From Maribacter orientalis (GTDB lineage Bacteria; Bacteroidota; Bacteroidia; Flavobacteriales; Flavobacteriaceae), in contig NZ_FNZN01000002.1 in assembly GCF_900109345.1 (NCBI RefSeq), positions 248,001 to 312,000 of the forward strand: DNA of 64,000 bases, given 5' to 3'. The notes below the pieces were generated by a model, which worked only from the letters and a program-made list of their open reading frames with translations, did no database searches and was not told the origin of the DNA. Positions 1-64,000 of this stretch are shown one piece after another. The first letter of the stretch is position 1. The number at the start of each line of letters is the position of its first letter. The position numbers and the translations under genes are program-made.

Positions 1-1
1 T

Positions 2-628
2 TCAGATAAAGGTGATTTTATTATCAACGAGTATTTTGACATTGCCGCAACCACAAAAAAACATCTTGACACAGGTTCAAAAGTGCTTACACTGGGTGGA
101 GACCATTCCATAACTTTCCCGATTATAAAAGCATATCACGACCAACACCCTAAACTAGACATATTACATATAGATGCGCATGCTGACCTATACCACGACT
201 ATGAAGGCGACCCCTATTCTCATGCTTGCCCTTTTGCACGTATTATGGAAAATGGTTTTGCTGTTAAATTGGTTCAGGTCGGTATCAGAACTTTAAATCC
301 ACATCAAGCGGCACAGGCAAAAAAATACAAGGTTGATATACACGAAATGCGCAATTTAGACCTAAACAATATTCCCAAATTTAAAAATCCGCTATATATT
401 TCTTTAGATATGGATGGTTTTGACCCAGCCTTTGCGCCTGGCGTATCGCACCATGAACCAGGCGGACTTTCATCACGACAAGTAATCAATTTAATTCAAA
501 GTATCGACACGGAAGTTGTCGGGGCTGATATCGTAGAATATAATCCGGATCGTGATTTTCAAGATATGACCGCGTACTTAGCTGCGAAAATGATGAAAGA
601 ACTTTTAGGCAAAATGTTGGAACAGTAA
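2..628 (+). CDS. Agmatinase/arginase-family ureohydrolase (5' end outside window)
   Basis: The frame is open from base 2, so the start lies left of the window and about a third of a normal 280-320 residue ureohydrolase is missing. Visible manganese-binding motifs are GGDHS, DAHADL and SLDMDGFDP, the standard set of the arginase/agmatinase/formimidoylglutamase superfamily. These enzymes hydrolyse a guanidino group to urea; agmatinase would give putrescine. It sits 5' of an arginine biosynthesis operon, but the two are separated by a glycosyltransferase gene and a promoter, so co-regulation is not implied. Exact substrate cannot be fixed from the part seen; agmatinase (speB-like) is my best guess. 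The nearest internal GTG at 83 is not the true start, since homology continues before it. Confidence 0.85.
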   Translation, partial: SDKGDFIINEYFDIAATTKKHLDTGSKVLTLGGDHSITFPIIKAYHDQHPKLDILHIDAHADLYHDYEGDPYSHACPFARIMENGFAVKLVQVGIRTLNPHQAAQAKKYKVDIHEMRNLDLNNIPKFKNPLYISLDMDGFDPAFAPGVSHHEPGGLSSRQVINLIQSIDTEVVGADIVEYNPDRDFQDMTAYLAAKMMKELLGKMLEQ

Positions 629-681
629 AATTATATTCCGATTAAAACTACTAAATTGTATTGCTCATAAACCAACCCCCT

Positions 682-2025
682 ATGTCGAATTCCATTAGTA
701 GATTTTTGAAACTCCATAAGGTTTCTTCGATATTAGTGGCATTGAGCATAGTTTTCTATTTTACTTTTGCTTACCATTTGCAACGAACCGATTTCCCCAA
801 ACTACTGGGACTCTTTTTTGCACTTTTTCTGCTCTACTTTAAACTTATTCAGTTCGAAAAATGGAATCTTAAATTTCTATTGGTAGTAGGCATCATTTTT
901 AGACTGGTTTTCATTTGTACGGAGCCGAATCTATCGCAAGACTTTCATCGGTTTATTTGGGATGGGCATTTGGTCGCCAATGCTATAAACCCATATTTGC
1001 ATACACCCAATGATATAATTGAAAATATCGCGAATGTGATTCCTAATGCTCATGAATTGTATGAGGGCATGGGTAGTTTAAGCGCAAAACATTACAGTAA
1101 TTACCCGCCATTAAATCAACTGATCTTCGGTTTGACCGCCCTTATTGGTGGTAAAAGCATGTTCGGTTCACTGGTTGTAATGCGCATAACGATACTTTTA
1201 GCCGATATAGGTATTTTCTATTTTGGAAGAAAGCTGTTGAAAAACCTCAACAAATCGCCTCAATTAATTTTCTGGTACTTTTTAAATCCATTAGTAATAA
1301 TAGAGCTTACCGGCAACCTTCATTTTGAAGGTGTTATGCTATTCTTCTTTATACTTTCCATGTTTCTTATATCAATAAACAAATGGATATGGGCTGCCGT
1401 TATCATGGCCTGTTCTATCTCTATTAAGCTGGTACCTTTGTTGTTTTTACCACTCTTCCTTAGGTATTTTGGATGGAAGAAAAGCATGATGTTCTATAGT
1501 GTAATTGGAGTAACAACTCTCTTGCTATTCCTACCTTTTTACACACCAGAATTCATAGCCAACTACACCAAAACTATAAGCCTGTGGTTTTCCAATTTTG
1601 AGTTTAACGCCAGCATATACAATATCATAAAACAAACTGCGATACAATTTGATGCCAAGCCATGGGAATTTATAAAGGTCTATGGTAAAATTACGCCGCT
1701 ATTAACCATACTAGTGGTAGTGTTATTTACATTTCTTCCTAAAAGAAAAGATTTAAACCAGGTACTTGCCTCTATGATGTGGGTTTTGACCATTTATTAT
1801 TTTATGTCGACTACCCTGCACCCTTGGTATTGTATTTTTCTTGTGCTACTTGCCATTTTTACTTCTTACAGATATGCTATAATATGGTCTGCAGCTATTG
1901 TACTTAGCTATTACACATATTCACAGGCCGATTTCAAGGAAAACATGTGGTTACTCACTATTGAATATTGTGCAGTATATGGCTTTCTATTTTACGAAAT
2001 AATCGCACATAATAACAAAAAGTAA
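682..2025 (+). CDS. GT-C type polytopic membrane glycosyltransferase (mannosyltransferase-like)
   Basis: About 447 residues with roughly ten to twelve hydrophobic segments spread over the whole length, typical of GT-C/GT87-like (DUF2029) enzymes that use polyprenyl-phosphate sugars. An acidic loop after the second or third segment carries SQDFHRFIWDG, resembling the conserved Asp-containing first periplasmic loop of that family. I chose the ATG at 682; an in-frame TTG at 661 would add seven residues (LINQPP) that look like leader sequence. It follows the ureohydrolase gene by about 50 bases and could be read with it. Donor and acceptor sugars cannot be told from sequence. Family placement is fairly sure, function is inferred. 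Confidence 0.65.
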   Translation: MSNSISRFLKLHKVSSILVALSIVFYFTFAYHLQRTDFPKLLGLFFALFLLYFKLIQFEKWNLKFLLVVGIIFRLVFICTEPNLSQDFHRFIWDGHLVANAINPYLHTPNDIIENIANVIPNAHELYEGMGSLSAKHYSNYPPLNQLIFGLTALIGGKSMFGSLVVMRITILLADIGIFYFGRKLLKNLNKSPQLIFWYFLNPLVIIELTGNLHFEGVMLFFFILSMFLISINKWIWAAVIMACSISIKLVPLLFLPLFLRYFGWKKSMMFYSVIGVTTLLLFLPFYTPEFIANYTKTISLWFSNFEFNASIYNIIKQTAIQFDAKPWEFIKVYGKITPLLTILVVVLFTFLPKRKDLNQVLASMMWVLTIYYFMSTTLHPWYCIFLVLLAIFTSYRYAIIWSAAIVLSYYTYSQADFKENMWLLTIEYCAVYGFLFYEIIAHNNKK

Positions 2026-2065
2026 AGTTTTTGTAAAAAATTTCTCATGGGTGTTGTCAAATAAA

Positions 2066-2074
2066 TATAATTTG
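2066..2074 (+). promoter_or_regulatory. Possible -7 element of the arginine operon promoter
   Basis: TATAATTTG resembles the Bacteroidota -7 consensus TAnnTTTG with one extra base. It lies 16 bases before the leader-peptide ATG, so transcription would start just ahead of that frame. A well-spaced upstream TTG is not clear (the nearest, at 2054, is too close), so this is a weak call. Confidence 0.35.
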
Positions 2075-2089
2075 TACATTTACCCTGTA

Positions 2090-2176
2090 ATGAACGAAGA
2101 AATCTACTTTTTATATAGTACCGTGAGCCCAGTTGCTCTTGCGCGTCCGTTCACATCTCGCCGTCGTCGCCCGTAA
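2090..2176 (+). CDS. Arginine leader peptide (28 codons, ends RRRRP)
   Basis: An ATG frame of 28 codons stands alone in the space between the glycosyltransferase gene and the first gene of the arginine operon. It starts MNEEIYFLYS and ends RPFTSRRRRP followed by TAA; five of 28 residues are Arg, four of them consecutive (codons CGC CGT CGT CGC at 2159-2170). CGN codons are rare in the AT-rich neighbouring genes, which prefer AGA, so this string stands out in composition. A short peptide with a run of the pathway's product amino acid directly upstream of the biosynthetic operon is the classic layout of ribosome-mediated attenuation (as in his, leu, thr and trp leaders). What is seen: the frame, the codon run and its position. 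What is inferred: that ribosome stalling for charged tRNA-Arg controls the operon. Confidence 0.8.
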   Translation: MNEEIYFLYSTVSPVALARPFTSRRRRP

Positions 2177-2242
2177 GGGTAATATATATTTATGGAATTA
2201 GGTGAGTCCATTTCCGCACAGAAAATCAAAATTATTTTTTTT
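2157..2242 (+). promoter_or_regulatory. Putative attenuator region behind the Arg leader peptide
   Basis: After the leader stop there is a hairpin ATGGA/TCCAT (2192-2196 with 2207-2211) whose loop contains GGTGAG (2201-2206). That loop can instead pair with CTCGCC (2157-2162), which overlaps the first codons of the Arg run; the pairing is six bases with one G-U. A small CCC-GTAA-GGG hairpin covers the leader stop. A run of eight T (2235-2242) follows, 22 bases before the GNAT start, but no strong GC-rich stem abuts it, so I cannot point to a convincing intrinsic terminator. Mutually exclusive pairing with the Arg codons fits an attenuator; folding was done by eye only. Confidence 0.4.
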
Positions 2243-2264
2243 ACACTTTTAAATCTATTTGGCA

Positions 2265-2897
2265 ATGAACTTAATTGTTGCTAACGAATCACATTTTAAA
2301 TACGCCCAAGATATTTGTGACACCATAGCAGAATCTGCTAAAGTTCGTGGTACAGGTATTGCAAAAAGAACTCCTGAATATATACAGAGAAAACTATCTA
2401 ACGGTAATGCCGTATTGGCACTAGACGGAGATAAATTTGCAGGCTTCTGTTATATAGAAGTATGGGGGCATGAGAAATTTGTTGCAAATTCGGGACTTAT
2501 AGTACACCCAGATTATAGAGGTCAAGGACTTGCCAAGAGTATAAAAGCCAAAATTTTTGAACTCAGCAGAAAAAAGTTTCCCGATGCTAAGATATTTGGC
2601 ATAACCACAGGACTAGCAGTGATGAAAATCAACTACGAATTGGGATACAAACCTGTAACCTTTTCTGAACTGACCGATGACCCAGAATTCTGGAAAGGCT
2701 GCCAAACCTGTAAGAACTTCGATATTCTTACTCGAACAGAGCAAAAAATGTGCTTATGCACCGGTATGCTCTATGACGCTAATAACAAGAAAAAAACTGT
2801 AGAAGTCAAGGAAGTAAATAGCAAAGCCTTTACAAGATTAAAAAGTATCAAGGAAAATTTGTTCTTGAGAAAAAAAGAAGAGAAGAGTAAATCATAA
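2265..2897 (+). CDS. GNAT acyltransferase, probable N-acyl(succinyl)glutamate synthase of the arginine operon
   Basis: About 210 residues. A GNAT core lies at roughly 15-135, with the acyl-CoA pyrophosphate-binding signature in HPDYRGQGLAKS. As the first gene behind the Arg leader peptide and the only acyltransferase in a cluster that otherwise has every step from argB to argH, it is the natural candidate to acylate glutamate, the job of ArgA or ArgJ elsewhere. Because the ArgF' here has the succinylornithine-type residue, the acyl donor may be succinyl-CoA. Odd feature: a cysteine cluster in the C-terminal third (GCQTC, then MCLCTG about 20 residues later) that could bind metal or sense redox state. 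I chose ATG at 2265 over the in-frame TTG at 2259. The tail is very Lys/Glu-rich. Function is from context. Confidence 0.65.
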   Translation: MNLIVANESHFKYAQDICDTIAESAKVRGTGIAKRTPEYIQRKLSNGNAVLALDGDKFAGFCYIEVWGHEKFVANSGLIVHPDYRGQGLAKSIKAKIFELSRKKFPDAKIFGITTGLAVMKINYELGYKPVTFSELTDDPEFWKGCQTCKNFDILTRTEQKMCLCTGMLYDANNKKKTVEVKEVNSKAFTRLKSIKENLFLRKKEEKSKS

Positions 2898-3041
2898 TTC
2901 TGATATATAATAATTAGAAAATAGAGTAGAGAAAAAGGAACGTACAATAAATTGAAGGTTTATTCCCTCGAAACCAGCATCTTTTTCTATTCAAATTGAA
3001 TCATATAATTACCCGGAATTACCGGAATTGAACACATTAAA

Positions 3042-4229
3042 ATGAAGAAATTAGTACTTGCATACAGCGGCGGATTGGATACATCTTATTGCGCAAAATA
3101 TTTATCAAAAGATAAAGGATTCGAAGTACACGCGGTAAGCGTTAATACGGGTGGATTCTCATCTGAAGAAATAAAAGAAATTGAGCGCAAAGCACTTGAG
3201 TTAGGGGCAACATCATATACCTCAATCGATGCTGTACAGACGTTCTATGAAAAAGTAGTGAAGTATCTAATTTTTGGCAATGTACTTAAAAACAACACCT
3301 ACCCCCTTTCTGTTAGTGCCGAACGAATTGTACAGGCAATCGAGATTGTCAACTATGCTAAAAAAGTAGGTGCCAAATATATTGCGCATGGTAGTACTGG
3401 CGCTGGTAACGACCAAGTACGTTTCGATATGATTTTTCAAATCATTGCACCAGAAATTGAAATCATCACCCCTATTCGTGATCATAAATTGGCCAGAGAA
3501 GCTGAAATTGCATATTTGAAAGAAAATGGAGTTGATTACCCTTGGGAAAAAGCCAAATATTCAATCAACAGAGGATTATGGGGAACTTCGGTCGGTGGTG
3601 AAGAAACCTTAACTTCCGATAAAGCTTTGCCCGATAGTGCATACCCAAGCCAGTTACAAGAAAAAAATCCGTCCGATATCACCTTAACTTTTGAAAAGGG
3701 AGAATTGGTTGCTGTTAACGGTGAAAAAGATACTCCGGTAAAAAACATTGAAAAGGTTGAAGCCATAGCCTCTAAATATGCCATTGGTAGAGATATTCAC
3801 GTTGGCGACACTATTATAGGTACTAAAGGAAGAGTAGGTTTTGAGGCTCCTGCTTCATTGATTATCATAAAAGCACACCATTTGTTAGAGAAGCATACCC
3901 TTACCAAATGGCAACAATACCAAAAAGAGCAACAAGGTAATTTCTATGGCATGCTATTGCATGAAGGCAATTATCTAGATGCGGTAATGAGAAATATAGA
4001 AACCTTTTTGACCGACACCCAAAAAACAGTTTCTGGTGATGTATTTGTTGGCTTGTACCCTTTTCAGTTTAGGTTGCATGGCATTTCATCTAAACATGAT
4101 TTAATGACCGATGCTTTCGGTAAATATGGAGAGGTTAATAAAGGCTGGTCTGCAGATGATGCTAAAGGCTTTATAAAAATTCTTTCCAATTCAGGCAGAA
4201 TTTATAACCATGTAAATGGAAATATTTAG
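3042..4229 (+). CDS. argG: Argininosuccinate synthase
   Basis: Ligates citrulline and aspartate with ATP to argininosuccinate. The PP-loop AYSGGLDTSY is at residues 8-17; the family blocks around GSTGAGNDQVRF and KYSINRGLWG are present, and 395 residues matches the family's roughly 400. It follows the GNAT gene after 144 bases with no evident terminator, so it probably belongs to the same transcript. The gap holds a short partial repeat (CCGGAATTACCGGAATT near 3014-3029). Confidence 0.97.
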   Translation: MKKLVLAYSGGLDTSYCAKYLSKDKGFEVHAVSVNTGGFSSEEIKEIERKALELGATSYTSIDAVQTFYEKVVKYLIFGNVLKNNTYPLSVSAERIVQAIEIVNYAKKVGAKYIAHGSTGAGNDQVRFDMIFQIIAPEIEIITPIRDHKLAREAEIAYLKENGVDYPWEKAKYSINRGLWGTSVGGEETLTSDKALPDSAYPSQLQEKNPSDITLTFEKGELVAVNGEKDTPVKNIEKVEAIASKYAIGRDIHVGDTIIGTKGRVGFEAPASLIIIKAHHLLEKHTLTKWQQYQKEQQGNFYGMLLHEGNYLDAVMRNIETFLTDTQKTVSGDVFVGLYPFQFRLHGISSKHDLMTDAFGKYGEVNKGWSADDAKGFIKILSNSGRIYNHVNGNI

Positions 4230-4291
4230 AAGATTGGAAAACTAATTATACTGTCCGGTCTAGCACGGTAGATACCTAAAAAGTTTAAAAA

Positions 4292-5266
4292 ATGATTAAA
4301 GCAGGCATTATAGGCGGATCAGGTTATACGGGGGGCGAACTTATTCGAATCCTATTAAACCATCCGGCTACGGAAATAGATTTTATATACAGTACTACAA
4401 GAGCTGGCAAAAGAGTAACCACAGCACACCCCGATTTGTTGGGAGTTACAGATTTAGAATTTACTGGAAATGTAAACCTGAATGTAGATGTTGTATTCCT
4501 ATGTTTGGGCCACGGTAATTCTACAGCATTTTTAAAAGAACATGATTTTTCATCTGATACTAAAATCATTGATTTAAGTAATGACTTTAGGTTACATAAA
4601 GATGCCGATTTTGATGGTAAGCCATTCGTATACGGGCTCCCAGAATTAAACAAAACCGAAATTGAAAATGCTCAATATATTGCCAACCCAGGTTGTTTTG
4701 CAACTGCTATTCAATTAGCATTGCTTCCTTTAGCGAAGGCAAATTTTTTGGAGAACGAGGTTCATATTAATGCCGTTACGGGCAGTACTGGTGCAGGTAT
4801 TAGTCCGTCAGCAACCTCGCATTTTTCATGGCGAAACAATAATGTAAGCTGGTATAAACCTTTTACCCATCAACATTTGGGTGAAATCAACGAGAGTTTA
4901 CATTCGCTTCAAAACAATACCGGAAATTTATTTTTTATGCCAAATAGAGGAAATTTCACTCGTGGAATTTTAGCCACTTCGTATACCAAATTTGAAGGTG
5001 AATTGGCAGATGCAGAAAAAATCTATCAAGATTTCTATAAGAATGCTGTCTTTACGCAAATTTCTGAGCAACCTATCAACTTAAAACAAGTAGTGAATAC
5101 CAATCAATGTCATGTGCATTTACATAAACACGATGATATTTTATTGGTTACATCAGCTATAGATAATTTATTAAAGGGTGCTTCGGGTCAGGCCGTTCAG
5201 AATATGAATTTAATATTCGGACTAGAGGAAGATTTGGGTCTTAATTTGAAAGCTGGGGTATTTTAA
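4292..5266 (+). CDS. argC: N-acyl-gamma-glutamyl-phosphate reductase
   Basis: Reduces the acyl-glutamyl phosphate made by ArgB to the semialdehyde with NADPH. The N-terminal dinucleotide motif GGSGYTGGEL is at residues 8-17 and the catalytic cysteine is Cys135 in ANPGCFATA. The 324-residue length is the short ArgC form. It starts 62 bases after argG. In the succinyl variant of the pathway proposed for Bacteroidota it would act on the N-succinyl compound; the sequence alone does not separate acetyl from succinyl specificity. Confidence 0.96.
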   Translation: MIKAGIIGGSGYTGGELIRILLNHPATEIDFIYSTTRAGKRVTTAHPDLLGVTDLEFTGNVNLNVDVVFLCLGHGNSTAFLKEHDFSSDTKIIDLSNDFRLHKDADFDGKPFVYGLPELNKTEIENAQYIANPGCFATAIQLALLPLAKANFLENEVHINAVTGSTGAGISPSATSHFSWRNNNVSWYKPFTHQHLGEINESLHSLQNNTGNLFFMPNRGNFTRGILATSYTKFEGELADAEKIYQDFYKNAVFTQISEQPINLKQVVNTNQCHVHLHKHDDILLVTSAIDNLLKGASGQAVQNMNLIFGLEEDLGLNLKAGVF

Positions 5267-5414
5267 TATGGTTGATGGAAAATATATTTTAATTATTATC
5301 CCAAGTATGGGATTTAGAAATTGAATATTAGCAAAACATTATAAATAATGAATTCAAAGTTGTTCTTAAAACGTACTTATTACACTGAGCTCATTACCAA
5401 ACACAAATAAAATT

Positions 5415-6209
5415 ATGAAAATAGCCATTATAGGTGCGGGCAACTTAGGACTTTCTATTGCAAACGGAATTCTAAACAGTAATGGTGCTACCACTATGTA
5501 CCTTACTAAAAGAGATACAAAATCTATTCTCGATTTTGAAAAACACAACAAGGTGACTGTAACGACTGATAATCGTTTGGCTATTCAGAATTCCGATATT
5601 TTAATATTTGCCGTACAACCTGTTCATTTTGCTGGAATCTTAGAAAGTGTAAAAGATTTATTGAACGAAAATCATGTGATTATTTCTACCATAACCGGTT
5701 TTGGTATCGACAAAATAGAGGCTGTTATAGGCAAGGACAATTACATTGTTAGAAGCATGCCCAATACAGCTATTTCGGTAGGTAAGTCAATGACTTGTAT
5801 TTGCAGTAACGAGAAAGGTAAAAAACGTATTGATCTAACAAAGGCTATTTTTAACAGGATGGGACATTCTATGGAAATTCCTGAAAACCAAATGCAAGCT
5901 GCTACAGTAATTTGTGCTAGTGGAGTAGCTTTTTGGATGCGATTAATTCGTGCAACAACCCAAGGTGCCATTCAGTTAGGTTTTGATGCCCAAGAGGCTC
6001 AAGAACTGGCCATGCATACGTGTAATGGTGCTGCAAGTTTACTTATAGAATCAGGTAATCATCCTGAAGAAGAAATAGATCGGGTTACTACACCTATGGG
6101 TTGTACCATAACAGGACTAAACGAAATGGAACATCAAGGTTTAAGCTCATCATTAATACAAGGTATTATTGCCTCTTATGATAAGATTACCGAATTTAAA
6201 ACCAAGTAA
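5415..6209 (+). CDS. proC: Pyrroline-5-carboxylate reductase
   Basis: Last step of proline synthesis, P5C to proline with NAD(P)H. The Rossmann motif IGAGNLGLSIANGI opens the protein at residues 5-18, and the C-terminal region keeps the P5CR block TTPMGCTITGLNEM. Length 264 residues is normal. The gene sits between argC and argD rather than with proA and proB, all in one direction, so proline and arginine synthesis share this transcript. The 148-base gap before it includes a 6-bp hairpin (ATCCCA/TGGGAT at 5298-5313) without a T tract. Confidence 0.93.
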   Translation: MKIAIIGAGNLGLSIANGILNSNGATTMYLTKRDTKSILDFEKHNKVTVTTDNRLAIQNSDILIFAVQPVHFAGILESVKDLLNENHVIISTITGFGIDKIEAVIGKDNYIVRSMPNTAISVGKSMTCICSNEKGKKRIDLTKAIFNRMGHSMEIPENQMQAATVICASGVAFWMRLIRATTQGAIQLGFDAQEAQELAMHTCNGAASLLIESGNHPEEEIDRVTTPMGCTITGLNEMEHQGLSSSLIQGIIASYDKITEFKTK

Positions 6210-6256
6210 AAACAAGCTTCCAAACCAGTTCTTTTTGAACTTGAATTTTTTGAATT

Positions 6257-7384
6257 ATGAAATTATTCGACGTTTACCCATTATATAATGTTACCCCGGT
6301 TTCCGCCAAAGGAATAGTTGTAACTGACGACAAAGGTCAAGATTATTTAGATTTCTACGGTGGTCATGCCGTAATATCCATTGGTCATACTCACCCACAT
6401 TACGTAAAGCGTTTAAAAGACCAATTAGACAAAATAGGTTTTTACAGCAATGCAGTTCAAAATCCATTACAAGAAGAACTTGCTGAAAAACTTGGCGTAC
6501 TATCCAATTGCGAAGATTATAATCTTTTTATGTGTAATTCGGGGGCCGAAGCGAATGAAAATGCCTTAAAAATGGCATCATTTGTAACAGGCAAATCTAA
6601 AGTAATTGCATTTAAAAATGGTTTCCATGGTCGTACCTCCGCAGCTGTAGCTGCGACGGATAATCCTTCTATTAACGCATCGATTAACCTACAGCAAAAA
6701 GTAAACTTTTTGGAACTTAACGATATTAAAGGTTTTAAAAATGAGATTGTTAAAAAGAATATTTGTGCTGTAATTATAGAATCGATACAAGGTGTAGGTG
6801 GTTTAGATGAACCGACAACAGAATTTTTTCAAAAAGTTGCATCACTCTGTAAAGAAAATGGTGTTTTTTTAATTGCCGATGAAGTACAGTGCGGATTTGG
6901 TAGAAGTGGTAAATTCTTTGGGTTTCAGCATCACAACATACAACCAGATATCATAAGTATTGCCAAAGGCATGGGAAATGGATTTCCTGTAGGTGGTGTT
7001 TTAATTCATGAAAGTATTAGTGCTAAATTCGGGATGCTAGGCACCACATTTGGTGGTAATCATTTAGCCTGTGTAGCTACTTTAGCGGTTCTTGAAGTAT
7101 TAGAAAAAGAAAATCTCATACAGAATGCTGAAGAATTAGGCATTTACTTTAACGAAAAGGCGAAGGAAATTCCGCAAGTAAAACGCGTAAAAGGTCGGGG
7201 GTTGATGCTTGGACTTGAGTTTGATTTTCAGGTAGCCGATCTACGCAAAAAATTGATATACGAACATCATTTATTTACAGGCGGTGCCAAAGACAAAACG
7301 GTGCTACGAATTTTACCTGCTTTAAATATTACAAAACAAGATTTAGATATTTTCTTTAAGGCTCTTAAGACTGCTTTAGCATGA
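6257..7384 (+). CDS. argD: N-acylornithine aminotransferase
   Basis: Class III PLP aminotransferase that converts N-acyl-glutamate semialdehyde to N-acylornithine with glutamate as donor. Seen: the family start LFDVYPLYNVTPV, the PLP-phosphate region NSGAEANENALK, the DEVQCGFGRSG block and the Schiff-base lysine in SIAKGMGNGFP. The 375-residue length is typical. Its stop codon overlaps the proA start by four bases (ATGA), which suggests translational coupling. Could be active on succinyl substrates; the ornithine aminotransferase alternative is less likely given the operon. Confidence 0.94.
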   Translation: MKLFDVYPLYNVTPVSAKGIVVTDDKGQDYLDFYGGHAVISIGHTHPHYVKRLKDQLDKIGFYSNAVQNPLQEELAEKLGVLSNCEDYNLFMCNSGAEANENALKMASFVTGKSKVIAFKNGFHGRTSAAVAATDNPSINASINLQQKVNFLELNDIKGFKNEIVKKNICAVIIESIQGVGGLDEPTTEFFQKVASLCKENGVFLIADEVQCGFGRSGKFFGFQHHNIQPDIISIAKGMGNGFPVGGVLIHESISAKFGMLGTTFGGNHLACVATLAVLEVLEKENLIQNAEELGIYFNEKAKEIPQVKRVKGRGLMLGLEFDFQVADLRKKLIYEHHLFTGGAKDKTVLRILPALNITKQDLDIFFKALKTALA

Positions 7385-8577
7385 AAAAAACTCTCAGTTT
7401 AGAAAAAAGAAATGCCGTACTATTACGCATGGCCGACTTAGTAAGACAAGAAGAATCGATATTACTATCTGCCAATGATAAAGATTTAAGTTCCTTTGAG
7501 TCTGAAGATATTGCGATGGTCGACCGATTAAAGGTGAATAAAAAGAAGGTAGGCGAAATGGTCTATTCTTTAAAACAATTGGCCTCACTTGACGACCCTT
7601 TACATGTTGAGCGCTTTCAATTTACTCATGATAACGGACTTGAAATAAGTAATAAAACCGCCCCTTTTGGAACGATAATGATTATTTACGAATCTAGACC
7701 TGATGTTACTATTGAAGCTGCAGGCATTGCTTTTAAATCTGGAAATAAAATTTTATTGAAAGGTGGAAAAGAATCGTTGAATTCAAACTTAGTTCTCGTT
7801 AATCTATGGCATAAAGCATTAGAAGCTTGTGATTGTTCTAAAGATTGGATAACCTATCTCAATTTTTCAAGAGAAGAAACTCAGAAATTCTTAGAAAAGC
7901 CGACTGAAAAATTAGACCTAATTGTACCTAGAGGTGGTGAGCGATTGATTGCATTTGTAAAACAACATGCAAAGTGCCCCGTTATCGTTAGTGGTAGAGG
8001 TAATAATTTTGTTTATGTTTCACATGAAGCCGATTTGCAAATGGCCTTAGACATTATTATCAATGCCAAGACCACTAAAATATCGGCTTGCAATGCTGTT
8101 GATAAGGTTATTATTTCGAGAGATTTACCACGTAAAATGGAATTCTTAAATCTTTTGCTACAATCTTTAAAAAAGTATAATGTAGAAATTTTAACCGATG
8201 CCAAATTAGCAGGATTAGAGGGCACTACACAAATGGATAATAAATCGGTATGGTACGAAGAGTTTTTAGATTATAAAATCGTCATTGGTCAAGTACCTGA
8301 TGTTGAAGAGGCTATTCAACACATCAATACTTATGGCGGCGGACATTCGGCAGTAATTATTAGCAAAAACGAAGAAGAAGCAGATACATTTATGCAATCT
8401 GTAGATACTGCAGCCGTATACCATAATGCATCAACCCGCTTTACAGATGGCGGTCAATTTGGTCTTGGTGGTGAATTAGCGATAAGCACTGACAAGCTAC
8501 ACCAACGTGGCCCAATTGGCCTTCAACATTTGGTGACCAATAAGTGGTATGTAAAAGGAAATGGACAGGTAAGGTAA
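7381..8577 (+). CDS. proA: Glutamate-5-semialdehyde dehydrogenase (gamma-glutamyl phosphate reductase)
   Basis: Reduces gamma-glutamyl phosphate to glutamate semialdehyde in proline synthesis. Family blocks seen are IYESRPDVTIEAAG, the glycine-rich LKGGKES and the active-site cysteine in KISACNAVDK. The 398-residue length is near the usual 415. It overlaps argD by four bases and is followed by proB after 65 bases, the reverse of the more common proB-proA order. Confidence 0.95.
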   Translation: MKKTLSLEKRNAVLLRMADLVRQEESILLSANDKDLSSFESEDIAMVDRLKVNKKKVGEMVYSLKQLASLDDPLHVERFQFTHDNGLEISNKTAPFGTIMIIYESRPDVTIEAAGIAFKSGNKILLKGGKESLNSNLVLVNLWHKALEACDCSKDWITYLNFSREETQKFLEKPTEKLDLIVPRGGERLIAFVKQHAKCPVIVSGRGNNFVYVSHEADLQMALDIIINAKTTKISACNAVDKVIISRDLPRKMEFLNLLLQSLKKYNVEILTDAKLAGLEGTTQMDNKSVWYEEFLDYKIVIGQVPDVEEAIQHINTYGGGHSAVIISKNEEEADTFMQSVDTAAVYHNASTRFTDGGQFGLGGELAISTDKLHQRGPIGLQHLVTNKWYVKGNGQVR

Positions 8578-8642
8578 GAGATAATCACAATTTCTTTATT
8601 CAACAAAACTGTTGATGAAGTCTAAATGGAAAATAGGCCGTA

Positions 8643-9410
8643 ATGTTAAAAAAAAGAATATTATTAAAAATAGGTTCTAATACCTTAACCAAAGATACCG
8701 ACCATATCTCTCGAGGTAAAATTGAAGATATTGGTAGACAAATAGCAGCCTTAAAAGAAGAATACGAATTTATTATTGTAAGTTCTGGAGCAATTGCGGC
8801 CGCTAGGCAATTTGTAAAACTAGAGCATAACGGTGAGGAAATTAATATAAAACAGGCTCTAGCCTCTATTGGTCAGCCGCATCTAATGCGTATTTTTCAA
8901 GAAAATTTTCGTGAGTTAGGCTTGTTTACTTCACAATGTCTTTTATCCTATTCCGACTTTGAAAAGGAACAATCGAGAGTGAATATCAAAAACACCATAA
9001 ATGTTTTGGTAGCCAATAATTTCATTCCTATTATCAATGAAAATGATACGGTTGCTACCGATGAAATAAAATTTGGTGACAACGATAAATTAGCAGGTTT
9101 AACAGCTGCTCTTTTATCTGCAGATATATTAATTATTGCCACAAATACAGATGGTATTTACACGAAGGCTTCTTTATTATCTTCAGCGCCAAAAACTATT
9201 GAAGAAGTTACAGATTTAAGTGATTTACTTCATGAAATTGGGGAATCGAAATCTACCCACGGTACTGGTGGTATGCAATCTAAAATTGACGCTGCAACCA
9301 TTGCCCAACTAGCAGGTATTGAGACCTGGATCACCAATGGTTTAAATGATAATTTCATTACGGATGCTATTGAAAACAAAAGCACATTTACAAAAATTAA
9401 AGCAACATGA
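8643..9410 (+). CDS. proB: Glutamate 5-kinase, short form without PUA domain
   Basis: Amino-acid kinase fold protein of 255 residues. Conserved pieces are LLKIGSNTLT at the start, SSGAIAAA for the phosphate-binding turn, the glutamate-binding NENDTV and the ATP-binding segment TNTDGIYTK. It ends after the kinase domain, without the C-terminal PUA domain of the 367-residue E. coli enzyme. It phosphorylates glutamate, the first proline step, and is normally feedback-inhibited by proline. The stop overlaps the argF' start by four bases, tying proline and arginine genes together in translation. Confidence 0.94.
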   Translation: MLKKRILLKIGSNTLTKDTDHISRGKIEDIGRQIAALKEEYEFIIVSSGAIAAARQFVKLEHNGEEINIKQALASIGQPHLMRIFQENFRELGLFTSQCLLSYSDFEKEQSRVNIKNTINVLVANNFIPIINENDTVATDEIKFGDNDKLAGLTAALLSADILIIATNTDGIYTKASLLSSAPKTIEEVTDLSDLLHEIGESKSTHGTGGMQSKIDAATIAQLAGIETWITNGLNDNFITDAIENKSTFTKIKAT

Positions 9411-10339
9411 ATTACCTTTCAATAAATGATATAGATTCTTTATCTACTTGGGTAAAAGAAGCTATTTCCCTTAAAAAACAGCCTAAAAAATATAAAGCAT
9501 TAGGTAGTGATAAAACTATAGGACTTTTATTTTTCAACAACTCACTCCGTACACGATTAAGTACCCAAAAAGCAGCAATGAATTTAGGTATGGAAGTAAT
9601 TGTCATGAACTTTGGTAGTGAAGGTTGGGCATTAGAGTATGCCGACGGCTCGATTATGGACCAAGGTACTTCTGAGCATATAAAAGAAGCAGCACAGGTA
9701 ATATCTCAATATTGTGATATTATTGCTATACGTGCTTTTGCTGGTTTAGTTGATAAAGAGAAAGATGAAGCAGAGGAAGTATTAAACGGATTTAAAAAAT
9801 ACGCCAGTGTGCCAATTGTAAACATGGAAAGTTCCGTAGGTCACCCTTTACAAGCACTTACCGATGCCATAACCCTAGAGGAACATAATTTTAAAAACAA
9901 TCCGAAAGTGGTATTATCATGGGCTCCACACCCAAAGGCTTTACCACATGCCGTTGCAAATTCATTTATACAGATGATGCAAAAGCAAAATGCAGAATTC
10001 GTGATTACCCATCCGAAAGGATATGAGTTGGACCCAAATATCACCAAAGATTCTAAAATTGAGTATGACCAAGAAAAAGCTTTAGAAAATGCCGATTTTG
10101 TATATGTCAAAAACTGGAGTAGCTACACCGATTATGGCAAGGTAAAATCACAAGACAAAAATTGGCAAATGACCTTAAAAAAATTGGGTAAAGCCAAATT
10201 CATGCACTGCCTTCCCGTTCGTAGAAATGTGGTCGTAGCTGATGAAGTATTAGATAATAAACAGTCATTGGTCATTGAGCAAGCGAATAATAGAACCTAT
10301 GCCGCACAATTGGTATTGAAAAAAATACTTGAAGACTAA
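9407..10339 (+). CDS. argF': ArgF' N-acylornithine carbamoyltransferase, probably succinylornithine type
   Basis: Carbamoyl phosphate-binding motif SLRTRLS is at residues 46-52 (the family's STRT is replaced, as in Bacteroides SOTCase) and the ornithine-side motif is HCLPVRRN. This marks the acylornithine clade rather than ordinary OTCase. The residue that separates the two subtypes (Glu92 in Xanthomonas AOTCase, Pro90 in Bacteroides fragilis SOTCase) aligns by eye with Ser89 here, in MDQGTSEHI. Published mutants of Glu92 to Pro, Ser, Ala or Val turned AOTCase into SOTCase, so Ser predicts N-succinylornithine as substrate. Product would be N-succinylcitrulline, deacylated by the ArgE in this operon. 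Confidence 0.9.
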   Translation: MNYLSINDIDSLSTWVKEAISLKKQPKKYKALGSDKTIGLLFFNNSLRTRLSTQKAAMNLGMEVIVMNFGSEGWALEYADGSIMDQGTSEHIKEAAQVISQYCDIIAIRAFAGLVDKEKDEAEEVLNGFKKYASVPIVNMESSVGHPLQALTDAITLEEHNFKNNPKVVLSWAPHPKALPHAVANSFIQMMQKQNAEFVITHPKGYELDPNITKDSKIEYDQEKALENADFVYVKNWSSYTDYGKVKSQDKNWQMTLKKLGKAKFMHCLPVRRNVVVADEVLDNKQSLVIEQANNRTYAAQLVLKKILED

Positions 10340-10352
10340 AAATAATCATACA

Positions 10353-11105
10353 GTGAAGAAACTCGAAAATAAAGTAGCAATAATTACAGGGGCAACTAGT
10401 GGCATGGGCAAGGCTATAGCCATTACATTTGTAGCCAACGGTGCTAAGGTTATCTTATCGGGTAGAGATGAAACTCGAGGAAATGAACTATCAAATGAAT
10501 TGGGTGAGAATGCTATTTTTATTGCCGGTGATATTACAAATGCAGCTTACAACAAAGAACTGATTACAGCTGCAATTGACCATTTTGGTAAGCTTGACAT
10601 TCTTTCGCTCAACGCTGGCATTTTAGGTTTAGGAAGCGTTACCGAACTACCAGGTGAGGTGTGGAAAAATACAATAGACACTAATCTATCTTCCATTTTC
10701 TACCTTTCAAAATATGGCATCCCCGAATTACAAAAGAACGAAGGTTCTTCTATTTTAATCAATGCTTCGATAGCGGCATATAAAAGTTTCCCTAATCATC
10801 CAGCCTATTGCGCCTCAAAGGCAGGTTCACTTGCATTAATGAGACAAATGGCGGTTGAATACGCTCCAGAAATCAGGGTAAATGCTATGTGTCCAGGTCC
10901 GGTCGACACACCGCTTCTTTGGGATTCTGCCAAGGCATTTGAACATCCGAAAAAGGCAGTTGAAAACGCAGCGAACAAAACCTTATTAAAACGATTAGGC
11001 CAACCAAAAGACATCGCAAATCTTGCTTTATTCCTAGTTTCCGATGATGCTTCATGGATAACCGGTTCAGCAATGACGATTGATGGCGGAATCTTAAATG
11101 CATAA
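10353..11105 (+). CDS. SDR family oxidoreductase inside the arginine operon
   Basis: Classical short-chain dehydrogenase of about 250 residues: cofactor motif TGATSGMGKAIA, NAG motif LNAGILG, catalytic Ser in INASIAAY, YxxxK as YCASK, and the C-terminal ITGSAMTIDGG. I favour the GTG at 10353, 14 bases after the argF' stop, giving the usual KKLENKVAIITG start; an in-frame TTG at 10329 inside argF' is the alternative. It lies tightly between argF' and argB, yet no arginine or proline step needs an SDR. Substrate unknown; it may be a passenger or a side-product repair enzyme. Confidence 0.88.
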   Translation: MKKLENKVAIITGATSGMGKAIAITFVANGAKVILSGRDETRGNELSNELGENAIFIAGDITNAAYNKELITAAIDHFGKLDILSLNAGILGLGSVTELPGEVWKNTIDTNLSSIFYLSKYGIPELQKNEGSSILINASIAAYKSFPNHPAYCASKAGSLALMRQMAVEYAPEIRVNAMCPGPVDTPLLWDSAKAFEHPKKAVENAANKTLLKRLGQPKDIANLALFLVSDDASWITGSAMTIDGGILNA

Positions 11106-11106
11106 A

Positions 11107-11886
11107 ATGAAAGACAAGTTATCGGTAGTGAAAATTGGTGGAAACGTCATAGAAGATGAAAAGGCCCTAGATATATTCTTAACAGCATTTGCTAAATTGG
11201 GAGGACTGAAAATTTTGGTACATGGTGGCGGAAAATTAGCAACTCAATTAGCAACAAGGCTCGGTATTGAATCTAAATTGATAGATGGAAGGCGCATAAC
11301 CGATAAAGATACCGTTGACATCATAACTATGGTTTATGGTGGTTTGGTCAACAAGAAGATTGTCGCCCAACTTCAGGCAAAAAATACAAATGCCATAGGA
11401 TTAAGCGGTGCTGACGGCAATAGTATACATGCACACAAAAGACCTGTGAAGGATATTGATTACGGATTTGTAGGTGATGTTGACGGTATTAATTCCGAAT
11501 TATTAACAAGCCTTTTATCCATAAACCTCACTCCTATTTTTTGCGCTATTTCGCATGATGGCAATGGTCAGTTATTAAATACAAATGCCGACACCATTGC
11601 TTCTGAAATCGCTATAGGGATGGCACAGCATTTCGAAACAACCCTTTATTATTGTTTTGAAAAGAAAGGTGTTCTATTAGATATTGCTGACGATAATAGC
11701 GTAGTGAAACACATAAACACTATTAAATACAATGAACTATTATCCGACGGAATAATTGCTGATGGCATGCTACCTAAACTGCATAATTGCTTTCATGCGT
11801 TACAAAATAATGTTGAAAAAGTATGTTTAGGCGATGTTAGCATGCTCGACAAAAAAACCGAACTGTTCACGACATTAAAACTCTAA
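11107..11886 (+). CDS. argB: N-acylglutamate kinase
   Basis: Phosphorylates N-acetyl- or N-succinylglutamate. Amino-acid kinase motifs are VVKIGGNVIED at the N-terminus, the phosphate-binding LVHGGGKLA, and LNTNADTIASEIA near the C-terminal third. At about 259 residues it is the short, usually arginine-insensitive form, lacking the N-terminal helix of feedback-inhibited NAGKs, so control would fall on transcription or attenuation. Start: ATG at 11107 lies one base after the SDR stop; an ATG at 11098 overlapping the SDR end would add three residues. Confidence 0.93.
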   Translation: MKDKLSVVKIGGNVIEDEKALDIFLTAFAKLGGLKILVHGGGKLATQLATRLGIESKLIDGRRITDKDTVDIITMVYGGLVNKKIVAQLQAKNTNAIGLSGADGNSIHAHKRPVKDIDYGFVGDVDGINSELLTSLLSINLTPIFCAISHDGNGQLLNTNADTIASEIAIGMAQHFETTLYYCFEKKGVLLDIADDNSVVKHINTIKYNELLSDGIIADGMLPKLHNCFHALQNNVEKVCLGDVSMLDKKTELFTTLKL

Positions 11887-11887
11887 G

Positions 11888-12952
11888 ATGAACCAAACAG
11901 AACTTACAGAAAGTGCAATAAAATTATTGAAAGAATTAATTTCAATAGAATCTTTTTCTAAGGAAGAGGATAAAACTGCAGATGCAATTCAAGCTTGGTT
12001 GGCTCAATATGACATACCAACTGAACGTGACCTCAACAATATAATCGCGAAAAACAAATTTTGGGATGACGATAAGCCAACCCTTCTCTTAAATTCACAT
12101 CATGATACGGTAAAACCGAATACCGCATATACGAAAGATCCATTTCATCCACATATTGAAGATGGTAAGTTATTTGGATTGGGGAGTAATGATGCAGGCG
12201 GTCCGTTAGTGTCGTTACTAGCAACATTTGTGAACTATTACGATTCTGAAGACCTCAACCACAACATTTTAATGGTAGCATCAGCCGAAGAAGAAAATGC
12301 CGGCGAAAATAGTTTACGCGGATTATTACCAAAACTACCGCATATAGATTTAGCTATTGTAGGCGAACCTACTTTGATGCAACTTGCCATAGCCGAAAAA
12401 GGCTTGGTTGTATTTGATGCCGTGGTAAAAGGTACTCCTTCTCACGCAGCACACCCTAATGATGACAATTCCATCTATAACTCCATTAAAGTATTAGAAT
12501 GGTTTAAAAACTACACATTCGACAAAACTTCTGAAGCATTGGGTGATGTAAAAATGACGGTTACCCAAATTAGGGCAGGATCTCAGCACAACGTTGTTCC
12601 CGCACAAGTAGATATGGTGGTTGACGTTCGTGTAAATGATGCCTATAGTAATAAAGAAATTGCAGATTTACTAAAGAAGGATGCCCCATGCGAATTAAAG
12701 GAGCGATCTTTACGCCTCAATTCATCGAAAATAGATAAAGACCATCCGTTAGTGAAATCTGGTATTGCATTAGGTAGAACAACCTACGGCTCACCTACCC
12801 TTTCGGATCAAGCAGCATTAAGTTGTCAGTCACTAAAATTAGGTCCTGGTGACAGTACACGTTCGCATTCTGCCAACGAATTTATCTATGTTCACGAAAT
12901 TGAAGAAGGCATAGATTTGTATATTAAAATATTAAAAGGCTACTTGCAATAA
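11888..12952 (+). CDS. argE: M20 family deacylase, N-acylcitrulline/ornithine deacetylase type
   Basis: Metallopeptidase-fold M20 hydrolase of 354 residues. Visible zinc-site pieces are NSHHDTV, GSNDAGG, the catalytic-glutamate region SAEEEN and GEPT; the dimerisation domain follows at about 170-275. It begins one base after argB. In a pathway that carbamoylates the acylated ornithine, this enzyme would act after ArgF', removing the acyl group from N-acylcitrulline to free citrulline for ArgG. Acetyl versus succinyl specificity is not readable here. Confidence 0.9.
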   Translation: MNQTELTESAIKLLKELISIESFSKEEDKTADAIQAWLAQYDIPTERDLNNIIAKNKFWDDDKPTLLLNSHHDTVKPNTAYTKDPFHPHIEDGKLFGLGSNDAGGPLVSLLATFVNYYDSEDLNHNILMVASAEEENAGENSLRGLLPKLPHIDLAIVGEPTLMQLAIAEKGLVVFDAVVKGTPSHAAHPNDDNSIYNSIKVLEWFKNYTFDKTSEALGDVKMTVTQIRAGSQHNVVPAQVDMVVDVRVNDAYSNKEIADLLKKDAPCELKERSLRLNSSKIDKDHPLVKSGIALGRTTYGSPTLSDQAALSCQSLKLGPGDSTRSHSANEFIYVHEIEEGIDLYIKILKGYLQ

Positions 12953-12976
12953 ACAATAATCATTTAGCTATGCGCA

Positions 12977-13002
12977 ATTGATAATTGTTCATTGATAATT
13001 GT
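12977..13002 (+). repeat. Direct repeat ATTGATAATTGT in the argE-argH gap
   Basis: Two copies of a 12-mer (12977-12988 and 12991-13002) separated by TC, 14 bases before argH. This type of low-complexity ATTGATAATTG repeat is common between flavobacterial genes; I see no specific function. Confidence 0.6.
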
Positions 13003-13015
13003 AAACTGACTTAAA

Positions 13016-14293
13016 ATGAAACTCTGGGATAAAGGATTTAGCACTGATAAAAAGATTGACCATTTCACCGTCGGTAATGATAGGGAATTGGATTTGGTTT
13101 TAGCCAAGTACGATGTAATCGCATCTAAAGCACATGCTAAAATGCTAGGTGAAATTGGTTTATTAACTCCCAAAGAAACCAAAGAACTTGTTAATGAGCT
13201 TAATAATATAGCCGCAAGAATAGAAAAGGGAACATTTTCAATTGAAAAGTCTTTTGAGGACATGCATTCTAAAATAGAATACATGCTTACCCTTAGTTTA
13301 GGAGATACAGGTAAAAAAATTCACACGGCACGTTCTAGAAACGACCAAGTTTTAGTGGCGATGCATCTATATTTAAAAGATGAACTGACAGAAATAAAAT
13401 CGATGACCAAGTCGCTTTTCAATCTTCTGTTGGTAAAAGCGCAAGAGCATAAAGATGTTATGTTGCCTGGGTATACGCATTTACAAATTGCAATGCCTTC
13501 CTCTTTCGGATTGTGGTTTTCTGCCTATGCAGAAAGCCTAATCGATGATTTATATTTTATTGATGCTGCGTATAAAGTGGTAGACCAAAATCCTTTAGGT
13601 AGTGCTGCAGGTTACGGAAGTTCATTTGCTATTGACCGAAGTTTCACTACTAAAGAAATGGGATTCAGCACCTTAAAATACAATGTTGTTGCTGCTCAAA
13701 TGAGTAGAGGAAAAGCTGAAAAAGCTACTGCATTCGGTATTGCCAATATCGCTGCAACACTTTCTAAAATGGCTATGGATATATGTTTGTACATGAGCCA
13801 GAACTTTAACTTTATTTCTTTCCCCGACGAGTTGACAACTGGTTCGAGTATTATGCCACATAAGAAAAATCCTGATGTATTTGAGTTGGTACGTGGCAAG
13901 TGTAATAAATTACAGTCTATACCAAATCAATTGACCTTAATTATCAATAATCTACCTAGTGGGTATCATAGAGATTTACAACTGGTAAAGGAAATAATCG
14001 TTCCAGCGATACAAGACATGAAGGCCTGTTTGGAAATATTGACTTTTAGTCTTAAGGAAATAAGAGTGAACGACCATATTTTGGAAGACCCCAAGTATGA
14101 TTATTTATTCAGTGTAGATACACTAAATGAACTTGTACAAAATGGCATGCCATTTAGGGATGCTTACAAGAAAATGGGTAAAGAAATCAATGAAGGAACA
14201 TTCATACCTAAAAGAGATATTCATCACACACATGAAGGTAGTTTAGGGAATTTATGTTTAAAGGAGATTAATGATAAAATGAAAAAGGTTTAA
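13016..14293 (+). CDS. argH: Argininosuccinate lyase
   Basis: Cleaves argininosuccinate to arginine and fumarate. The fumarase/aspartase superfamily signature is present as GSSIMPHKKNPDVFE, with the family N-terminus LWDKGFSTDK and the substrate-binding HTARSRNDQV and PGYTHLQIA blocks. 425 residues is slightly short of the usual 450-460. It is the last gene of the operon. The gene ends in a tandem 11-bp repeat that also supplies the stop codon of the convergent yihY-like gene; no hairpin terminator is visible. Confidence 0.96.
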   Translation: MKLWDKGFSTDKKIDHFTVGNDRELDLVLAKYDVIASKAHAKMLGEIGLLTPKETKELVNELNNIAARIEKGTFSIEKSFEDMHSKIEYMLTLSLGDTGKKIHTARSRNDQVLVAMHLYLKDELTEIKSMTKSLFNLLLVKAQEHKDVMLPGYTHLQIAMPSSFGLWFSAYAESLIDDLYFIDAAYKVVDQNPLGSAAGYGSSFAIDRSFTTKEMGFSTLKYNVVAAQMSRGKAEKATAFGIANIAATLSKMAMDICLYMSQNFNFISFPDELTTGSSIMPHKKNPDVFELVRGKCNKLQSIPNQLTLIINNLPSGYHRDLQLVKEIIVPAIQDMKACLEILTFSLKEIRVNDHILEDPKYDYLFSVDTLNELVQNGMPFRDAYKKMGKEINEGTFIPKRDIHHTHEGSLGNLCLKEINDKMKKV

Positions 14294-14315
14294 TCAAGGT
14301 TTAATCAAGGTTTAA
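14285..14315. repeat. 11-bp tandem repeat shared by two convergent gene ends
   Basis: AAGGTTTAATC occurs twice in full (14285-14295, 14296-14306) plus nine bases of a third copy (14307-14315). The first copy contains the argH stop (TAA 14291-14293); the second gives the minus-strand TAA of the YihY-like gene (14301-14303). Confidence 0.85.
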
Positions 14316-15185
14316 ATATCTGTTCGCATAAATCTTTGTAAACTGTGCACCAAACGTGACTATTAAACTAGAATAGGAAACCCAAAGCATCACTAGTATA
14401 ATACTTCCAGCAGCACCGTATGTTGAACCTGGTTCTGCTTTTCCAAAATAGAACGCCAAAGCATATTTACCTATTAAAAATAACAGTGCTGTAAGGGCAG
14501 CACCCACTTTTACCGCTTTCCACCGTACATGAGTACTTGGCAAGTATTTGAACATGGCCCCGAACAACAAATAAATGAAGGTTAGGGAAATTACAATATC
14601 CAACACAAAACCTAGTTCTAACATACCCTCTGGTAAAAGTCTAGAAAGTTGCTTTGAAAATGCAGATAAAAATGAAGTCAGCACAAAACTTATTAGTAGT
14701 AGAAATCCGAAAATAAGAATAAACCCAAATCCTTTTAAACGCATGAAAAGTGTAGATAATATTTCGTTAGAGTATTTTGGTTTCGCATTCCATATATCAT
14801 TTAATGCATTCTGTAATTGATAAAAAACTCCCGTAGCACCATAAATTAATACACCTACACCTAATATCGTAGCTACTATCGAAGTATTCTCACTTCCTCT
14901 ATCAGCTATCATTTCTTGAATCGAATGGGCTGTTTCTGGACCCATAGCAGATGAAATTTCAGCAAACAATTCTCCACGTACTATTTCCTTACCCCAAATA
15001 CCCCCTACCAATTCCAATATTAAAATTAATAAACCTGGTAAAGATAGAATTGCATAATAAGCGATAACCGCACTTATTTGAAATGGTTCTTTTTCCATCC
15101 AAGCGCAATACGTTTTTATCAATAATTTAGGAAGGTGTTGTAACCTGAACTTTAAGATTTGGGTCTGACCATTTTTTTTCTTCAT
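14301..15185 (-). CDS. YihY/BrkB-type inner membrane protein
   Basis: About 294 residues with six hydrophobic segments. The N-terminal region contains the family-typical stretch AVIAYYAILSLPGLL followed by a long loop, and YGATGVFYQLQNALNDIW, characteristic of the YihY/virulence factor BrkB family (formerly mislabelled ribonuclease BN). Function is not established; a role as an exporter or in membrane adaptation has been proposed for relatives. It reads toward argH and ends seven bases from it; the start region has its own AT-rich 128-base gap. Confidence 0.85.
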   Translation of the reverse strand: MKKKNGQTQILKFRLQHLPKLLIKTYCAWMEKEPFQISAVIAYYAILSLPGLLILILELVGGIWGKEIVRGELFAEISSAMGPETAHSIQEMIADRGSENTSIVATILGVGVLIYGATGVFYQLQNALNDIWNAKPKYSNEILSTLFMRLKGFGFILIFGFLLLISFVLTSFLSAFSKQLSRLLPEGMLELGFVLDIVISLTFIYLLFGAMFKYLPSTHVRWKAVKVGAALTALLFLIGKYALAFYFGKAEPGSTYGAAGSIILVMLWVSYSSLIVTFGAQFTKIYANRYLNLD

Positions 15186-15313
15186 ACATAACTTCCTTTA
15201 ATGACATTCAATAAAGCTACGTTATGTAATTTTTAGTGATTAATGTTATTAGTCAAAATACTATCTCAACTGCTCCTAAATAAAAAATTACGCTTGACTG
15301 CCTTTAGTAGAGA

Positions 15314-16375
15314 TTAAATACCTTTTAATAAATTATGAATAAATTCTAATTTTTTCTTTACTGGTTCTGAAATAATAAATGGGTAAGGATCATCTTCTCC
15401 CATTGACCTATTCATACTATTTAAGGCATATAAAAGTGGAATACCGGTATCCATAAATTTATTAAAACTAGTTTCTTTATAAGGGTTAAAACTTGCATTC
15501 ATTTTTAAACTTTCTGGCGAAGTGATTTTTGGGTCAGTTTGTATTCCAAAATTATATGCAGTCTCTAAAACATCGGTTAAATGAAGATAATGAGACCATG
15601 TTTCCGCCCAATCTTCCCAAGGGTGAGAAGTTGCATATTTGCTTATAAAACTCTGCTGCCAATTAGATTTAGGCCCATTATCATAATGTCTTTGTAAAGC
15701 ATCAACATATGATACAGATTCATCACCAAATACACTTCTAAAATTCTTTAAAATCTGCTCATTATCACGAATTAATTGATCCCAATAATAATGACCAACT
15801 TCATGTCTAAAATGACCCAACAAGGTTCTATAGCGTTCAGCCATCTGTTTTTTAACTTGCTCACGCACTACAGGATCAGCTTCTGAAATAAGTAGGGTTA
15901 TGACACCATTCGCATGCCCAGTTTTAATATCTTTTGATGCTTTTGCAAGGTCATCTTTGGATAAAAAATCAAAACATAGTCCATTTTGTTCATCCTCCAT
16001 TTTACTAATGACCGGTAACCTGAATTGTAATAATTGATATACTAATCTATGTTTGGCAAGTTCAATATGCTTCCATTTTTCTGAATTTTCCTTATCTAAT
16101 AATTGAGGAATTGTTCTGTTTAAAGAGCAAGCCAGGCAAAATTCTGCTTTTTGAGAAGTTTCAACCAACCAATTGCAAACATCATGTTTATGGTTTTCAC
16201 AATAAACATATGTTTTATTCTCAAGATTAGTTAATTGCCATTGAGACACATTGGCATCTAATGAAACAATGGTATTGAAATAGGAAGAGTATCCTAAAAA
16301 ATAGCCGCAATTTATACAAGTATGATTTTCGAAAACAACTGTATTCTTACAGTTGGTACATTGAAATAGTTTCAT
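15314..16375 (-). CDS. Zinc-ribbon putative zinc metallopeptidase
   Basis: 353 residues. A zinc ribbon opens the protein (Cys6, Cys9, Cys20, Cys23), and further Cys/His pairs lie near 59-83 (including Cys80 and Cys83). The HExxH motif is RHEVGH with His191, Glu192 and His195, and WEDWAETWSHYLH further on probably supplies the third metal ligand. This matches the family annotated as zinc-ribbon domain with putative zinc-binding peptidase (Peptidase_Mx-like). No signal peptide, so it should be cytoplasmic. Substrate unknown. Confidence 0.8.
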   Translation of the reverse strand: MKLFQCTNCKNTVVFENHTCINCGYFLGYSSYFNTIVSLDANVSQWQLTNLENKTYVYCENHKHDVCNWLVETSQKAEFCLACSLNRTIPQLLDKENSEKWKHIELAKHRLVYQLLQFRLPVISKMEDEQNGLCFDFLSKDDLAKASKDIKTGHANGVITLLISEADPVVREQVKKQMAERYRTLLGHFRHEVGHYYWDQLIRDNEQILKNFRSVFGDESVSYVDALQRHYDNGPKSNWQQSFISKYATSHPWEDWAETWSHYLHLTDVLETAYNFGIQTDPKITSPESLKMNASFNPYKETSFNKFMDTGIPLLYALNSMNRSMGEDDPYPFIISEPVKKKLEFIHNLLKGI

Positions 16376-16411
16376 ATATCCTTTTGTCCTTCATTAGACT
16401 AGGACAATGTA

Positions 16412-17254
16412 TTATTTTATCATTTTAAGGTTTATTACCTCTTGGGCGGTCAAATATCGCCAATGCCCTCTTGGTAAATCTTTTTTAGTAAGACCCCCAT
16501 AAACAACTCTATCAGATTTTTGAACTTTGTAACCTAAGGTTTCAAATAAACGTTCTACAATTTTATTCCTAGAACTAAAAATTTCAATACCTACTTCTCG
16601 CTTGGGAGAATCAGCTATAAAACTTATATCTTGAACACGTACTACCTTTTCATCTACAATCACTCCTTCTTGAATTTTCTTCAAATCGGCACTACGTAAT
16701 TCCATATCCAATACTAAATGATATATTTTACGCAAACCGTTTATAGGGCTTTTCAAGGTCTTGGTCATGCTGCCATCGTTCGTAAACAAAAGTAAACCAG
16801 TATGTTCTTTTTCCAATTTATCAACTGGCAATAATTTTGACTTTGATGCACTTGAAATTAATCCAGATACATGTCTTCTACCTTTTTCATCACGAATAGT
16901 AGTTACAAAATCTTTTGGCTTATTAAGCAAAACATATTCTTTCTTAACAGGGTTCAATAATTGTCCGTCGAACTTTACCTCATCGGTCAACTTTACTTTA
17001 TAACCCATCTCAATGATTGGCTTACCATTAACGGTCACATTACCTGCGGCAATATAAATATCAGCATCTCTACGTGAACAAACACCAGAATTGGCTACAT
17101 ATTTATTAAGTCGAATAGAATTTGGGTCTGACGGTTTGCTTGGAGCCACATTTTTCTTCACAGGAGCATTGCCACGTGCATAGCTCTTCTTTTTGAAATT
17201 ACCCCCTTGTCTTCCTGAAGATTTTTTCTCTCTACTAGAATCGTCCCTACTCAT
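16412..17254 (-). CDS. RsuA/RluB-family pseudouridine synthase homologue with altered active site
   Basis: Order: a basic, low-complexity N-terminal tail (about 45 residues), an S4 RNA-binding domain (RLNKYVANSGVCSRRDAD), then the pseudouridine synthase domain with LLNKPKDFVTT and the C-terminal GRNKI-like SRNKIVERLFE and RVVYGGLTKKDLPRG. The family's catalytic motif GRLD reads DKLE here (PVDKLEKEHTGLLLFTNDG), so the invariant catalytic Asp is Glu. The fold-defining GLLLFTNDG right after it is intact, so the alignment is not in doubt. It may be inactive or a binding-only protein. ATG at 17254 is preferred to an in-frame TTG at 17284. Confidence 0.82.
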   Translation of the reverse strand: MSRDDSSREKKSSGRQGGNFKKKSYARGNAPVKKNVAPSKPSDPNSIRLNKYVANSGVCSRRDADIYIAAGNVTVNGKPIIEMGYKVKLTDEVKFDGQLLNPVKKEYVLLNKPKDFVTTIRDEKGRRHVSGLISSASKSKLLPVDKLEKEHTGLLLFTNDGSMTKTLKSPINGLRKIYHLVLDMELRSADLKKIQEGVIVDEKVVRVQDISFIADSPKREVGIEIFSSRNKIVERLFETLGYKVQKSDRVVYGGLTKKDLPRGHWRYLTAQEVINLKMIK

Positions 17255-17329
17255 AACTATACCAATTTTACACAAAGGTAGCAAATTGCATTGCCGTTCA
17301 AATAGTTATATTGAACATATTCACATGAA

Positions 17330-18235
17330 CTATAGTATTCTATTTAATACTAAGTCTACATCAATTAGTAATATACTAAAAACACCCACTACAATTATCA
17401 GTTTTAAAATATTATGCAGCCAAACATAGTCTCTTTTAGTTTCTGCCCTCGACAATAGAAAAATGAATAGTATCAATAATAATACACATATGGCGAAATA
17501 AAAATTCATATAGCCTACATCGAACTTAAAAATAAGAAGTAGTGACGGCAATAATGTTAGCAATATTAAAAGCGATATGATAGTTTTAGAAGTTTTTGAC
17601 CCGTAAATAATTGGAATGGTTCTATAATTTTGGGCGATATCACCTGAAAGATTTTCCAAATCTTTAATCATTTCACGGGCTAGAATTAAGAGAAATAAGA
17701 AAATTGCGTGTACAAAAATGACGGTTTCAAAATTTCGATAGTACACAAAGACCACAAAGAAAGGCGTAATGGCCAAAGTTGCTGATATGAAATTCCCTAA
17801 TAAAGGAATTCTTTTCAACTTATGGGAATAGAACCATATACCGAATATATAAGAAGAAAAGAAGAATACTGCCCTAAACGACACATAACTAGCTGCAATT
17901 ACAGCCATAAAATTCAATACAAAGTAGGTAGTTAACTTAAATCGTTGGCTCACCAGGCGATCAAGCATACTTTTTCTAGGTTTATTTATTAAATCTTTTT
18001 CAGCATCATAAAAATTATTGATAATGTAGCCCCCAGCAATTACCATTATGGAAGCGATAACGATTACAAAAAGGTTAACATCTAAAACTACTTTACGTAA
18101 TGGCAGGTTTGGCGACAAAATATAAATAGATGCCAAATATTGCGCTAAGGCGATAACAAGAATATTATACCCTCTAACTACCGAAAAAAGACTCAATACC
18201 TTTAAAAGTAAGAGTTTGTTTTTTCTATTAAGCAT
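17330..18235 (-). CDS. UbiA-type prenyltransferase (geranylgeranylglycerol-phosphate geranylgeranyltransferase-like)
   Basis: 301 residues, eight or nine hydrophobic segments. The first aspartate motif NNFYDAEKD (Asn73, Asp77, Asp81) fits NxxxDxxxD, and the second is KDLENLSGD near 190-200; both bind the prenyl diphosphate through Mg2+. Flavobacterial relatives are often annotated as DGGGP synthase, by similarity to the archaeal enzyme. It is 12 bases downstream of the mevalonate kinase-like gene, in the same direction, so isoprenoid precursor supply and prenyl transfer are likely co-transcribed. The acceptor in bacteria is uncertain; a quinone or glycerol phosphate are both possible. Confidence 0.78.
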   Translation of the reverse strand: MLNRKNKLLLLKVLSLFSVVRGYNILVIALAQYLASIYILSPNLPLRKVVLDVNLFVIVIASIMVIAGGYIINNFYDAEKDLINKPRKSMLDRLVSQRFKLTTYFVLNFMAVIAASYVSFRAVFFFSSYIFGIWFYSHKLKRIPLLGNFISATLAITPFFVVFVYYRNFETVIFVHAIFLFLLILAREMIKDLENLSGDIAQNYRTIPIIYGSKTSKTIISLLILLTLLPSLLLIFKFDVGYMNFYFAICVLLLILFIFLLSRAETKRDYVWLHNILKLIIVVGVFSILLIDVDLVLNRIL

Positions 18236-18247
18236 TTTCGAAATTTC

Positions 18248-19186
18248 CTAGAAATTATAAACCACTTCAAGCTTGTAGTCTTTAAGCGAAGTCTTTGCCT
18301 TTTCAAAATCTTCTGTAAAACCAAGAATATACCCACCACCACCAGAGCCACAAAGCTTTAAGTAATAATCATTCGTATCGATACCATTTTTCCATAACTC
18401 ATGAAATTTAGCTGGTATCATTGGTTTAAAGTTATCTAAAACAACATGAGACAATTGTTTTAAATTTCCAAACAAAGATTGAATATTGCCATTAACAAAA
18501 TCTTCAACACAAGCATCGGTATGTTTTATGAATTGATTCTTTAGCATCTTTCGAAAACCATCATTCTTCATCTGCTCCATAAAAATTTGAACCATCGGTG
18601 CAGTTTCACCTACTATGCCACTATCCAATAAAAACACAGCTCCTTTTCCTTCCGCATTTTGAGAAGGAATACTGGTAAATTCAATATTGTCTTTTGAATT
18701 AATAAGAATTGGTAAACTTAAATAACTGTTCAAAGGATCAAGACCTGACGATTTACCATGAAAAAAAGATTCCATTTTACCGAAAATAACCTTCAATTTC
18801 AACAATTTCTCCCTAGTCAAATTCTCTAAGACCGTTATTTTATCATGCGCATATTTATCATAGATCGCTGCTACTAATGCACCACTACTACCCACACCAT
18901 AACCCTGCGGTATTGAGCTATCAAAATACATGCCGGCCGATACATCTGCTTTCAGTAGATCTAAATCAAAAGAAACCAAATTAGGCTCTTTCTGAGTTAG
19001 CTTTTTAAGATAGACAGTAAAAGCTTCTAAACTTTCGTTTGATTTTATAGCTTCTTTTGAAGCATTTGCATCTGATTTTAGAGCTCCTTTATAAAAATTA
19101 TAGGGTATAGATAATCCTTTTGAATCTTTTATGATACCGTACTCTCCGAAGAGAAGAATTTTGGAATAAAACAGTGGTCCTTTCAT
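18248..19186 (-). CDS. GHMP kinase, probable mevalonate kinase
   Basis: 312 residues. The N-terminal SKILLFGEYG is the mevalonate kinase/galactokinase-type start and the ATP-binding loop is GVGSSGAL at 97-104; LCGSGGGGYILG near the C-terminus is GHMP motif 3. It lies between the mevalonate diphosphate decarboxylase gene (136 bases upstream) and a prenyltransferase gene, which points to mevalonate rather than sugar phosphorylation. Phosphomevalonate kinase is a less likely alternative. Confidence 0.82.
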   Translation of the reverse strand: MKGPLFYSKILLFGEYGIIKDSKGLSIPYNFYKGALKSDANASKEAIKSNESLEAFTVYLKKLTQKEPNLVSFDLDLLKADVSAGMYFDSSIPQGYGVGSSGALVAAIYDKYAHDKITVLENLTREKLLKLKVIFGKMESFFHGKSSGLDPLNSYLSLPILINSKDNIEFTSIPSQNAEGKGAVFLLDSGIVGETAPMVQIFMEQMKNDGFRKMLKNQFIKHTDACVEDFVNGNIQSLFGNLKQLSHVVLDNFKPMIPAKFHELWKNGIDTNDYYLKLCGSGGGGYILGFTEDFEKAKTSLKDYKLEVVYNF

Positions 19187-19321
19187 TTTAAAAACAGAGC
19201 AATTATCAAATGTTACTTATAAATATACACAAAGTTGAACGTTTCCTCTTTTTTTGTTAAACAAAATAGTTGAATCGCTCTTTTAGTAACGGAATTTTGG
19301 AAGCAATCGTACACACACAAC

Positions 19322-20404
19322 CTACAACTTCTTAGCTCCCAGACCTATTCGGTCACAAATATACTGCCCATTTTGACAAAATGGAACCAACTTTTCTTTT
19401 ATAAATGGAAAAACCACATCTTTTTCACCCTCAGGATACAACACATGTACATTTGCCCCTGCATCGAGCGTAAAACAAATATGGGTTTTAGAATGCTCTC
19501 TAAATTTCCAAATACTATTTATTATTGTAAGCGTATTTGGCTTCATGAGAATAAAGTACGGACTACTCGTCATCATCATGGCGTGTAACGTAAGTGCTTC
19601 ACTTTCAACAATACTTATAAAATCTTCTAAATTTCCGTTAGAAAAAACCGTCTTCAACTTATCTAGATTTATATCTGCTTGAGCAAATCTGTTTACTGCA
19701 TACGGGTGGCCATGCATTAATTCATGCCCAACAGTGCTACTCACTTGTTTTTCACCTTTATCAACTAATAATATGGTGTCGTGATAATTATTGAATATTG
19801 GATGAACATCATAAGGATACTTAATTCCGAAAAGATTTGAACTACCTTCTATTACTTTGCTTTCTCCCCATTGTACCAAAGGCCCTTCGATACTTCGACA
19901 TGCACTACCAGAACCTAATCGAGATAAAAATGAGACTTTTCTATTAAAAAACTCCGCTGTCATATTTTCAACAAATGACCTTTCCATTTCCATAAAACAA
20001 AGTGCCAATGCAGACATTCCGCTTGCAGATGATGCAATACCGCTACTGTGTGGAAACGTATTTGATGTGTTTATGACAAAATGATAATCTTTCAGAAAAG
20101 GTAAGTACACTTCAATTCTCTTTAAAAATGTAATGATTTTTGGCTTAAACCCTTCTTTTTCTTCTCCTTCAAATAAAAAATCAAAAGAAAATTTACCATT
20201 GTTATTTTCCCTTTTTTTATAATGAACTTTAGTTTTTGTAGCACAAGCGGCCAACGTAAAACTGATAGAGGGATTTGCCGGAATTTGATTTTCCCTTTTT
20301 CCCCAATACTTCACTAAGGCAATATTACTAGGTGAAGAATAAGCCACTTCCCCTTCATCTTTCAATGTTGTGTAGGAAACTGAACTAAAATCTTTTTCTG
20401 TCAT
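19322..20404 (-). CDS. mvaD: Diphosphomevalonate decarboxylase
   Basis: Makes isopentenyl diphosphate from mevalonate diphosphate with ATP. The substrate-binding motif ALVKYWGKR is at residues 29-37, the ATP loop GIASSASGMSAL at 122-133, and the catalytic Asp lies in CFTLDAGANVHV. ATG at 20404 gives 360 residues; a further upstream in-frame start would add 14 residues with no family resemblance. It marks this organism as using the mevalonate route. The gene is divergent from tspO across an 81-base gap. Confidence 0.92.
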   Translation of the reverse strand: MTEKDFSSVSYTTLKDEGEVAYSSPSNIALVKYWGKRENQIPANPSISFTLAACATKTKVHYKKRENNNGKFSFDFLFEGEEKEGFKPKIITFLKRIEVYLPFLKDYHFVINTSNTFPHSSGIASSASGMSALALCFMEMERSFVENMTAEFFNRKVSFLSRLGSGSACRSIEGPLVQWGESKVIEGSSNLFGIKYPYDVHPIFNNYHDTILLVDKGEKQVSSTVGHELMHGHPYAVNRFAQADINLDKLKTVFSNGNLEDFISIVESEALTLHAMMMTSSPYFILMKPNTLTIINSIWKFREHSKTHICFTLDAGANVHVLYPEGEKDVVFPFIKEKLVPFCQNGQYICDRIGLGAKKL

Positions 20405-20421
20405 TGAAATTTTAATTTGTG

Positions 20422-20446
20422 CAAAGATAGTTTTTAGGGCTATCAA
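20422..20446 (-). promoter_or_regulatory. Possible mvaD promoter
   Basis: On the minus strand TATCTTTG (20422-20429) matches the Bacteroidota -7 consensus TAnnTTTG exactly. A TTG at 20444-20446 lies 14 bases upstream, closer than the usual 17-23, so the -33 half is doubtful. Confidence 0.4.
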
Positions 20447-20485
20447 TTAAAATTAATCCTTATTTTAGAGCTAAACACCAACCAA

Positions 20486-20959
20486 TTGAAAAGAAAACTC
20501 ACCTACATTATTATCGGAATTATCATATGTTCTACCATAGGGTTTCTAAGCAGCGTTGTTACACAAAGTTCTGTGAATGGTTGGTATATGACTCTGAACA
20601 AACCGAGTTTTAATCCACCAAATTGGATATTCGCTCCTGTATGGACCGCCCTTTACATTTTAATGGGTATTTCCGCTGGATGGGTCTGGGCAAAAGGATT
20701 TCATCACAAATGGGTAAAAACAGGACTGTACCATTTTGGTTTCCAATTATTATTAAATGGTTTATGGAGCATCGTATTCTTTGGATTAAAACAACCATTT
20801 TGGGGTCTTTTGGTGATTTTAACCTTGTTGGTGGTGCTTATATTAACGATTAAATGGTTTAAGGTGGTAAGCAAAGTAGCTGCCAATTTATTGATTCCCT
20901 ATTTAATTTGGATATGTTTTGCTACCGTATTGAACTATAAAATATGGGAGTTGAATTAA
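20486..20959 (+). CDS. tspO: TspO/MBR family membrane protein
   Basis: 157 residues with five hydrophobic helices. The family core is evident: WYMTLNKPSFNPPNWIF followed by APVWTALYILMGISA, then LLNGLWSIVFFGLK. TspO proteins bind porphyrins and may act in tetrapyrrole handling or stress response. The start must be the TTG at 20486: the first internal ATG, at residue 35, would remove the first membrane helix. It is convergent with the DUF1697 gene, 17 bases apart. Confidence 0.9.
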   Translation: MKRKLTYIIIGIIICSTIGFLSSVVTQSSVNGWYMTLNKPSFNPPNWIFAPVWTALYILMGISAGWVWAKGFHHKWVKTGLYHFGFQLLLNGLWSIVFFGLKQPFWGLLVILTLLVVLILTIKWFKVVSKVAANLLIPYLIWICFATVLNYKIWELN

Positions 20960-20976
20960 AAAAATATCTTCTACAA

Positions 20977-21522
20977 TTAATTACACAATTCCTGCAATTT
21001 ATTCATAGTCCTATAATTTCTGGTTGTCGCCATAACTTTCAACTTACGCTCAATTAAATTGTTATTCAATTTGGCCTTACCATAGCCTAAAGCACACTTT
21101 AAATACAAACAATTATCAATCACTACGTATTCTTCGTTCTCAAATGTTTCTTCGCTTAAATTTTCAAGCAATTCAATAGCAGGAAGGCTATTCAGTAGCA
21201 CAAAATATATTCTATTCGCCGTAATATCTTCTTGAGAAACAAACGGATTTTTCTCTATAATTTGACTTAACTCATTTACAGTTTTTACAATTACCGGAAC
21301 ATTAAAATTAAAGTGCTTTTGAATTTCATTATGCAATAAAATAGCTATCTCATTTGTTTGAACCATCGAACTTTTAAACACAATATTTCCACTTTGAATA
21401 TAGGTTTTAACATTTTGTAAATTCAATCTTTCGCACATAGCCCTAAGTTCTGCCATAGGAACTTTTCTTTTTCCACTAACATTTATTCCACGTAAAAAGG
21501 CAACATAAGTGATTAGTTTCAT
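20977..21522 (-). CDS. DUF1697 family protein
   Basis: 181 residues beginning TYVAFLRGINVSGKRKVPM, the defining N-terminus of DUF1697, followed by TYIQSGNIVF. No biochemical role is established for the family. It is cytoplasmic (no signal or membrane segment) and starts one base into the end of the upstream flavoprotein gene, so translation of the two may be coupled. Confidence 0.88.
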   Translation of the reverse strand: MKLITYVAFLRGINVSGKRKVPMAELRAMCERLNLQNVKTYIQSGNIVFKSSMVQTNEIAILLHNEIQKHFNFNVPVIVKTVNELSQIIEKNPFVSQEDITANRIYFVLLNSLPAIELLENLSEETFENEEYVVIDNCLYLKCALGYGKAKLNNNLIERKLKVMATTRNYRTMNKLQELCN

Positions 21523-22799
21523 TATTGAACTTTATTTAGCTCTTCAACTACACCTTTAGCGGCTATATAACCACCTGTCCATGCATTTTGAAAATTGAAA
21601 CCACCTGTAATGGCATCAATATTTATAATTTCGCCTGCGAAATATAAGTTTGGCAAAACTTTGCTTTGATAGGTCTTAAAATTAATTTCTTTTAAATCTA
21701 TACCGCCTGCAGTCACGAATTCTTCCTTAAACGTACTTTTACCATTTACTTGAAAAACGCTCGCGGTTAATTGTTCTGCCAACGCCGATAGTTGTTGCTT
21801 AGAAACCTCAGGCCAAGTTATACTATCTTCAATATGTGAAGCTCTAATCAAATTTACCCACAATCGCTTGGGAATATCTAATACCTTAGTTCTAAGAAGG
21901 GTCTTTTTCTCATCTTGTTTCACTTTTAGAAACAGTTCTAAAAGTCCGTCTTTATGATATTCTGTCACCCAATTCACTTTAATCTTGAATTGATAATTGT
22001 ATTGTTCTAAAACTCTTGCTCCCCATGCTGATAGTTTTAAAATAGCCGGGCCACTAACGCCCCAATGTGTAATTAAAAGAGGCCCGTCTGAGATAAGGTT
22101 AGCCGATTCTAATTTTACCTTTTTAGAATTAGTACCAAGTTTTTTTTTCGGTATAACGGTAACCTCGGCATGCGTTGACAAACCAGGTATACCCGAAATA
22201 CGGTCATCTTTAATATTAAAAGTGAAAAGTGAAGGTACAGGCGGTACAATGGTGTGACCTAATTCTTCAATATACTTCCAGATTTTTGGATTGCTGCCCG
22301 TGGCTACAATTAAGTATTTTGCTAAAAGAAAATTTTCTGCGATTTTAACTCTCCATAAAGTATCATCCTTATGTTGCATTTGTTCTATCCCACTTACAGG
22401 ACAAAGTATTTTAACCTCTATTCCTAACCGTTCTGTTTCAGATACAAAACAATCGATAATAGTTTGTGAAGAATTACTTACCGGAAACATTCTGCCGTCT
22501 TCTTCGATTTTTAAAGAAACGCCTCGTTCTTCAAAAAAACCTACTGTATCACCACTAGCATAGGTATGAAATGGCCCTAAAAGCTCCTTTTCACCTCTAG
22601 GATAGTTCTTATTTAATTCCTTTGGGTCGAATTCTGCGTGGGTTACATTACAACGACCTCCGCCAGATATTTTTACTTTGGTAAGTACTTCTTTACCGCG
22701 TTCTAGAATAGCAATTTTGGTGTTCGGCCTAGCCTCTGCAATATGAATTGCAGCATAAAAACCTGCAGCACCGCCACCAATTACCAGAACATCATACAT
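21522..22799 (-). CDS. HI0933-type NAD(P)/FAD-dependent oxidoreductase
   Basis: 425 residues. The FAD-binding VIGGGAAGFYAAI is at the N-terminus, ISGGGRCNVTH at about 65-75 is a signature of the HI0933/YhiN/BaiN family, and the C-terminus has FAGEIINIDAITGGFN and AWTGGYIA. Relatives include BaiN, a flavoprotein reductase of bile acid degradation, but most are uncharacterised. The gene overlaps both neighbours by one base (GDPD upstream, DUF1697 downstream). Confidence 0.88.
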   Translation of the reverse strand: MYDVLVIGGGAAGFYAAIHIAEARPNTKIAILERGKEVLTKVKISGGGRCNVTHAEFDPKELNKNYPRGEKELLGPFHTYASGDTVGFFEERGVSLKIEEDGRMFPVSNSSQTIIDCFVSETERLGIEVKILCPVSGIEQMQHKDDTLWRVKIAENFLLAKYLIVATGSNPKIWKYIEELGHTIVPPVPSLFTFNIKDDRISGIPGLSTHAEVTVIPKKKLGTNSKKVKLESANLISDGPLLITHWGVSGPAILKLSAWGARVLEQYNYQFKIKVNWVTEYHKDGLLELFLKVKQDEKKTLLRTKVLDIPKRLWVNLIRASHIEDSITWPEVSKQQLSALAEQLTASVFQVNGKSTFKEEFVTAGGIDLKEINFKTYQSKVLPNLYFAGEIINIDAITGGFNFQNAWTGGYIAAKGVVEELNKVQ

Positions 22800-23542
22800 T
22801 AATTTACGCGTTCAGGAAAATTAGTAATGATACCATCAACTGCTATTTTTTTCATAGCATCGATATCTTCAGGTTCATTCACCGTCCATGTATATATTTT
22901 AAAGCCAGCATCATGTAGTTGATTGGCTACTTCTAAATCTAATTTTTTGAAATATGGATTAATGGCAACTGCTTTCAATTCCTTTGCTATTGGAATGGCG
23001 TCTATAGGATTTTCTTCTGTTAAAACTGCTATTGCCACATCTGGATTTAATCTTCTCATTTCCTTTAACTCATCCCAATTAAAACTAGAAATAATAAAAT
23101 TCTCAGGTGACCAATTTTTTTTATTTATATAATAGTCCATTATAAAATTAACCCTATCTGCAGTGCCCGCACCTTTTAACTCTATATTTAAAGCTACCTT
23201 ATTATCGATTAGTTTTAATACGTCTTGTAACATTGGTATTTGATGCCCACCATTTACAATCAATTTTTTCAACTCAAGGATATTATATTCTTCAATACTT
23301 CCAGGACCATTGGTAAGTCTATCGACAGTATCATCATGAAAAACGACGATCTCTCCACTTTTAATTTTAAACACATCTATTTCAATCATGTCGACGCCTA
23401 AATCCATCGCTTTTTGAATTGATGGTAAGGTGTTCTCCGTTTCATGACCCATGGCTCCTCTATGACCAATAATTAAAGGTTTTTTCATATTGCACGATAA
23501 TAAAGAGAGGCAAATAAATAAAAATGTTATTCTACTAAACAT
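22799..23542 (-). CDS. Glycerophosphodiester phosphodiesterase, lipoprotein
   Basis: 247 residues. A signal sequence ending in LSLLSC makes it a likely lipoprotein. GDPD hallmarks follow: IGHRGAMGHETENT, then IEIDVFK and VVFHDDTVDRLT, with the family Glu/Asp/His metal and catalytic residues. It cleaves glycerophosphodiesters to glycerol-3-phosphate and an alcohol, in the periplasm or at the outer membrane. It starts five bases after the GH13 stop, so it may be transcribed at the end of the glucan operon although its substrate is unrelated. Confidence 0.9.
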   Translation of the reverse strand: MFSRITFLFICLSLLSCNMKKPLIIGHRGAMGHETENTLPSIQKAMDLGVDMIEIDVFKIKSGEIVVFHDDTVDRLTNGPGSIEEYNILELKKLIVNGGHQIPMLQDVLKLIDNKVALNIELKGAGTADRVNFIMDYYINKKNWSPENFIISSFNWDELKEMRRLNPDVAIAVLTEENPIDAIPIAKELKAVAINPYFKKLDLEVANQLHDAGFKIYTWTVNEPEDIDAMKKIAVDGIITNFPERVN

Positions 23543-23546
23543 GTAT

Positions 23547-25322
23547 TTAAGATTTTAATTCAAAAATAAAGGATTCTAACGGATTTAGCTCGATTGATAT
23601 ATGACCTTCACCGTTCTCAATTTTTAGTGAATTTGTATGATCATAAAGTACATCTTTCAACTTATAAGTACCTTGGTTCAATTGCCATTGATTAATAATA
23701 TCTACAGGAATTTTCAAGTCAAACGAGCAATGAACATTTGTATCAAAATTAGAGACTATAATTAATTTTTGATTCTCTGACCACCGTACATATGATAAAA
23801 CCCTATGATTATAATTCTCTGTAATTTCTTTATTGTAAAAATGTATTTCTCGATAGGCGCCAATCAACGCTTCACTAGTGATTGTGAAATTTAAAAGTCT
23901 TTTATAAAAATCGCGTAATGCTACTTCTTCTGGTTTTAATTGCCCACCGTCAAATTTCTTGTCATTCACCCAACGTTGATGATTAGGCACGCCAACATAG
24001 TCAAATATAGAAGTTCGTGAAGCACTTCCAAAACCTGCATTCTCTGCCGCTGGCTCACCTACTTCTTGTCCGAAATAAATCATAGTTGGTGAGGTACTTA
24101 TGGTAGCCGAAACTACCATTGCGGGTTTCCCTATTTCTGGGTTGCCAACGAATTCAGGACTGGAAATTCGCTGTTCATCATGGTTCTCTAGAAAATGTAG
24201 CATGTTATGCTCAATATCTTGTAATCCATTTTGTACCACTGGTATATGGTCTGACCAACCATAGCCTTTCATAATATGTTTCAATCCATCATAGAAATCA
24301 ACCTTATCATATAAATAGTCCATTTTACCCTTATGAATGTAGGTTCTATATAAATCTGGATTGTATACCTCGGCCATAATAAAGGCATCAGGATTTTCCA
24401 TTTTTATAGATGAATTCATAAAGCTCCAAAATTCTACAGGGACCATTTCGGCCATGTCGTATCTAAAACCATCAACACCCATTTTCAACCAATACAAGGC
24501 TACATCCCTAAATTTTCTCCAAGAGCTAGGCACCACTTTATTCTTCCAATAGTTGTAATGTTCTTTGTAATCGCGTTCACCGAAGTCATTAGGAAGCATG
24601 TCAAAATCTAATCCACCATCTGGTCTAACCCCATAATTAATACGAACGGTCTCGTACCAATCGTTCATATCAGGCTGCGGACTTCGTGAACCATTACCTG
24701 TCCATTTTGCTGGCACTTCAATCAATTTCGAATCCGGTAAATTTATAGGGTTACCACCTAAAGGCAAATAACCATCTCTCCATTCAGGAGTTTGAAATTC
24801 CGTTCCCGGTATATAATAGTAATTGTTATCTTTTTGGTATTCCATAGATGTATCGTCACCAAAACCAAAATCAGACACTCCTTTTGGGTTGGTCCTTCCT
24901 TCATATCGTCTTGCAACGTGATTGGGTACAATATCTATAATGACTTTCATGCCGGCCTGATGGGTACGTGTAATCAAAGCCTTAAACTCTTTCAGTCTAT
25001 TCTTCGGATCAATTGCTAAATCAGGATTTACATTATAGTAATCTTTAACCGCGTAAGGCGAACCTGCCCTGCCCTTTACTACATTTGGATCGTCATTAGA
25101 AATACCATATTCGGTATAATCATTTATTACTGCATGATGCGGAATACCAGTATACCAAATATGCGTTATTCCTAAATCCTTAATTTCGTTTAATGCCTTT
25201 TTTGTGAAATCGGAAAATTTACCAACCCCGTTTTCTTCAATAGTACCCCAAGGTTTATTGTTGGTATTGGTATTTCCAAAAAGTCTAGTGAACACTTGAT
25301 AAATAACAATCTTCTTATTCAT
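23547..25322 (-). CDS. GH13 alpha-amylase family enzyme
   Basis: 591 residues without a signal peptide, so cytoplasmic or periplasmic by another route. GH13 regions: I, DIVPNH (130-135); II, GVDGFRYD with nucleophile Asp289; III, MAEVY with acid/base Glu318; IV, ENHDEQR with stabiliser Asp382. All catalytic residues are intact. Alpha-glucans or maltodextrins are the expected substrate. It is 48 bases downstream of the GH65 phosphorylase gene and shares its direction, consistent with the route oligosaccharide to maltose to glucose and beta-glucose-1-phosphate. Confidence 0.9.
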   Translation of the reverse strand: MNKKIVIYQVFTRLFGNTNTNNKPWGTIEENGVGKFSDFTKKALNEIKDLGITHIWYTGIPHHAVINDYTEYGISNDDPNVVKGRAGSPYAVKDYYNVNPDLAIDPKNRLKEFKALITRTHQAGMKVIIDIVPNHVARRYEGRTNPKGVSDFGFGDDTSMEYQKDNNYYYIPGTEFQTPEWRDGYLPLGGNPINLPDSKLIEVPAKWTGNGSRSPQPDMNDWYETVRINYGVRPDGGLDFDMLPNDFGERDYKEHYNYWKNKVVPSSWRKFRDVALYWLKMGVDGFRYDMAEMVPVEFWSFMNSSIKMENPDAFIMAEVYNPDLYRTYIHKGKMDYLYDKVDFYDGLKHIMKGYGWSDHIPVVQNGLQDIEHNMLHFLENHDEQRISSPEFVGNPEIGKPAMVVSATISTSPTMIYFGQEVGEPAAENAGFGSASRTSIFDYVGVPNHQRWVNDKKFDGGQLKPEEVALRDFYKRLLNFTITSEALIGAYREIHFYNKEITENYNHRVLSYVRWSENQKLIIVSNFDTNVHCSFDLKIPVDIINQWQLNQGTYKLKDVLYDHTNSLKIENGEGHISIELNPLESFIFELKS

Positions 25323-25370
25323 TCGCCTAATTTGGTATTCAAATATTTATGTTAGATAATTTCTTCACAA

Positions 25371-27674
25371 TTATACAGTAACTATCTCATCTGGAAACAA
25401 CTCTACTTTCTTGCCATTCACCCGGATTGATACTTCTTTAGAACCTGACAATTCGAATGATGCGGTTTTAGCCGTAACAGTCACTTTAATAATACGATTA
25501 CGGAAATTCACCTTAAATGAATATGCTTTCCACTGATTCGGTATCTGAGGCTTAAATGATAGTTTGTCATCAATTACACGCATACCACCAAAACCTTCAA
25601 CAATACTCATCCAAGTACCAGCCATTGAGGTAATATGCAGACCTTCTTCTACTTCTTTATTGTAGTCATCTAAATCTAACCTCGATGTTCTCAAATAGAA
25701 ATTATACGCTTGTTCCATTCTACCTAATTTGGCAGCTTGAATACTATGCACACAAGGTGACAAAGAAGATTCATGAACTGTGAACGGTTCGTAAAAATCA
25801 AAATGTTTTTCAAGGTCTTCTAATGAAAAGTCTTCCTCAAAAAAGTAAAAACCCTGCAAAACATCTGCTTGTTTTATATAAGGAGATCTTAAAATTCTAT
25901 CCCAACTCCATTTTTGATTGATAGGCCTATCTGTTTTTGGTAATTCATCAACCTTGACCAAATCTTTATCTAAAAATCCGTCTTGTTGTAAAAACACGCC
26001 AAATTCCTTCGAATATGGAAAATACATATTGTCAGCAACATTCCTCCATTTATCACATTCCCTATCCGTAAGTTTTGTCTTCCCCATAATTCTATGGTAA
26101 TCATCAGGATAGCCATTCTTAACCTTTGTCAATTGGGTCAACGTATAATTAATACACCATTTGGCCAAGTAATTTGTATACCAATTATTGTGTACATTAT
26201 TCTCATATTCATTTGGTCCGGTAACACCTAACATTACGTACTTATTCTTGTCTTTAGAAAAGTTTACCCGTTGATGCCAAAATCTAGAAATCCCAATTAA
26301 CACCTCTAATCCCATTTCGGGTATATAACTGTAATCACCTGTATATCTATAATAGTTATGTATTGCAAAAGCAATAGCTCCATTTCTGTGAATTTCCTCA
26401 AAAGTGATTTCCCACTCATTGTGACATTCTTCGCCGTTCATGGTTACCATTGGGTATAATGCAGCACCATTAGAAAACCCAAGTTTGGTAGCATTCGCTA
26501 TGGCTTTTTCTAAATGGTTATACCGGTATTTCAATAATTTTCTTGCTACTTTATCGTCTTTGGTAGCCATATAAAAAGGAATACAGTATGCTTCGGTATC
26601 CCAATAGGTACTACCACCATATTTTTCTCCGGTAAATCCTTTTGGGCCAATATTTAATCTCGAATCTGTACCCAAGTAGGTTTGGTTCAATTGAAAAATA
26701 TTGAATCGAATACCTTGCTGCGCCTTCACATCTCCTTCAATGACTATATCACTCATTTCCCAAATGGAAGCCCAAGCTTCTTTTTGCGTTTGCATTAAGC
26801 CTTCAAATCCTAATGAAGAAGCTTTATCTAAAGCATCATTGGCTGCAGTTACCAATTCATTTGCAACATGATTTCTTGTAACAGTATAACCGCCAAATTT
26901 GGTTAAAGTCAAAGTTTCATTTGCTTTTACTTTTTGTTCAAATTTTAAGGAAACGTATGTCTCGGTCTTTTCACTTTGTACGCCAGGTAATTCTTTACCA
27001 TTATAATTAAGAGATGCCTGCATAAATGTACAGGTCTCAAAATTTGTTTTCATGGTGTGTGCTTCTATAAAAGCACGATTGTGTGATGTACTGACCTTGG
27101 TAGTGTTCCAGAATTTATCGTCCCAATTACTATCTTCATTAGTAATACCACTATCCAAAAAGGGTTCGAAAGCAATTTTAGCATCTGCCTTTAGAACTTT
27201 TAATGCATAGGAAATAGCGCCGACTTCGTCAATATCTAAACTTAAAAAACGCTTTATGTTTACTTCTATTTCAACATTGTTCGAAGAAACCGCCTGAAAC
27301 GTTCTGGTATAAATACCTTCTTTCATATTCAGCTCCCTTTTGAAGCCTGATACCTTTTTACATGTTGCCAAATCAAACTCTGTATCGTCTATATAGATTT
27401 TGATACCAATCCAATTTGGTGCGTTCAATACTTTAGCGAAATATTCCGGATAGCCGTTTTTCCACCAACCTACTCGGGTTTTATCTGGATAATATACTCC
27501 CGCAATATAACTTCCTTGAAAAGTTTCGCCAGAATAACTTTCTTCAAAATTAGCTCTCTGACCCATTGCACCATTACCGATACTAAAAATGCTCTCAGAA
27601 GATTTTACATTTTCTTTATCAAAACCTTCCTCAATGATGCACCACTTATCTGCTTTTATATAATCTTGATTCAT
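25371..27674 (-). CDS. GH65 disaccharide phosphorylase, probably maltose phosphorylase
   Basis: 767 residues, the usual GH65 length. The N-terminal beta-sandwich domain carries SIGNGAMGQR (31-40); the (alpha/alpha)6 catalytic domain has the general-acid Glu489 in GPNEYENNVHNNWYTN; a small C-terminal beta domain follows. Phosphorolysis of maltose gives glucose and beta-glucose-1-phosphate; kojibiose or trehalose phosphorylase cannot be excluded by eye. The beta-phosphoglucomutase gene next to it supplies the following step, and the GH13 gene the preceding one. Confidence 0.9.
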   Translation of the reverse strand: MNQDYIKADKWCIIEEGFDKENVKSSESIFSIGNGAMGQRANFEESYSGETFQGSYIAGVYYPDKTRVGWWKNGYPEYFAKVLNAPNWIGIKIYIDDTEFDLATCKKVSGFKRELNMKEGIYTRTFQAVSSNNVEIEVNIKRFLSLDIDEVGAISYALKVLKADAKIAFEPFLDSGITNEDSNWDDKFWNTTKVSTSHNRAFIEAHTMKTNFETCTFMQASLNYNGKELPGVQSEKTETYVSLKFEQKVKANETLTLTKFGGYTVTRNHVANELVTAANDALDKASSLGFEGLMQTQKEAWASIWEMSDIVIEGDVKAQQGIRFNIFQLNQTYLGTDSRLNIGPKGFTGEKYGGSTYWDTEAYCIPFYMATKDDKVARKLLKYRYNHLEKAIANATKLGFSNGAALYPMVTMNGEECHNEWEITFEEIHRNGAIAFAIHNYYRYTGDYSYIPEMGLEVLIGISRFWHQRVNFSKDKNKYVMLGVTGPNEYENNVHNNWYTNYLAKWCINYTLTQLTKVKNGYPDDYHRIMGKTKLTDRECDKWRNVADNMYFPYSKEFGVFLQQDGFLDKDLVKVDELPKTDRPINQKWSWDRILRSPYIKQADVLQGFYFFEEDFSLEDLEKHFDFYEPFTVHESSLSPCVHSIQAAKLGRMEQAYNFYLRTSRLDLDDYNKEVEEGLHITSMAGTWMSIVEGFGGMRVIDDKLSFKPQIPNQWKAYSFKVNFRNRIIKVTVTAKTASFELSGSKEVSIRVNGKKVELFPDEIVTV

Positions 27675-27730
27675 TAATTTAATGTTGAATTGAAATCAAA
27701 AATAATAGAACTATTTATAGATAGCCTAAA

Positions 27731-28399
27731 TTATTTATTTTGATTATTGTTTAGAAGTGATTCCAAAAAACTATCACTTATTTCTGTGAAATCTTTAAAA
27801 TTATAGTCAGCTTCATCAAGTATATTAGAATCACCAATACCTATACTAGTCATTTTTGCGCTATTTGCCGCCTGTATACCTGCAACGGCATCTTCAAAAA
27901 CAACACATGAACTCGCATTTACGCCTAAATTATTAGCCGCAATCAAAAATACCTCAGGATCAGGTTTTGCCTTTGTTACACTATTGCCATCTACAATAGT
28001 ATCGAAATATGATAATAAATTTACTTTCTCTAAAATTGGTCTAGCATTCTTACTTGCAGATCCTAACGCGATTGGGATGTTTTTTTTCTTTAAATATTCA
28101 AGCACTCTAGGTACATCAGGAAGTATTTCTTTGGAATCCATCTTATCTATGTAAGCCAAATAATCTATATTCTTATTTATCATCCAAGTATCAAATTGCT
28201 CTTGTGTCGCTTTAATTTTACCAATATCCAATAAAATTTCTAAGCACCTTTTTCTACTTACCCCTTTAAAGAGTTCGTTTTGTTCCTTTGAAAATTCAAA
28301 ACCTAATTCATTGGCTAATTTTCTCCAAGCCAAGTAATGGTATTTAGCCGTATCTACAATAACACCATCTAAATCAAAAATAAATCCCACTTTTTCCAT
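27731..28399 (-). CDS. pgmB: Beta-phosphoglucomutase (HAD family)
   Basis: Converts beta-glucose-1-phosphate from the GH65 reaction to glucose-6-phosphate. HAD motif FIFDLDGVIVDT gives nucleophile Asp9 and acid/base Asp11; LGSASKNA is motif II and the KAKPDPEVF and VFEDAVAGIQAA blocks follow, all typical of beta-PGM. ATG at 28399 is preferred to a GTG six bases upstream (two extra residues). It is 13 bases after the LacI gene's stop, so both are likely in one transcript with GH65 and GH13. Confidence 0.92.
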   Translation of the reverse strand: MEKVGFIFDLDGVIVDTAKYHYLAWRKLANELGFEFSKEQNELFKGVSRKRCLEILLDIGKIKATQEQFDTWMINKNIDYLAYIDKMDSKEILPDVPRVLEYLKKKNIPIALGSASKNARPILEKVNLLSYFDTIVDGNSVTKAKPDPEVFLIAANNLGVNASSCVVFEDAVAGIQAANSAKMTSIGIGDSNILDEADYNFKDFTEISDSFLESLLNNNQNK

Positions 28400-28412
28400 A
28401 ATCACAAAAGTA

Positions 28413-29435
28413 TTAATTGATTGATGAACCTCGCTTTATTAATGTGGCATTTATTACTTCTGTTTTAAAAGGTTCTTCAACTTCATCTAACCACTCCATA
28501 CGATCAATTAGTAATTTAGCAGCTGTTTCACCCATTAATTCACCGTGTTGAGCAACTGTACTTAATCTAGGGACGGAAAATCTTGACAATATGCCATCAG
28601 TAAAACCGATTATCGAAATATCATTAGGCACATTGAAACCTAATTCCTGTATGATACTCATACATTGAATGGCAAATATCTCATTGACGCATAAAACAGC
28701 ATCTACCTTATTATTTTGAAAAAATTCTGTTATGAGCATATCATTTTCCATATCATGGGATAGCGTCAGTATCAAATTTTCGTCAACTTTAAAATTATGG
28801 ACTTTTAGAGCATCTAAATATCCTATTCGCCTATTTTCGCTTACATTAAAATATTTCTCTGTAGTTACTAATGCGATTCTTTTCGATCCTGCCTTAATAA
28901 AATGACCAACAGCCTCACAAGCAATTTCTGCATCGTTCAATACAACCTTATCACATTCAATTTCTGAAGTTACACGGTCAAAAAGGACAATAGGAATACC
29001 TTGATCTAATAACTCTTTCAAATGAGTGTATTCATTTTTTAATTGGGTTTCTGCACTTAAGGAAAGAATAAAACCATCTATACTACCATTTGCTAACATC
29101 TCCATGTTAATGACTTCCTTCTCGTTAGATTCATCTGAAATACAAACGATAACATTATACCCTTTTTCATTTGCATATTTTTCTATTCCCCTAAAAACTG
29201 TGGTAAAAAAATGATGAACAATATCTGGAATAATAACACCAATATTTTTTGTTCTTTTATTTTTGAGACTAAGCGCTATATTATTAGGACGATAATTATA
29301 GAATTTCGCAAAAGCTTTTATTTTATCCTTTGTATCCTTACTTATCTCCGCACTGTTTTTGAGAGCCTTAGAAACAGTTGAAATCGAAACATCCAACTCT
29401 CTAGCAATATCTTTTAACGTAATCTTTGGTTTCAA
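28413..29435 (-). CDS. LacI-family regulator of the glucan locus
   Basis: 340 residues. The helix-turn-helix TLKDIARELDVSISTVSKAL opens the protein, with the hinge around NNIALSLKNKRT and a periplasmic-binding-like sensor after residue 60. It is first in the minus-strand operon with pgmB, GH65 and GH13 and divergent from susC-susD, the usual place for a local regulator. A CG-centred operator-like site is in the shared intergenic region and a weaker one upstream of the symporter gene. The effector is presumably maltose or a related sugar (inference). Confidence 0.92.
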   Translation of the reverse strand: MKPKITLKDIARELDVSISTVSKALKNSAEISKDTKDKIKAFAKFYNYRPNNIALSLKNKRTKNIGVIIPDIVHHFFTTVFRGIEKYANEKGYNVIVCISDESNEKEVINMEMLANGSIDGFILSLSAETQLKNEYTHLKELLDQGIPIVLFDRVTSEIECDKVVLNDAEIACEAVGHFIKAGSKRIALVTTEKYFNVSENRRIGYLDALKVHNFKVDENLILTLSHDMENDMLITEFFQNNKVDAVLCVNEIFAIQCMSIIQELGFNVPNDISIIGFTDGILSRFSVPRLSTVAQHGELMGETAAKLLIDRMEWLDEVEEPFKTEVINATLIKRGSSIN

Positions 29436-29448
29436 GTAATATTATTTT

Positions 29449-29477
29449 AAAATTTTAAGATAAGAACTTAAAATTTT
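29449..29477. promoter_or_regulatory. 11-bp inverted repeat upstream of the LacI gene
   Basis: AAAATTTTAAG (29449-29459) and its exact reverse complement CTTAAAATTTT (29467-29477) flank a seven-base spacer, ending 13 bases before the regulator's start. It could be a protein site in DNA or a leader hairpin. All-AT composition means chance cannot be excluded. Confidence 0.4.
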
Positions 29478-29491
29478 CTAAAAGTCAAAAA

Positions 29492-29548
29492 CAAAATTAA
29501 GTTCAAAATAATTAGGTTAATATACAAAATGTAATTTTTATATATTTG
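29492..29548. promoter_or_regulatory. Candidate divergent -7 elements between LacI gene and susC
   Basis: TATATTTG at 29541-29548 (plus) and TAATTTTG on the minus strand at 29492-29499 both fit TAnnTTTG. Neither has a well-spaced TTG. The 323-base region otherwise holds only AT-rich sequence plus the inverted repeat and operator listed separately. Confidence 0.35.
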
Positions 29549-29649
29549 ACAAACATTGTATATTCTCAGTAAGTAGTGCCAATATTTAACAATATTACAA
29601 ATTTGACTGTTATCTTTCTGTATACTCGTAATATTTAAAAGTTATCAAC

Positions 29650-29665
29650 ACGAAACCGTTTTCGT
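29650..29665. promoter_or_regulatory. LacI-type operator in front of susC
   Basis: ACGAAACCGTTTTCGT is a CG-centred palindrome with one mismatched pair (7 of 8 pairs), the typical form of LacI-family operators. It lies 94 bases before the susC ATG, opposite the divergent LacI gene. Confidence 0.6.
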
Positions 29666-29758
29666 AATAATTAAACCTTGCCTATATTCTTATCAACTCA
29701 TCATTTTACATATTTTTAACAATTGAAATTAAATTAACTCAACTTAAATTAACAATTT

Positions 29759-32700
29759 ATGAAGATTACATTCCTTAAAAGCCTGTTGGTGCTAAGTACA
29801 TTTTTGTGCTTTGGACTTTCTCAGGCACAAGAAGTATCTGGAACTGTTTCAGATGCAAGTGGACCTTTACCAGGAGCAAGTGTTCTTGAAAAGGGTACTA
29901 CAAATGGTACGCAAACAGATTTTGACGGTAATTACACATTGACCGCTCAAGATGGTGCAGTACTTATTGTTAGTTATATTGGCTACAAAACTCAAGAGGT
30001 AGCTATTAATGGAAGAAGTTCTATAAACTTTACTTTAGAAGAAGATGCCGAAGCTCTTGAAGAGGTAGTAATCATAGGTTATGGTACTACTACTGTAAAA
30101 GATGCTACTGGGTCTGTTACAGCTGTTACAGCAAAAGATTTTAATGGAGGTAATATTGCTTCGCCAGAACAATTGATTCAAGGTAAAACTGCTGGTGTAA
30201 ACATACAAGAGACAAGTGGTGAGCCAGGAGCAGGTATCCAAATTAACATTAGAGGTTCTAATTCTGTTCGTGCGAACAACAATCCTCTATTTGTTGTTGA
30301 TGGTGTTCCATTAGGTGGGGGAGATACATCTCCACAAGGTGAAACCGGTTTTGGGCAAAGTGCCGTAAAAAACCCTTTGAACTTTATTAACCCGAACGAT
30401 ATTGAAAGCATGAGTATCTTAAAAGATGCCTCTGCAACTGCAATCTACGGTTCTCGTGGTGCCAACGGTGTTGTTATCATTACTACCAAAAGTGGAAAAG
30501 GCAGCAGTAAAGGAGTTTTCGATTTCTCTAGTTCATTAAGTATAGCAACTGCAGCAAATACTTATGACCTTCTAGATGGCCCTGAATTTTTAGCTGGTGT
30601 TGCAGCTGTAGGTGGTGATGCCAATGCCGTTAATTTTGGCTCAAATACAGATTGGCAACAAGTTGTATTGAGATCAACAGCTTCTCAAAATCAAAACCTT
30701 TCTTATTCTAAAAATTATGGTAGTGGTAACGTAAGAGCTACTTTTGGTTACGGTAAGCAATTTGGTATCGTTGAAAATTCTGACTTAGAAAGAATTACAG
30801 GTAGAATTAATTTTAATCAACGATTTTTAGATGACAAATTGGTTCTTGGCCTTCAAATGTCTGTTGCTAGAATAAATGACTCTCAAGCGCCTATCAGTGC
30901 ACAAGCGGGTGCAGCAGGAGATGTTTTAGGTGGTGCCTATGCAGCAAACCCAACATGGCCAGCTAGTTCTAGTTTTAATGCGGGTGGTTTAAATGTAAAC
31001 CCACAAAACGCTTTAGACAATACACAGAATTTAACTAATACAGATAGGTATTTATTAAATGGTTCTGTACAGTATAATTTTACCCCAGAAATTTCAGCTA
31101 AGTTAAATGCTGGTTTAGATAAAGCAGAAGCTTCTAACACATCTGTTATCTCTAAAAATATTAATAACATAAATGGTGTATCAGGCGTTGGTCGTGGTAA
31201 CTACAGTGTTTTAGAAAGAAATAATAAAACTTTTGAAGCTACTGTAAACTACAACAAAGAATTCGAAAATTCTAGTTTAGAAGCTTTAGTAGGTTTTGGT
31301 TACCAAGACTTTCAAACTTTCGGTTTCAATGCAGGAGGTAGAGGCTATAACACAGGAGATCTTAATGCAATGGGTTCTGATCTAAGAAGTGCTGTAAGTG
31401 ATTTGCAAAATTCAGTAACAGGTTCTTACCAACAGGCCTATTACGCTACAAATTCTAATGGAGTTTTAATCAATAGATTATTTCCTAATGTAGTACCGCA
31501 AGAAGAATTAGGCAGAAGCCTATCAAGTTCGGTAACTTCAGTTTACACCGATGCTTTTGACAATACCGATGAGTTACAATCATTCTTCGCAAGACTTAAC
31601 TACACTTTAAACAACAAATATTTGTTTACAGGTACCATGAGAGCTGATGGTTCATCTAGATTCGGACCAGAAAATCAATATGGTTATTTCCCTTCTGGAG
31701 CTTTTGCTTGGAAAATTAATGAAGAAGATTTTGTAGGCGAGAATGTTTCTACGTTAAAACTTAGATTGAGTACAGGTATCACTGGTAACCAAGATGGATT
31801 AGGATATGGAAATTTTGTTGCTAGACAACGCTTTTCTGGTTTAACAATTCAACAAAATCTTGAAATTACTCCTAATGGTACTGAAATTGTAGCAACGGAT
31901 AGACCAGATTTAAAATGGGAATCTTCATTTAATATTAACGCCGGTATTGATTTTGGTTTTAATAACGATCGTTTTAGCGGTAGTTTTGATGTGTATAGAA
32001 CAAAAACAACCGATGTGCTTTTACAAACGCCACCAGCGTCACCTGCTGTTGACCCTTTCCAATTCAGCAATGTTGATGCAAGTATTATCAACCAAGGGGT
32101 TGAACTTGCTTTAGCTTATGATTTCGTGCAATCGGATGATACAACTTTTTCTGCAGATTTCAACATAGCTTATAACAATAATGAAGTTCAGGATTTTGCT
32201 GGATTAATTGATACTGGAGCCGTTAACGGTCCAGGATTAACTGGAGCTTTCGCGCAACGTTTTGCTTCTGGACAATCATTATACTCATACTACCTACCTG
32301 TTTTTGAAGGTTTTGACAATGCTGGAAATCCAATCTACCAAGATGTTGATGGAAACGGTGTAGGAGACCCTTTTGGAGATAAAAAATTCGTAGGTGAAGA
32401 TGCCTTACCAGATATTACGACTGGTTTAAGCTTAAATTTAAGAGTTAAAGATTTTGATGCTTCTGTATTTTTTCAAGGTCAATTTGGTTTTTCTGTTTAC
32501 AATAACACAGACAATGCTTACTTCAATGCAGGCGCACTTTCAAACTCTAGAAACGTAACTCAAAATGTAATAGGTAACGGTGAAAATCCTGGAGCTTCTG
32601 CTGATGCTTCAACACGCTTTTTAGAAAAAGGAGATTTTGTACGTTTCCAAAATGCAAGTGTTGGGTATAACTTCCCATTATCTGGTGAAGGTGCTTTAGA

Positions 32701-32881
32701 TGCTTTACGTTTCTCACTTACTGGTCAGAACTTATTTTTGATAACTGACTATAGTGGTTTAGACCCAGAGGTTACTGCTAATACAGGTGACTTAGGTTCT
32801 GGTGTTCCATCTAGGGGACTTGATTATGGTTCATACCCAAGACCAAGAACAATTACTTTTGGTATAAACGCATCATTTTAA
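29759..32881 (+). CDS. susC: SusC-family TonB-dependent outer membrane transporter
   Basis: 1040 residues. Signal peptide to about residue 23 (ending LSQAQ), then a carboxypeptidase-D-regulatory-like domain (VSGTVSDASGPLPGASV), a plug domain with IRGSNSVRANNNPLFVVDG, and a C-terminal 22-strand barrel ending in ...INASF with a terminal Phe. Imports oligosaccharides with SusD as lid, powered by TonB. Its position opposite the LacI/GH65/GH13 genes indicates malto-oligosaccharides. No SusE or SusF-like gene follows susD. Start ATG has a normal signal sequence behind it. Confidence 0.95.
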   Translation: MKITFLKSLLVLSTFLCFGLSQAQEVSGTVSDASGPLPGASVLEKGTTNGTQTDFDGNYTLTAQDGAVLIVSYIGYKTQEVAINGRSSINFTLEEDAEALEEVVIIGYGTTTVKDATGSVTAVTAKDFNGGNIASPEQLIQGKTAGVNIQETSGEPGAGIQINIRGSNSVRANNNPLFVVDGVPLGGGDTSPQGETGFGQSAVKNPLNFINPNDIESMSILKDASATAIYGSRGANGVVIITTKSGKGSSKGVFDFSSSLSIATAANTYDLLDGPEFLAGVAAVGGDANAVNFGSNTDWQQVVLRSTASQNQNLSYSKNYGSGNVRATFGYGKQFGIVENSDLERITGRINFNQRFLDDKLVLGLQMSVARINDSQAPISAQAGAAGDVLGGAYAANPTWPASSSFNAGGLNVNPQNALDNTQNLTNTDRYLLNGSVQYNFTPEISAKLNAGLDKAEASNTSVISKNINNINGVSGVGRGNYSVLERNNKTFEATVNYNKEFENSSLEALVGFGYQDFQTFGFNAGGRGYNTGDLNAMGSDLRSAVSDLQNSVTGSYQQAYYATNSNGVLINRLFPNVVPQEELGRSLSSSVTSVYTDAFDNTDELQSFFARLNYTLNNKYLFTGTMRADGSSRFGPENQYGYFPSGAFAWKINEEDFVGENVSTLKLRLSTGITGNQDGLGYGNFVARQRFSGLTIQQNLEITPNGTEIVATDRPDLKWESSFNINAGIDFGFNNDRFSGSFDVYRTKTTDVLLQTPPASPAVDPFQFSNVDASIINQGVELALAYDFVQSDDTTFSADFNIAYNNNEVQDFAGLIDTGAVNGPGLTGAFAQRFASGQSLYSYYLPVFEGFDNAGNPIYQDVDGNGVGDPFGDKKFVGEDALPDITTGLSLNLRVKDFDASVFFQGQFGFSVYNNTDNAYFNAGALSNSRNVTQNVIGNGENPGASADASTRFLEKGDFVRFQNASVGYNFPLSGEGALDALRFSLTGQNLFLITDYSGLDPEVTANTGDLGSGVPSRGLDYGSYPRPRTITFGINASF

Positions 32882-32901
32882 TTAAAAAAAAATTGAATAT
32901 C

Positions 32902-34512
32902 ATGAAAAATAATTTTAAAATCTTAACGCTTTCTATTCTATCGTTGGTAGGGGTTACCTCCTGTACCGACTTAGAAATAGAAGAAACAGATTCGATAATT
33001 TCTGATGGCTTTCAAGGCTTAGCCGATCCATCATCTACCGTTACGAATCTATACGGTACTCTTGCTGGACAATACGCTGTGCAAGAAGATTACTTTGCCC
33101 TTCAAGAAGTTACGACAGATGAACATTTAATTCCTACCCGTGGAGGAGATTGGGGAGATAATGGCTTATGGAGAGTTATGCATACCCATGATTGGAATGG
33201 GCAACACCAATTTATAGTAAATCTATTCCAAAGATGGAATGGAAATCAACTACAAGCATCACAAATATTAGATGCTAGAAGTAATCCTAGTGCTACCAAT
33301 ATTGGAGATGCTAGCTTTATTAGAGCCTATAGTATGTGGGTAATTTTAGATAACTATGGCCAAGTACCTTTTAGAGATACTTCGTTACCATCATCATCGA
33401 TTCCCGAAGTATTAACAGGGCAGGCTGCAGTTGATTTTATCCTAGCTGACATAGAGACAGCTATTGCTAATGCTCCTGGTACACCAGCAGCGAGCGGTGT
33501 CGCAAATGGCAGAGCTAGTAAAGCAGCTGCTAGATACTTGAAAGCTAAAGTTCTTTTAAACAAACATATTTATGTTGGTGGAGAACCACAATCAAGTGAT
33601 ATGGCTGAAGTTATTTCTTTAGTTGATGCAATTACCGCTGATGGTTATGCTTTGCAAGAAGGATACTTTGACCTTTTCTTACCAGATGCTGATAATGAAA
33701 CTATATGGTCTTTAGAGGCTAACACTATTAACAAAATAGTTATGGGTCTTCATTACAACAACACTAGCATACAAGGTGGTGGATGGAATGGTTTCAGCAC
33801 ATTAGCTGAATTTTACGACCTTTTTGAAGGAGATTCAGAATTTAATGAATTAGATGCAAACCAAGAACCAGCAAATGGCCAAGAAGAGCGTAGAGGTGGT
33901 GTACCAACAAAAGGTGTTGCTTTTGCTGACCAACCTTATGCCGCTGAATTAAATGGCTATGTTAATGGTTCAAATGTTGGGTATGGCTTTCTTATCAACC
34001 AACAATATGCTCTTGACGGAACACCATTAAAAGATAGACAAGGTGCTCCTTTAACTTTCAAAAGAGAGTTTAAGGACAATTCTGGTGCAGTTAATTTCAT
34101 CAACAATGATGAAACCACAGGTATTAGAGTTCAAAAATATGCAGCTAGAAACGGTGATGCTTCAATAAGTCATCAAATTGTATTTAGATATTCAGATGCA
34201 CACTTAATGAAAGCTGAAGCTATGTTTAGAAGTGGTGGTGACCCTACTTCAATGATAAATGACTTAAGAACGATACGTAATACTCAACAATTGTTAGGTA
34301 CTGTTTCAGCTCAAGACATTTTAGATGAAAGAGGTAGAGAATTGTATCAAGAAGCTTGGAGACGTAACGATTTAATTCGTTTCGGTCAATTTGGTAGAGA
34401 CTGGTTATTTAAAGCTGAAGGCACTATTAATAATGATGATTATAATGTGTTCCCAATTCCACCAGCACAATTGCTTGCAAACCCTAATTTGGTTCAGAAC
34501 CCAGGGTATTAA
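32902..34512 (+). CDS. susD: SusD-family glycan-binding outer membrane lipoprotein
   Basis: About 536 residues with a lipoprotein signal ending LVGVTSC. The SusD/RagB fold's TPR-like N-terminal part is followed by the C-terminal block with ERGRELYQEAWRRNDLIRFG and the family ending FPIPPAQLLANPNLVQNPGY. It caps the SusC barrel and binds the glycan. ATG at 32902 is chosen; a TTG nine bases earlier is less likely. It starts 20 bases after susC and ends before a strong terminator, so susC-susD is a two-gene transcript. Confidence 0.95.
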   Translation: MKNNFKILTLSILSLVGVTSCTDLEIEETDSIISDGFQGLADPSSTVTNLYGTLAGQYAVQEDYFALQEVTTDEHLIPTRGGDWGDNGLWRVMHTHDWNGQHQFIVNLFQRWNGNQLQASQILDARSNPSATNIGDASFIRAYSMWVILDNYGQVPFRDTSLPSSSIPEVLTGQAAVDFILADIETAIANAPGTPAASGVANGRASKAAARYLKAKVLLNKHIYVGGEPQSSDMAEVISLVDAITADGYALQEGYFDLFLPDADNETIWSLEANTINKIVMGLHYNNTSIQGGGWNGFSTLAEFYDLFEGDSEFNELDANQEPANGQEERRGGVPTKGVAFADQPYAAELNGYVNGSNVGYGFLINQQYALDGTPLKDRQGAPLTFKREFKDNSGAVNFINNDETTGIRVQKYAARNGDASISHQIVFRYSDAHLMKAEAMFRSGGDPTSMINDLRTIRNTQQLLGTVSAQDILDERGRELYQEAWRRNDLIRFGQFGRDWLFKAEGTINNDDYNVFPIPPAQLLANPNLVQNPGY

Positions 34513-34539
34513 GAATAAATTTTGTTTAAGTTCGAAAAG

Positions 34540-34564
34540 GCCTCCAATAATTGGAGGCTTTTTT
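34540..34564 (+). terminator. Intrinsic terminator of susC-susD
   Basis: Eight-base stem GCCTCCAA/TTGGAGGC around a TAA loop, followed by six T (34559-34564). It lies 27 bases after the susD stop. Confidence 0.9.
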
Positions 34565-34899
34565 GTTTCCTATCTTATTTGTAACAAAATAAAAATATGG
34601 CTTTATAAATCAATGTTTTGAAAAGGATAAAAAATTGGTGCTTTACCTTTGCTTAAAAAGAATCCATAATAGCCAATCATATAAAGAATATTCAGAAAAT
34701 GTATAAGACCTGAGTTCATTGCACGCTTCGATTATATTTTTAAAATAGTAATTAATAATACACAATAAAGTAAATCCTTATTCACAATCTAACTTTAGCA
34801 TAGAACTAAACTGTTACGAATAGAAAACTAGATTATCTATATTAATTAGCAAATTAAGAACACTACTTTAAGTATTTAATCGCTTATGGTACATCTGAA
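34565..34899. other. Gene-free AT-rich stretch
   Basis: I find no credible open frame, RNA gene or repeat in this stretch between the susD terminator and the long hairpin that follows. Confidence 0.5.
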
Positions 34900-34948
34900 A
34901 ATCAAAATACCCTTCAATTATTGGTAATAATTGAAGGGTATTTTGATT
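34900..34948. terminator. 23-bp perfect inverted repeat, probable terminator of the symporter gene
   Basis: Arms 34900-34922 and 34926-34948 are exact reverse complements around a three-base loop (GGT). The core is TACCCTTCAATTATT/AATAATTGAAGGGTA, with A- and T-rich ends on both sides, so it could terminate in either direction. It lies 76 bases downstream of the minus-strand symporter stop. Confidence 0.7.
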
Positions 34949-35024
34949 GCGGATAAGTCGAAATATAAGCTAAACGTTTAACAAATATGGTTAAGCTTTT
35001 TACCTTTGAATAATAGAAATATCC

Positions 35025-36677
35025 CTATTTAGCAAAATAGACATAAATTCCTATTACTATACAGCAAATCAATATTCCAACTTGATTCACATACTTATAA
35101 GGAGTAATCGAAACTTGATTTGTATACTCCAACACAAATGGTTCTTTACGTGGCCTAATCGCACCAATAATTAGCATAATTATAATGTTTGTTACGAATA
35201 ATATGGCCATAATATGTAAATAATGAGGATATGCCTCAGCCTCTATTAATTTAAGTTGAGCTGGATCAGTAATTCCCGATACATTAGCTTGGGCAAGTGC
35301 CTCATCCACAAATTTATTCTTAAGCCAAAATTGACTGATTATATATAGTACTGACCCTGATAAAATTCCGATTTTTGCTGCAATAGCTGGTACTCTTTTT
35401 GTCAAGTACCCAACAACTATAATTGTAAATATTGGAATACTGTATATACCATTTATTTCCTGTAAGTAATTAAACAAACTACCTGCATTAGCAATTAATG
35501 GAGCTATAAACATAGCGGCTAATGCCAAACAGATACCGAAAATTTTTCCATATTTCACTACGGTAGATTCCGATGCTTGTTTATTTATATGTTGCTTGTA
35601 TATATCTATACCAAATAGCGTTACAGAACTATTTAAAACACTATTAAATGAACTTAAAATAGCCCCGAATAAAACGGCAGCAAAAAATCCTACTAATGGT
35701 TTAGGTAATACCGCTCGCACCAATTCTGGATAAGCCAAATCACTTGTATCTAAATTACCATCAAAATAATGGTAGGCAATCATACCTGGTAAAACCAAAA
35801 TTAAAGGACCCAATATTTTCAAAAATGAAGCCAAGAGTAAACCTTTTTGACCTTCAGCTAAATTTTTAGCCCCCAAAGCTCTTTGTATTATTTGTTGATT
35901 GGTTCCCCAATAAAAAAGTTGAACCAACATCATACCCGTGAAAATGGTGCTGAAAGGAACTTCTTGACCAGCGTTACCAGTAGAATCGAATCGTTCTGGA
36001 TTAGTATTCACTAAAGTTTCAAGTCCGGTAAAAACGCTACCATCACCAATAGCCATTAATCCGAATATTGGAATTAACAATCCACCTATTAACAAACCTA
36101 TTGCATTAATAGAATCAGATACTGCAACAGCTTTTAAACCTCCAAAAACAGCATAAATAGAACCTATGATTCCAATTCCCCAAATACAAATAACCAACGC
36201 AGTACTATCAGAAACACCTAACAGCGTCGGCACATCGAACATACCACTTATAGCTACTGAACCAGAGTACAAAATAACCGGGAGTAAAACCACGACGTAA
36301 CCCGTAAGAAATAATCCGGAAGTAAGCGTTTTTGTGGCTACATCGAATCTTTTTGCCAAAAACTGGGGCACTGTGGTAAGACCACCTTTAAGATATCTCG
36401 GCAATAAGAATATTGCAGCGACGATTATTGCTATTGCGGCCAAGGTTTCCCAGGCCATAACTGATAATCCGTCTGTATATGCGCTACCATTTAGACCAAC
36501 AATTTGCTCTGTAGATAAATTCGTAAGCAACAATGACCCAGCGATAACCCCGGCCGTTAAACTTCTTCCTCCTAGAAAATAGCCATCGGATGTTTGTTCA
36601 TCGGTACTTCTTGTTGCAAAATATGAAATAACAGCTACTAAAACTGTAAAGCCTATAAAAGATAAAATCCCTATCAT
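35025..36677 (-). CDS. Sodium:solute symporter (SSS/SGLT family)
   Basis: 550 residues, about 14 membrane helices. The N-terminus with SDGYFLGGRSLTAGVIAGSLL and the following NLSTEQIVGLNGSAY resemble SGLT-type sugar symporters, and the GGLKAVAVSDSINAIGLLIGG block is a family hallmark. It imports a solute with Na+. It is convergent to susD across a region with two terminators, so it has its own promoter. The neighbouring glucan operon lacks an inner-membrane transporter, and a weak LacI-like site lies upstream of this gene; it may carry maltose or glucose (inference). Confidence 0.88.
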   Translation of the reverse strand: MIGILSFIGFTVLVAVISYFATRSTDEQTSDGYFLGGRSLTAGVIAGSLLLTNLSTEQIVGLNGSAYTDGLSVMAWETLAAIAIIVAAIFLLPRYLKGGLTTVPQFLAKRFDVATKTLTSGLFLTGYVVVLLPVILYSGSVAISGMFDVPTLLGVSDSTALVICIWGIGIIGSIYAVFGGLKAVAVSDSINAIGLLIGGLLIPIFGLMAIGDGSVFTGLETLVNTNPERFDSTGNAGQEVPFSTIFTGMMLVQLFYWGTNQQIIQRALGAKNLAEGQKGLLLASFLKILGPLILVLPGMIAYHYFDGNLDTSDLAYPELVRAVLPKPLVGFFAAVLFGAILSSFNSVLNSSVTLFGIDIYKQHINKQASESTVVKYGKIFGICLALAAMFIAPLIANAGSLFNYLQEINGIYSIPIFTIIVVGYLTKRVPAIAAKIGILSGSVLYIISQFWLKNKFVDEALAQANVSGITDPAQLKLIEAEAYPHYLHIMAILFVTNIIIMLIIGAIRPRKEPFVLEYTNQVSITPYKYVNQVGILICCIVIGIYVYFAK

Positions 36678-37066
36678 ATGGTCTGTTGTTGGTTAATTAG
36701 TCAAGCCTAAATATATTGGATTATTTTCATTACTTCTAAATTCAGGCTATGAAAAACTGATTATTCACAATATTCCACAAAATCTATAACGTTTTCGACA
36801 AATATTAACATCGACTTATGTAAATAAAGCCTAGCAAATAATAGGTATTTGGCTATCTTGCAATCTAATTTTTAAGATACTGTTTTAGGGGTGATTCATT
36901 CAACTTAGATAGTTTATAAAATTTTTAAGGAATCAAAGATATAGAGCACTTTTTGTGATGATTGTCGAAATATCCTAAAAGCATGATTGCTCTAAATATT
37001 CTTTTGTCAATGTACCATTTCCTAATTCACGATGAAATCGAATTGTTATTTCAAAAATATTTAAGA
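36678..37066. promoter_or_regulatory. Divergent intergenic region with a LacI-like half-palindrome at 36783-36798
   Basis: TCTATAACGTTTTCGA has a CG centre and a right half like that of the operator at 29650 (GTTTTCG); six of eight pairs are symmetric. The in-frame TTG at 36962, the far start of the downstream gene, precedes its signal peptide by 35 codons and is not counted as coding. No other features are visible. Confidence 0.35.
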
Positions 37067-40000
37067 ATGAAATCGAATTTACTTAGGCTAGCCTATTTTA
37101 GCTTACTTTTTTCACTTTTGTACTCTTGTCACTCTAAAAAAGATTCTAGCGAATCAATTGAAAAGTCAGAACCAACTTTGTTTACCCTTTTACCTTCAGA
37201 AGAGACTGGTATTAACTTTATAAACAAGGTTCAAAATTCAAAAGAATTTAACATTTTCAAATACAGAAATTTTTATAATGGTGGTGGTGTTGCCATCGGC
37301 GATATTAACAATGATGGACTTTCTGATGTTTTTCTTACCGGAAATATGGAACCGAATAAATTGTATCTAAATAAAGGGGGTTTAAAATTTGAAGATATTT
37401 CTGAAGCTGCCGGAATTGCGGGAAACAAACCTTGGTCTACCGGTGTGGTTATGGCAGATATTAATAATGACGGGCTACTAGACATTTATGTAAGCAATGC
37501 TGGGAACATGGAAGGCAATAACCATGACAATGACCTTTTCATTAATAATGGAAATGGAACTTTTACCGAGCGTGCGCATGAATTTAATTTGGCGGAAACA
37601 GGATTTTCTACACATGCCTCTTTCTTTGATTATGACAAGGATGGTGACTTAGATGCTTACATTCTAAACAACAGTAATATTCCCGTAAGTAGTCTTGGGT
37701 ATGCTGAACAACGTGACGTTAGGGCTCAAGATTGGGAAGGTGTACCAAAAATTTTTAGAGGTGTTGGCGACATGTTATTAAGAAACGATAACGGTAAGTT
37801 CGTAGATGTAAGCGAAAAAGCAGGTATTTATGGGAGTCTAATTGGCTTTGGTCTCGGTGTTATGGTCATTGATATCAATAACGATTTATATCCAGATATT
37901 TACGTATCCAATGACTTTTATGAAAGGGATTATTTATACATCAATAACCAAGATGGTACTTTTAGCGAGGAAATTCAAAAATGGACAAATCATCTTAGTT
38001 TGTCGGCTATGGGTGTTGATATGGCTGATATTAACAATGACGGCTTAACCGACATATTCATTACCGACATGCTTCCTGAACCTGACCAACGCGTAAAATC
38101 AGTTATGGAGTTCGAAGGCTACAATGTCTTCAAATTAAAGCAAAGTAAAGACTTTCACCAGCAGTATATTCAAAACACTTTACAACTAAATAACGGCAAT
38201 GGTTCATTTTCTGAAATCGCATATTATAGCGGTGTTGAAGCAACCGATTGGAGTTGGTCTGGGTTGTTATTCGATATGGATAATGATGGCTTAAAAGATA
38301 TTTATATTACAAACGGCATTAACCATGATTTAACCGATTTGGATTTTGTAGATTTCTTTGCCAATGAGATAATTCAGAAAATGGCTTTAACAGGAAGAAA
38401 GGAATCTATAGATTCTATCATCAATAAAATGCCTGTAACTCCTTTACCCAATTATGCTTATCGAAATAATGGAGATATCACTTTTAGCAACTATAATAAA
38501 CAATGGGGTTTCGAAATTCCGAGTCGTTCTAATGGATCTGCCTATGGAGATTTAGATAATGACGGAGATTTAGATTTAGTGGTCAATAACGTAAACATGG
38601 AAACATTCGTTTACAGAAATAATTCGGAAACCGAATCTAGCAATAATTATATCAAATTAAAATTTGAAGGTTCTGATGGGAATAGATTTGGAATAGGTAC
38701 CATAGCGCGTTTATATTACCCTAACAACATTATCGACCAAACTTTAATGCCTTCAAGAGGTTTTCAGTCTTCTGTAGATTACCCGATGACCATTGGTCTT
38801 GGAGCGACTACGACTTTAGATTCCATTAGAATTATATGGCCAAACGATGCAACGGTAAAGCTTACAAATGTAAAAGCAAATCAATCGATAACCTTCGTTC
38901 AAAATGAAGCTGAAGAAATCTACAAGACTAAAAAAGAAAACAAACCCACTATCTTAAATCAAATAGAAAATAACACCTTGTTGACCCACAAGGAAAACAA
39001 TTATATGGATTTTGATAATGAAGGATTAATTTCTAGATCATTAGCGGAAGAAGGACCGGGTTTAACTGTAGGCGATGTAAATGGTGATGGCAATGATGAC
39101 ATTTTTATTGGTGGTGGCAAAGAACAATCTGGCGCTTTGTATTTGCATTCTGGCGACGGCACGTTATCAAAACCTATAATAAAATATTTCGAAACAGAAG
39201 CTCCACTTGAAGATACCGCTGCATCATTTTTTGATTCGGATAATGATGGAGACTTAGATCTTATGGTAGGTACTGGCGGCAATGAAATAGGCATGCAAGG
39301 CACTTATGGCATTCGTCTATATCTTAATGACGGTAAAGGAAATTTTACTTTAAGCACCAATAAATTACCCACAACTAATAAAAATGTTGCCGTTATAGCG
39401 CCTTCAGATTTTGATGACGATGGCGACATCGATGTTTTTGTAGGTTCAAGAAGTGTAGTTGGCACTTATGGTATAAATCCTGACCATTTATTTCTACTTA
39501 ATAACGGAGATGGCACCTTCACCAATGTTACTGAACGCTCAGCATACGACCTAAAGGATGCCGGAATGGTTACTGACGCCAAATGGCTAGATATGGATGG
39601 TGATGGCAAAAAAGATTTAGTCACGGTATCCGATTGGGGCAGCCCTAAAATCTATAAGAATTCTGGTAGAAGACTTAGCGACTCCAAGAGTTCTCTCGAT
39701 AGCCTTAATGGTTGGTGGGGAGCTGTCGAAGGATACGATTTAGATAACGACGGTGATCAAGATTTAATACTAGGTAACATGGGAAGTAATCTACATTACA
39801 AACCTGCACCTGGCCAACCAATGAAAATGTGGGTAAATGATTTTGATAACGATGGTACTATAGAACAGATAACCACACAAAATTATAATAATGGTGATTA
39901 TCCTTTACACCAAAAAAAGGAGTTGACCTCTCAAATATTGGCCTTAAAGAAAAAGAATATAAAGGCTTCAGAATATGCAAAAAAAACCATTGATGAACTC

Positions 40001-40423
40001 TTTCCTAAAAATATTATAGAAAATACAATACAAAAACAGGCTAGTATCTCAGAATCAGTAATTGCTATTAATGATGGCAATGGTAATTTTACTATTAAAA
40101 TTTTACCACCGCAAGTTCAATTCTCTTGTATCTGCGGTATTCAATGTATAGATGTTAACAAAGATGGTAATCTTGACTTGGTAATGGCTGGCAATAATTT
40201 TGAATTTAAACCGCAATACTCAAGGTTAGATGCAAACTACGGAAATGTTTTACTTGGCGATGGCAAACTTGGGTTTGAATGGCAAAACTATTCAGATAGT
40301 GGCTTCTTCATTCGAAACGAAGTAAAACACATCGAAGTAATTAAGGATAAAAAGGGAAATCAATTTATCATTGCAGCAATCAATAATGACACTCCAAAAC
40401 TTTATCGATTAAATGAAAAATAA
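37067..40423 (+). CDS. ASPIC/VCBS (CRTAC1-like) repeat lipoprotein, first copy
   Basis: About 1118 residues from the ATG at 37067, which opens a lipoprotein signal ending LLYSC. Many FG-GAP/VCBS repeats with calcium-binding cores such as DINNDGLSD, DYDKDGDLD and DVNGDGNDD suggest a beta-propeller. A UnbV/ASPIC domain lies in the middle (NRFGIGTIARLYYP ... IRIIWPNDA), and a second propeller follows. Probably anchored at the outer membrane, binding glycans or proteins. The next gene is a paralogue overlapping it by 11 bases. Function is unproven for the family; no enzyme motif is visible. Confidence 0.88.
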   Translation: MKSNLLRLAYFSLLFSLLYSCHSKKDSSESIEKSEPTLFTLLPSEETGINFINKVQNSKEFNIFKYRNFYNGGGVAIGDINNDGLSDVFLTGNMEPNKLYLNKGGLKFEDISEAAGIAGNKPWSTGVVMADINNDGLLDIYVSNAGNMEGNNHDNDLFINNGNGTFTERAHEFNLAETGFSTHASFFDYDKDGDLDAYILNNSNIPVSSLGYAEQRDVRAQDWEGVPKIFRGVGDMLLRNDNGKFVDVSEKAGIYGSLIGFGLGVMVIDINNDLYPDIYVSNDFYERDYLYINNQDGTFSEEIQKWTNHLSLSAMGVDMADINNDGLTDIFITDMLPEPDQRVKSVMEFEGYNVFKLKQSKDFHQQYIQNTLQLNNGNGSFSEIAYYSGVEATDWSWSGLLFDMDNDGLKDIYITNGINHDLTDLDFVDFFANEIIQKMALTGRKESIDSIINKMPVTPLPNYAYRNNGDITFSNYNKQWGFEIPSRSNGSAYGDLDNDGDLDLVVNNVNMETFVYRNNSETESSNNYIKLKFEGSDGNRFGIGTIARLYYPNNIIDQTLMPSRGFQSSVDYPMTIGLGATTTLDSIRIIWPNDATVKLTNVKANQSITFVQNEAEEIYKTKKENKPTILNQIENNTLLTHKENNYMDFDNEGLISRSLAEEGPGLTVGDVNGDGNDDIFIGGGKEQSGALYLHSGDGTLSKPIIKYFETEAPLEDTAASFFDSDNDGDLDLMVGTGGNEIGMQGTYGIRLYLNDGKGNFTLSTNKLPTTNKNVAVIAPSDFDDDGDIDVFVGSRSVVGTYGINPDHLFLLNNGDGTFTNVTERSAYDLKDAGMVTDAKWLDMDGDGKKDLVTVSDWGSPKIYKNSGRRLSDSKSSLDSLNGWWGAVEGYDLDNDGDQDLILGNMGSNLHYKPAPGQPMKMWVNDFDNDGTIEQITTQNYNNGDYPLHQKKELTSQILALKKKNIKASEYAKKTIDELFPKNIIENTIQKQASISESVIAINDGNGNFTIKILPPQVQFSCICGIQCIDVNKDGNLDLVMAGNNFEFKPQYSRLDANYGNVLLGDGKLGFEWQNYSDSGFFIRNEVKHIEVIKDKKGNQFIIAAINNDTPKLYRLNEK

Positions 40424-43400
40424 CATTTTTATTCTTTGTTTATTGGTCTTTGCAATTGGTTGCAAGGAAAATTCGGGTGAGCTTTTTATAAAACACTCCC
40501 CAAGTGATACTGGCATTAGCTTCGAAAATACCCTTACCGAATCTAAAGACCTTAGTATTTTAGACTACTTATACTTTTATAATGGTGGTGGTGTCGCCAT
40601 TGGTGACATTAATAACGATAGCTTGCCAGACATTTACTTTTCAGGAAATCAAGTAAAAAACAAATTATACCTCAACAAAGGAAATCTCAAGTTTGAAGAT
40701 ATATCTATTAAAGCTGGTGTTGAAGGAAATAGCTCGTGGAACACAGGTACTATAATGGGTGACGTAAACGGAGATGGTCTTTTAGATATTTATGTTTGTG
40801 CCGTGGTAGGTCTAAACGGGTTTAATGGCCACAATGAACTTTTTATAAATCAAGGTAATGCCACTTTTAAAGAAAGTTCTGCCGAATACGGCTTAGATTA
40901 TGAATCGTATAGTTCATCGGCAGCATTCTTAGATTATGATTTAGATGGTGATCTAGATATGTATTTACTTAATCATGCTGTACATACCCAAGACTCTTAT
41001 GGCAACGCAGAAGTTCGCTTCAAAAGAAGCTATGAAACCGGCGACAAATTACTTCGTAATGATAATGGGCAATTTACCGATGTAAGTGAAGAAGCTGGCA
41101 TCTATGGTGGCATCAATGGTTATGGTCTAGGTATTGCTGTTTCAGATTTTAACCAAGATGGATTTCCAGATTTATACATTGGCAATGATTTTCATGAAGA
41201 TGATTATTATTATCTAAATAATGGCGATGGTACATTTAAAGAAAGTTTGAAACAATATTTCGGACATACCTCAAGATTTTCAATGGGTAGTGATGTGGCA
41301 GATATTAATCATGATGGTCTACCTGATTTAATTTCATTGGATATGTTGGCACAAGACGAAATGGTCTTAAAAACTTCTGAAGGTGATGATGATGTTCAAA
41401 TTCAAAAATTAAAAACACAAACCTTTGGCTATCATAATCAGTATACCAGAAACATGCTATATGTAAACCAACCCAATGGCATGTTTTTAGAAACTGCTTT
41501 GCTTAGTGGCATAGCCGCTACAGATTGGAGTTGGAGCGCATTATTTGGCGATTACAATCAAGATGGCGAGCAGGATCTTTACATTAGCAACGGTATTCCA
41601 AAACGCCCGAACGACCTTGATTACATCAATTATGTATCGAACGATAATATCAAACAAAAAATAAATAGTACAAATCTTGTAGACCAAAAGGCATTGGCCA
41701 TGATGCCATCGGGCTTTGTAGGCAATAAAATTTTCAAAGGCACTAAGAATCTTAAGTTTATCGATGAGTCGAAAACTTGGATTGCTCAAGATACTGTAAT
41801 CTCTGGCGCAACAGCCTATGGAGATTTAGATAATGACGGTGACTTAGATATCGTGACCAATAATCTATTTAGCCCAGCAATCATACAAGAGAATACCACT
41901 AATAGCACTCGTAATTGGTTAAAAATAAAACTGAACTTTAAAAAAGAAAATAAATTCGGAATCGGCACCAAAATTTTCTCCTTTGCAAATGGTATTCAAC
42001 AGTTCAAAGAGATGTATACTGTACGTGGTTTTCAAGCTTCTTCAGAACCTATTATACATTTTGGTTACGGGAACCTTAATACCGTTGATTCCTTAAAAAT
42101 AATTTGGCCAGACAAAAGCTTTCAAATACTTAAGAACATAACCACTAACCAAACTCTTTTTATTAAACCAGAGCTAGCAAAACCGTTTGACTATAATAGC
42201 TTACACCTAAAACAAAAGCCTCTTTTTGAAAAAGAACCAAATAATCTTGGAATAAATTATGAGCACATAGAAGATGCCTACAGCGATTATCTACGCCAAA
42301 AGCTTATACCTTATCAAATGTCAGACAGAGGACCTGCCGTTAGCGTTGGCGACTTAAATGAAGATGGCAAGGAAGATGTCTTTTTTGGAGGCTCTAAATA
42401 CATTCCTTCTAAGATTTTTATTCAAGGTGATTCAAGTTTTCAATTAAAAATTTTTCCAGAAATTCAGAACGATAGTATAAAGGAAGATATCACATCGATT
42501 ATTGGTGATTTTAATTCTGATGGCAAAAATGATTTGATAGTTGGCACGGGTGGCGCTGATTTTTTCAATGAAATGAAACCTTTAACCGACTCTTACTACT
42601 CAGCAAGCGAGAGCACTTTCATTAAAAAAGAATTTCCTGAATTATTTGAAAATGCATCTGTACTTCTCAAATTAGATTATGATCATGACAATGATTTAGA
42701 TATATTAATTTGTAATCAATCTATTAGTGCAGATTATGGCAATAAACCAAACAGCTATTTATTAGAAAATAAAAACGGAGACTTTACCATAGCGAACAAT
42801 CCCTTTGAAAACTTGGGAATGATTACAGATGCAGTTGTTACAGATTTTAATAATGATGGCTGGGAAGACCTTTTATTTGTGGGTGAATGGATGTCTCCAC
42901 TATTTTTTCAGAACAACAAGGGAGTATTTACTGAAGTACATCTGTTAGAAAATGATAAGGCAAACGGATTATGGCAAGCTGTTACCAGTTTCGATATCGA
43001 TGCTGATGGTGACCAGGATTATTTGTTAGGTAACTGGGGATTGAATACGAAATTTTCAGCATCTTCAGAACATCCTATGAAAATGTATTATGGTGACCTT
43101 GATAAAAATGGAGCTACCGAAACCATCGTCAGCACATATAAAGATGGTAAAAATTATCCGATTGACGGACTAAGAGAGCTATCGAGTCAGTTGGTTTCAC
43201 TTCGTAAAAAATTCACTAATTACACTTCTTTTGCCGGAAAATCAATGGAAGAAATTTTAGGTGAAGATGTGTTACCTAATGCAAAAATTCAAGAAGTACA
43301 TACCTTAAGTTCTGGATATTTGAGAAATGATAATGGTAAATTTTCCTTTATTCCTTTTAATTTCGAATTGCAGTTAGCTCCTATTATGTCCTTTTTAGAA

Positions 43401-43664
43401 TTTGATTTTGATGGTGATACTAAAACTGAAGTTTTAGCCGCTGGAAACTATTTTGGAGTAAAACCTTACCACGGTCGTTTTGATTCTTTCCCTGGAGCTT
43501 TGATAAATGATGTCAACAATATTACCTTAGCCAATCGAATTGGTCTTGACCTTATGGGTAAATCAATCAGAAATATTAATATTATACAATCAAACAACAA
43601 TAATTACTTACTGCTAACATTCAACAATGAAGCGGCACAAGTATATAAAATACTAAAACAATAG
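40413..43664 (+). CDS. ASPIC/VCBS (CRTAC1-like) repeat lipoprotein, second copy
   Basis: 1083 residues with lipobox VFAIGC and the same order of domains as its upstream neighbour: FG-GAP repeats (DINNDSLPD, DYDLDGDLD, DFNQDGFPD), ASPIC block (FGIGTKIFSFANG ... LKIIWPDK) and a second propeller. The two share many motifs, such as NGGGVAIGD and ATDWSWS, but diverge in most loops, so the duplication is old. The start overlaps the first copy's stop by 11 bases, pointing to translational coupling and joint function. Confidence 0.88.
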   Translation: MKNNIFILCLLVFAIGCKENSGELFIKHSPSDTGISFENTLTESKDLSILDYLYFYNGGGVAIGDINNDSLPDIYFSGNQVKNKLYLNKGNLKFEDISIKAGVEGNSSWNTGTIMGDVNGDGLLDIYVCAVVGLNGFNGHNELFINQGNATFKESSAEYGLDYESYSSSAAFLDYDLDGDLDMYLLNHAVHTQDSYGNAEVRFKRSYETGDKLLRNDNGQFTDVSEEAGIYGGINGYGLGIAVSDFNQDGFPDLYIGNDFHEDDYYYLNNGDGTFKESLKQYFGHTSRFSMGSDVADINHDGLPDLISLDMLAQDEMVLKTSEGDDDVQIQKLKTQTFGYHNQYTRNMLYVNQPNGMFLETALLSGIAATDWSWSALFGDYNQDGEQDLYISNGIPKRPNDLDYINYVSNDNIKQKINSTNLVDQKALAMMPSGFVGNKIFKGTKNLKFIDESKTWIAQDTVISGATAYGDLDNDGDLDIVTNNLFSPAIIQENTTNSTRNWLKIKLNFKKENKFGIGTKIFSFANGIQQFKEMYTVRGFQASSEPIIHFGYGNLNTVDSLKIIWPDKSFQILKNITTNQTLFIKPELAKPFDYNSLHLKQKPLFEKEPNNLGINYEHIEDAYSDYLRQKLIPYQMSDRGPAVSVGDLNEDGKEDVFFGGSKYIPSKIFIQGDSSFQLKIFPEIQNDSIKEDITSIIGDFNSDGKNDLIVGTGGADFFNEMKPLTDSYYSASESTFIKKEFPELFENASVLLKLDYDHDNDLDILICNQSISADYGNKPNSYLLENKNGDFTIANNPFENLGMITDAVVTDFNNDGWEDLLFVGEWMSPLFFQNNKGVFTEVHLLENDKANGLWQAVTSFDIDADGDQDYLLGNWGLNTKFSASSEHPMKMYYGDLDKNGATETIVSTYKDGKNYPIDGLRELSSQLVSLRKKFTNYTSFAGKSMEEILGEDVLPNAKIQEVHTLSSGYLRNDNGKFSFIPFNFELQLAPIMSFLEFDFDGDTKTEVLAAGNYFGVKPYHGRFDSFPGALINDVNNITLANRIGLDLMGKSIRNINIIQSNNNNYLLLTFNNEAAQVYKILKQ

Positions 43665-43668
43665 ACGT

Positions 43669-45015
43669 ATGAAAAGGTATATTACATTATTAATGGCCGG
43701 CCTTATTCTTGCGAGTTGCGCTAAGAAAGAAGAGCCTATTATAATATCTCCGGAAGAATTGCACAACTCTATCGATAAGATAGTAGAAATAATGATTCAT
43801 GATATATTCTCGCCCCCTGTGGCTAGTAGAATATTCGCTTACCCCAATATTGCTGCCTATGAAATAATAGCACAGGTGAACCCTGATTATCAAACGTTAT
43901 CCGGTCAAATTACAGACTTGAAACCGATTCCTAAAATGGATTCTATCTCAGGAATAAATCCTCAACTGTCGGCTTTAATTGCACATATGAATATAAGTCG
44001 TCAATTGATTTTCTCAGAAGATAAATTCGATGTTTTGCAAGACAGTTTATTCAATGTATGGAAAACTAAAAATGAAACTGAATTCGAAGCTTCTAAAGCT
44101 TATGGATTAAAAGTCGCAGAACATATTAAAGGATGGATGAGCAAGGATAATTATAGCCAAACCCGTACCATGCCAAAGTTTACGGTAAACACGGATGAAG
44201 CTTCTAGATGGCAACCCACACCACCTGCATACATGGATGGTATTGAACCACATTGGAGCAAAATTCGACCATTTGTATTAGATTCTGCCTCACAATTTAA
44301 ACCTGTACCTCCGCCACCTTTTTCATTAGAAAAAGATTCAGACTTCTATAAAGAACTGCTAGAGGTTTATAATATTAGCAACAAAATTACGGCGATTGGA
44401 GATGCGTCTGATGAAGTGGCCATTGCCAAATTTTGGGATTGCAACCCGTATGTATCTGTTACTCGGGGACACTTAATGTTCGCTACCAAAAAAATAACTC
44501 CAGGTGCGCATTGGATTGGTATTACCAAAATTGCCTGTAGAAGTACAGACAGCAATTTCGACGATACCGTTTTTGCATATACCAAAACGTCATTGGCAAT
44601 CGCAGATGCATTTATTAGTTGCTGGGATGAAAAGTATAGAAGTAATTTAATTAGACCTGAAACTTTAATAAATCAACATATTGACGAAAATTGGAAGCCT
44701 ATTCTTCAAACACCACCATTTCCTGAATACACTAGTGGACATAGCGTAGTATCAGGAGCCGCTGCTACTGCCCTAACCAGTATTTTTGGTGAAAATTTTA
44801 GTTTTATTGATGATACAGAAACACCATACGGCCTGCCCATTAGAAAGTATACTTCATTTAATACAGCAGCAGATGAAGCAGCCATTAGCAGAATGTACGG
44901 TGGTATTCACTATAGAGCAGCAGTTGAAGTTGGAGTTGGTCAAGGGAGGCAAATAGGCGCTCTATTGAACTCTAAAATTAAAATGAAGAACAACTCCAAT
45001 ATCGCACAGAATTAA
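43669..45015 (+). CDS. Vanadium-dependent haloperoxidase-family (PAP2) lipoprotein
   Basis: 448 residues, lipobox LILASC. The vanadate/phosphate-site motif is complete: Lys322-x6-Arg329-Pro in KYRSNLIRP, TSGH with His358, and SRMYGGIH with Arg408 and His414, matching K-x6-RP ... (P)SGH ... SR-x5-H. The N-terminal helical region is that of the bacterial haloperoxidase branch rather than small PAP2 phosphatases. It would sit in the periplasm or outer membrane and oxidise halides with peroxide, or be a phosphatase; the two activities share this site. It starts four bases after the second VCBS gene, so the three are one operon. Confidence 0.85.
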   Translation: MKRYITLLMAGLILASCAKKEEPIIISPEELHNSIDKIVEIMIHDIFSPPVASRIFAYPNIAAYEIIAQVNPDYQTLSGQITDLKPIPKMDSISGINPQLSALIAHMNISRQLIFSEDKFDVLQDSLFNVWKTKNETEFEASKAYGLKVAEHIKGWMSKDNYSQTRTMPKFTVNTDEASRWQPTPPAYMDGIEPHWSKIRPFVLDSASQFKPVPPPPFSLEKDSDFYKELLEVYNISNKITAIGDASDEVAIAKFWDCNPYVSVTRGHLMFATKKITPGAHWIGITKIACRSTDSNFDDTVFAYTKTSLAIADAFISCWDEKYRSNLIRPETLINQHIDENWKPILQTPPFPEYTSGHSVVSGAAATALTSIFGENFSFIDDTETPYGLPIRKYTSFNTAADEAAISRMYGGIHYRAAVEVGVGQGRQIGALLNSKIKMKNNSNIAQN

Positions 45016-45021
45016 ATAAAT

Positions 45022-45921
45022 ATGAGAAAAGGTTATACCATTGCAATAGCTATTATTTCAATTGGATTACTCTGGTATTTTTTCATTAAGCCACAAGACT
45101 ATCAGGTTAGAGTAACCGCTAAATCGAATACAGGCGTAATTAACCAAGCACTAAAAGCATGGAGCAAAACATTACCCAAAGCTTCTCTAAGACAAGTCAA
45201 TGACATGAATCATTTAGAGCAAATAATTTATTTTGGTGATTCGACCCATATTTATGAATGGAATATTAATTATGTAACAGATTCTACATCGCATATAGTG
45301 GTAGATATAAAAGATGCGGACCATAGCTTAAAAAACAAGTTATACATTCCTTTTACTGATACCGATTTCGAAATAAAATCTAGAAAAACAGTTACTGAAT
45401 TTATAGAAAATTTAAATGAACATCTTAAAGAATTCAAGGTTACATTTATTGGGAAAGAGGAGCTGCCTTCTACCTATTGTGCATGTGTAGAGCATAAAAC
45501 CATTCAAAATAAAAAGGCATTTGCAATGATGGAAAGCTATCCTTTTCTTAATTCGGTTATTGGCAATAATGGAATTGAATTTAACGGTATTCCCTTTATA
45601 GAAACTACCGATTGGAATATGCAAAACGATAGTATTGTTTTTAACTTTTGTTATCCAATAATTAAAAAAGATACTTTACCGACCATAAAAGATCTTGTTT
45701 ATAAGGAATTTATAGGAACGAATTCATTAAAAGCTGTATACAATGGTAATTACATGACTTCAGATAGAGCGTGGTATACTTTGCTAGATTATGCTGAAAA
45801 GAATGGCATTGAAGTAGACCAAAAACCTATTGAATTCTTTTTTAACAATCCGAATATGGGAGGAGATGCTTTACGTTGGAAAGCTGAAATATATATGCCA
45901 TTATTAGATTCAGATGAATAG
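45022..45921 (+). CDS. Membrane-anchored SRPBCC/GyrI-like effector-binding protein
   Basis: 299 residues. One N-terminal membrane helix (about 6-24) leads to a SRPBCC-like segment, then a C-terminal GyrI-like/AraC effector-binding domain from about 225 (KAVYNGNYMTSDRAWYTLL, and IEFFFNNPNMGG). Such domains usually bind small hydrophobic molecules. Facing outward on a membrane anchor, it could bind an organic ligand, perhaps related to the adjacent haloperoxidase. It lies six bases after that gene and overlaps the next by eight. Function unknown. Confidence 0.65.
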   Translation: MRKGYTIAIAIISIGLLWYFFIKPQDYQVRVTAKSNTGVINQALKAWSKTLPKASLRQVNDMNHLEQIIYFGDSTHIYEWNINYVTDSTSHIVVDIKDADHSLKNKLYIPFTDTDFEIKSRKTVTEFIENLNEHLKEFKVTFIGKEELPSTYCACVEHKTIQNKKAFAMMESYPFLNSVIGNNGIEFNGIPFIETTDWNMQNDSIVFNFCYPIIKKDTLPTIKDLVYKEFIGTNSLKAVYNGNYMTSDRAWYTLLDYAEKNGIEVDQKPIEFFFNNPNMGGDALRWKAEIYMPLLDSDE

Positions 45922-46771
45922 ACTAGTATTAATCACATTTACCATATTTTCTACACTTACATCGTGCTCCAATTATGGGCAATTAAAAGTAATAACAGAC
46001 TTACCAGGGAGCTTAAAGGAAAACTCTGGCTTGGTTACTTATGGTGATTCTACAGTTTGGGCGGTTGAGGATAACGGCAATAAGGATGAAATCTATCAGG
46101 TAAATTTTAAGGGTGACATCATAAAAACCCTAGAAGTGAAAAATGGAGATAATGATGATTGGGAAGATATGGCGATGGACCAGGCAGGTAACCTCTACAT
46201 TGCCGACATAGGCAACAATGCTAATGCTCGTAAAAATTTGGTCATTTATAAATTACCAAACCCAAATATTGAACCGGGCGATAAAATAGATGCTGAACAA
46301 ATTGAATTTAATTATCCTGATCAAAAAGAATTTCCACCTAAAGAAGACAGACTTTTATATGATGCCGAAGCACTATTTCATCATGAAAATTCACTTTATA
46401 TCGTAACAAAAAACAGATCTAAACCATTTAAAGGAGAGGCTCATATTTATTCTGTTCCAGATACTGCCGGCAAATATGAAGCTACTTTAGTTGGATCATT
46501 TACACCTTGTACAGATTGGCAAATATGTCAAATTACCTCAATTGATATTTCACCCAAAGGAGATAAAATAGTAGCTCTTAGTTATGGCAAACTTTTTGTG
46601 TTTACTGAATTTACGTGGAATGATTTCTCTAAAGGAAAACTTCAGGAAATTGATTTAGGCGCAAGAACGCAGTTAGAATCTGTATGTTTTCTAAATGACA
46701 ACACACTACTTATTTCTGATGAACGCTCACATGGCACTGGTGGCAATCTATACTCCTATTCTTTAAAGTGA
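45914..46771 (+). CDS. SdiA-regulated/NHL-like beta-propeller lipoprotein
   Basis: 285 residues with a signal sequence ending LTSC. Repeats of the form WEDMAMDQAGNLYIADIGNN and LESVCFLNDNTLLISDE are typical of six-bladed SdiA-regulated/phytase-like propellers. No catalytic motif can be assigned. It overlaps the preceding gene by eight bases and is the last of the five-gene set that begins with the VCBS lipoproteins, all exported to the envelope. It ends nine bases from the convergent phosphoesterase-barrel gene. Confidence 0.65.
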   Translation: MNRLVLITFTIFSTLTSCSNYGQLKVITDLPGSLKENSGLVTYGDSTVWAVEDNGNKDEIYQVNFKGDIIKTLEVKNGDNDDWEDMAMDQAGNLYIADIGNNANARKNLVIYKLPNPNIEPGDKIDAEQIEFNYPDQKEFPPKEDRLLYDAEALFHHENSLYIVTKNRSKPFKGEAHIYSVPDTAGKYEATLVGSFTPCTDWQICQITSIDISPKGDKIVALSYGKLFVFTEFTWNDFSKGKLQEIDLGARTQLESVCFLNDNTLLISDERSHGTGGNLYSYSLK

Positions 46772-46780
46772 TTTTCGTTT

Positions 46781-49700
46781 TTAGAAACCGAAACCTAACC
46801 CAAAGGTAAATCTAGCCCCATCTTCACTTGCAAATAGTGCGGTATTAATAGATATAATATCAGAGGCATTCAAAAAGAATCCGCCACCGTATGACGTATG
46901 CCATCTTTCAGAACTCAACCCAGGATACCAAACTCTACCATAATCAAACCCTCCAAATAGCCCCATGGCCATTGGCAGTAATCTTGTCCGCTTTTTATTT
47001 AGGCTAAATCTGATATCCGTATTTTGATAGTATGATGTTTTACCAGTAAATCGTTGATTTCTAAAACCTCGCAAACCATCTAAGCCACCAATACTTGCTG
47101 CCTGGTAAAACTCATAACCATTACCCATATTAAAATGGGCTTTCCATTTAGTAGCCAAAACTAAGCGGCCACTTGGAATCAATTTATAATCGAAACTTAT
47201 TGAAGGTATAACATATCCATAATTACCTCCATCTGTAGAAATATTGTCTTTAAAACCAACTTGTAAAGAGCTTGCCATACCTAATGTAGGAAAAGCTTCA
47301 TTATCTCTGTTTTCATATGAATATCCTGCATGAGCACCAATAAAATCGCTATTGGTCTCTTCCCCATTTTGTTGGTAAAATGTATTTATAAATCTATCAT
47401 CTGTTTCTTCAACACTAATATCTTGATATGATAGACCAACCTTTACTTTTGCCCCTAATTCCCCTCTCCAAACCAAAGAAGGTGAAAATTCAATTTGCCT
47501 AAGTTTTACTCGATTGTAATCAAGTTCTAGGTCATCATCTAAATTTACTGTGTTATTCCCATATCCGAAAAAATTCACGGCAAAATTAGGACTAGTAAAA
47601 CGAGCGGATATTTCGCCGTTCCAATTTTCAAACAAATGTGCAAACTCACCCTGGTATTTAAAATCAAAACCACTGGTAGCAAAATAATATGATGCCCCAA
47701 AAGTATGCTGTTGGGTGAATGGATTCTGTCTAAATCCGTTATAGGTATATGTATTCATAAATCCAATACGTATGCCATCATCAGGATTAAAGCCAACAGT
47801 AGGGATAATTTGATTAAAACTATTTCTTAATTTAAGAGGTTGATACGTGTTTAGTTCATAATCATCGGACAATTTAACTTTTGCCCCTCCTCTTTCTTCA
47901 AAGGTATTCTCTTTGCTTTTGTAATCATATAGCGCAATATTCTTTCCATTTTCAACTCTATAGATATCATTATTATGGCCACCTATTATCCTAACTTTTA
48001 CCCCATTATAATTTAAAGGATTGTTAACTTCAAAAATATCATCATCATCTAAACCAAATACCCATATTTCTTTGGTATCCTCTTTTGTAAATACTTTGTA
48101 AAAGAATAACTTATCCTTTTTACCATCTATATTTCTATATACTTTTACTTCTGTTTCTTTTTCATCAAGTCTGTTTATTTCAAACCAATCGTCCTTATCG
48201 GTACCTGCGACAACCGCATACTTATTCAATATTTTATAATACTCTTCAGCTGTCTCTTGAATATGACTTAAACGTGCTAACAAAATATTCTTTATCTCTT
48301 CGACTGTTTCATCGCGAACCTCTTTAGGAAAGGCTTCGAATGCTTTGTCAATGGCACTAACAGTCAAATTTTCTTGTAAATACTTTGCTTGAGCTAACCA
48401 TTGGCTTTTTTCAGTTTCACCTAATAAGGTCAGATCCAAAACATAAGTCATCGGTGAAGAATTGAAACCTTTTACGCTTCTAATATCTTTATTAAAACCT
48501 TCCATGAGTCTTAAACCAGGTATAATACGTGTAGCAATGTTCATTAATGCTCCATCTCCCATTTTAGAATATACTTGGTCGCGATCTCTAGGTATAGGTC
48601 TATAAATTATTTTTTTCTTATCTTCAAATTCTGCCCAACGCCATTGGTCTACATGCCTATCCCAATCTCCCAAAACCATATCAAATAGTCTAGATCTTAG
48701 ATATAAATCTTTATCGACTCCATACTTTTCATCATCACGTAAATCTTCAAGCATGCTATCGGTGCTTTTTAATTCGTTCGCGTAACCAAAACTCGCCAAA
48801 TCGCCATGACCATCACCAGTATGTTCTTCTATCATATACAGCTCATCACCAAAAGAATCATTGTACTGCTTTAACGCAGGTTGTTTTGGCACATAGTAAA
48901 GTACAGGGTTAGTATGGTATATACCAACTGCATCTGAGAGCACACCTGTCGTAAACGGTCCATATGGGTGTGACCCGGTATAAAAATCTTGTAATATTTC
49001 TTGGGTATACGTTTCTTTTAAATCATCTAGCACATATTGGTCTTTAAATGCCATAGACTGTAAATAAAGCTCAGCGCTCTTTTTCAAAGCCCTCATTACA
49101 TATTCTCTACCATCTTTATGTTGAAGACGTAAAGATTTAGACTGATGGCCTCCGCCTTTTTTTACAGGAACTAAACCGCCCATCAATGTATCAAGATTTA
49201 CAGTTGGCACCTTGACCTCAGTACCATAATATTTACGATAACGTTCTCCCCAAACTCCTTTAAAGAAACCACTTTTATCAATTTCTTTTTTAGTGTAAAC
49301 CGATGCTTTTACAGAATCAGGAAAGTTAGTTGTAAAGTCACCTATATATTCATTTAAAGTAGGTGGTAAAACAACATTGGTAAATAAAAAATCTTCTTTT
49401 TTATCTGTACCAACAGCATAAAATCGAACTCTAGAAGAACCATCAGTATACACTTCTAAAGTAGCAAATCCCATTTTACCTGTATTAAATTGAGATCCAT
49501 TCAATAACTTAGTAGTACCCTCTTTTGATCCAGACCCACTAACAATCTGCGGCGTATTATTTTCAACTATATATTGTAATGTATGCTCATGACCCGATAC
49601 AAATATTACCCGTTCAGAAAATTGAGCCAATGTAGTCATCCTGTTCATTAGCTCTCTATATCGCTTATTATTTAAATCTTCTATTGATGCACCAGATGTA

Positions 49701-50491
49701 TTTCTTAAAACATTAATGAATGTACCCAAAACCGGAATTGGGAATGGTAATTCTTTGGGGTAAAATTGTTTTCTTAAGGAATATTGACCACCATGAGGAC
49801 CATAACTGCTTGAAGGATGATGCATGGCAATAACTGTAGTTCTATCACGATAATCTTTAATAGCATCTTCAAGTTCTAACAAGAACTTTTCCCTACTTTT
49901 TATATCGCACTTGTCATTCATATCGGGCCTTTTATCCCAATTGGTAAGGTACCACTCCGTATCTATGGTTATAATCGCTATATCGTCACCAATTTCAACA
50001 ACATCAATAGGGCAACCGTTTTCCGGTAAAAATGGATTCTTTTGTTTTAAGGCCTTTTTAATATAATCTTCTTCACGCTCAAGACCAACTAATCCTTCTG
50101 TATACCAATCATGATTACCTGGAATAAAAAGTGGTCTTCCTTTAAAATCGTCAAGTGTTTTCAACTGTGCATCTAAATGATTTTTTGCAGTCAAATAGGC
50201 CACTGTTGAATCTTTTGGGTCTGGCAAACCTGCTGGATATATATTGTCACCCAAAAAAATAGCGGTACTATTCTTATCTGCCTTATCTAATTTATCTTTA
50301 AAAATCTTAAGTGCAGGGTTCATACTTCCCATAGGTGATAAACCAGCATCACCTATTAAATAGAATGTATGTGAAATCTCTTTTAACTCTTTAACATCTA
50401 CAGCATATTTCTCATCTACATACTTAGTGCTATATGTAGCGCAACTAGTAATGAATAATAAAATTAACAGATAGGAATAATATTTTTTCAT
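46781..50491 (-). CDS. Lipoprotein with calcineurin-like phosphoesterase, kinase-like segment and outer-membrane barrel
   Basis: 1236 residues. Lipobox LFITSC at 12-17. Phosphoesterase domain (about 40-360): GDAG 47-50, GDN 81-83, GNHD 125-128, AMHHP 222-226, GHEH 300-303; all metal ligands look intact. A middle segment (about 440-745) has YVMRALKKS (464-472), then GDWDRH (608-613) and PRDRDQ (634-639), spaced like the lysine, catalytic loop and metal-binding Asp of atypical CotH/HipA/FAM20-like kinases. Two RTX-like turns (GLDDDDIF, GGHNNDIY) follow near 813-845. The last 340 residues look like a BamA/TamA-type barrel ending in Phe. Phosphoesterase and barrel are fairly clear, kinase is a suggestion. 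Confidence 0.8.
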   Translation of the reverse strand: MKKYYSYLLILLFITSCATYSTKYVDEKYAVDVKELKEISHTFYLIGDAGLSPMGSMNPALKIFKDKLDKADKNSTAIFLGDNIYPAGLPDPKDSTVAYLTAKNHLDAQLKTLDDFKGRPLFIPGNHDWYTEGLVGLEREEDYIKKALKQKNPFLPENGCPIDVVEIGDDIAIITIDTEWYLTNWDKRPDMNDKCDIKSREKFLLELEDAIKDYRDRTTVIAMHHPSSSYGPHGGQYSLRKQFYPKELPFPIPVLGTFINVLRNTSGASIEDLNNKRYRELMNRMTTLAQFSERVIFVSGHEHTLQYIVENNTPQIVSGSGSKEGTTKLLNGSQFNTGKMGFATLEVYTDGSSRVRFYAVGTDKKEDFLFTNVVLPPTLNEYIGDFTTNFPDSVKASVYTKKEIDKSGFFKGVWGERYRKYYGTEVKVPTVNLDTLMGGLVPVKKGGGHQSKSLRLQHKDGREYVMRALKKSAELYLQSMAFKDQYVLDDLKETYTQEILQDFYTGSHPYGPFTTGVLSDAVGIYHTNPVLYYVPKQPALKQYNDSFGDELYMIEEHTGDGHGDLASFGYANELKSTDSMLEDLRDDEKYGVDKDLYLRSRLFDMVLGDWDRHVDQWRWAEFEDKKKIIYRPIPRDRDQVYSKMGDGALMNIATRIIPGLRLMEGFNKDIRSVKGFNSSPMTYVLDLTLLGETEKSQWLAQAKYLQENLTVSAIDKAFEAFPKEVRDETVEEIKNILLARLSHIQETAEEYYKILNKYAVVAGTDKDDWFEINRLDEKETEVKVYRNIDGKKDKLFFYKVFTKEDTKEIWVFGLDDDDIFEVNNPLNYNGVKVRIIGGHNNDIYRVENGKNIALYDYKSKENTFEERGGAKVKLSDDYELNTYQPLKLRNSFNQIIPTVGFNPDDGIRIGFMNTYTYNGFRQNPFTQQHTFGASYYFATSGFDFKYQGEFAHLFENWNGEISARFTSPNFAVNFFGYGNNTVNLDDDLELDYNRVKLRQIEFSPSLVWRGELGAKVKVGLSYQDISVEETDDRFINTFYQQNGEETNSDFIGAHAGYSYENRDNEAFPTLGMASSLQVGFKDNISTDGGNYGYVIPSISFDYKLIPSGRLVLATKWKAHFNMGNGYEFYQAASIGGLDGLRGFRNQRFTGKTSYYQNTDIRFSLNKKRTRLLPMAMGLFGGFDYGRVWYPGLSSERWHTSYGGGFFLNASDIISINTALFASEDGARFTFGLGFGF

Positions 50492-50548
50492 AGCAATGTA
50501 ACCCTATTTATATTTTCGTAATTTGTGTAATTCTAACCAACAGTTTCT

Positions 50549-51766
50549 ATGTCGAACATTTTAGAGAAGACACAACAGTTTGTAGTCGAGCTACTTACCA
50601 CCAAATTGGATAAAAATTTTCTGTACCACAACCTAAGACATACACAAAGAGTCGTTAAAAGTACTAAAGAATTACTTGAGGCATGTTCTCTTTCCAATCA
50701 AGAAAGAGAGCTATTACAATTAGTAGCTTGGTTTCATGACACTGGTTACACCAAAGGAACTGAAGCACATGAAGAAAGTAGTTGTGAAATAGTAGAAGCG
50801 TTTTTATTGAAAGAAGGGTATTATAAAGAAGGAATAGAGAAAATCAAAGCATGCATTAGGGCCACAAAATGGAATGCCAAACCATCTAATTTGATGGATG
50901 AAATCATTCGAGATGCAGATTCTTCTCATTTTGCCCAAAGTAGCTACATAGAAACTTCAGAGTTATTACGTGAAGAACTGAAGCTTTTAGGCATTAAAGA
51001 TTATAGCCCAAAAGAATGGTTAGACGGAAATATTAAGGTTTTTAGAACTGACCATCACTACTATACAGATTATGCTAAAGAGCATTGGTTAGAAAAAAAA
51101 GATAAAAACCTTAGAAAATTAATTAAGGATAAAAAATCTGAAAAAAAACTAGCCAAAAAAGAAAGACTAAAAGTTAAGTTTAAAAGTGAGAGTCCAGATC
51201 GAGGAATCCAAACTTTATATCGTGTAACTTTAAAAAATCATATTGCCCTTAGTGATATTGCAGATACCAAAGCAAATATTCTATTATCTGTAAATGCCAT
51301 TATTATCTCATTGGCCCTATCTAATCTTATTCCAAAATTAGATAATCCTTCAAACGATTATTTAATTTACCCAACCGTAATATTCGTTTTGTTTGCTATT
51401 ATTTCAATGATATTGGCCGTATTGGCAACCAGACCAAACGTTACCAGCGGTGAATTCACTAAAGAAGATGTAGAAAATAAAAATGTTAATCTATTGTTCT
51501 TCGGTAATTTCCATAAAATGAATTTGACAGAATATGAGTGGGCAATTCAACAAATGCTAAAAGACAAAGACTACATCTACACCTCATTGACAAAAGATCT
51601 TTACTTTCTAGGTATTGTATTAAATAGAAAATATAAACTTTTACGTTGGACCTATACCATTTTCATGATAGGAATGATTTTATCGGTTATCGCGTTTGCA
51701 ATATCTTTTAAATTCTATGGTCCAGATCGTAAATTAGAGCTACTAAGTCAGGTGTTATTCTTTTAA
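50549..51766 (+). CDS. HD-domain phosphohydrolase fused to a Pycsar-type (DUF5706) membrane effector domain
   Basis: 405 residues. HD domain at about 1-190 with the metal residues His31 (LRHTQRVV), His63-Asp64 (WFHDTGY) and Asp122 (IRDADSSHF). A basic linker (180-215) leads to a DUF5706/PycTM-like domain: NHIALSDIADTKANILLSVN then membrane helices at about 243-262 and 272-294, and a third at about 368-390. In Pycsar phage defence this domain is the membrane-damaging effector activated by cCMP or cUMP. Here no cyclase gene is adjacent, and an HD nucleotide hydrolase is joined to it instead. It overlaps the convergent GAF gene by 12 bases. Confidence 0.8.
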   Translation: MSNILEKTQQFVVELLTTKLDKNFLYHNLRHTQRVVKSTKELLEACSLSNQERELLQLVAWFHDTGYTKGTEAHEESSCEIVEAFLLKEGYYKEGIEKIKACIRATKWNAKPSNLMDEIIRDADSSHFAQSSYIETSELLREELKLLGIKDYSPKEWLDGNIKVFRTDHHYYTDYAKEHWLEKKDKNLRKLIKDKKSEKKLAKKERLKVKFKSESPDRGIQTLYRVTLKNHIALSDIADTKANILLSVNAIIISLALSNLIPKLDNPSNDYLIYPTVIFVLFAIISMILAVLATRPNVTSGEFTKEDVENKNVNLLFFGNFHKMNLTEYEWAIQQMLKDKDYIYTSLTKDLYFLGIVLNRKYKLLRWTYTIFMIGMILSVIAFAISFKFYGPDRKLELLSQVLFF

Positions 51767-54127
51767 AGCTTCCATCAAATCCTCATAAGTGTAGGTCTTT
51801 TCAGGCTCTTGATCTCTTTTGTATAGAATTTCGGCACGTATAGCTTTTAAACCAGAAACACCCTGTAAACCTTCTAGCTCTACAATTTCAATCTTATCGG
51901 TGAAATAGCCTTTAGATCTTAAGAATGTGATGTATCTCAAATATTCTAACTCATCTTTTTTCTGAGAATAAACTATAGAAAGTAATCCTTTTTGCGTTAA
52001 ACGTTGAGTAGTTCCTTTTATAAATGATTTATCAATTCTCTTTTTAATTACCTCATAACGAGCGTTATATGTGCCGTCAACATCAAATTGTTTTTCATCC
52101 ATTCTAAATCGGATAGACAATGATGTATTATATACCAATATCAATGATGTGGCATCTAATGGTATCGGTAATTTTGGTTTTAATACATAATGAACATTCT
52201 CCATTTCACACATAACCTGCAATTGCCACAATCTAAGATTGTTTAGATATAAATTATTGTAGTCTGTATTTTCTGAAATAGAAGCGCCGATATACATATT
52301 ATGTTCAACACCATCGGTTTTATAGCGCTCATAATAATGAGGAAACATTGCCTGTGCACTTTCCTGTCTTTTATCTATTACCGAAGACAGCTTCTTATTA
52401 ATTAACGTAACACTTTCATCATAATTTTTTCTATGATCATAATAAGAATCTGTTCCCAGATCTATTTTAGCCTCATAAGCCAAAATATGTTTTTCTAAAA
52501 CAACATCTGACTTTTTAAGGTGTTCAAAAACTGGAGAAATTTCATCTTTAACAAAGTCGAAAATGGATTGTTCACTATTTGTATATAGCATTTCTTTAAT
52601 GCTTTCAAGATGATTGTTCACCCTAAAATTTAATTCTTCGTAGATAGGTAAATTCCATTTTTTCAATGCAATTACCAAGACATCATTAATTTCAGAAAGT
52701 TGAATCATCAAATCTCTTTGAATAGCTAAATTTCTAGCTTTCGATGAGTCTTTTATATCAATTTGTCCAAATAACGGATAAACATCTTTAAAAACAATTT
52801 CTCTAAAAGTAGGTGCTTTACCTTCTAGTTGATCGTTCAAAAACCTTTTGGCTTCCTCTTGAAATTTCCAATAAACAGATGAGTGCACAGAAGTACATTC
52901 ATTTTGAATTATAGCATCTATTCTATTATTTTTTTCATTATTATTACGAACTAATGCTGAAACAATATATGGCAATACATCATCAAGCTTTTGAGCATTA
53001 ACACCATTAAGCACCCCTTTTTTCTCAGATACTATTTCCAAAATTCCTAAGAGTTTATTCTCATAGGCAATAGGTGCAAAAATTGCACTCTGAACTCCCT
53101 GCTTTTTTAAGCCTGCATAAGGCTCCATCCCGCTAGATTGTTCAGCCATCCGATTAACATCTGTAATTGCAAAATATGAATTTTCCTTAATCAGTTTTCT
53201 GTAAGATTCTTCACAAAGCGCACGCTTACAACCGACTATTACTTCTCCATTTAAAAGATAACTTTCAAACCCCATACCTGCAACTGCCTCGAACTGATCT
53301 TGTCTTACATTGAAGTTTGCGAACCCTACTCTAATATTTGGCAACTTAAAAAACGATTTAAAAGTTTCTTGAAGTTCTTCCGTAAAATTATCTGGAGCCA
53401 AATGGTCCTTTGAAATCAATTTTGACTTTATATCAGAAATTGCCTGTTCCATAGTAACATCGAACAAATTGGCGATAACAAATCCTTTAGATATAAAACT
53501 TTCAGGTGGAATTTTATCCATCCAAAGATCAACATCATTTGGCCTTGCAAGTAATTCATCTACATCTTCTTGGGTAATCTTCTTAGATTTTTCTGTAGGA
53601 ATAATGTTAATAAAATCAGCATTATATAAAACGCGATAGTGACGCATTACTCCATTAACATCTGGTATATCATAAAAGTATGGGCGACTAAAGTCTAACT
53701 GAAAACCATAGTAGAAATTTAATATGACCACACAGCTCATAATATAATCCATATCGTCGCCAAGACTTCGCAGTTCTGGCTCATACTCCTTACCCGCTTC
53801 GCTAATAATTTTCTGAAAGCGTTTCGAAGACTTTATAATGGTATTTTGATAAGGTAAGGTAGCCACCTTTATTTCATTCGTACTTAAAGCTTCCGTAAAT
53901 GTATCTTGTAAAATACGATCAATTACGTCCTTATATTTTTCTAACAATGTAAAATCAGAAAATCCGTCACGTAATTCTGGGTATTCGCTTTGAGCATACA
54001 ATATTCTCTCGGCAGTAGCGGCTAAAAAGGGATCATCACCTTCTAAATGTTCATCGTACTTCTTGAGAAGTTCTTCAAAACTAATGAGGTGCTTTACAGG
54101 CATTATCTTTCTCTCGTGCTGAACCAT
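51755..54127 (-). CDS. Large GAF-domain protein of unknown function
   Basis: 790 residues, no signal or membrane segment. A GAF domain fits about 275-410 (VRQDQFEAVAGMGFE, YFAITDVNRMAEQ, GVQSAIFAPIAYENKLLGILEIVSE). Helical regions on each side have no family I recognise; there is no histidine kinase, GGDEF or HD motif. Soluble proteins of this layout are common in Bacteroidota. Start: ATG at 54127; an ATG at 54103 (residue 9, PVKHLISFEE) is equally plausible. It ends inside the HD-DUF5706 gene by 12 bases, tail to tail. Confidence 0.6.
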   Translation of the reverse strand: MVQHERKIMPVKHLISFEELLKKYDEHLEGDDPFLAATAERILYAQSEYPELRDGFSDFTLLEKYKDVIDRILQDTFTEALSTNEIKVATLPYQNTIIKSSKRFQKIISEAGKEYEPELRSLGDDMDYIMSCVVILNFYYGFQLDFSRPYFYDIPDVNGVMRHYRVLYNADFINIIPTEKSKKITQEDVDELLARPNDVDLWMDKIPPESFISKGFVIANLFDVTMEQAISDIKSKLISKDHLAPDNFTEELQETFKSFFKLPNIRVGFANFNVRQDQFEAVAGMGFESYLLNGEVIVGCKRALCEESYRKLIKENSYFAITDVNRMAEQSSGMEPYAGLKKQGVQSAIFAPIAYENKLLGILEIVSEKKGVLNGVNAQKLDDVLPYIVSALVRNNNEKNNRIDAIIQNECTSVHSSVYWKFQEEAKRFLNDQLEGKAPTFREIVFKDVYPLFGQIDIKDSSKARNLAIQRDLMIQLSEINDVLVIALKKWNLPIYEELNFRVNNHLESIKEMLYTNSEQSIFDFVKDEISPVFEHLKKSDVVLEKHILAYEAKIDLGTDSYYDHRKNYDESVTLINKKLSSVIDKRQESAQAMFPHYYERYKTDGVEHNMYIGASISENTDYNNLYLNNLRLWQLQVMCEMENVHYVLKPKLPIPLDATSLILVYNTSLSIRFRMDEKQFDVDGTYNARYEVIKKRIDKSFIKGTTQRLTQKGLLSIVYSQKKDELEYLRYITFLRSKGYFTDKIEIVELEGLQGVSGLKAIRAEILYKRDQEPEKTYTYEDLMEALKE

Positions 54128-54238
54128 GAATTATTTAGTCTACTAAATCACTGTAAAGTTACAAAACAATACAAGTTTTTTAGGAGACTCACCCCCTATG
54201 GTTAACTGGATTTTCGGATATTTAACGAAAAATAGCCC

Positions 54239-55138
54239 ATGTCATCGGATAGTAGACTTAATAGAGCTTATGAAAATGCCAAGGTCATTCCATTTGACAA
54301 CAACTCTAAATTCATACTTTTTAGTGATTGTCACAGGGGTGACAACAGTTTTGCCGATGAATTTGCCAATAATAGAAACATCTATTTTCATGCCCTAAAA
54401 TTTTATCATTCAGAAGGATTTCAATACTGCGAGCTCGGTGATGGTGATGAACTTTGGGAGAATATTAATTTTGCATCCTTATTTGAAGCCCACAAAAATA
54501 TTTATAAACTTTTAAAGCAATTTCATTTAGAACATAGATTACATATGATTTGGGGAAACCATGATATGGTCTATAAAGATGAAGATTACGTAAAGAAACA
54601 CCTGTCAAGTTATTTTGAACCGATAGAAGATAAAGACAAGGCGCTTTTTGAAGGAATTAAATATCATGAAGCAATTATCTTAAAACATAGGGACACTCAA
54701 CAAGAAATTTTTCTAACCCACGGCCACCAGGCTGATTGGTGGAATTATACTTTTTGGCGTTGGGGTAGATTTTTAGTGAGGGTACTCTGGAAACCATTAC
54801 AGGTTTGGGGTATTGCTGACCCAACATCACCAGCCAAGAACTACACAGAACTTATAAAAGTTGAACGACGTATTAAAAAATGGATCCTTAAAAACAGTTT
54901 AAAAGTAACCGTTGTTGGCCATACGCATAGACCCCGTTTTCCTGAACCGGGCGATATACCCCTATTTAACGATGGTAGTTGTGTACACCCAAGAAGTATT
55001 ACTGGAATTGAAATAGAAAAAGGCAACCTCTCTTTAATAAAATGGCAGATAAATACCACAGATGATGGTACATTACGCGTAGTTCGTATTTTGTTAGAAG
55101 GACCTCAAAAATTAAAAGATTATTTAGAAAAAAGTTAA
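54239..55138 (+). CDS. Cytoplasmic calcineurin-like metallophosphoesterase
   Basis: 299 residues. Metal ligands are visible as FSDCHRGDN (Asp30, His32), ELGDGDELWE (65-74), GNHDM (Asp109), a THGHQAD motif and GHTHRP. The layout is LpxH-like (UDP-2,3-diacylglucosamine hydrolase), but GDGDE in place of the usual GDxFD and the C-terminal length suggest a different substrate. No signal peptide. It is divergent from the GAF protein gene across 111 bases and followed after a few bases by an AraC-type regulator, so may share a transcript with it. Confidence 0.8.
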   Translation: MSSDSRLNRAYENAKVIPFDNNSKFILFSDCHRGDNSFADEFANNRNIYFHALKFYHSEGFQYCELGDGDELWENINFASLFEAHKNIYKLLKQFHLEHRLHMIWGNHDMVYKDEDYVKKHLSSYFEPIEDKDKALFEGIKYHEAIILKHRDTQQEIFLTHGHQADWWNYTFWRWGRFLVRVLWKPLQVWGIADPTSPAKNYTELIKVERRIKKWILKNSLKVTVVGHTHRPRFPEPGDIPLFNDGSCVHPRSITGIEIEKGNLSLIKWQINTTDDGTLRVVRILLEGPQKLKDYLEKS

Positions 55139-55145
55139 AGTGAAC

Positions 55146-56315
55146 ATGCTCAATGATCTCATAGAACAAATTCCGATAAGACATAATCTTACGTCAAGTT
55201 TTATGCTATTAGGCGTTGTTCAAAATCTATTTTTAAGCATTGTACTTTTCACCAAGAGCAAAGGTAATTTACCGTTGATTTATTTAGGACTCTTAATCTT
55301 TTTTGGAGCAATTGTATTTTTGGACACCTATTTATGCTACACTGGCCTAATGAAATATATACTAGTATTGAATGATTCAACTGAAGCCCTGGTTCTGTTG
55401 ATAGGACCATTTCTATACTTTTCTATTTATGGTTTTTTAAAAAGAACATCTATTTCATTTAAGAAACATTGGTGGCATTTTGTTTTACCACTTGGTTATT
55501 TTATATCTCAAATCCCATTTTATCTTGCTCCTATTTCTGTAAAATTGAATGCCTATTTAGGCGCATATTACAGTAAAATGGAAACTGCAACCGTTCCAGA
55601 ATCATTTAATTATAATTATCATTTTATAAAAGACATTTTAGATTGGCTCATACTTTTTAGCCTTTTGCTATATACATTACTGAGCTTAAAATTGGTCAGA
55701 GAAGAATGGTTCAGAAACTTAAACAATAATGCTGAAAAAAAATCGTCCAAATATATTTTCACACGAAATTCAGCTATTATACTATGTGCCTTCTTTCTGC
55801 TTCTATTTTTAATTTTCTACATATTTGATGATGATGGAGGCGATCATTATATTTCAATTTTTCAAACCATAGTCGCTTTTTCAACAACCTACATAATTAT
55901 TACAGAATCACGATTCTTTGACAAATCTTGGGTTGCCGACAAATACGAGACCTTAGGTAAACCAATTAAAGAAATAGCATTTACTGATATTGAAAAATTT
56001 GTTGATGTTGAGTGTTATTATTTGTCCAAAAATACAAGTTTGAATGATTTGGCCAATCTTTTGAATATTCATCCCAATCAAATATCAAAATCAATAAACT
56101 CAGGGTTTGGCTCTAATTTTAACCATTATATCAATTCGAAAAGAATTGTTGTTGCTAAGGAAAGACTTGTTGATCCACAATACAATAAACTTACTATAGA
56201 AGCAATTGGAGATTCAGTAGGCTTCAAATCTAAGTCTGCTTTTTACAATGCTTTTAAAATTCAAACAGGCTACTCACCATCTCAGTACGTAAAGTCAATC
56301 TCTCCAAAATTGTAA
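55146..56315 (+). CDS. Membrane-bound AraC-type transcriptional regulator
   Basis: About 389 residues. Roughly seven hydrophobic helices occupy 18-260; a cytoplasmic AraC helix-turn-helix region follows at about 290-385 with LNDLANLLNIHPNQISKSIN and the second helix pair in GDSVGFKSKSAFYNAFK, then GYSPSQY. This membrane-sensor plus AraC layout is frequent in Bacteroidota. Regulated genes unknown; the downstream acyltransferase is a candidate. ATG at 55146 is preferred over GTG at 55140. Confidence 0.85.
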   Translation: MLNDLIEQIPIRHNLTSSFMLLGVVQNLFLSIVLFTKSKGNLPLIYLGLLIFFGAIVFLDTYLCYTGLMKYILVLNDSTEALVLLIGPFLYFSIYGFLKRTSISFKKHWWHFVLPLGYFISQIPFYLAPISVKLNAYLGAYYSKMETATVPESFNYNYHFIKDILDWLILFSLLLYTLLSLKLVREEWFRNLNNNAEKKSSKYIFTRNSAIILCAFFLLLFLIFYIFDDDGGDHYISIFQTIVAFSTTYIIITESRFFDKSWVADKYETLGKPIKEIAFTDIEKFVDVECYYLSKNTSLNDLANLLNIHPNQISKSINSGFGSNFNHYINSKRIVVAKERLVDPQYNKLTIEAIGDSVGFKSKSAFYNAFKIQTGYSPSQYVKSISPKL

Positions 56316-56392
56316 TTATGGACGAATTGTAAATGCTAAAATTTAATTTCCATATCATATTCCCTCAATTTTGACCAATTAAATATTGGGTC

Positions 56393-57511
56393 ATGGAAAA
56401 AACATTTAGGAGGTACGATTTAGATTGGTTACGGGTAGTGGTCTTTTCGCTTTTGATTTTTTATCATGTCGGGATGTTCTTTGTCCCTTGGGGATGGCAT
56501 CTAAAAAACAATATTATCTATGATTGGATTAAATGGCCAATGCTATTTTTGAATCAGTGGCGTTTACCCATTTTGTTCCTAATATCTGGTATGGGTACCT
56601 TCTACGCTTTATCAAAAAGAACTATTTGGCAGTTTAATAAGGAACGGTTTCTAAGATTAGGTATTCCACTGCTATTTGGGATGTTGGTGGTAGTGCCGCC
56701 ACAAATATATTTTGAACGATTGGCAGAAGGTCAATTTCAAGGTTCCTATTTACATTATCTCAGTACCGTAGCTTATGAAGGTATCTATCCCGAAGGAAAT
56801 ATCAGCTGGCATCATCTCTGGTTTTTACCCTATCTATTTGTTTTCTCAGTGTTACTTTCAACCATCTTTGTGTATATCAAAAAAAGAAAAACCAAAATAG
56901 TTGATTGGTTTAGCAAAGTGATACAAAAGCCATTCGGACTCTATATTTTCACCCTACCCTTGTATTTATTAGAATCATTACTTGAACCTTTTTATGATAT
57001 CACGCATGATTTAATTAATGACTGGTTTAATTTCTTTTCCTCAATGACCTTATTTTTCTTTGGATTTATCATGGTATCATGTGGTCAAATTCTTTGGATA
57101 GAGATAGAAAAAATACGTAAAAAAGCGTTTATTCTAGGCATTCTATGCTTCATAGGATTACTCATTATATGGCAATTTGAAGATGGTTATACTAGACATT
57201 TTACCGAAGCCCTTTTAAAAATTATTAATCTTTGGTCTTGGATATTGGTGCTATTGGGTTACGCCGCCAAACATCAAAATAAACCTAGTAAATTGTTGAG
57301 TTATGCGAATAGGGCCGTTTACCCTTTCTATATTCTTCATCAAACCATAACTGTTGCGATAGCTTATTACCTGATGTATTTAGATTGGGGATTGTTACCA
57401 AAAGCGCTTATTCTTGTTATTGGAACATTTTTAATTAGCTGGATTATTTATCACTTTATCATTCTAAAAATAGGTCTTCTGCAACCACTATTTGGTATAA
57501 AAAATAAATGA
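56393..57511 (+). CDS. Acyltransferase-3 family membrane protein
   Basis: 372 residues, about ten hydrophobic helices. The N-terminal RYDLDWLRVVVFSLLIFYHVGMFF contains the family's Asp-Trp-Leu-Arg and His signature; ISWHHLWFLPYLF is the second conserved block. Such enzymes transfer acyl groups to periplasmic glycans (OpgC-like) or lipids. It follows the AraC gene by 77 bases. An 8-bp hairpin (TACGAACT/AGTTCGTA, 57518-57544) lies just after the stop but lacks a T tract, so I do not call it a terminator. Confidence 0.85.
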   Translation: MEKTFRRYDLDWLRVVVFSLLIFYHVGMFFVPWGWHLKNNIIYDWIKWPMLFLNQWRLPILFLISGMGTFYALSKRTIWQFNKERFLRLGIPLLFGMLVVVPPQIYFERLAEGQFQGSYLHYLSTVAYEGIYPEGNISWHHLWFLPYLFVFSVLLSTIFVYIKKRKTKIVDWFSKVIQKPFGLYIFTLPLYLLESLLEPFYDITHDLINDWFNFFSSMTLFFFGFIMVSCGQILWIEIEKIRKKAFILGILCFIGLLIIWQFEDGYTRHFTEALLKIINLWSWILVLLGYAAKHQNKPSKLLSYANRAVYPFYILHQTITVAIAYYLMYLDWGLLPKALILVIGTFLISWIIYHFIILKIGLLQPLFGIKNK

Positions 57512-57705
57512 CAGAATTACGAACTAAACACTTTTGAGTTCGTATTGATACAGCGTTTTAAAAACAACTCATAAATCCTTTCCATGCAAAATTTTCTGCA
57601 AAATTGAATCTACACTAGGTGTTTATTAAACAAAATGGTTAAAATTATGTGACTTACGTAATGTTTTTATTTCTAAATAAATAGAAACCAAATAACCTTT
57701 TTAAA

Positions 57706-58405
57706 ATGAAAAAAATAATAGCAGAATTTGTTGACACCCTTTGGTTGGTGCAAGGTGGCTCTGGTAGTGCCGTACTTGCCGCAGGATTTCCTGAATTAGG
57801 AATTGGCTTTGTTGGGGTTTCCCTTGCCTTCGGTTTAACTGTAATTACAATAGCTTATGCCATTGGCCATATTTCTGGTTGTCACTTAAATCCCGCAGTC
57901 TCAATAGGCCTTTGGGTAGTTGGCCGTTTTGATGTGAAAAACGTACTACCTTATGTAATTGCCCAAGTCATAGGTGGTATTGCTGGGGCAGCAATACTTT
58001 TCTTAATCGCTTCAGGCAAGCCTGATTTTGTTATTGGTGGTTTTGCAGCCAACGGTTATGCCGAACACTCCCCAGGCGGATTCAGTATGACATCAGCATT
58101 AATTATTGAGGTGGCAATGACTTTCATTTTCATATTTGTTATTTTAGGATAAACCTATACCAAGGCGCCAAGAGGTTTCGCAGGCTTGGCAATAGGCCTT
58201 TGTTTAACCCTAATACATTTAATTAATTAGTATACCTGTTACAAATACTTCTGTAAATCCAGCAAGAAGTACCAGCCAGGCTCTTTTTGTTGGTGATTGG
58301 GCCATTGACCAACTATGGTTATTTTGGCTAGCCCCAATTGTAGGCGCCATTTTAGCAGGTCTACTTTATAAAATTAGTTCTCCAGAATTAACGGATCGTA
58401 AGTAG
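57706..58405 (+). pseudogene. aqpZ: Aquaporin Z pseudogene (nonsense codon plus 4-bp duplication)
   Basis: The first 148 codons read as Aqp[22 protein letters not shown], then [12 protein letters not shown] with NPA motif 1. A TAA at 58150-58152 stands where ILG(A/S)T is expected; the frame then continues TKAPRGFAGLAIGL and TLIHLI to a 4-base tandem duplication (ATTAATTAGT near 58224) that shifts frame. After that correction it resumes [14 protein letters not shown], including NPA motif 2, and ends [16 protein letters not shown] to the stop at 58405. Two separate lesions, and conserved-site changes such as EFFGT to EFVDT, show an inactive gene. Confidence 0.88.
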
Positions 58406-58415
58406 ATTTTTATTG

Positions 58416-58460
58416 AATAGGCTCAACGTGTTTAGATAAAATATGTTGAGCTTATTTTTT
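58416..58460 (+). terminator. Intrinsic terminator after the aquaporin pseudogene
   Basis: Stem AATAGGCTCAAC (58416-58427) with GTTGAGCTTATT (58445-58456), twelve pairs including one G-T, followed by a run of T. It lies 11 bases past the old aqpZ stop and ends before the permease gene. Confidence 0.85.
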
Positions 58461-58502
58461 ATGGTATATTTAGGTTATCAACCTATTCAAACCAAATATA
58501 AT

Positions 58503-59819
58503 ATGCCATTAATCATTGTCATTTTAGGAATTTTACTCTTATTTATCCTCATTGCCAAATTCAAACTTAATGCCTTCATCACCTTCATTATAGTATCACT
58601 GTTTGTTGGTATTGCCGAAGGTATGGAGCCGTTATCTGTGGTAGACTCCATTCAAAAAGGAATTGGAAACATACTTGGTTTCCTTGTTATTATTTTAGGC
58701 CTAGGAGCAATGCTAGGAAAGCTGGTGGCAGATAGTGGGGCTGCACAACGCATCACAACAAAATTGGTAGAGAAATTCGGAAAAAAGAACATTCAATGGG
58801 CAGTGGTCCTAACAGGATTTATTGTAGGTATCCCTATGTTTTATTCCGTCGGATTTGTGATTTTAGTACCCTTGGTCTTTACCATAGCCGCCGCAACCGG
58901 GCTACCACTATTATATGTAGGGTTACCCATGTTGGCTTCCTTATCGGTTACTCATGGTTATTTACCTCCACATCCTGCACCAACAGCCATTGCGGCCACA
59001 TTTAGTGCAGATATCGGTAAAACATTATTATACGGAATATGTGTTGCCATACCAGCTATCATCGTTGCTGGACCATTACTTTCCAGAACACTAAAGGGAA
59101 TTAATGCGACTCCACTTAAAGAATTTTTAAATCCGGTTATTTTAAAGGAAGAAGAAATGCCGAGTATGGCAAATAGTATTATTAGTGCACTTCTACCTGT
59201 TATTCTAATCGCTATTGCTGCGTTAGCTGAGTTTGCATTACCCGATTCCTTTTTCTTGAAGAAGACCTTGATTTTTATGGGAAATCCGGCAATAGCAATG
59301 CTTATTTCAGTTTTGGTGGCGATTTACACCTTAGGTTTAGGTCGTGGTAAAAAAATGAAAGAGGTTATGGACTCGGTAGGTAGTGCTATAACGGGAATTA
59401 CCATGGTTTTACTAATCATTGCTGGTTCTGGCGCATTAAAACAAGTGCTTATCGATAGTGGTGTTAGTGAATACATCGGTGCCATGCTACAAGAATCATC
59501 TATCTCCCCATTAATATTAGCTTGGCTGATAGCCACCGTTATTAGAGTTTGTGTCGGTTCTGCTACGGTTGCAGGTTTAACTGCTGCCGGTATCGTCTTA
59601 CCGCTTACCCAAGGAACAGGTGTTAGTCCAGAATTAATGGTATTAGCAATAGGCTCTGGTAGTTTAATGTTGTCCCATGTTAACGATAGCGGATTTTGGT
59701 TATTTAAGGAATATTTCAACCTTTCGGTCAAAGACACCTTAAAAAGCTGGACTGTTATGGAAACTACAGTTGGTGTTATGGGCCTAGTAGGTGTCTTAGT
59801 TATTAATATGTTTATTTAA
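58503..59819 (+). CDS. GntP/DsdX-family permease
   Basis: About 438 residues and some 12-14 membrane helices. GntP family blocks are FLVIILGLGAMLGKLVADSG, GIPMFYSVGFVILVPL and HGYLPPHPAPTAIA. The family covers gluconate and D-serine (DsdX) importers. An ATG at 58443 falls inside the terminator stem and its extra 20 residues do not look like family sequence, so the start is ATG 58503 (MPLIIVILG). Heads a tight group with RidA, a PLP enzyme and a dipeptidase, which makes D-serine or D-threonine likelier than gluconate. Confidence 0.88.
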   Translation: MPLIIVILGILLLFILIAKFKLNAFITFIIVSLFVGIAEGMEPLSVVDSIQKGIGNILGFLVIILGLGAMLGKLVADSGAAQRITTKLVEKFGKKNIQWAVVLTGFIVGIPMFYSVGFVILVPLVFTIAAATGLPLLYVGLPMLASLSVTHGYLPPHPAPTAIAATFSADIGKTLLYGICVAIPAIIVAGPLLSRTLKGINATPLKEFLNPVILKEEEMPSMANSIISALLPVILIAIAALAEFALPDSFFLKKTLIFMGNPAIAMLISVLVAIYTLGLGRGKKMKEVMDSVGSAITGITMVLLIIAGSGALKQVLIDSGVSEYIGAMLQESSISPLILAWLIATVIRVCVGSATVAGLTAAGIVLPLTQGTGVSPELMVLAIGSGSLMLSHVNDSGFWLFKEYFNLSVKDTLKSWTVMETTVGVMGLVGVLVINMFI

Positions 59820-59832
59820 AATCTAAAGTATT

Positions 59833-60300
59833 ATGAAAATGAAACCTTCAGAAAGAATTAAAGAGTTGGGTCTGGTTTTACCCCCTGCACCACCTCCTGC
59901 AGGCCTTTACAAACCTGTTTTAGTGGTTGACCACTTTTTATACATTTCCGGTCAAGGTCCAATGAAAAATGACGGTTCATTAATTATTGGCCGTGCAGGG
60001 CATGACATGACTATGGAGGAAGCTAAAGTAGCTGCACGGCAAGTTGCACTTACCATGTTATCTACCATACAAACTCATTTTGGAGATATCGATAAGATTA
60101 AAAGAATTGTCAAAACCTTGGGTATGGTAAATTCCACCCCTGATTTTGGACAGCAACCATTGGTCATCAATGGTTTCAGTGAACTTATGGCAGATATTTT
60201 CGGACCCGATAATGGCGTAGGTGTACGGAGTGCAGTTGGTATGATACTACCTGGTGGCATCCCTGTTGAAATAGAAGCTCATTTCGAACTACATCACTAA
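59833..60300 (+). CDS. RidA/YjgF-type enamine/imine deaminase
   Basis: 155 residues, close to the extended RidA form. Family features include LYISGQGPM and a C-terminal VEIEAHFELHH. RidA hydrolyses reactive 2-aminoacrylate and similar imines made by PLP dehydratases. It is 13 bases after the permease and five before the PLP enzyme, so it probably cleans up the product of that enzyme. I did not identify the arginine of the RidA active site with confidence; the family call stands, the activity is inference. Confidence 0.87.
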   Translation: MKMKPSERIKELGLVLPPAPPPAGLYKPVLVVDHFLYISGQGPMKNDGSLIIGRAGHDMTMEEAKVAARQVALTMLSTIQTHFGDIDKIKRIVKTLGMVNSTPDFGQQPLVINGFSELMADIFGPDNGVGVRSAVGMILPGGIPVEIEAHFELHH

Positions 60301-60305
60301 GAGCT

Positions 60306-61418
60306 ATGCAAAAGAAAAATTGGTATTCCTTAAAAAATACACAGGAAGTTATCTCTCCTTCTTTATTGGTTTATCCTGATAGAATTCAACATAATATAGA
60401 GTTGATGATCTCTATGATTGGCGATGTAAATCGTTTGCGTCCGCATGTAAAAACATACAAGAACGCGAATATCATAAATATGCAGATGGCACGCGGAATT
60501 AAGAAATTCAAATGCGCTACCATCGCCGAAGCAGAATTACTTGGTAATTGTAATGCTCCAGATATTTTGTTGGCCATGCAACCTATTGGGCCAAATGCTC
60601 AACGGTATATTGAATTAACAAAACAATACCCAAATTCAAAATTTTCTACTATAGTCGATAACGAGACAATGGTTTCTATTTTAGGGAATTTAGCAGAGGC
60701 CAATAATGTCAAAATTCATCTTTGGGTTGATATTAATAATGGTATGAACAGAACTGGTATTGCTCCAGATAAAAAAGCCTTAGAGTTATTTACACAATTA
60801 AACAATCACCCTAATTTGATAGCAGAAGGCCTTCATGTTTATGATGGTCATTTAAGAAATACCGACCCGAAAATAAGAGAGGCAGAATGCAATACTGCTT
60901 TTGAAGAGGTCGAATTATTAAAAAAATCTATAGAAGACCAAGATATCCCTAGCCCAAAAATTATTGCTGGTGGGTCTCCGACGTTTCCATTTCACTGCAA
61001 ACGCAAAAATGTAGAATCAAGTCCAGGTACAACCTTATTATGGGATATAGGTTATGGTGCTCAATTTCCTGAAATGAATTTTCTACCTGCTGCTGTTTTA
61101 CTAACTCGAATACTCAGCAAACCTACTACCGGTATCTTATGTTTTGATTTGGGACATAAATCAATAGCTCCAGAAATGCCTTTTCCACGGATTGAATTTT
61201 TAGACCTTGAGCACAGTAACCAAATTAGTCAATCAGAAGAGCATTTAGTAGTTGAATATGATGATTTGACCATTCCAGAAGTAGGTGATGTTCACTATGC
61301 CATACCAAAACACATTTGCCCAACAGTTGCGAAATACGATACATTAACTGTTGTAAAAGATGGCATTATTATCGACTATTGGAAAGTAACCGCTAGAACC
61401 CATAAATCTACTATTTAA
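60306..61418 (+). CDS. Fold-III PLP enzyme: D-serine dehydratase/D-threonine aldolase family
   Basis: 370 residues. The PLP lysine is in RPHVKTYK near residue 40, as in alanine-racemase-type fold III enzymes. Near the C-terminus PKHICPTV gives His336 and Cys338. D-threonine aldolases are described with a His-x-Asp metal site and eukaryotic-type D-serine dehydratases (DSD1) with His-x-Cys, so the pair here favours D-serine dehydratase chemistry. RidA next door, which removes the aminoacrylate such a reaction releases, agrees. Products would be pyruvate and ammonia. Confidence 0.8.
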   Translation: MQKKNWYSLKNTQEVISPSLLVYPDRIQHNIELMISMIGDVNRLRPHVKTYKNANIINMQMARGIKKFKCATIAEAELLGNCNAPDILLAMQPIGPNAQRYIELTKQYPNSKFSTIVDNETMVSILGNLAEANNVKIHLWVDINNGMNRTGIAPDKKALELFTQLNNHPNLIAEGLHVYDGHLRNTDPKIREAECNTAFEEVELLKKSIEDQDIPSPKIIAGGSPTFPFHCKRKNVESSPGTTLLWDIGYGAQFPEMNFLPAAVLLTRILSKPTTGILCFDLGHKSIAPEMPFPRIEFLDLEHSNQISQSEEHLVVEYDDLTIPEVGDVHYAIPKHICPTVAKYDTLTVVKDGIIIDYWKVTARTHKSTI

Positions 61419-61420
61419 GC

Positions 61421-62485
61421 ATGTTTATATTTGATGCGCATTTAGACCTGTCCATGAATGCTATGGACTGGAATCGTGACCTCACATGGTCAATAGAAGA
61501 AATAAGAAAGAGCGAACAGGGTTTAACCGATAAGCCAGGTCGTGGCAACAACACGGTTTCTCTAGAGGCTATGAGAGAAGGAAATATAGGACTCTGTATG
61601 GCTACCCAAATTGCACGCTATGTGCATAAGGACAATACCCTACCGGGATGGAAATCACCGCAGCAGGCTTGGGCACATACGCAAGGTCAATTGGCTTGGT
61701 ACAAGAGTATGGAAGAAGCTGGCGAAATGGTACAGATTACTAACAGAACCCAACTAGAGGCCCACCTAGAACTTTGGAAGTCTGATGAAGAAAAAAAACC
61801 TATTGGTTATTTATTAAGCCTAGAAGGCGCAGATTCTATAGTCGATATCTCGTACCTACAAAAATCTTACGACCTAGGCCTACGTGCAATTGGGCCTGCT
61901 CATTATGGCCCTGGAACATATGCTCATGGCACAAATTCTGTAGGTGGCATTGGTACGAAAGGAAGAGAACTATTAAAAGAAATTCAACGATTAGGAATTA
62001 TATTAGATGTTACCCACTTATGTGACCTTAGCTTTTGGGAAACTATGGTGAATTATGACGGTCCTCTATGGGCCAGCCATAATAATTGTAGAGCATTAGT
62101 AAATCATCATAGACAATTTACCGATGAGCAGTTGAAAGAAATTATTGCGCGAAAAGGCGTAGTTGGGGTTGTTTTAGATGCTTGGATGATGACGGCAACA
62201 TGGGAACGCGGAGTATCAACACCTGAATCCGCTAACGTAAGTTTACAGCAAATACTTGATAATATTGACCATATATGTCAACTTTCTGGAAATGCAGACC
62301 ATGTCGGTATTGGCTCTGACCTTGATGGCGGTTTTGGAAAAGAACAAGGGCCGGCGGATGTTGACACTATTGCCGACCTTCAAAAAATAGTGAGTTTGTT
62401 GGAAAATAGAGGATACATTCAGTCGGATATTGAAAAAATAATGAATGGAAATTTTATCGGCTTTCTAAGAAAAAATCTCAAATAA
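61421..62485 (+). CDS. Membrane dipeptidase (renal dipeptidase-like, peptidase M19)
   Basis: 354 residues, no signal peptide. Family zinc-site pieces are FDAHLDL at the N-terminus, SLEGADSI, VTHLCDLSFW, ASHNNCRALV and GIGSDLDGG. M19 enzymes hydrolyse dipeptides, often with a D-residue at the C-terminus, which would release D-amino acids for the adjacent PLP enzyme. It starts three bases after that gene and closes the four-gene set begun by the permease. Substrate is inferred from this context. Confidence 0.9.
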   Translation: MFIFDAHLDLSMNAMDWNRDLTWSIEEIRKSEQGLTDKPGRGNNTVSLEAMREGNIGLCMATQIARYVHKDNTLPGWKSPQQAWAHTQGQLAWYKSMEEAGEMVQITNRTQLEAHLELWKSDEEKKPIGYLLSLEGADSIVDISYLQKSYDLGLRAIGPAHYGPGTYAHGTNSVGGIGTKGRELLKEIQRLGIILDVTHLCDLSFWETMVNYDGPLWASHNNCRALVNHHRQFTDEQLKEIIARKGVVGVVLDAWMMTATWERGVSTPESANVSLQQILDNIDHICQLSGNADHVGIGSDLDGGFGKEQGPADVDTIADLQKIVSLLENRGYIQSDIEKIMNGNFIGFLRKNLK

Positions 62486-62592
62486 TTGTAATTCGTTTAT
62501 CGAATAATCATAGTATCGAAGTTAATTTAACGAAGCCTTAAGTACGCATGGCAGGGTATTTGTTATCTTTATTTCATCATATTGATAACTCA

Positions 62593-63246
62593 ATGAGGAA
62601 ACCTTTTTTTCTTTTTAGTATTTTATTCTGTTTTAACGTGGTTATCGTTTCCGCACAAACAGATTTACCTACGTCTAAGCCACTTAAAATTGAAAGTGCA
62701 AATCCTATTGAGCCTTTAGGAAAACCAAGTGCGGGTCCTGTATTAAATATGCCTTCTCTAATTAAAGAGCAGCCTAATGTTAATATGAAAGACCCAAATC
62801 CTGTTAAAATGCTGCGCGATGAAGAATTGGTTCAAGCTGGTACAGGTATGAAAATTGACCCTCGAATTGGTCCTGGTGAACGTTTAGGTGGTTCAGGACA
62901 ATTTTTTGCTGACCAGTATTTAGGAGACGTGAAAAGCAGTGGAAAATTTATAGGTATTGTTTGTAGAGATCATGAATATGTAGATGGTGACCGAGTTAAA
63001 ATCTACATGAATGATATGGTTATAGAGCCAAACCTATTACTTACCGGTGCATTTAAAGGAGTGAATGTCGATTTGCAAGATGGTTTCAATCGTTTAGATT
63101 TCGAAGCACTAAATCATGGGTCTTCTGCACCAAATACTGCCCAGGTCGATGTGTATAATGATAAAGGAGAATTAATTTATTCGAACAAATGGCTTCTATC
63201 CGCAGGTTCGAAAGCTACGTTGATTGTAACCAAAGAATCTATGTAG
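62593..63246 (+). CDS. Secreted protein of unknown function
   Basis: About 217 residues from the ATG at 62593, with a signal peptide (FFLFSILFCFNVVIVSAQ) and likely cleavage after SAQ. The mature part is Pro-rich for about 60 residues, then a beta-rich C-terminal half (FIGIVCRDHEYVDGDRVKIYMND) that may be an Ig-like fold. No catalytic motif. ATG at 62548 would place 15 polar residues before the signal and is less likely. I do not recognise a family. It is convergent with the acylase gene. Confidence 0.6.
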   Translation: MRKPFFLFSILFCFNVVIVSAQTDLPTSKPLKIESANPIEPLGKPSAGPVLNMPSLIKEQPNVNMKDPNPVKMLRDEELVQAGTGMKIDPRIGPGERLGGSGQFFADQYLGDVKSSGKFIGIVCRDHEYVDGDRVKIYMNDMVIEPNLLLTGAFKGVNVDLQDGFNRLDFEALNHGSSAPNTAQVDVYNDKGELIYSNKWLLSAGSKATLIVTKESM

Positions 63247-63307
63247 GTCTACTACTTCTCTTTATTGGATATACCTACCATTAGTACATACCAATACGCT
63301 TATAATA

Positions 63308-64000
63308 TTATCTTTTCCCTGGAGTATATGTTTCTTGCGCTCTTTTTAATACATCTTCTCGATAATAAGCCGCATCCTTCCAATCTATGTTTAGATACTT
63401 TTCGGTTTGATCGTCAAAATGAGGTGATGTTGAATCACCACTTTGTCCGCCTGCCAAAATGGTTTTTGCTTTTACTTTATCCCCAAATTCTACCGCGGCA
63501 ACAAAACTATTGCCTCGTGTACCGTATATTTTTTTAGCGCCAGGTGCAGTATATCTTGCCCCATAAGCAGCTAAAGCACCCCAAGTTCCCGAAGCAAAAC
63601 CTACACCAATACTTGGTAAACCATCATTGAACGCTTGCCTAATATCACCATTTAAACGTTGGTATCGGTTGACTTCGCCCCAAGGCATTTTCCATGTTCC
63701 AAAATCATCATTTAAAATTTTTATAGTCTCTTTAAATACCGCCAGCTTTTCGGTATTAGGAGAGTCACTTCCCCAATATTCGACCAACTCCATACTATTA
63801 AGACCCGTTGGTCGAACTGCTTTTTGGTAATTCAACGTGCCATAGAAATGTGCTAAAGTCATCGCTACAGATTCTTTTGAAGTTCTATAGTCCCAATTGC
63901 GAAACACCTCAATCGCTTCTTTTAACTCCTTTTTTGGGCTAGCGTCATATGCTTTTACCAAACCAGGAATCAGCGCTTTAAAGGCTGGCAAATATGGATC
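63308..64000 (-). CDS. Penicillin acylase-family N-terminal nucleophile hydrolase, C-terminal part (5' end outside window)
   Basis: The minus-strand frame is open past base 64000, so this is the C-terminal 230 residues of a longer (about 700-800) protein. Family signs are YWGSDSPNTEKLAVF, PSIGVGFASGTW and AILAGGQSGD-like TILAGGQSGDSTSPHFDDQ near the end, as in penicillin/AHL acylases. These enzymes self-cleave into two chains and hydrolyse amides such as N-acyl homoserine lactones. The catalytic Ser is upstream and not seen. Substrate cannot be assigned. Confidence 0.8.
   Translation of the reverse strand, partial: DPYLPAFKALIPGLVKAYDASPKKELKEAIEVFRNWDYRTSKESVAMTLAHFYGTLNYQKAVRPTGLNSMELVEYWGSDSPNTEKLAVFKETIKILNDDFGTWKMPWGEVNRYQRLNGDIRQAFNDGLPSIGVGFASGTWGALAAYGARYTAPGAKKIYGTRGNSFVAAVEFGDKVKAKTILAGGQSGDSTSPHFDDQTEKYLNIDWKDAAYYREDVLKRAQETYTPGKR

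Follow-up and report, generated by a model that had tools for sequence, protein, structure and literature searches.

The locus described here raises the question of how a large family of bacteria that lacks ArgR can control the synthesis of arginine. It lies in a window of 64,000 nucleotides from the genome of Maribacter orientalis (all positions below are those of this window), and consists of a short reading frame closed by arginine codons that stands directly before an arginine and proline biosynthesis operon. Repressor–operator control by ArgR would serve the same metabolic output, and the initial annotation of this DNA had proposed that the operon is governed without it; genome searches agree, in that neither ArgR Pfam domain was found in the organism's own genome and the C-terminal domain was found in none of 299 genomes of the Flavobacteriaceae, both domains being detected in a control Bacteroides genome. 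We propose, with a probability of roughly 0.7, that control is exercised by a translated arginine leader peptide acting together with a dedicated RNA module, with Rho as the best candidate for the output. Such a system would provide an answer for this ArgR-less family and would add arginine to those amino acids whose synthesis responds to a leader peptide that senses the product.

The operon and its leader ORF

The twelve genes attributed to an arg/pro operon could be identified directly downstream of the leader on the + strand, in the order GNAT, argG, argC, proC, argD, proA, proB, an N-acetylornithine-carbamoyltransferase-like gene, an SDR gene, argB, an argE-like gene and argH. The first encodes a GNAT acetyltransferase (2265–2897; Pfam PF00583/PF13508), and the rest of the presumed operon, argG to argH, occupies 3042–14293. 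The GNAT protein has a cysteine-rich part (CQTCKNFD...KMCLCTGMLYD), is matched by no NCBIfam model, and is possibly the missing N-acetylglutamate synthase. By eye, the gene at the upstream edge of the window (1–628) is a putative ureohydrolase of the arginase/agmatinase type, reading ...HIDAHADLYHDY...SLDMDGFDPAFAPG...

The leader ORF (2090–2176, + strand) is an ATG frame of 28 codons encoding MNEEIYFLYSTVSPVALARPFTSRRRRP, in which four consecutive arginine codons, CGC CGT CGT CGC (2159–2170), are followed by a proline codon and the TAA stop at 2174–2176; direct reading of the sequence thus bears out the frame and codons as annotated. The annotation had also called CGN codons uncommon in this neighbourhood, and counts from 42 long window ORFs give CGT and CGC together 26 % of arginine codons, the commonest being AGA at 49 %. 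An arginine-rich end of the ...RP-stop kind occurs at the same place in all 30 of the genus loci examined and in most of the family, and on this comparison the ORF is far beyond chance occurrence.

To describe the family as a whole we used 160 leaders, taken from sampled family and genus regions, deduplicated, and having an open frame and a start codon. Arginine accounts for 32 % of their last 13 residues versus 2 % of the remainder (4.5 arginines per leader), and for 7 % and 4 % in the +1 and +2 frames; the middle of the peptide varies and the arginine-rich end is kept. The arginine codon that lies inside the hairpin P1, described below, served as the anchor and carries no weight by itself; the codon immediately 5' of P1 specifies arginine in 149 of the 160. 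Outside P1, CGT or CGC is used in 84 % of cases. When 21 equally long leaders of the genus are compared, their three final arginines are constant while two of the codons alternate between CGT and CGC, and in two other members of the genus one of the three is AGA; this interchange at the same codon indicates that the amino acid is what selection maintains, CGY codons being preferred. Where the P1 loop holds no stop, the frame stays open across P1 and terminates shortly after it (...RPLGV-stop, ...RRTSVRV-stop). An alignment of relatives had been suggested in the initial annotation as a check, and in both genus and family leaders the arginine run and the frame prove more conserved than the rest. 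We regard it as very probable that this is an arginine leader peptide serving the arg/pro operon. The bases near leader codons 5–7 (often CACATA, AACATA or TACATA) recur between genera despite the variable peptide, and may be a signal at the RNA level.

A sigma-A promoter is predicted at 2054–2082 (+ strand), comprising TTG at 2054–2056, an 18 nt spacing and a TACATTTA box at 2075–2082. A TAnnTTTN box ends 6–8 nt 5' of the ATG in 71 of the 76 leaders that share the layout of the window. If the box is placed at −12 to −5, as in the start-site map of F. psychrophilum (PMC9723704), transcription is predicted to start at about 2087, about 3 nt 5' of the ATG, which would make the transcript nearly leaderless. 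The same prediction covers this genome's trp and his leaders, which have a similar promoter-like box 7 nt before their ATG.

A two-hairpin RNA module

The leader ORF is overlapped by an RNA of two hairpins, P1 and P2, that continues 3' of it. P1 (2168–2180, + strand; (C)GCCC-GTAA-GGGT) holds the TAA stop in its loop, and takes the general form (C)GCCC-loop-GGGU(G), with the stop codon within the loop in most genomes. It is seen in both of our alignments: A2, which is trimmed and was not fitted to any structure, and A3, which is larger, model-based and leans towards its own structure. P1 hardly varies and offers few compensatory changes, its support coming mainly from conservation. P2 (2194–2215, + strand; GGAATT-A-GG-TGAGT-CC-ATTTCC) consists of a stem that covaries throughout the family, a bulged A and a nearly invariant tip, GG-UGNGU-CC; stem variants include GGAAAU/AUUUCC, GGAACY/GGUUCC and GGAGUU/AACUCC, among others. 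In A2 five pairs change on both sides, and the covariation score was reached in none of 500 shuffles; the counts in A3 point in the same direction (8 pairs, 93 cells with two-sided changes, again 0 of 500 shuffles). These shuffles ignore kinship, and related sequences inflate the counts, but most of the signal is gone when the partner is shifted by one to three columns. Comparison of sequences thus establishes P2, and P1 less strongly.

Two smaller helices lie within the ORF. P0 (GAGC/GCTC, 2125–2138, + strand), 5' of the arginine run, has moderate evidence in that its arms co-vary in other genera, as judged by eye, and its region folds better on average than shuffled copies (mean z −0.81, n=160). 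Weak to moderate evidence points to a possible helix around it (2091–2153, + strand), in which TGAACG at 2091–2096 would pair with CGTTCA at 2148–2153; the full 5-bp pairing occurs in 33 % of leaders versus 17 % after shuffling. A helix scan of 55 leaders returned P2 together with a weaker helix joining the start of the leader to the bases before the arginine run, and found nothing that links the arginine region to P2 or to the T-run downstream.

Strong matches to P2 are single copy in close relatives and occur at this locus only; elsewhere matches were weak, and six that were inspected had no arg genes nearby. No Rfam family matches the window or 16 related loci at the gathering score. Two further roles for P2 were considered and set aside. 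Pairing of its loop with the arginine codons and P1 arm (GGUG with CGCC) appears in some single folds, but is lost in loci with a GCAC/GUGC P1 and is absent among the covarying helices. The tip also resembles a Shine–Dalgarno site, AGGUGA being similar to the anti-SD complement, but position six of this sequence is not constant, and about 60 nt separate it from the GNAT ATG.

Distribution of the element

The GNAT protein served to find the locus, which was present in 35 of 36 genus genomes and in 197 of 299 family genomes. The window is part of a genome of 4.16 Mb, and the nearest named record found for it is Maribacter arcticus, at 91 % DNA identity over about 3 kb. A model of P1 and P2, R1, was used to search genomes of the order and the phylum, and gave one clear match per positive genome, always just 5' of the operon. 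The order search yielded 32 matches, each 5' of GNAT-argG or equal to a known locus of that kind, with all positives belonging to the Flavobacteriaceae; 30 of these loci, and two from the phylum search, stand directly before GNAT-argG. The ratio of 32 in 395 is no prevalence figure, the filters being strict and the sample rich in one genus that has no match; when 95 sampled family loci were chosen because they carry the GNAT gene, R1 was matched in 93. R1 had no match in many other Flavobacteriaceae genomes, and so the system is not universal in the family. Matches outside it had E values above 0.01 with no arg genes found there, and viral contigs gave no matches of the element.

At least 118 exact pattern matches are present in the named genome collection. 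Among the matches listed, 114 lie directly before a GNAT gene, two are near the end of the available DNA, and two precede another acetyltransferase, which is followed by argG. The element is thus kept where the first gene differs, and seems to go with the operon rather than with the GNAT gene.

Output of the leader and alternative explanations

The stop codon close to a U-tract had been taken, together with the arginine run, as the standard signs of attenuation, in which a ribosome stalled at the arginine codons would favour an antiterminator over an intrinsic terminator. The part of this that stands is a short ORF that closes with consecutive codons for the end product, and a T-run does exist at 2235–2242, with T enriched across the family at 31–46 nt counted from where the P2 tip begins; such terminators, moreover, do follow the trp and his leader ORFs in this genome. 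The terminator itself is missing from the arg leader: the T-run starts 20 nt after P2, outside any terminator, a consensus scan of the + strand from 1950 to 3100 finds no terminator-like site, and on these two grounds we reject an intrinsic terminator at the T-run. Nor did a mutually exclusive antiterminator emerge from folds of 129 sequences, in which P1 and P2 are the only recurring hairpins, or from the scan of 55 leaders, in a search that was non-exhaustive. Textbook attenuation is improbable on this evidence. What follows P2 is a G-depleted stretch (2216–2264, + strand) that contains the T-run, reaches to the GNAT ATG and is of nearly constant length in the family. Its G content is 3.5–4.4 %, versus about 14 % in control flanks (including that before argG), and a fraction of 0.73 of its bases is predicted to be unpaired, versus 0.56 in the argG flank. 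The stretch fits a loading region for Rho, but also an easily translated start region. P2 and a G-depleted stretch with no terminator suggest another output, perhaps Rho-dependent; we consider it likely that some mechanism other than intrinsic termination provides the output, with Rho as a candidate for it. A further alternative is translational control of the GNAT gene, by coupling or by occlusion (compare S. aureus rbfL) and with polarity on the remaining operon. In its favour is the near-constant distance from the P2 tip to the GNAT ATG (59–70 nt, 5–95 % range in the family), but the leader ends 88 nt before that ATG, too far for direct occlusion, and the element is retained in the two loci with another first gene; we judge it still less probable than a terminator.

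SpeFL is a leader peptide that senses ornithine, and the arginine leader might similarly act through its nascent peptide, sensing arginine or ornithine in the exit tunnel and stalling at ...RRP-stop. Proline before the stop is indeed common and the last residues are the most conserved, but the peptides are very different upstream of the arginines, some end in ...RPLGV, ...RRTSVRV or ...RRTFVRA instead of RRP, and the constancy of RP is explained by CGC CCG being also part of P1; such arrest is more doubtful again than translational control. Least probable of all is an element that works purely as RNA, bound by a protein or ligand, with the frame incidental. It draws on the tip of P2, nearly invariant above a varying stem, and on the single strong copy of P2 per genome at the arg locus, but it leaves unexplained why arginine is conserved codon by codon 5' of P1 with synonymous exchange that includes AGA, why the frame is kept open even without the stop in P1, and why the start codon keeps a fixed distance from the promoter box. 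P2 may nevertheless bind a factor in addition to leader translation.

For the translated leader acting with its RNA module, the following course can be envisaged. Transcription would begin very close to the ATG, a few nucleotides upstream, and translation of the leader would follow immediately. Under a shortage of arginyl-tRNA, the ribosome would pause at the terminal CGY codons of the ORF and cover the 5' arm of P1; judged from its footprint, a ribosome with any of the arginine codons 24–27 in the A site should reach to about 2171–2180, leaving P2 free. When arginine is plentiful, it would arrive at the stop, usually in the P1 loop, and leave, after which both P1 and P2 could form. Since the stalled ribosome would cover P1 and not P2, and both could form after its release, P1 would be the part able to report the presence of the ribosome. 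The ribosome state that RNA polymerase meets would then decide entry into the GNAT-argG...argH operon, probably with no intrinsic terminator as output, the best candidate being Rho, which would act on the G-poor and largely unpaired RNA 3' of P2, P2 itself forming part of the signal. The ORF, its arginine codons and frame, its link to the arg operon, P2 (P1 less firmly) and the absence of ArgR rest on sequence comparison; the sensing of tRNA-Arg charging, the direction of control, the roles of P1 and P2 and the part played by Rho are what we infer.

More tentatively, and with rather less confidence than an even chance, we suggest that P1 and P2 represent a new kind of attenuator output, in which a small RNA structure and a nearly leaderless arginine leader control elongation, through Rho or another factor reading the P2 tip, without an intrinsic terminator and in the stead of ArgR in the Flavobacteriaceae, and that in many genera a second arginine leader upstream has doubled the sensor. 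This would be a family-wide RNA element whose readout falls outside the textbook scheme of terminator and antiterminator.

Relation to known leader peptides

The closest comparisons are in the same genome, where a trp leader (MKNLIANTWWWNNLRITT) precedes trpE with a terminator GGCTTGTCATCACGACAAGCC-TTCCTTATTTT, and a his leader (MKNRTTHHHIHTHALAR) precedes hisG with a terminator AAAACCCGTTTGAGCAATCAAACGGGTTTT. All are short ORFs rich in codons for the end product, with a promoter box shortly before them and the operon behind, but the trp and his leaders are followed by a strong hairpin and T-run, whereas the arg leader has P1 and P2 instead. E. coli tnaC and Salmonella mgtL/corL are Rho-linked leader peptides, in which the stall signals tryptophan or Mg2+. 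The arg leader would resemble them in that translation of the leader determines whether the operon is transcribed, with no classical terminator involved, and in the G-poor RNA that follows, if Rho has the role suggested here; the stall signal, unlike theirs, would be arginine codons. Arginine is sensed in S. aureus by rbfL, on whose arginine codons ribosomes pause under arginine shortage, but that leader is 8 residues long, its arginine codons are AGA/AGG, and it obstructs the start site of a regulator of biofilms (PMC13009471); the arg leader instead uses CGY codons, precedes a biosynthesis operon and is joined to a conserved RNA module. In F. psychrophilum, signs that leader peptides attenuate amino-acid operons have been reported, as have conserved 5' elements upstream of pheA and hisG; the main text of that study names no arginine leader, although its Table S7 may list one (PMC9723704). 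No published leader peptide of this kind for arginine biosynthesis was found in the accessible portion of the open-access literature, and the novelty of the arg leader is provisional.

A second arginine leader in other loci

In 52 of the 85 loci that lack the layout of the window there is a second ATG frame with an arginine-rich end, of the MKNLKNKIRCTIPGLPVRSRRRF type and typically reading MKNLKNKIRC.IPGLPVRSRRRF. It terminates about 48 nt upstream of the leader described above and about 170 nt 5' of the P2 tip; shuffled sequence put through the same test gave 1.5 %. Two matches among the 76 loci with the window layout look like gene ends. Loci of other layouts, in other genera, are thus likely to carry tandem arginine sensors, which the window does not. 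In several of these loci a small GCTAAT...ATTAGC hairpin surrounds the stop codon of the second leader.
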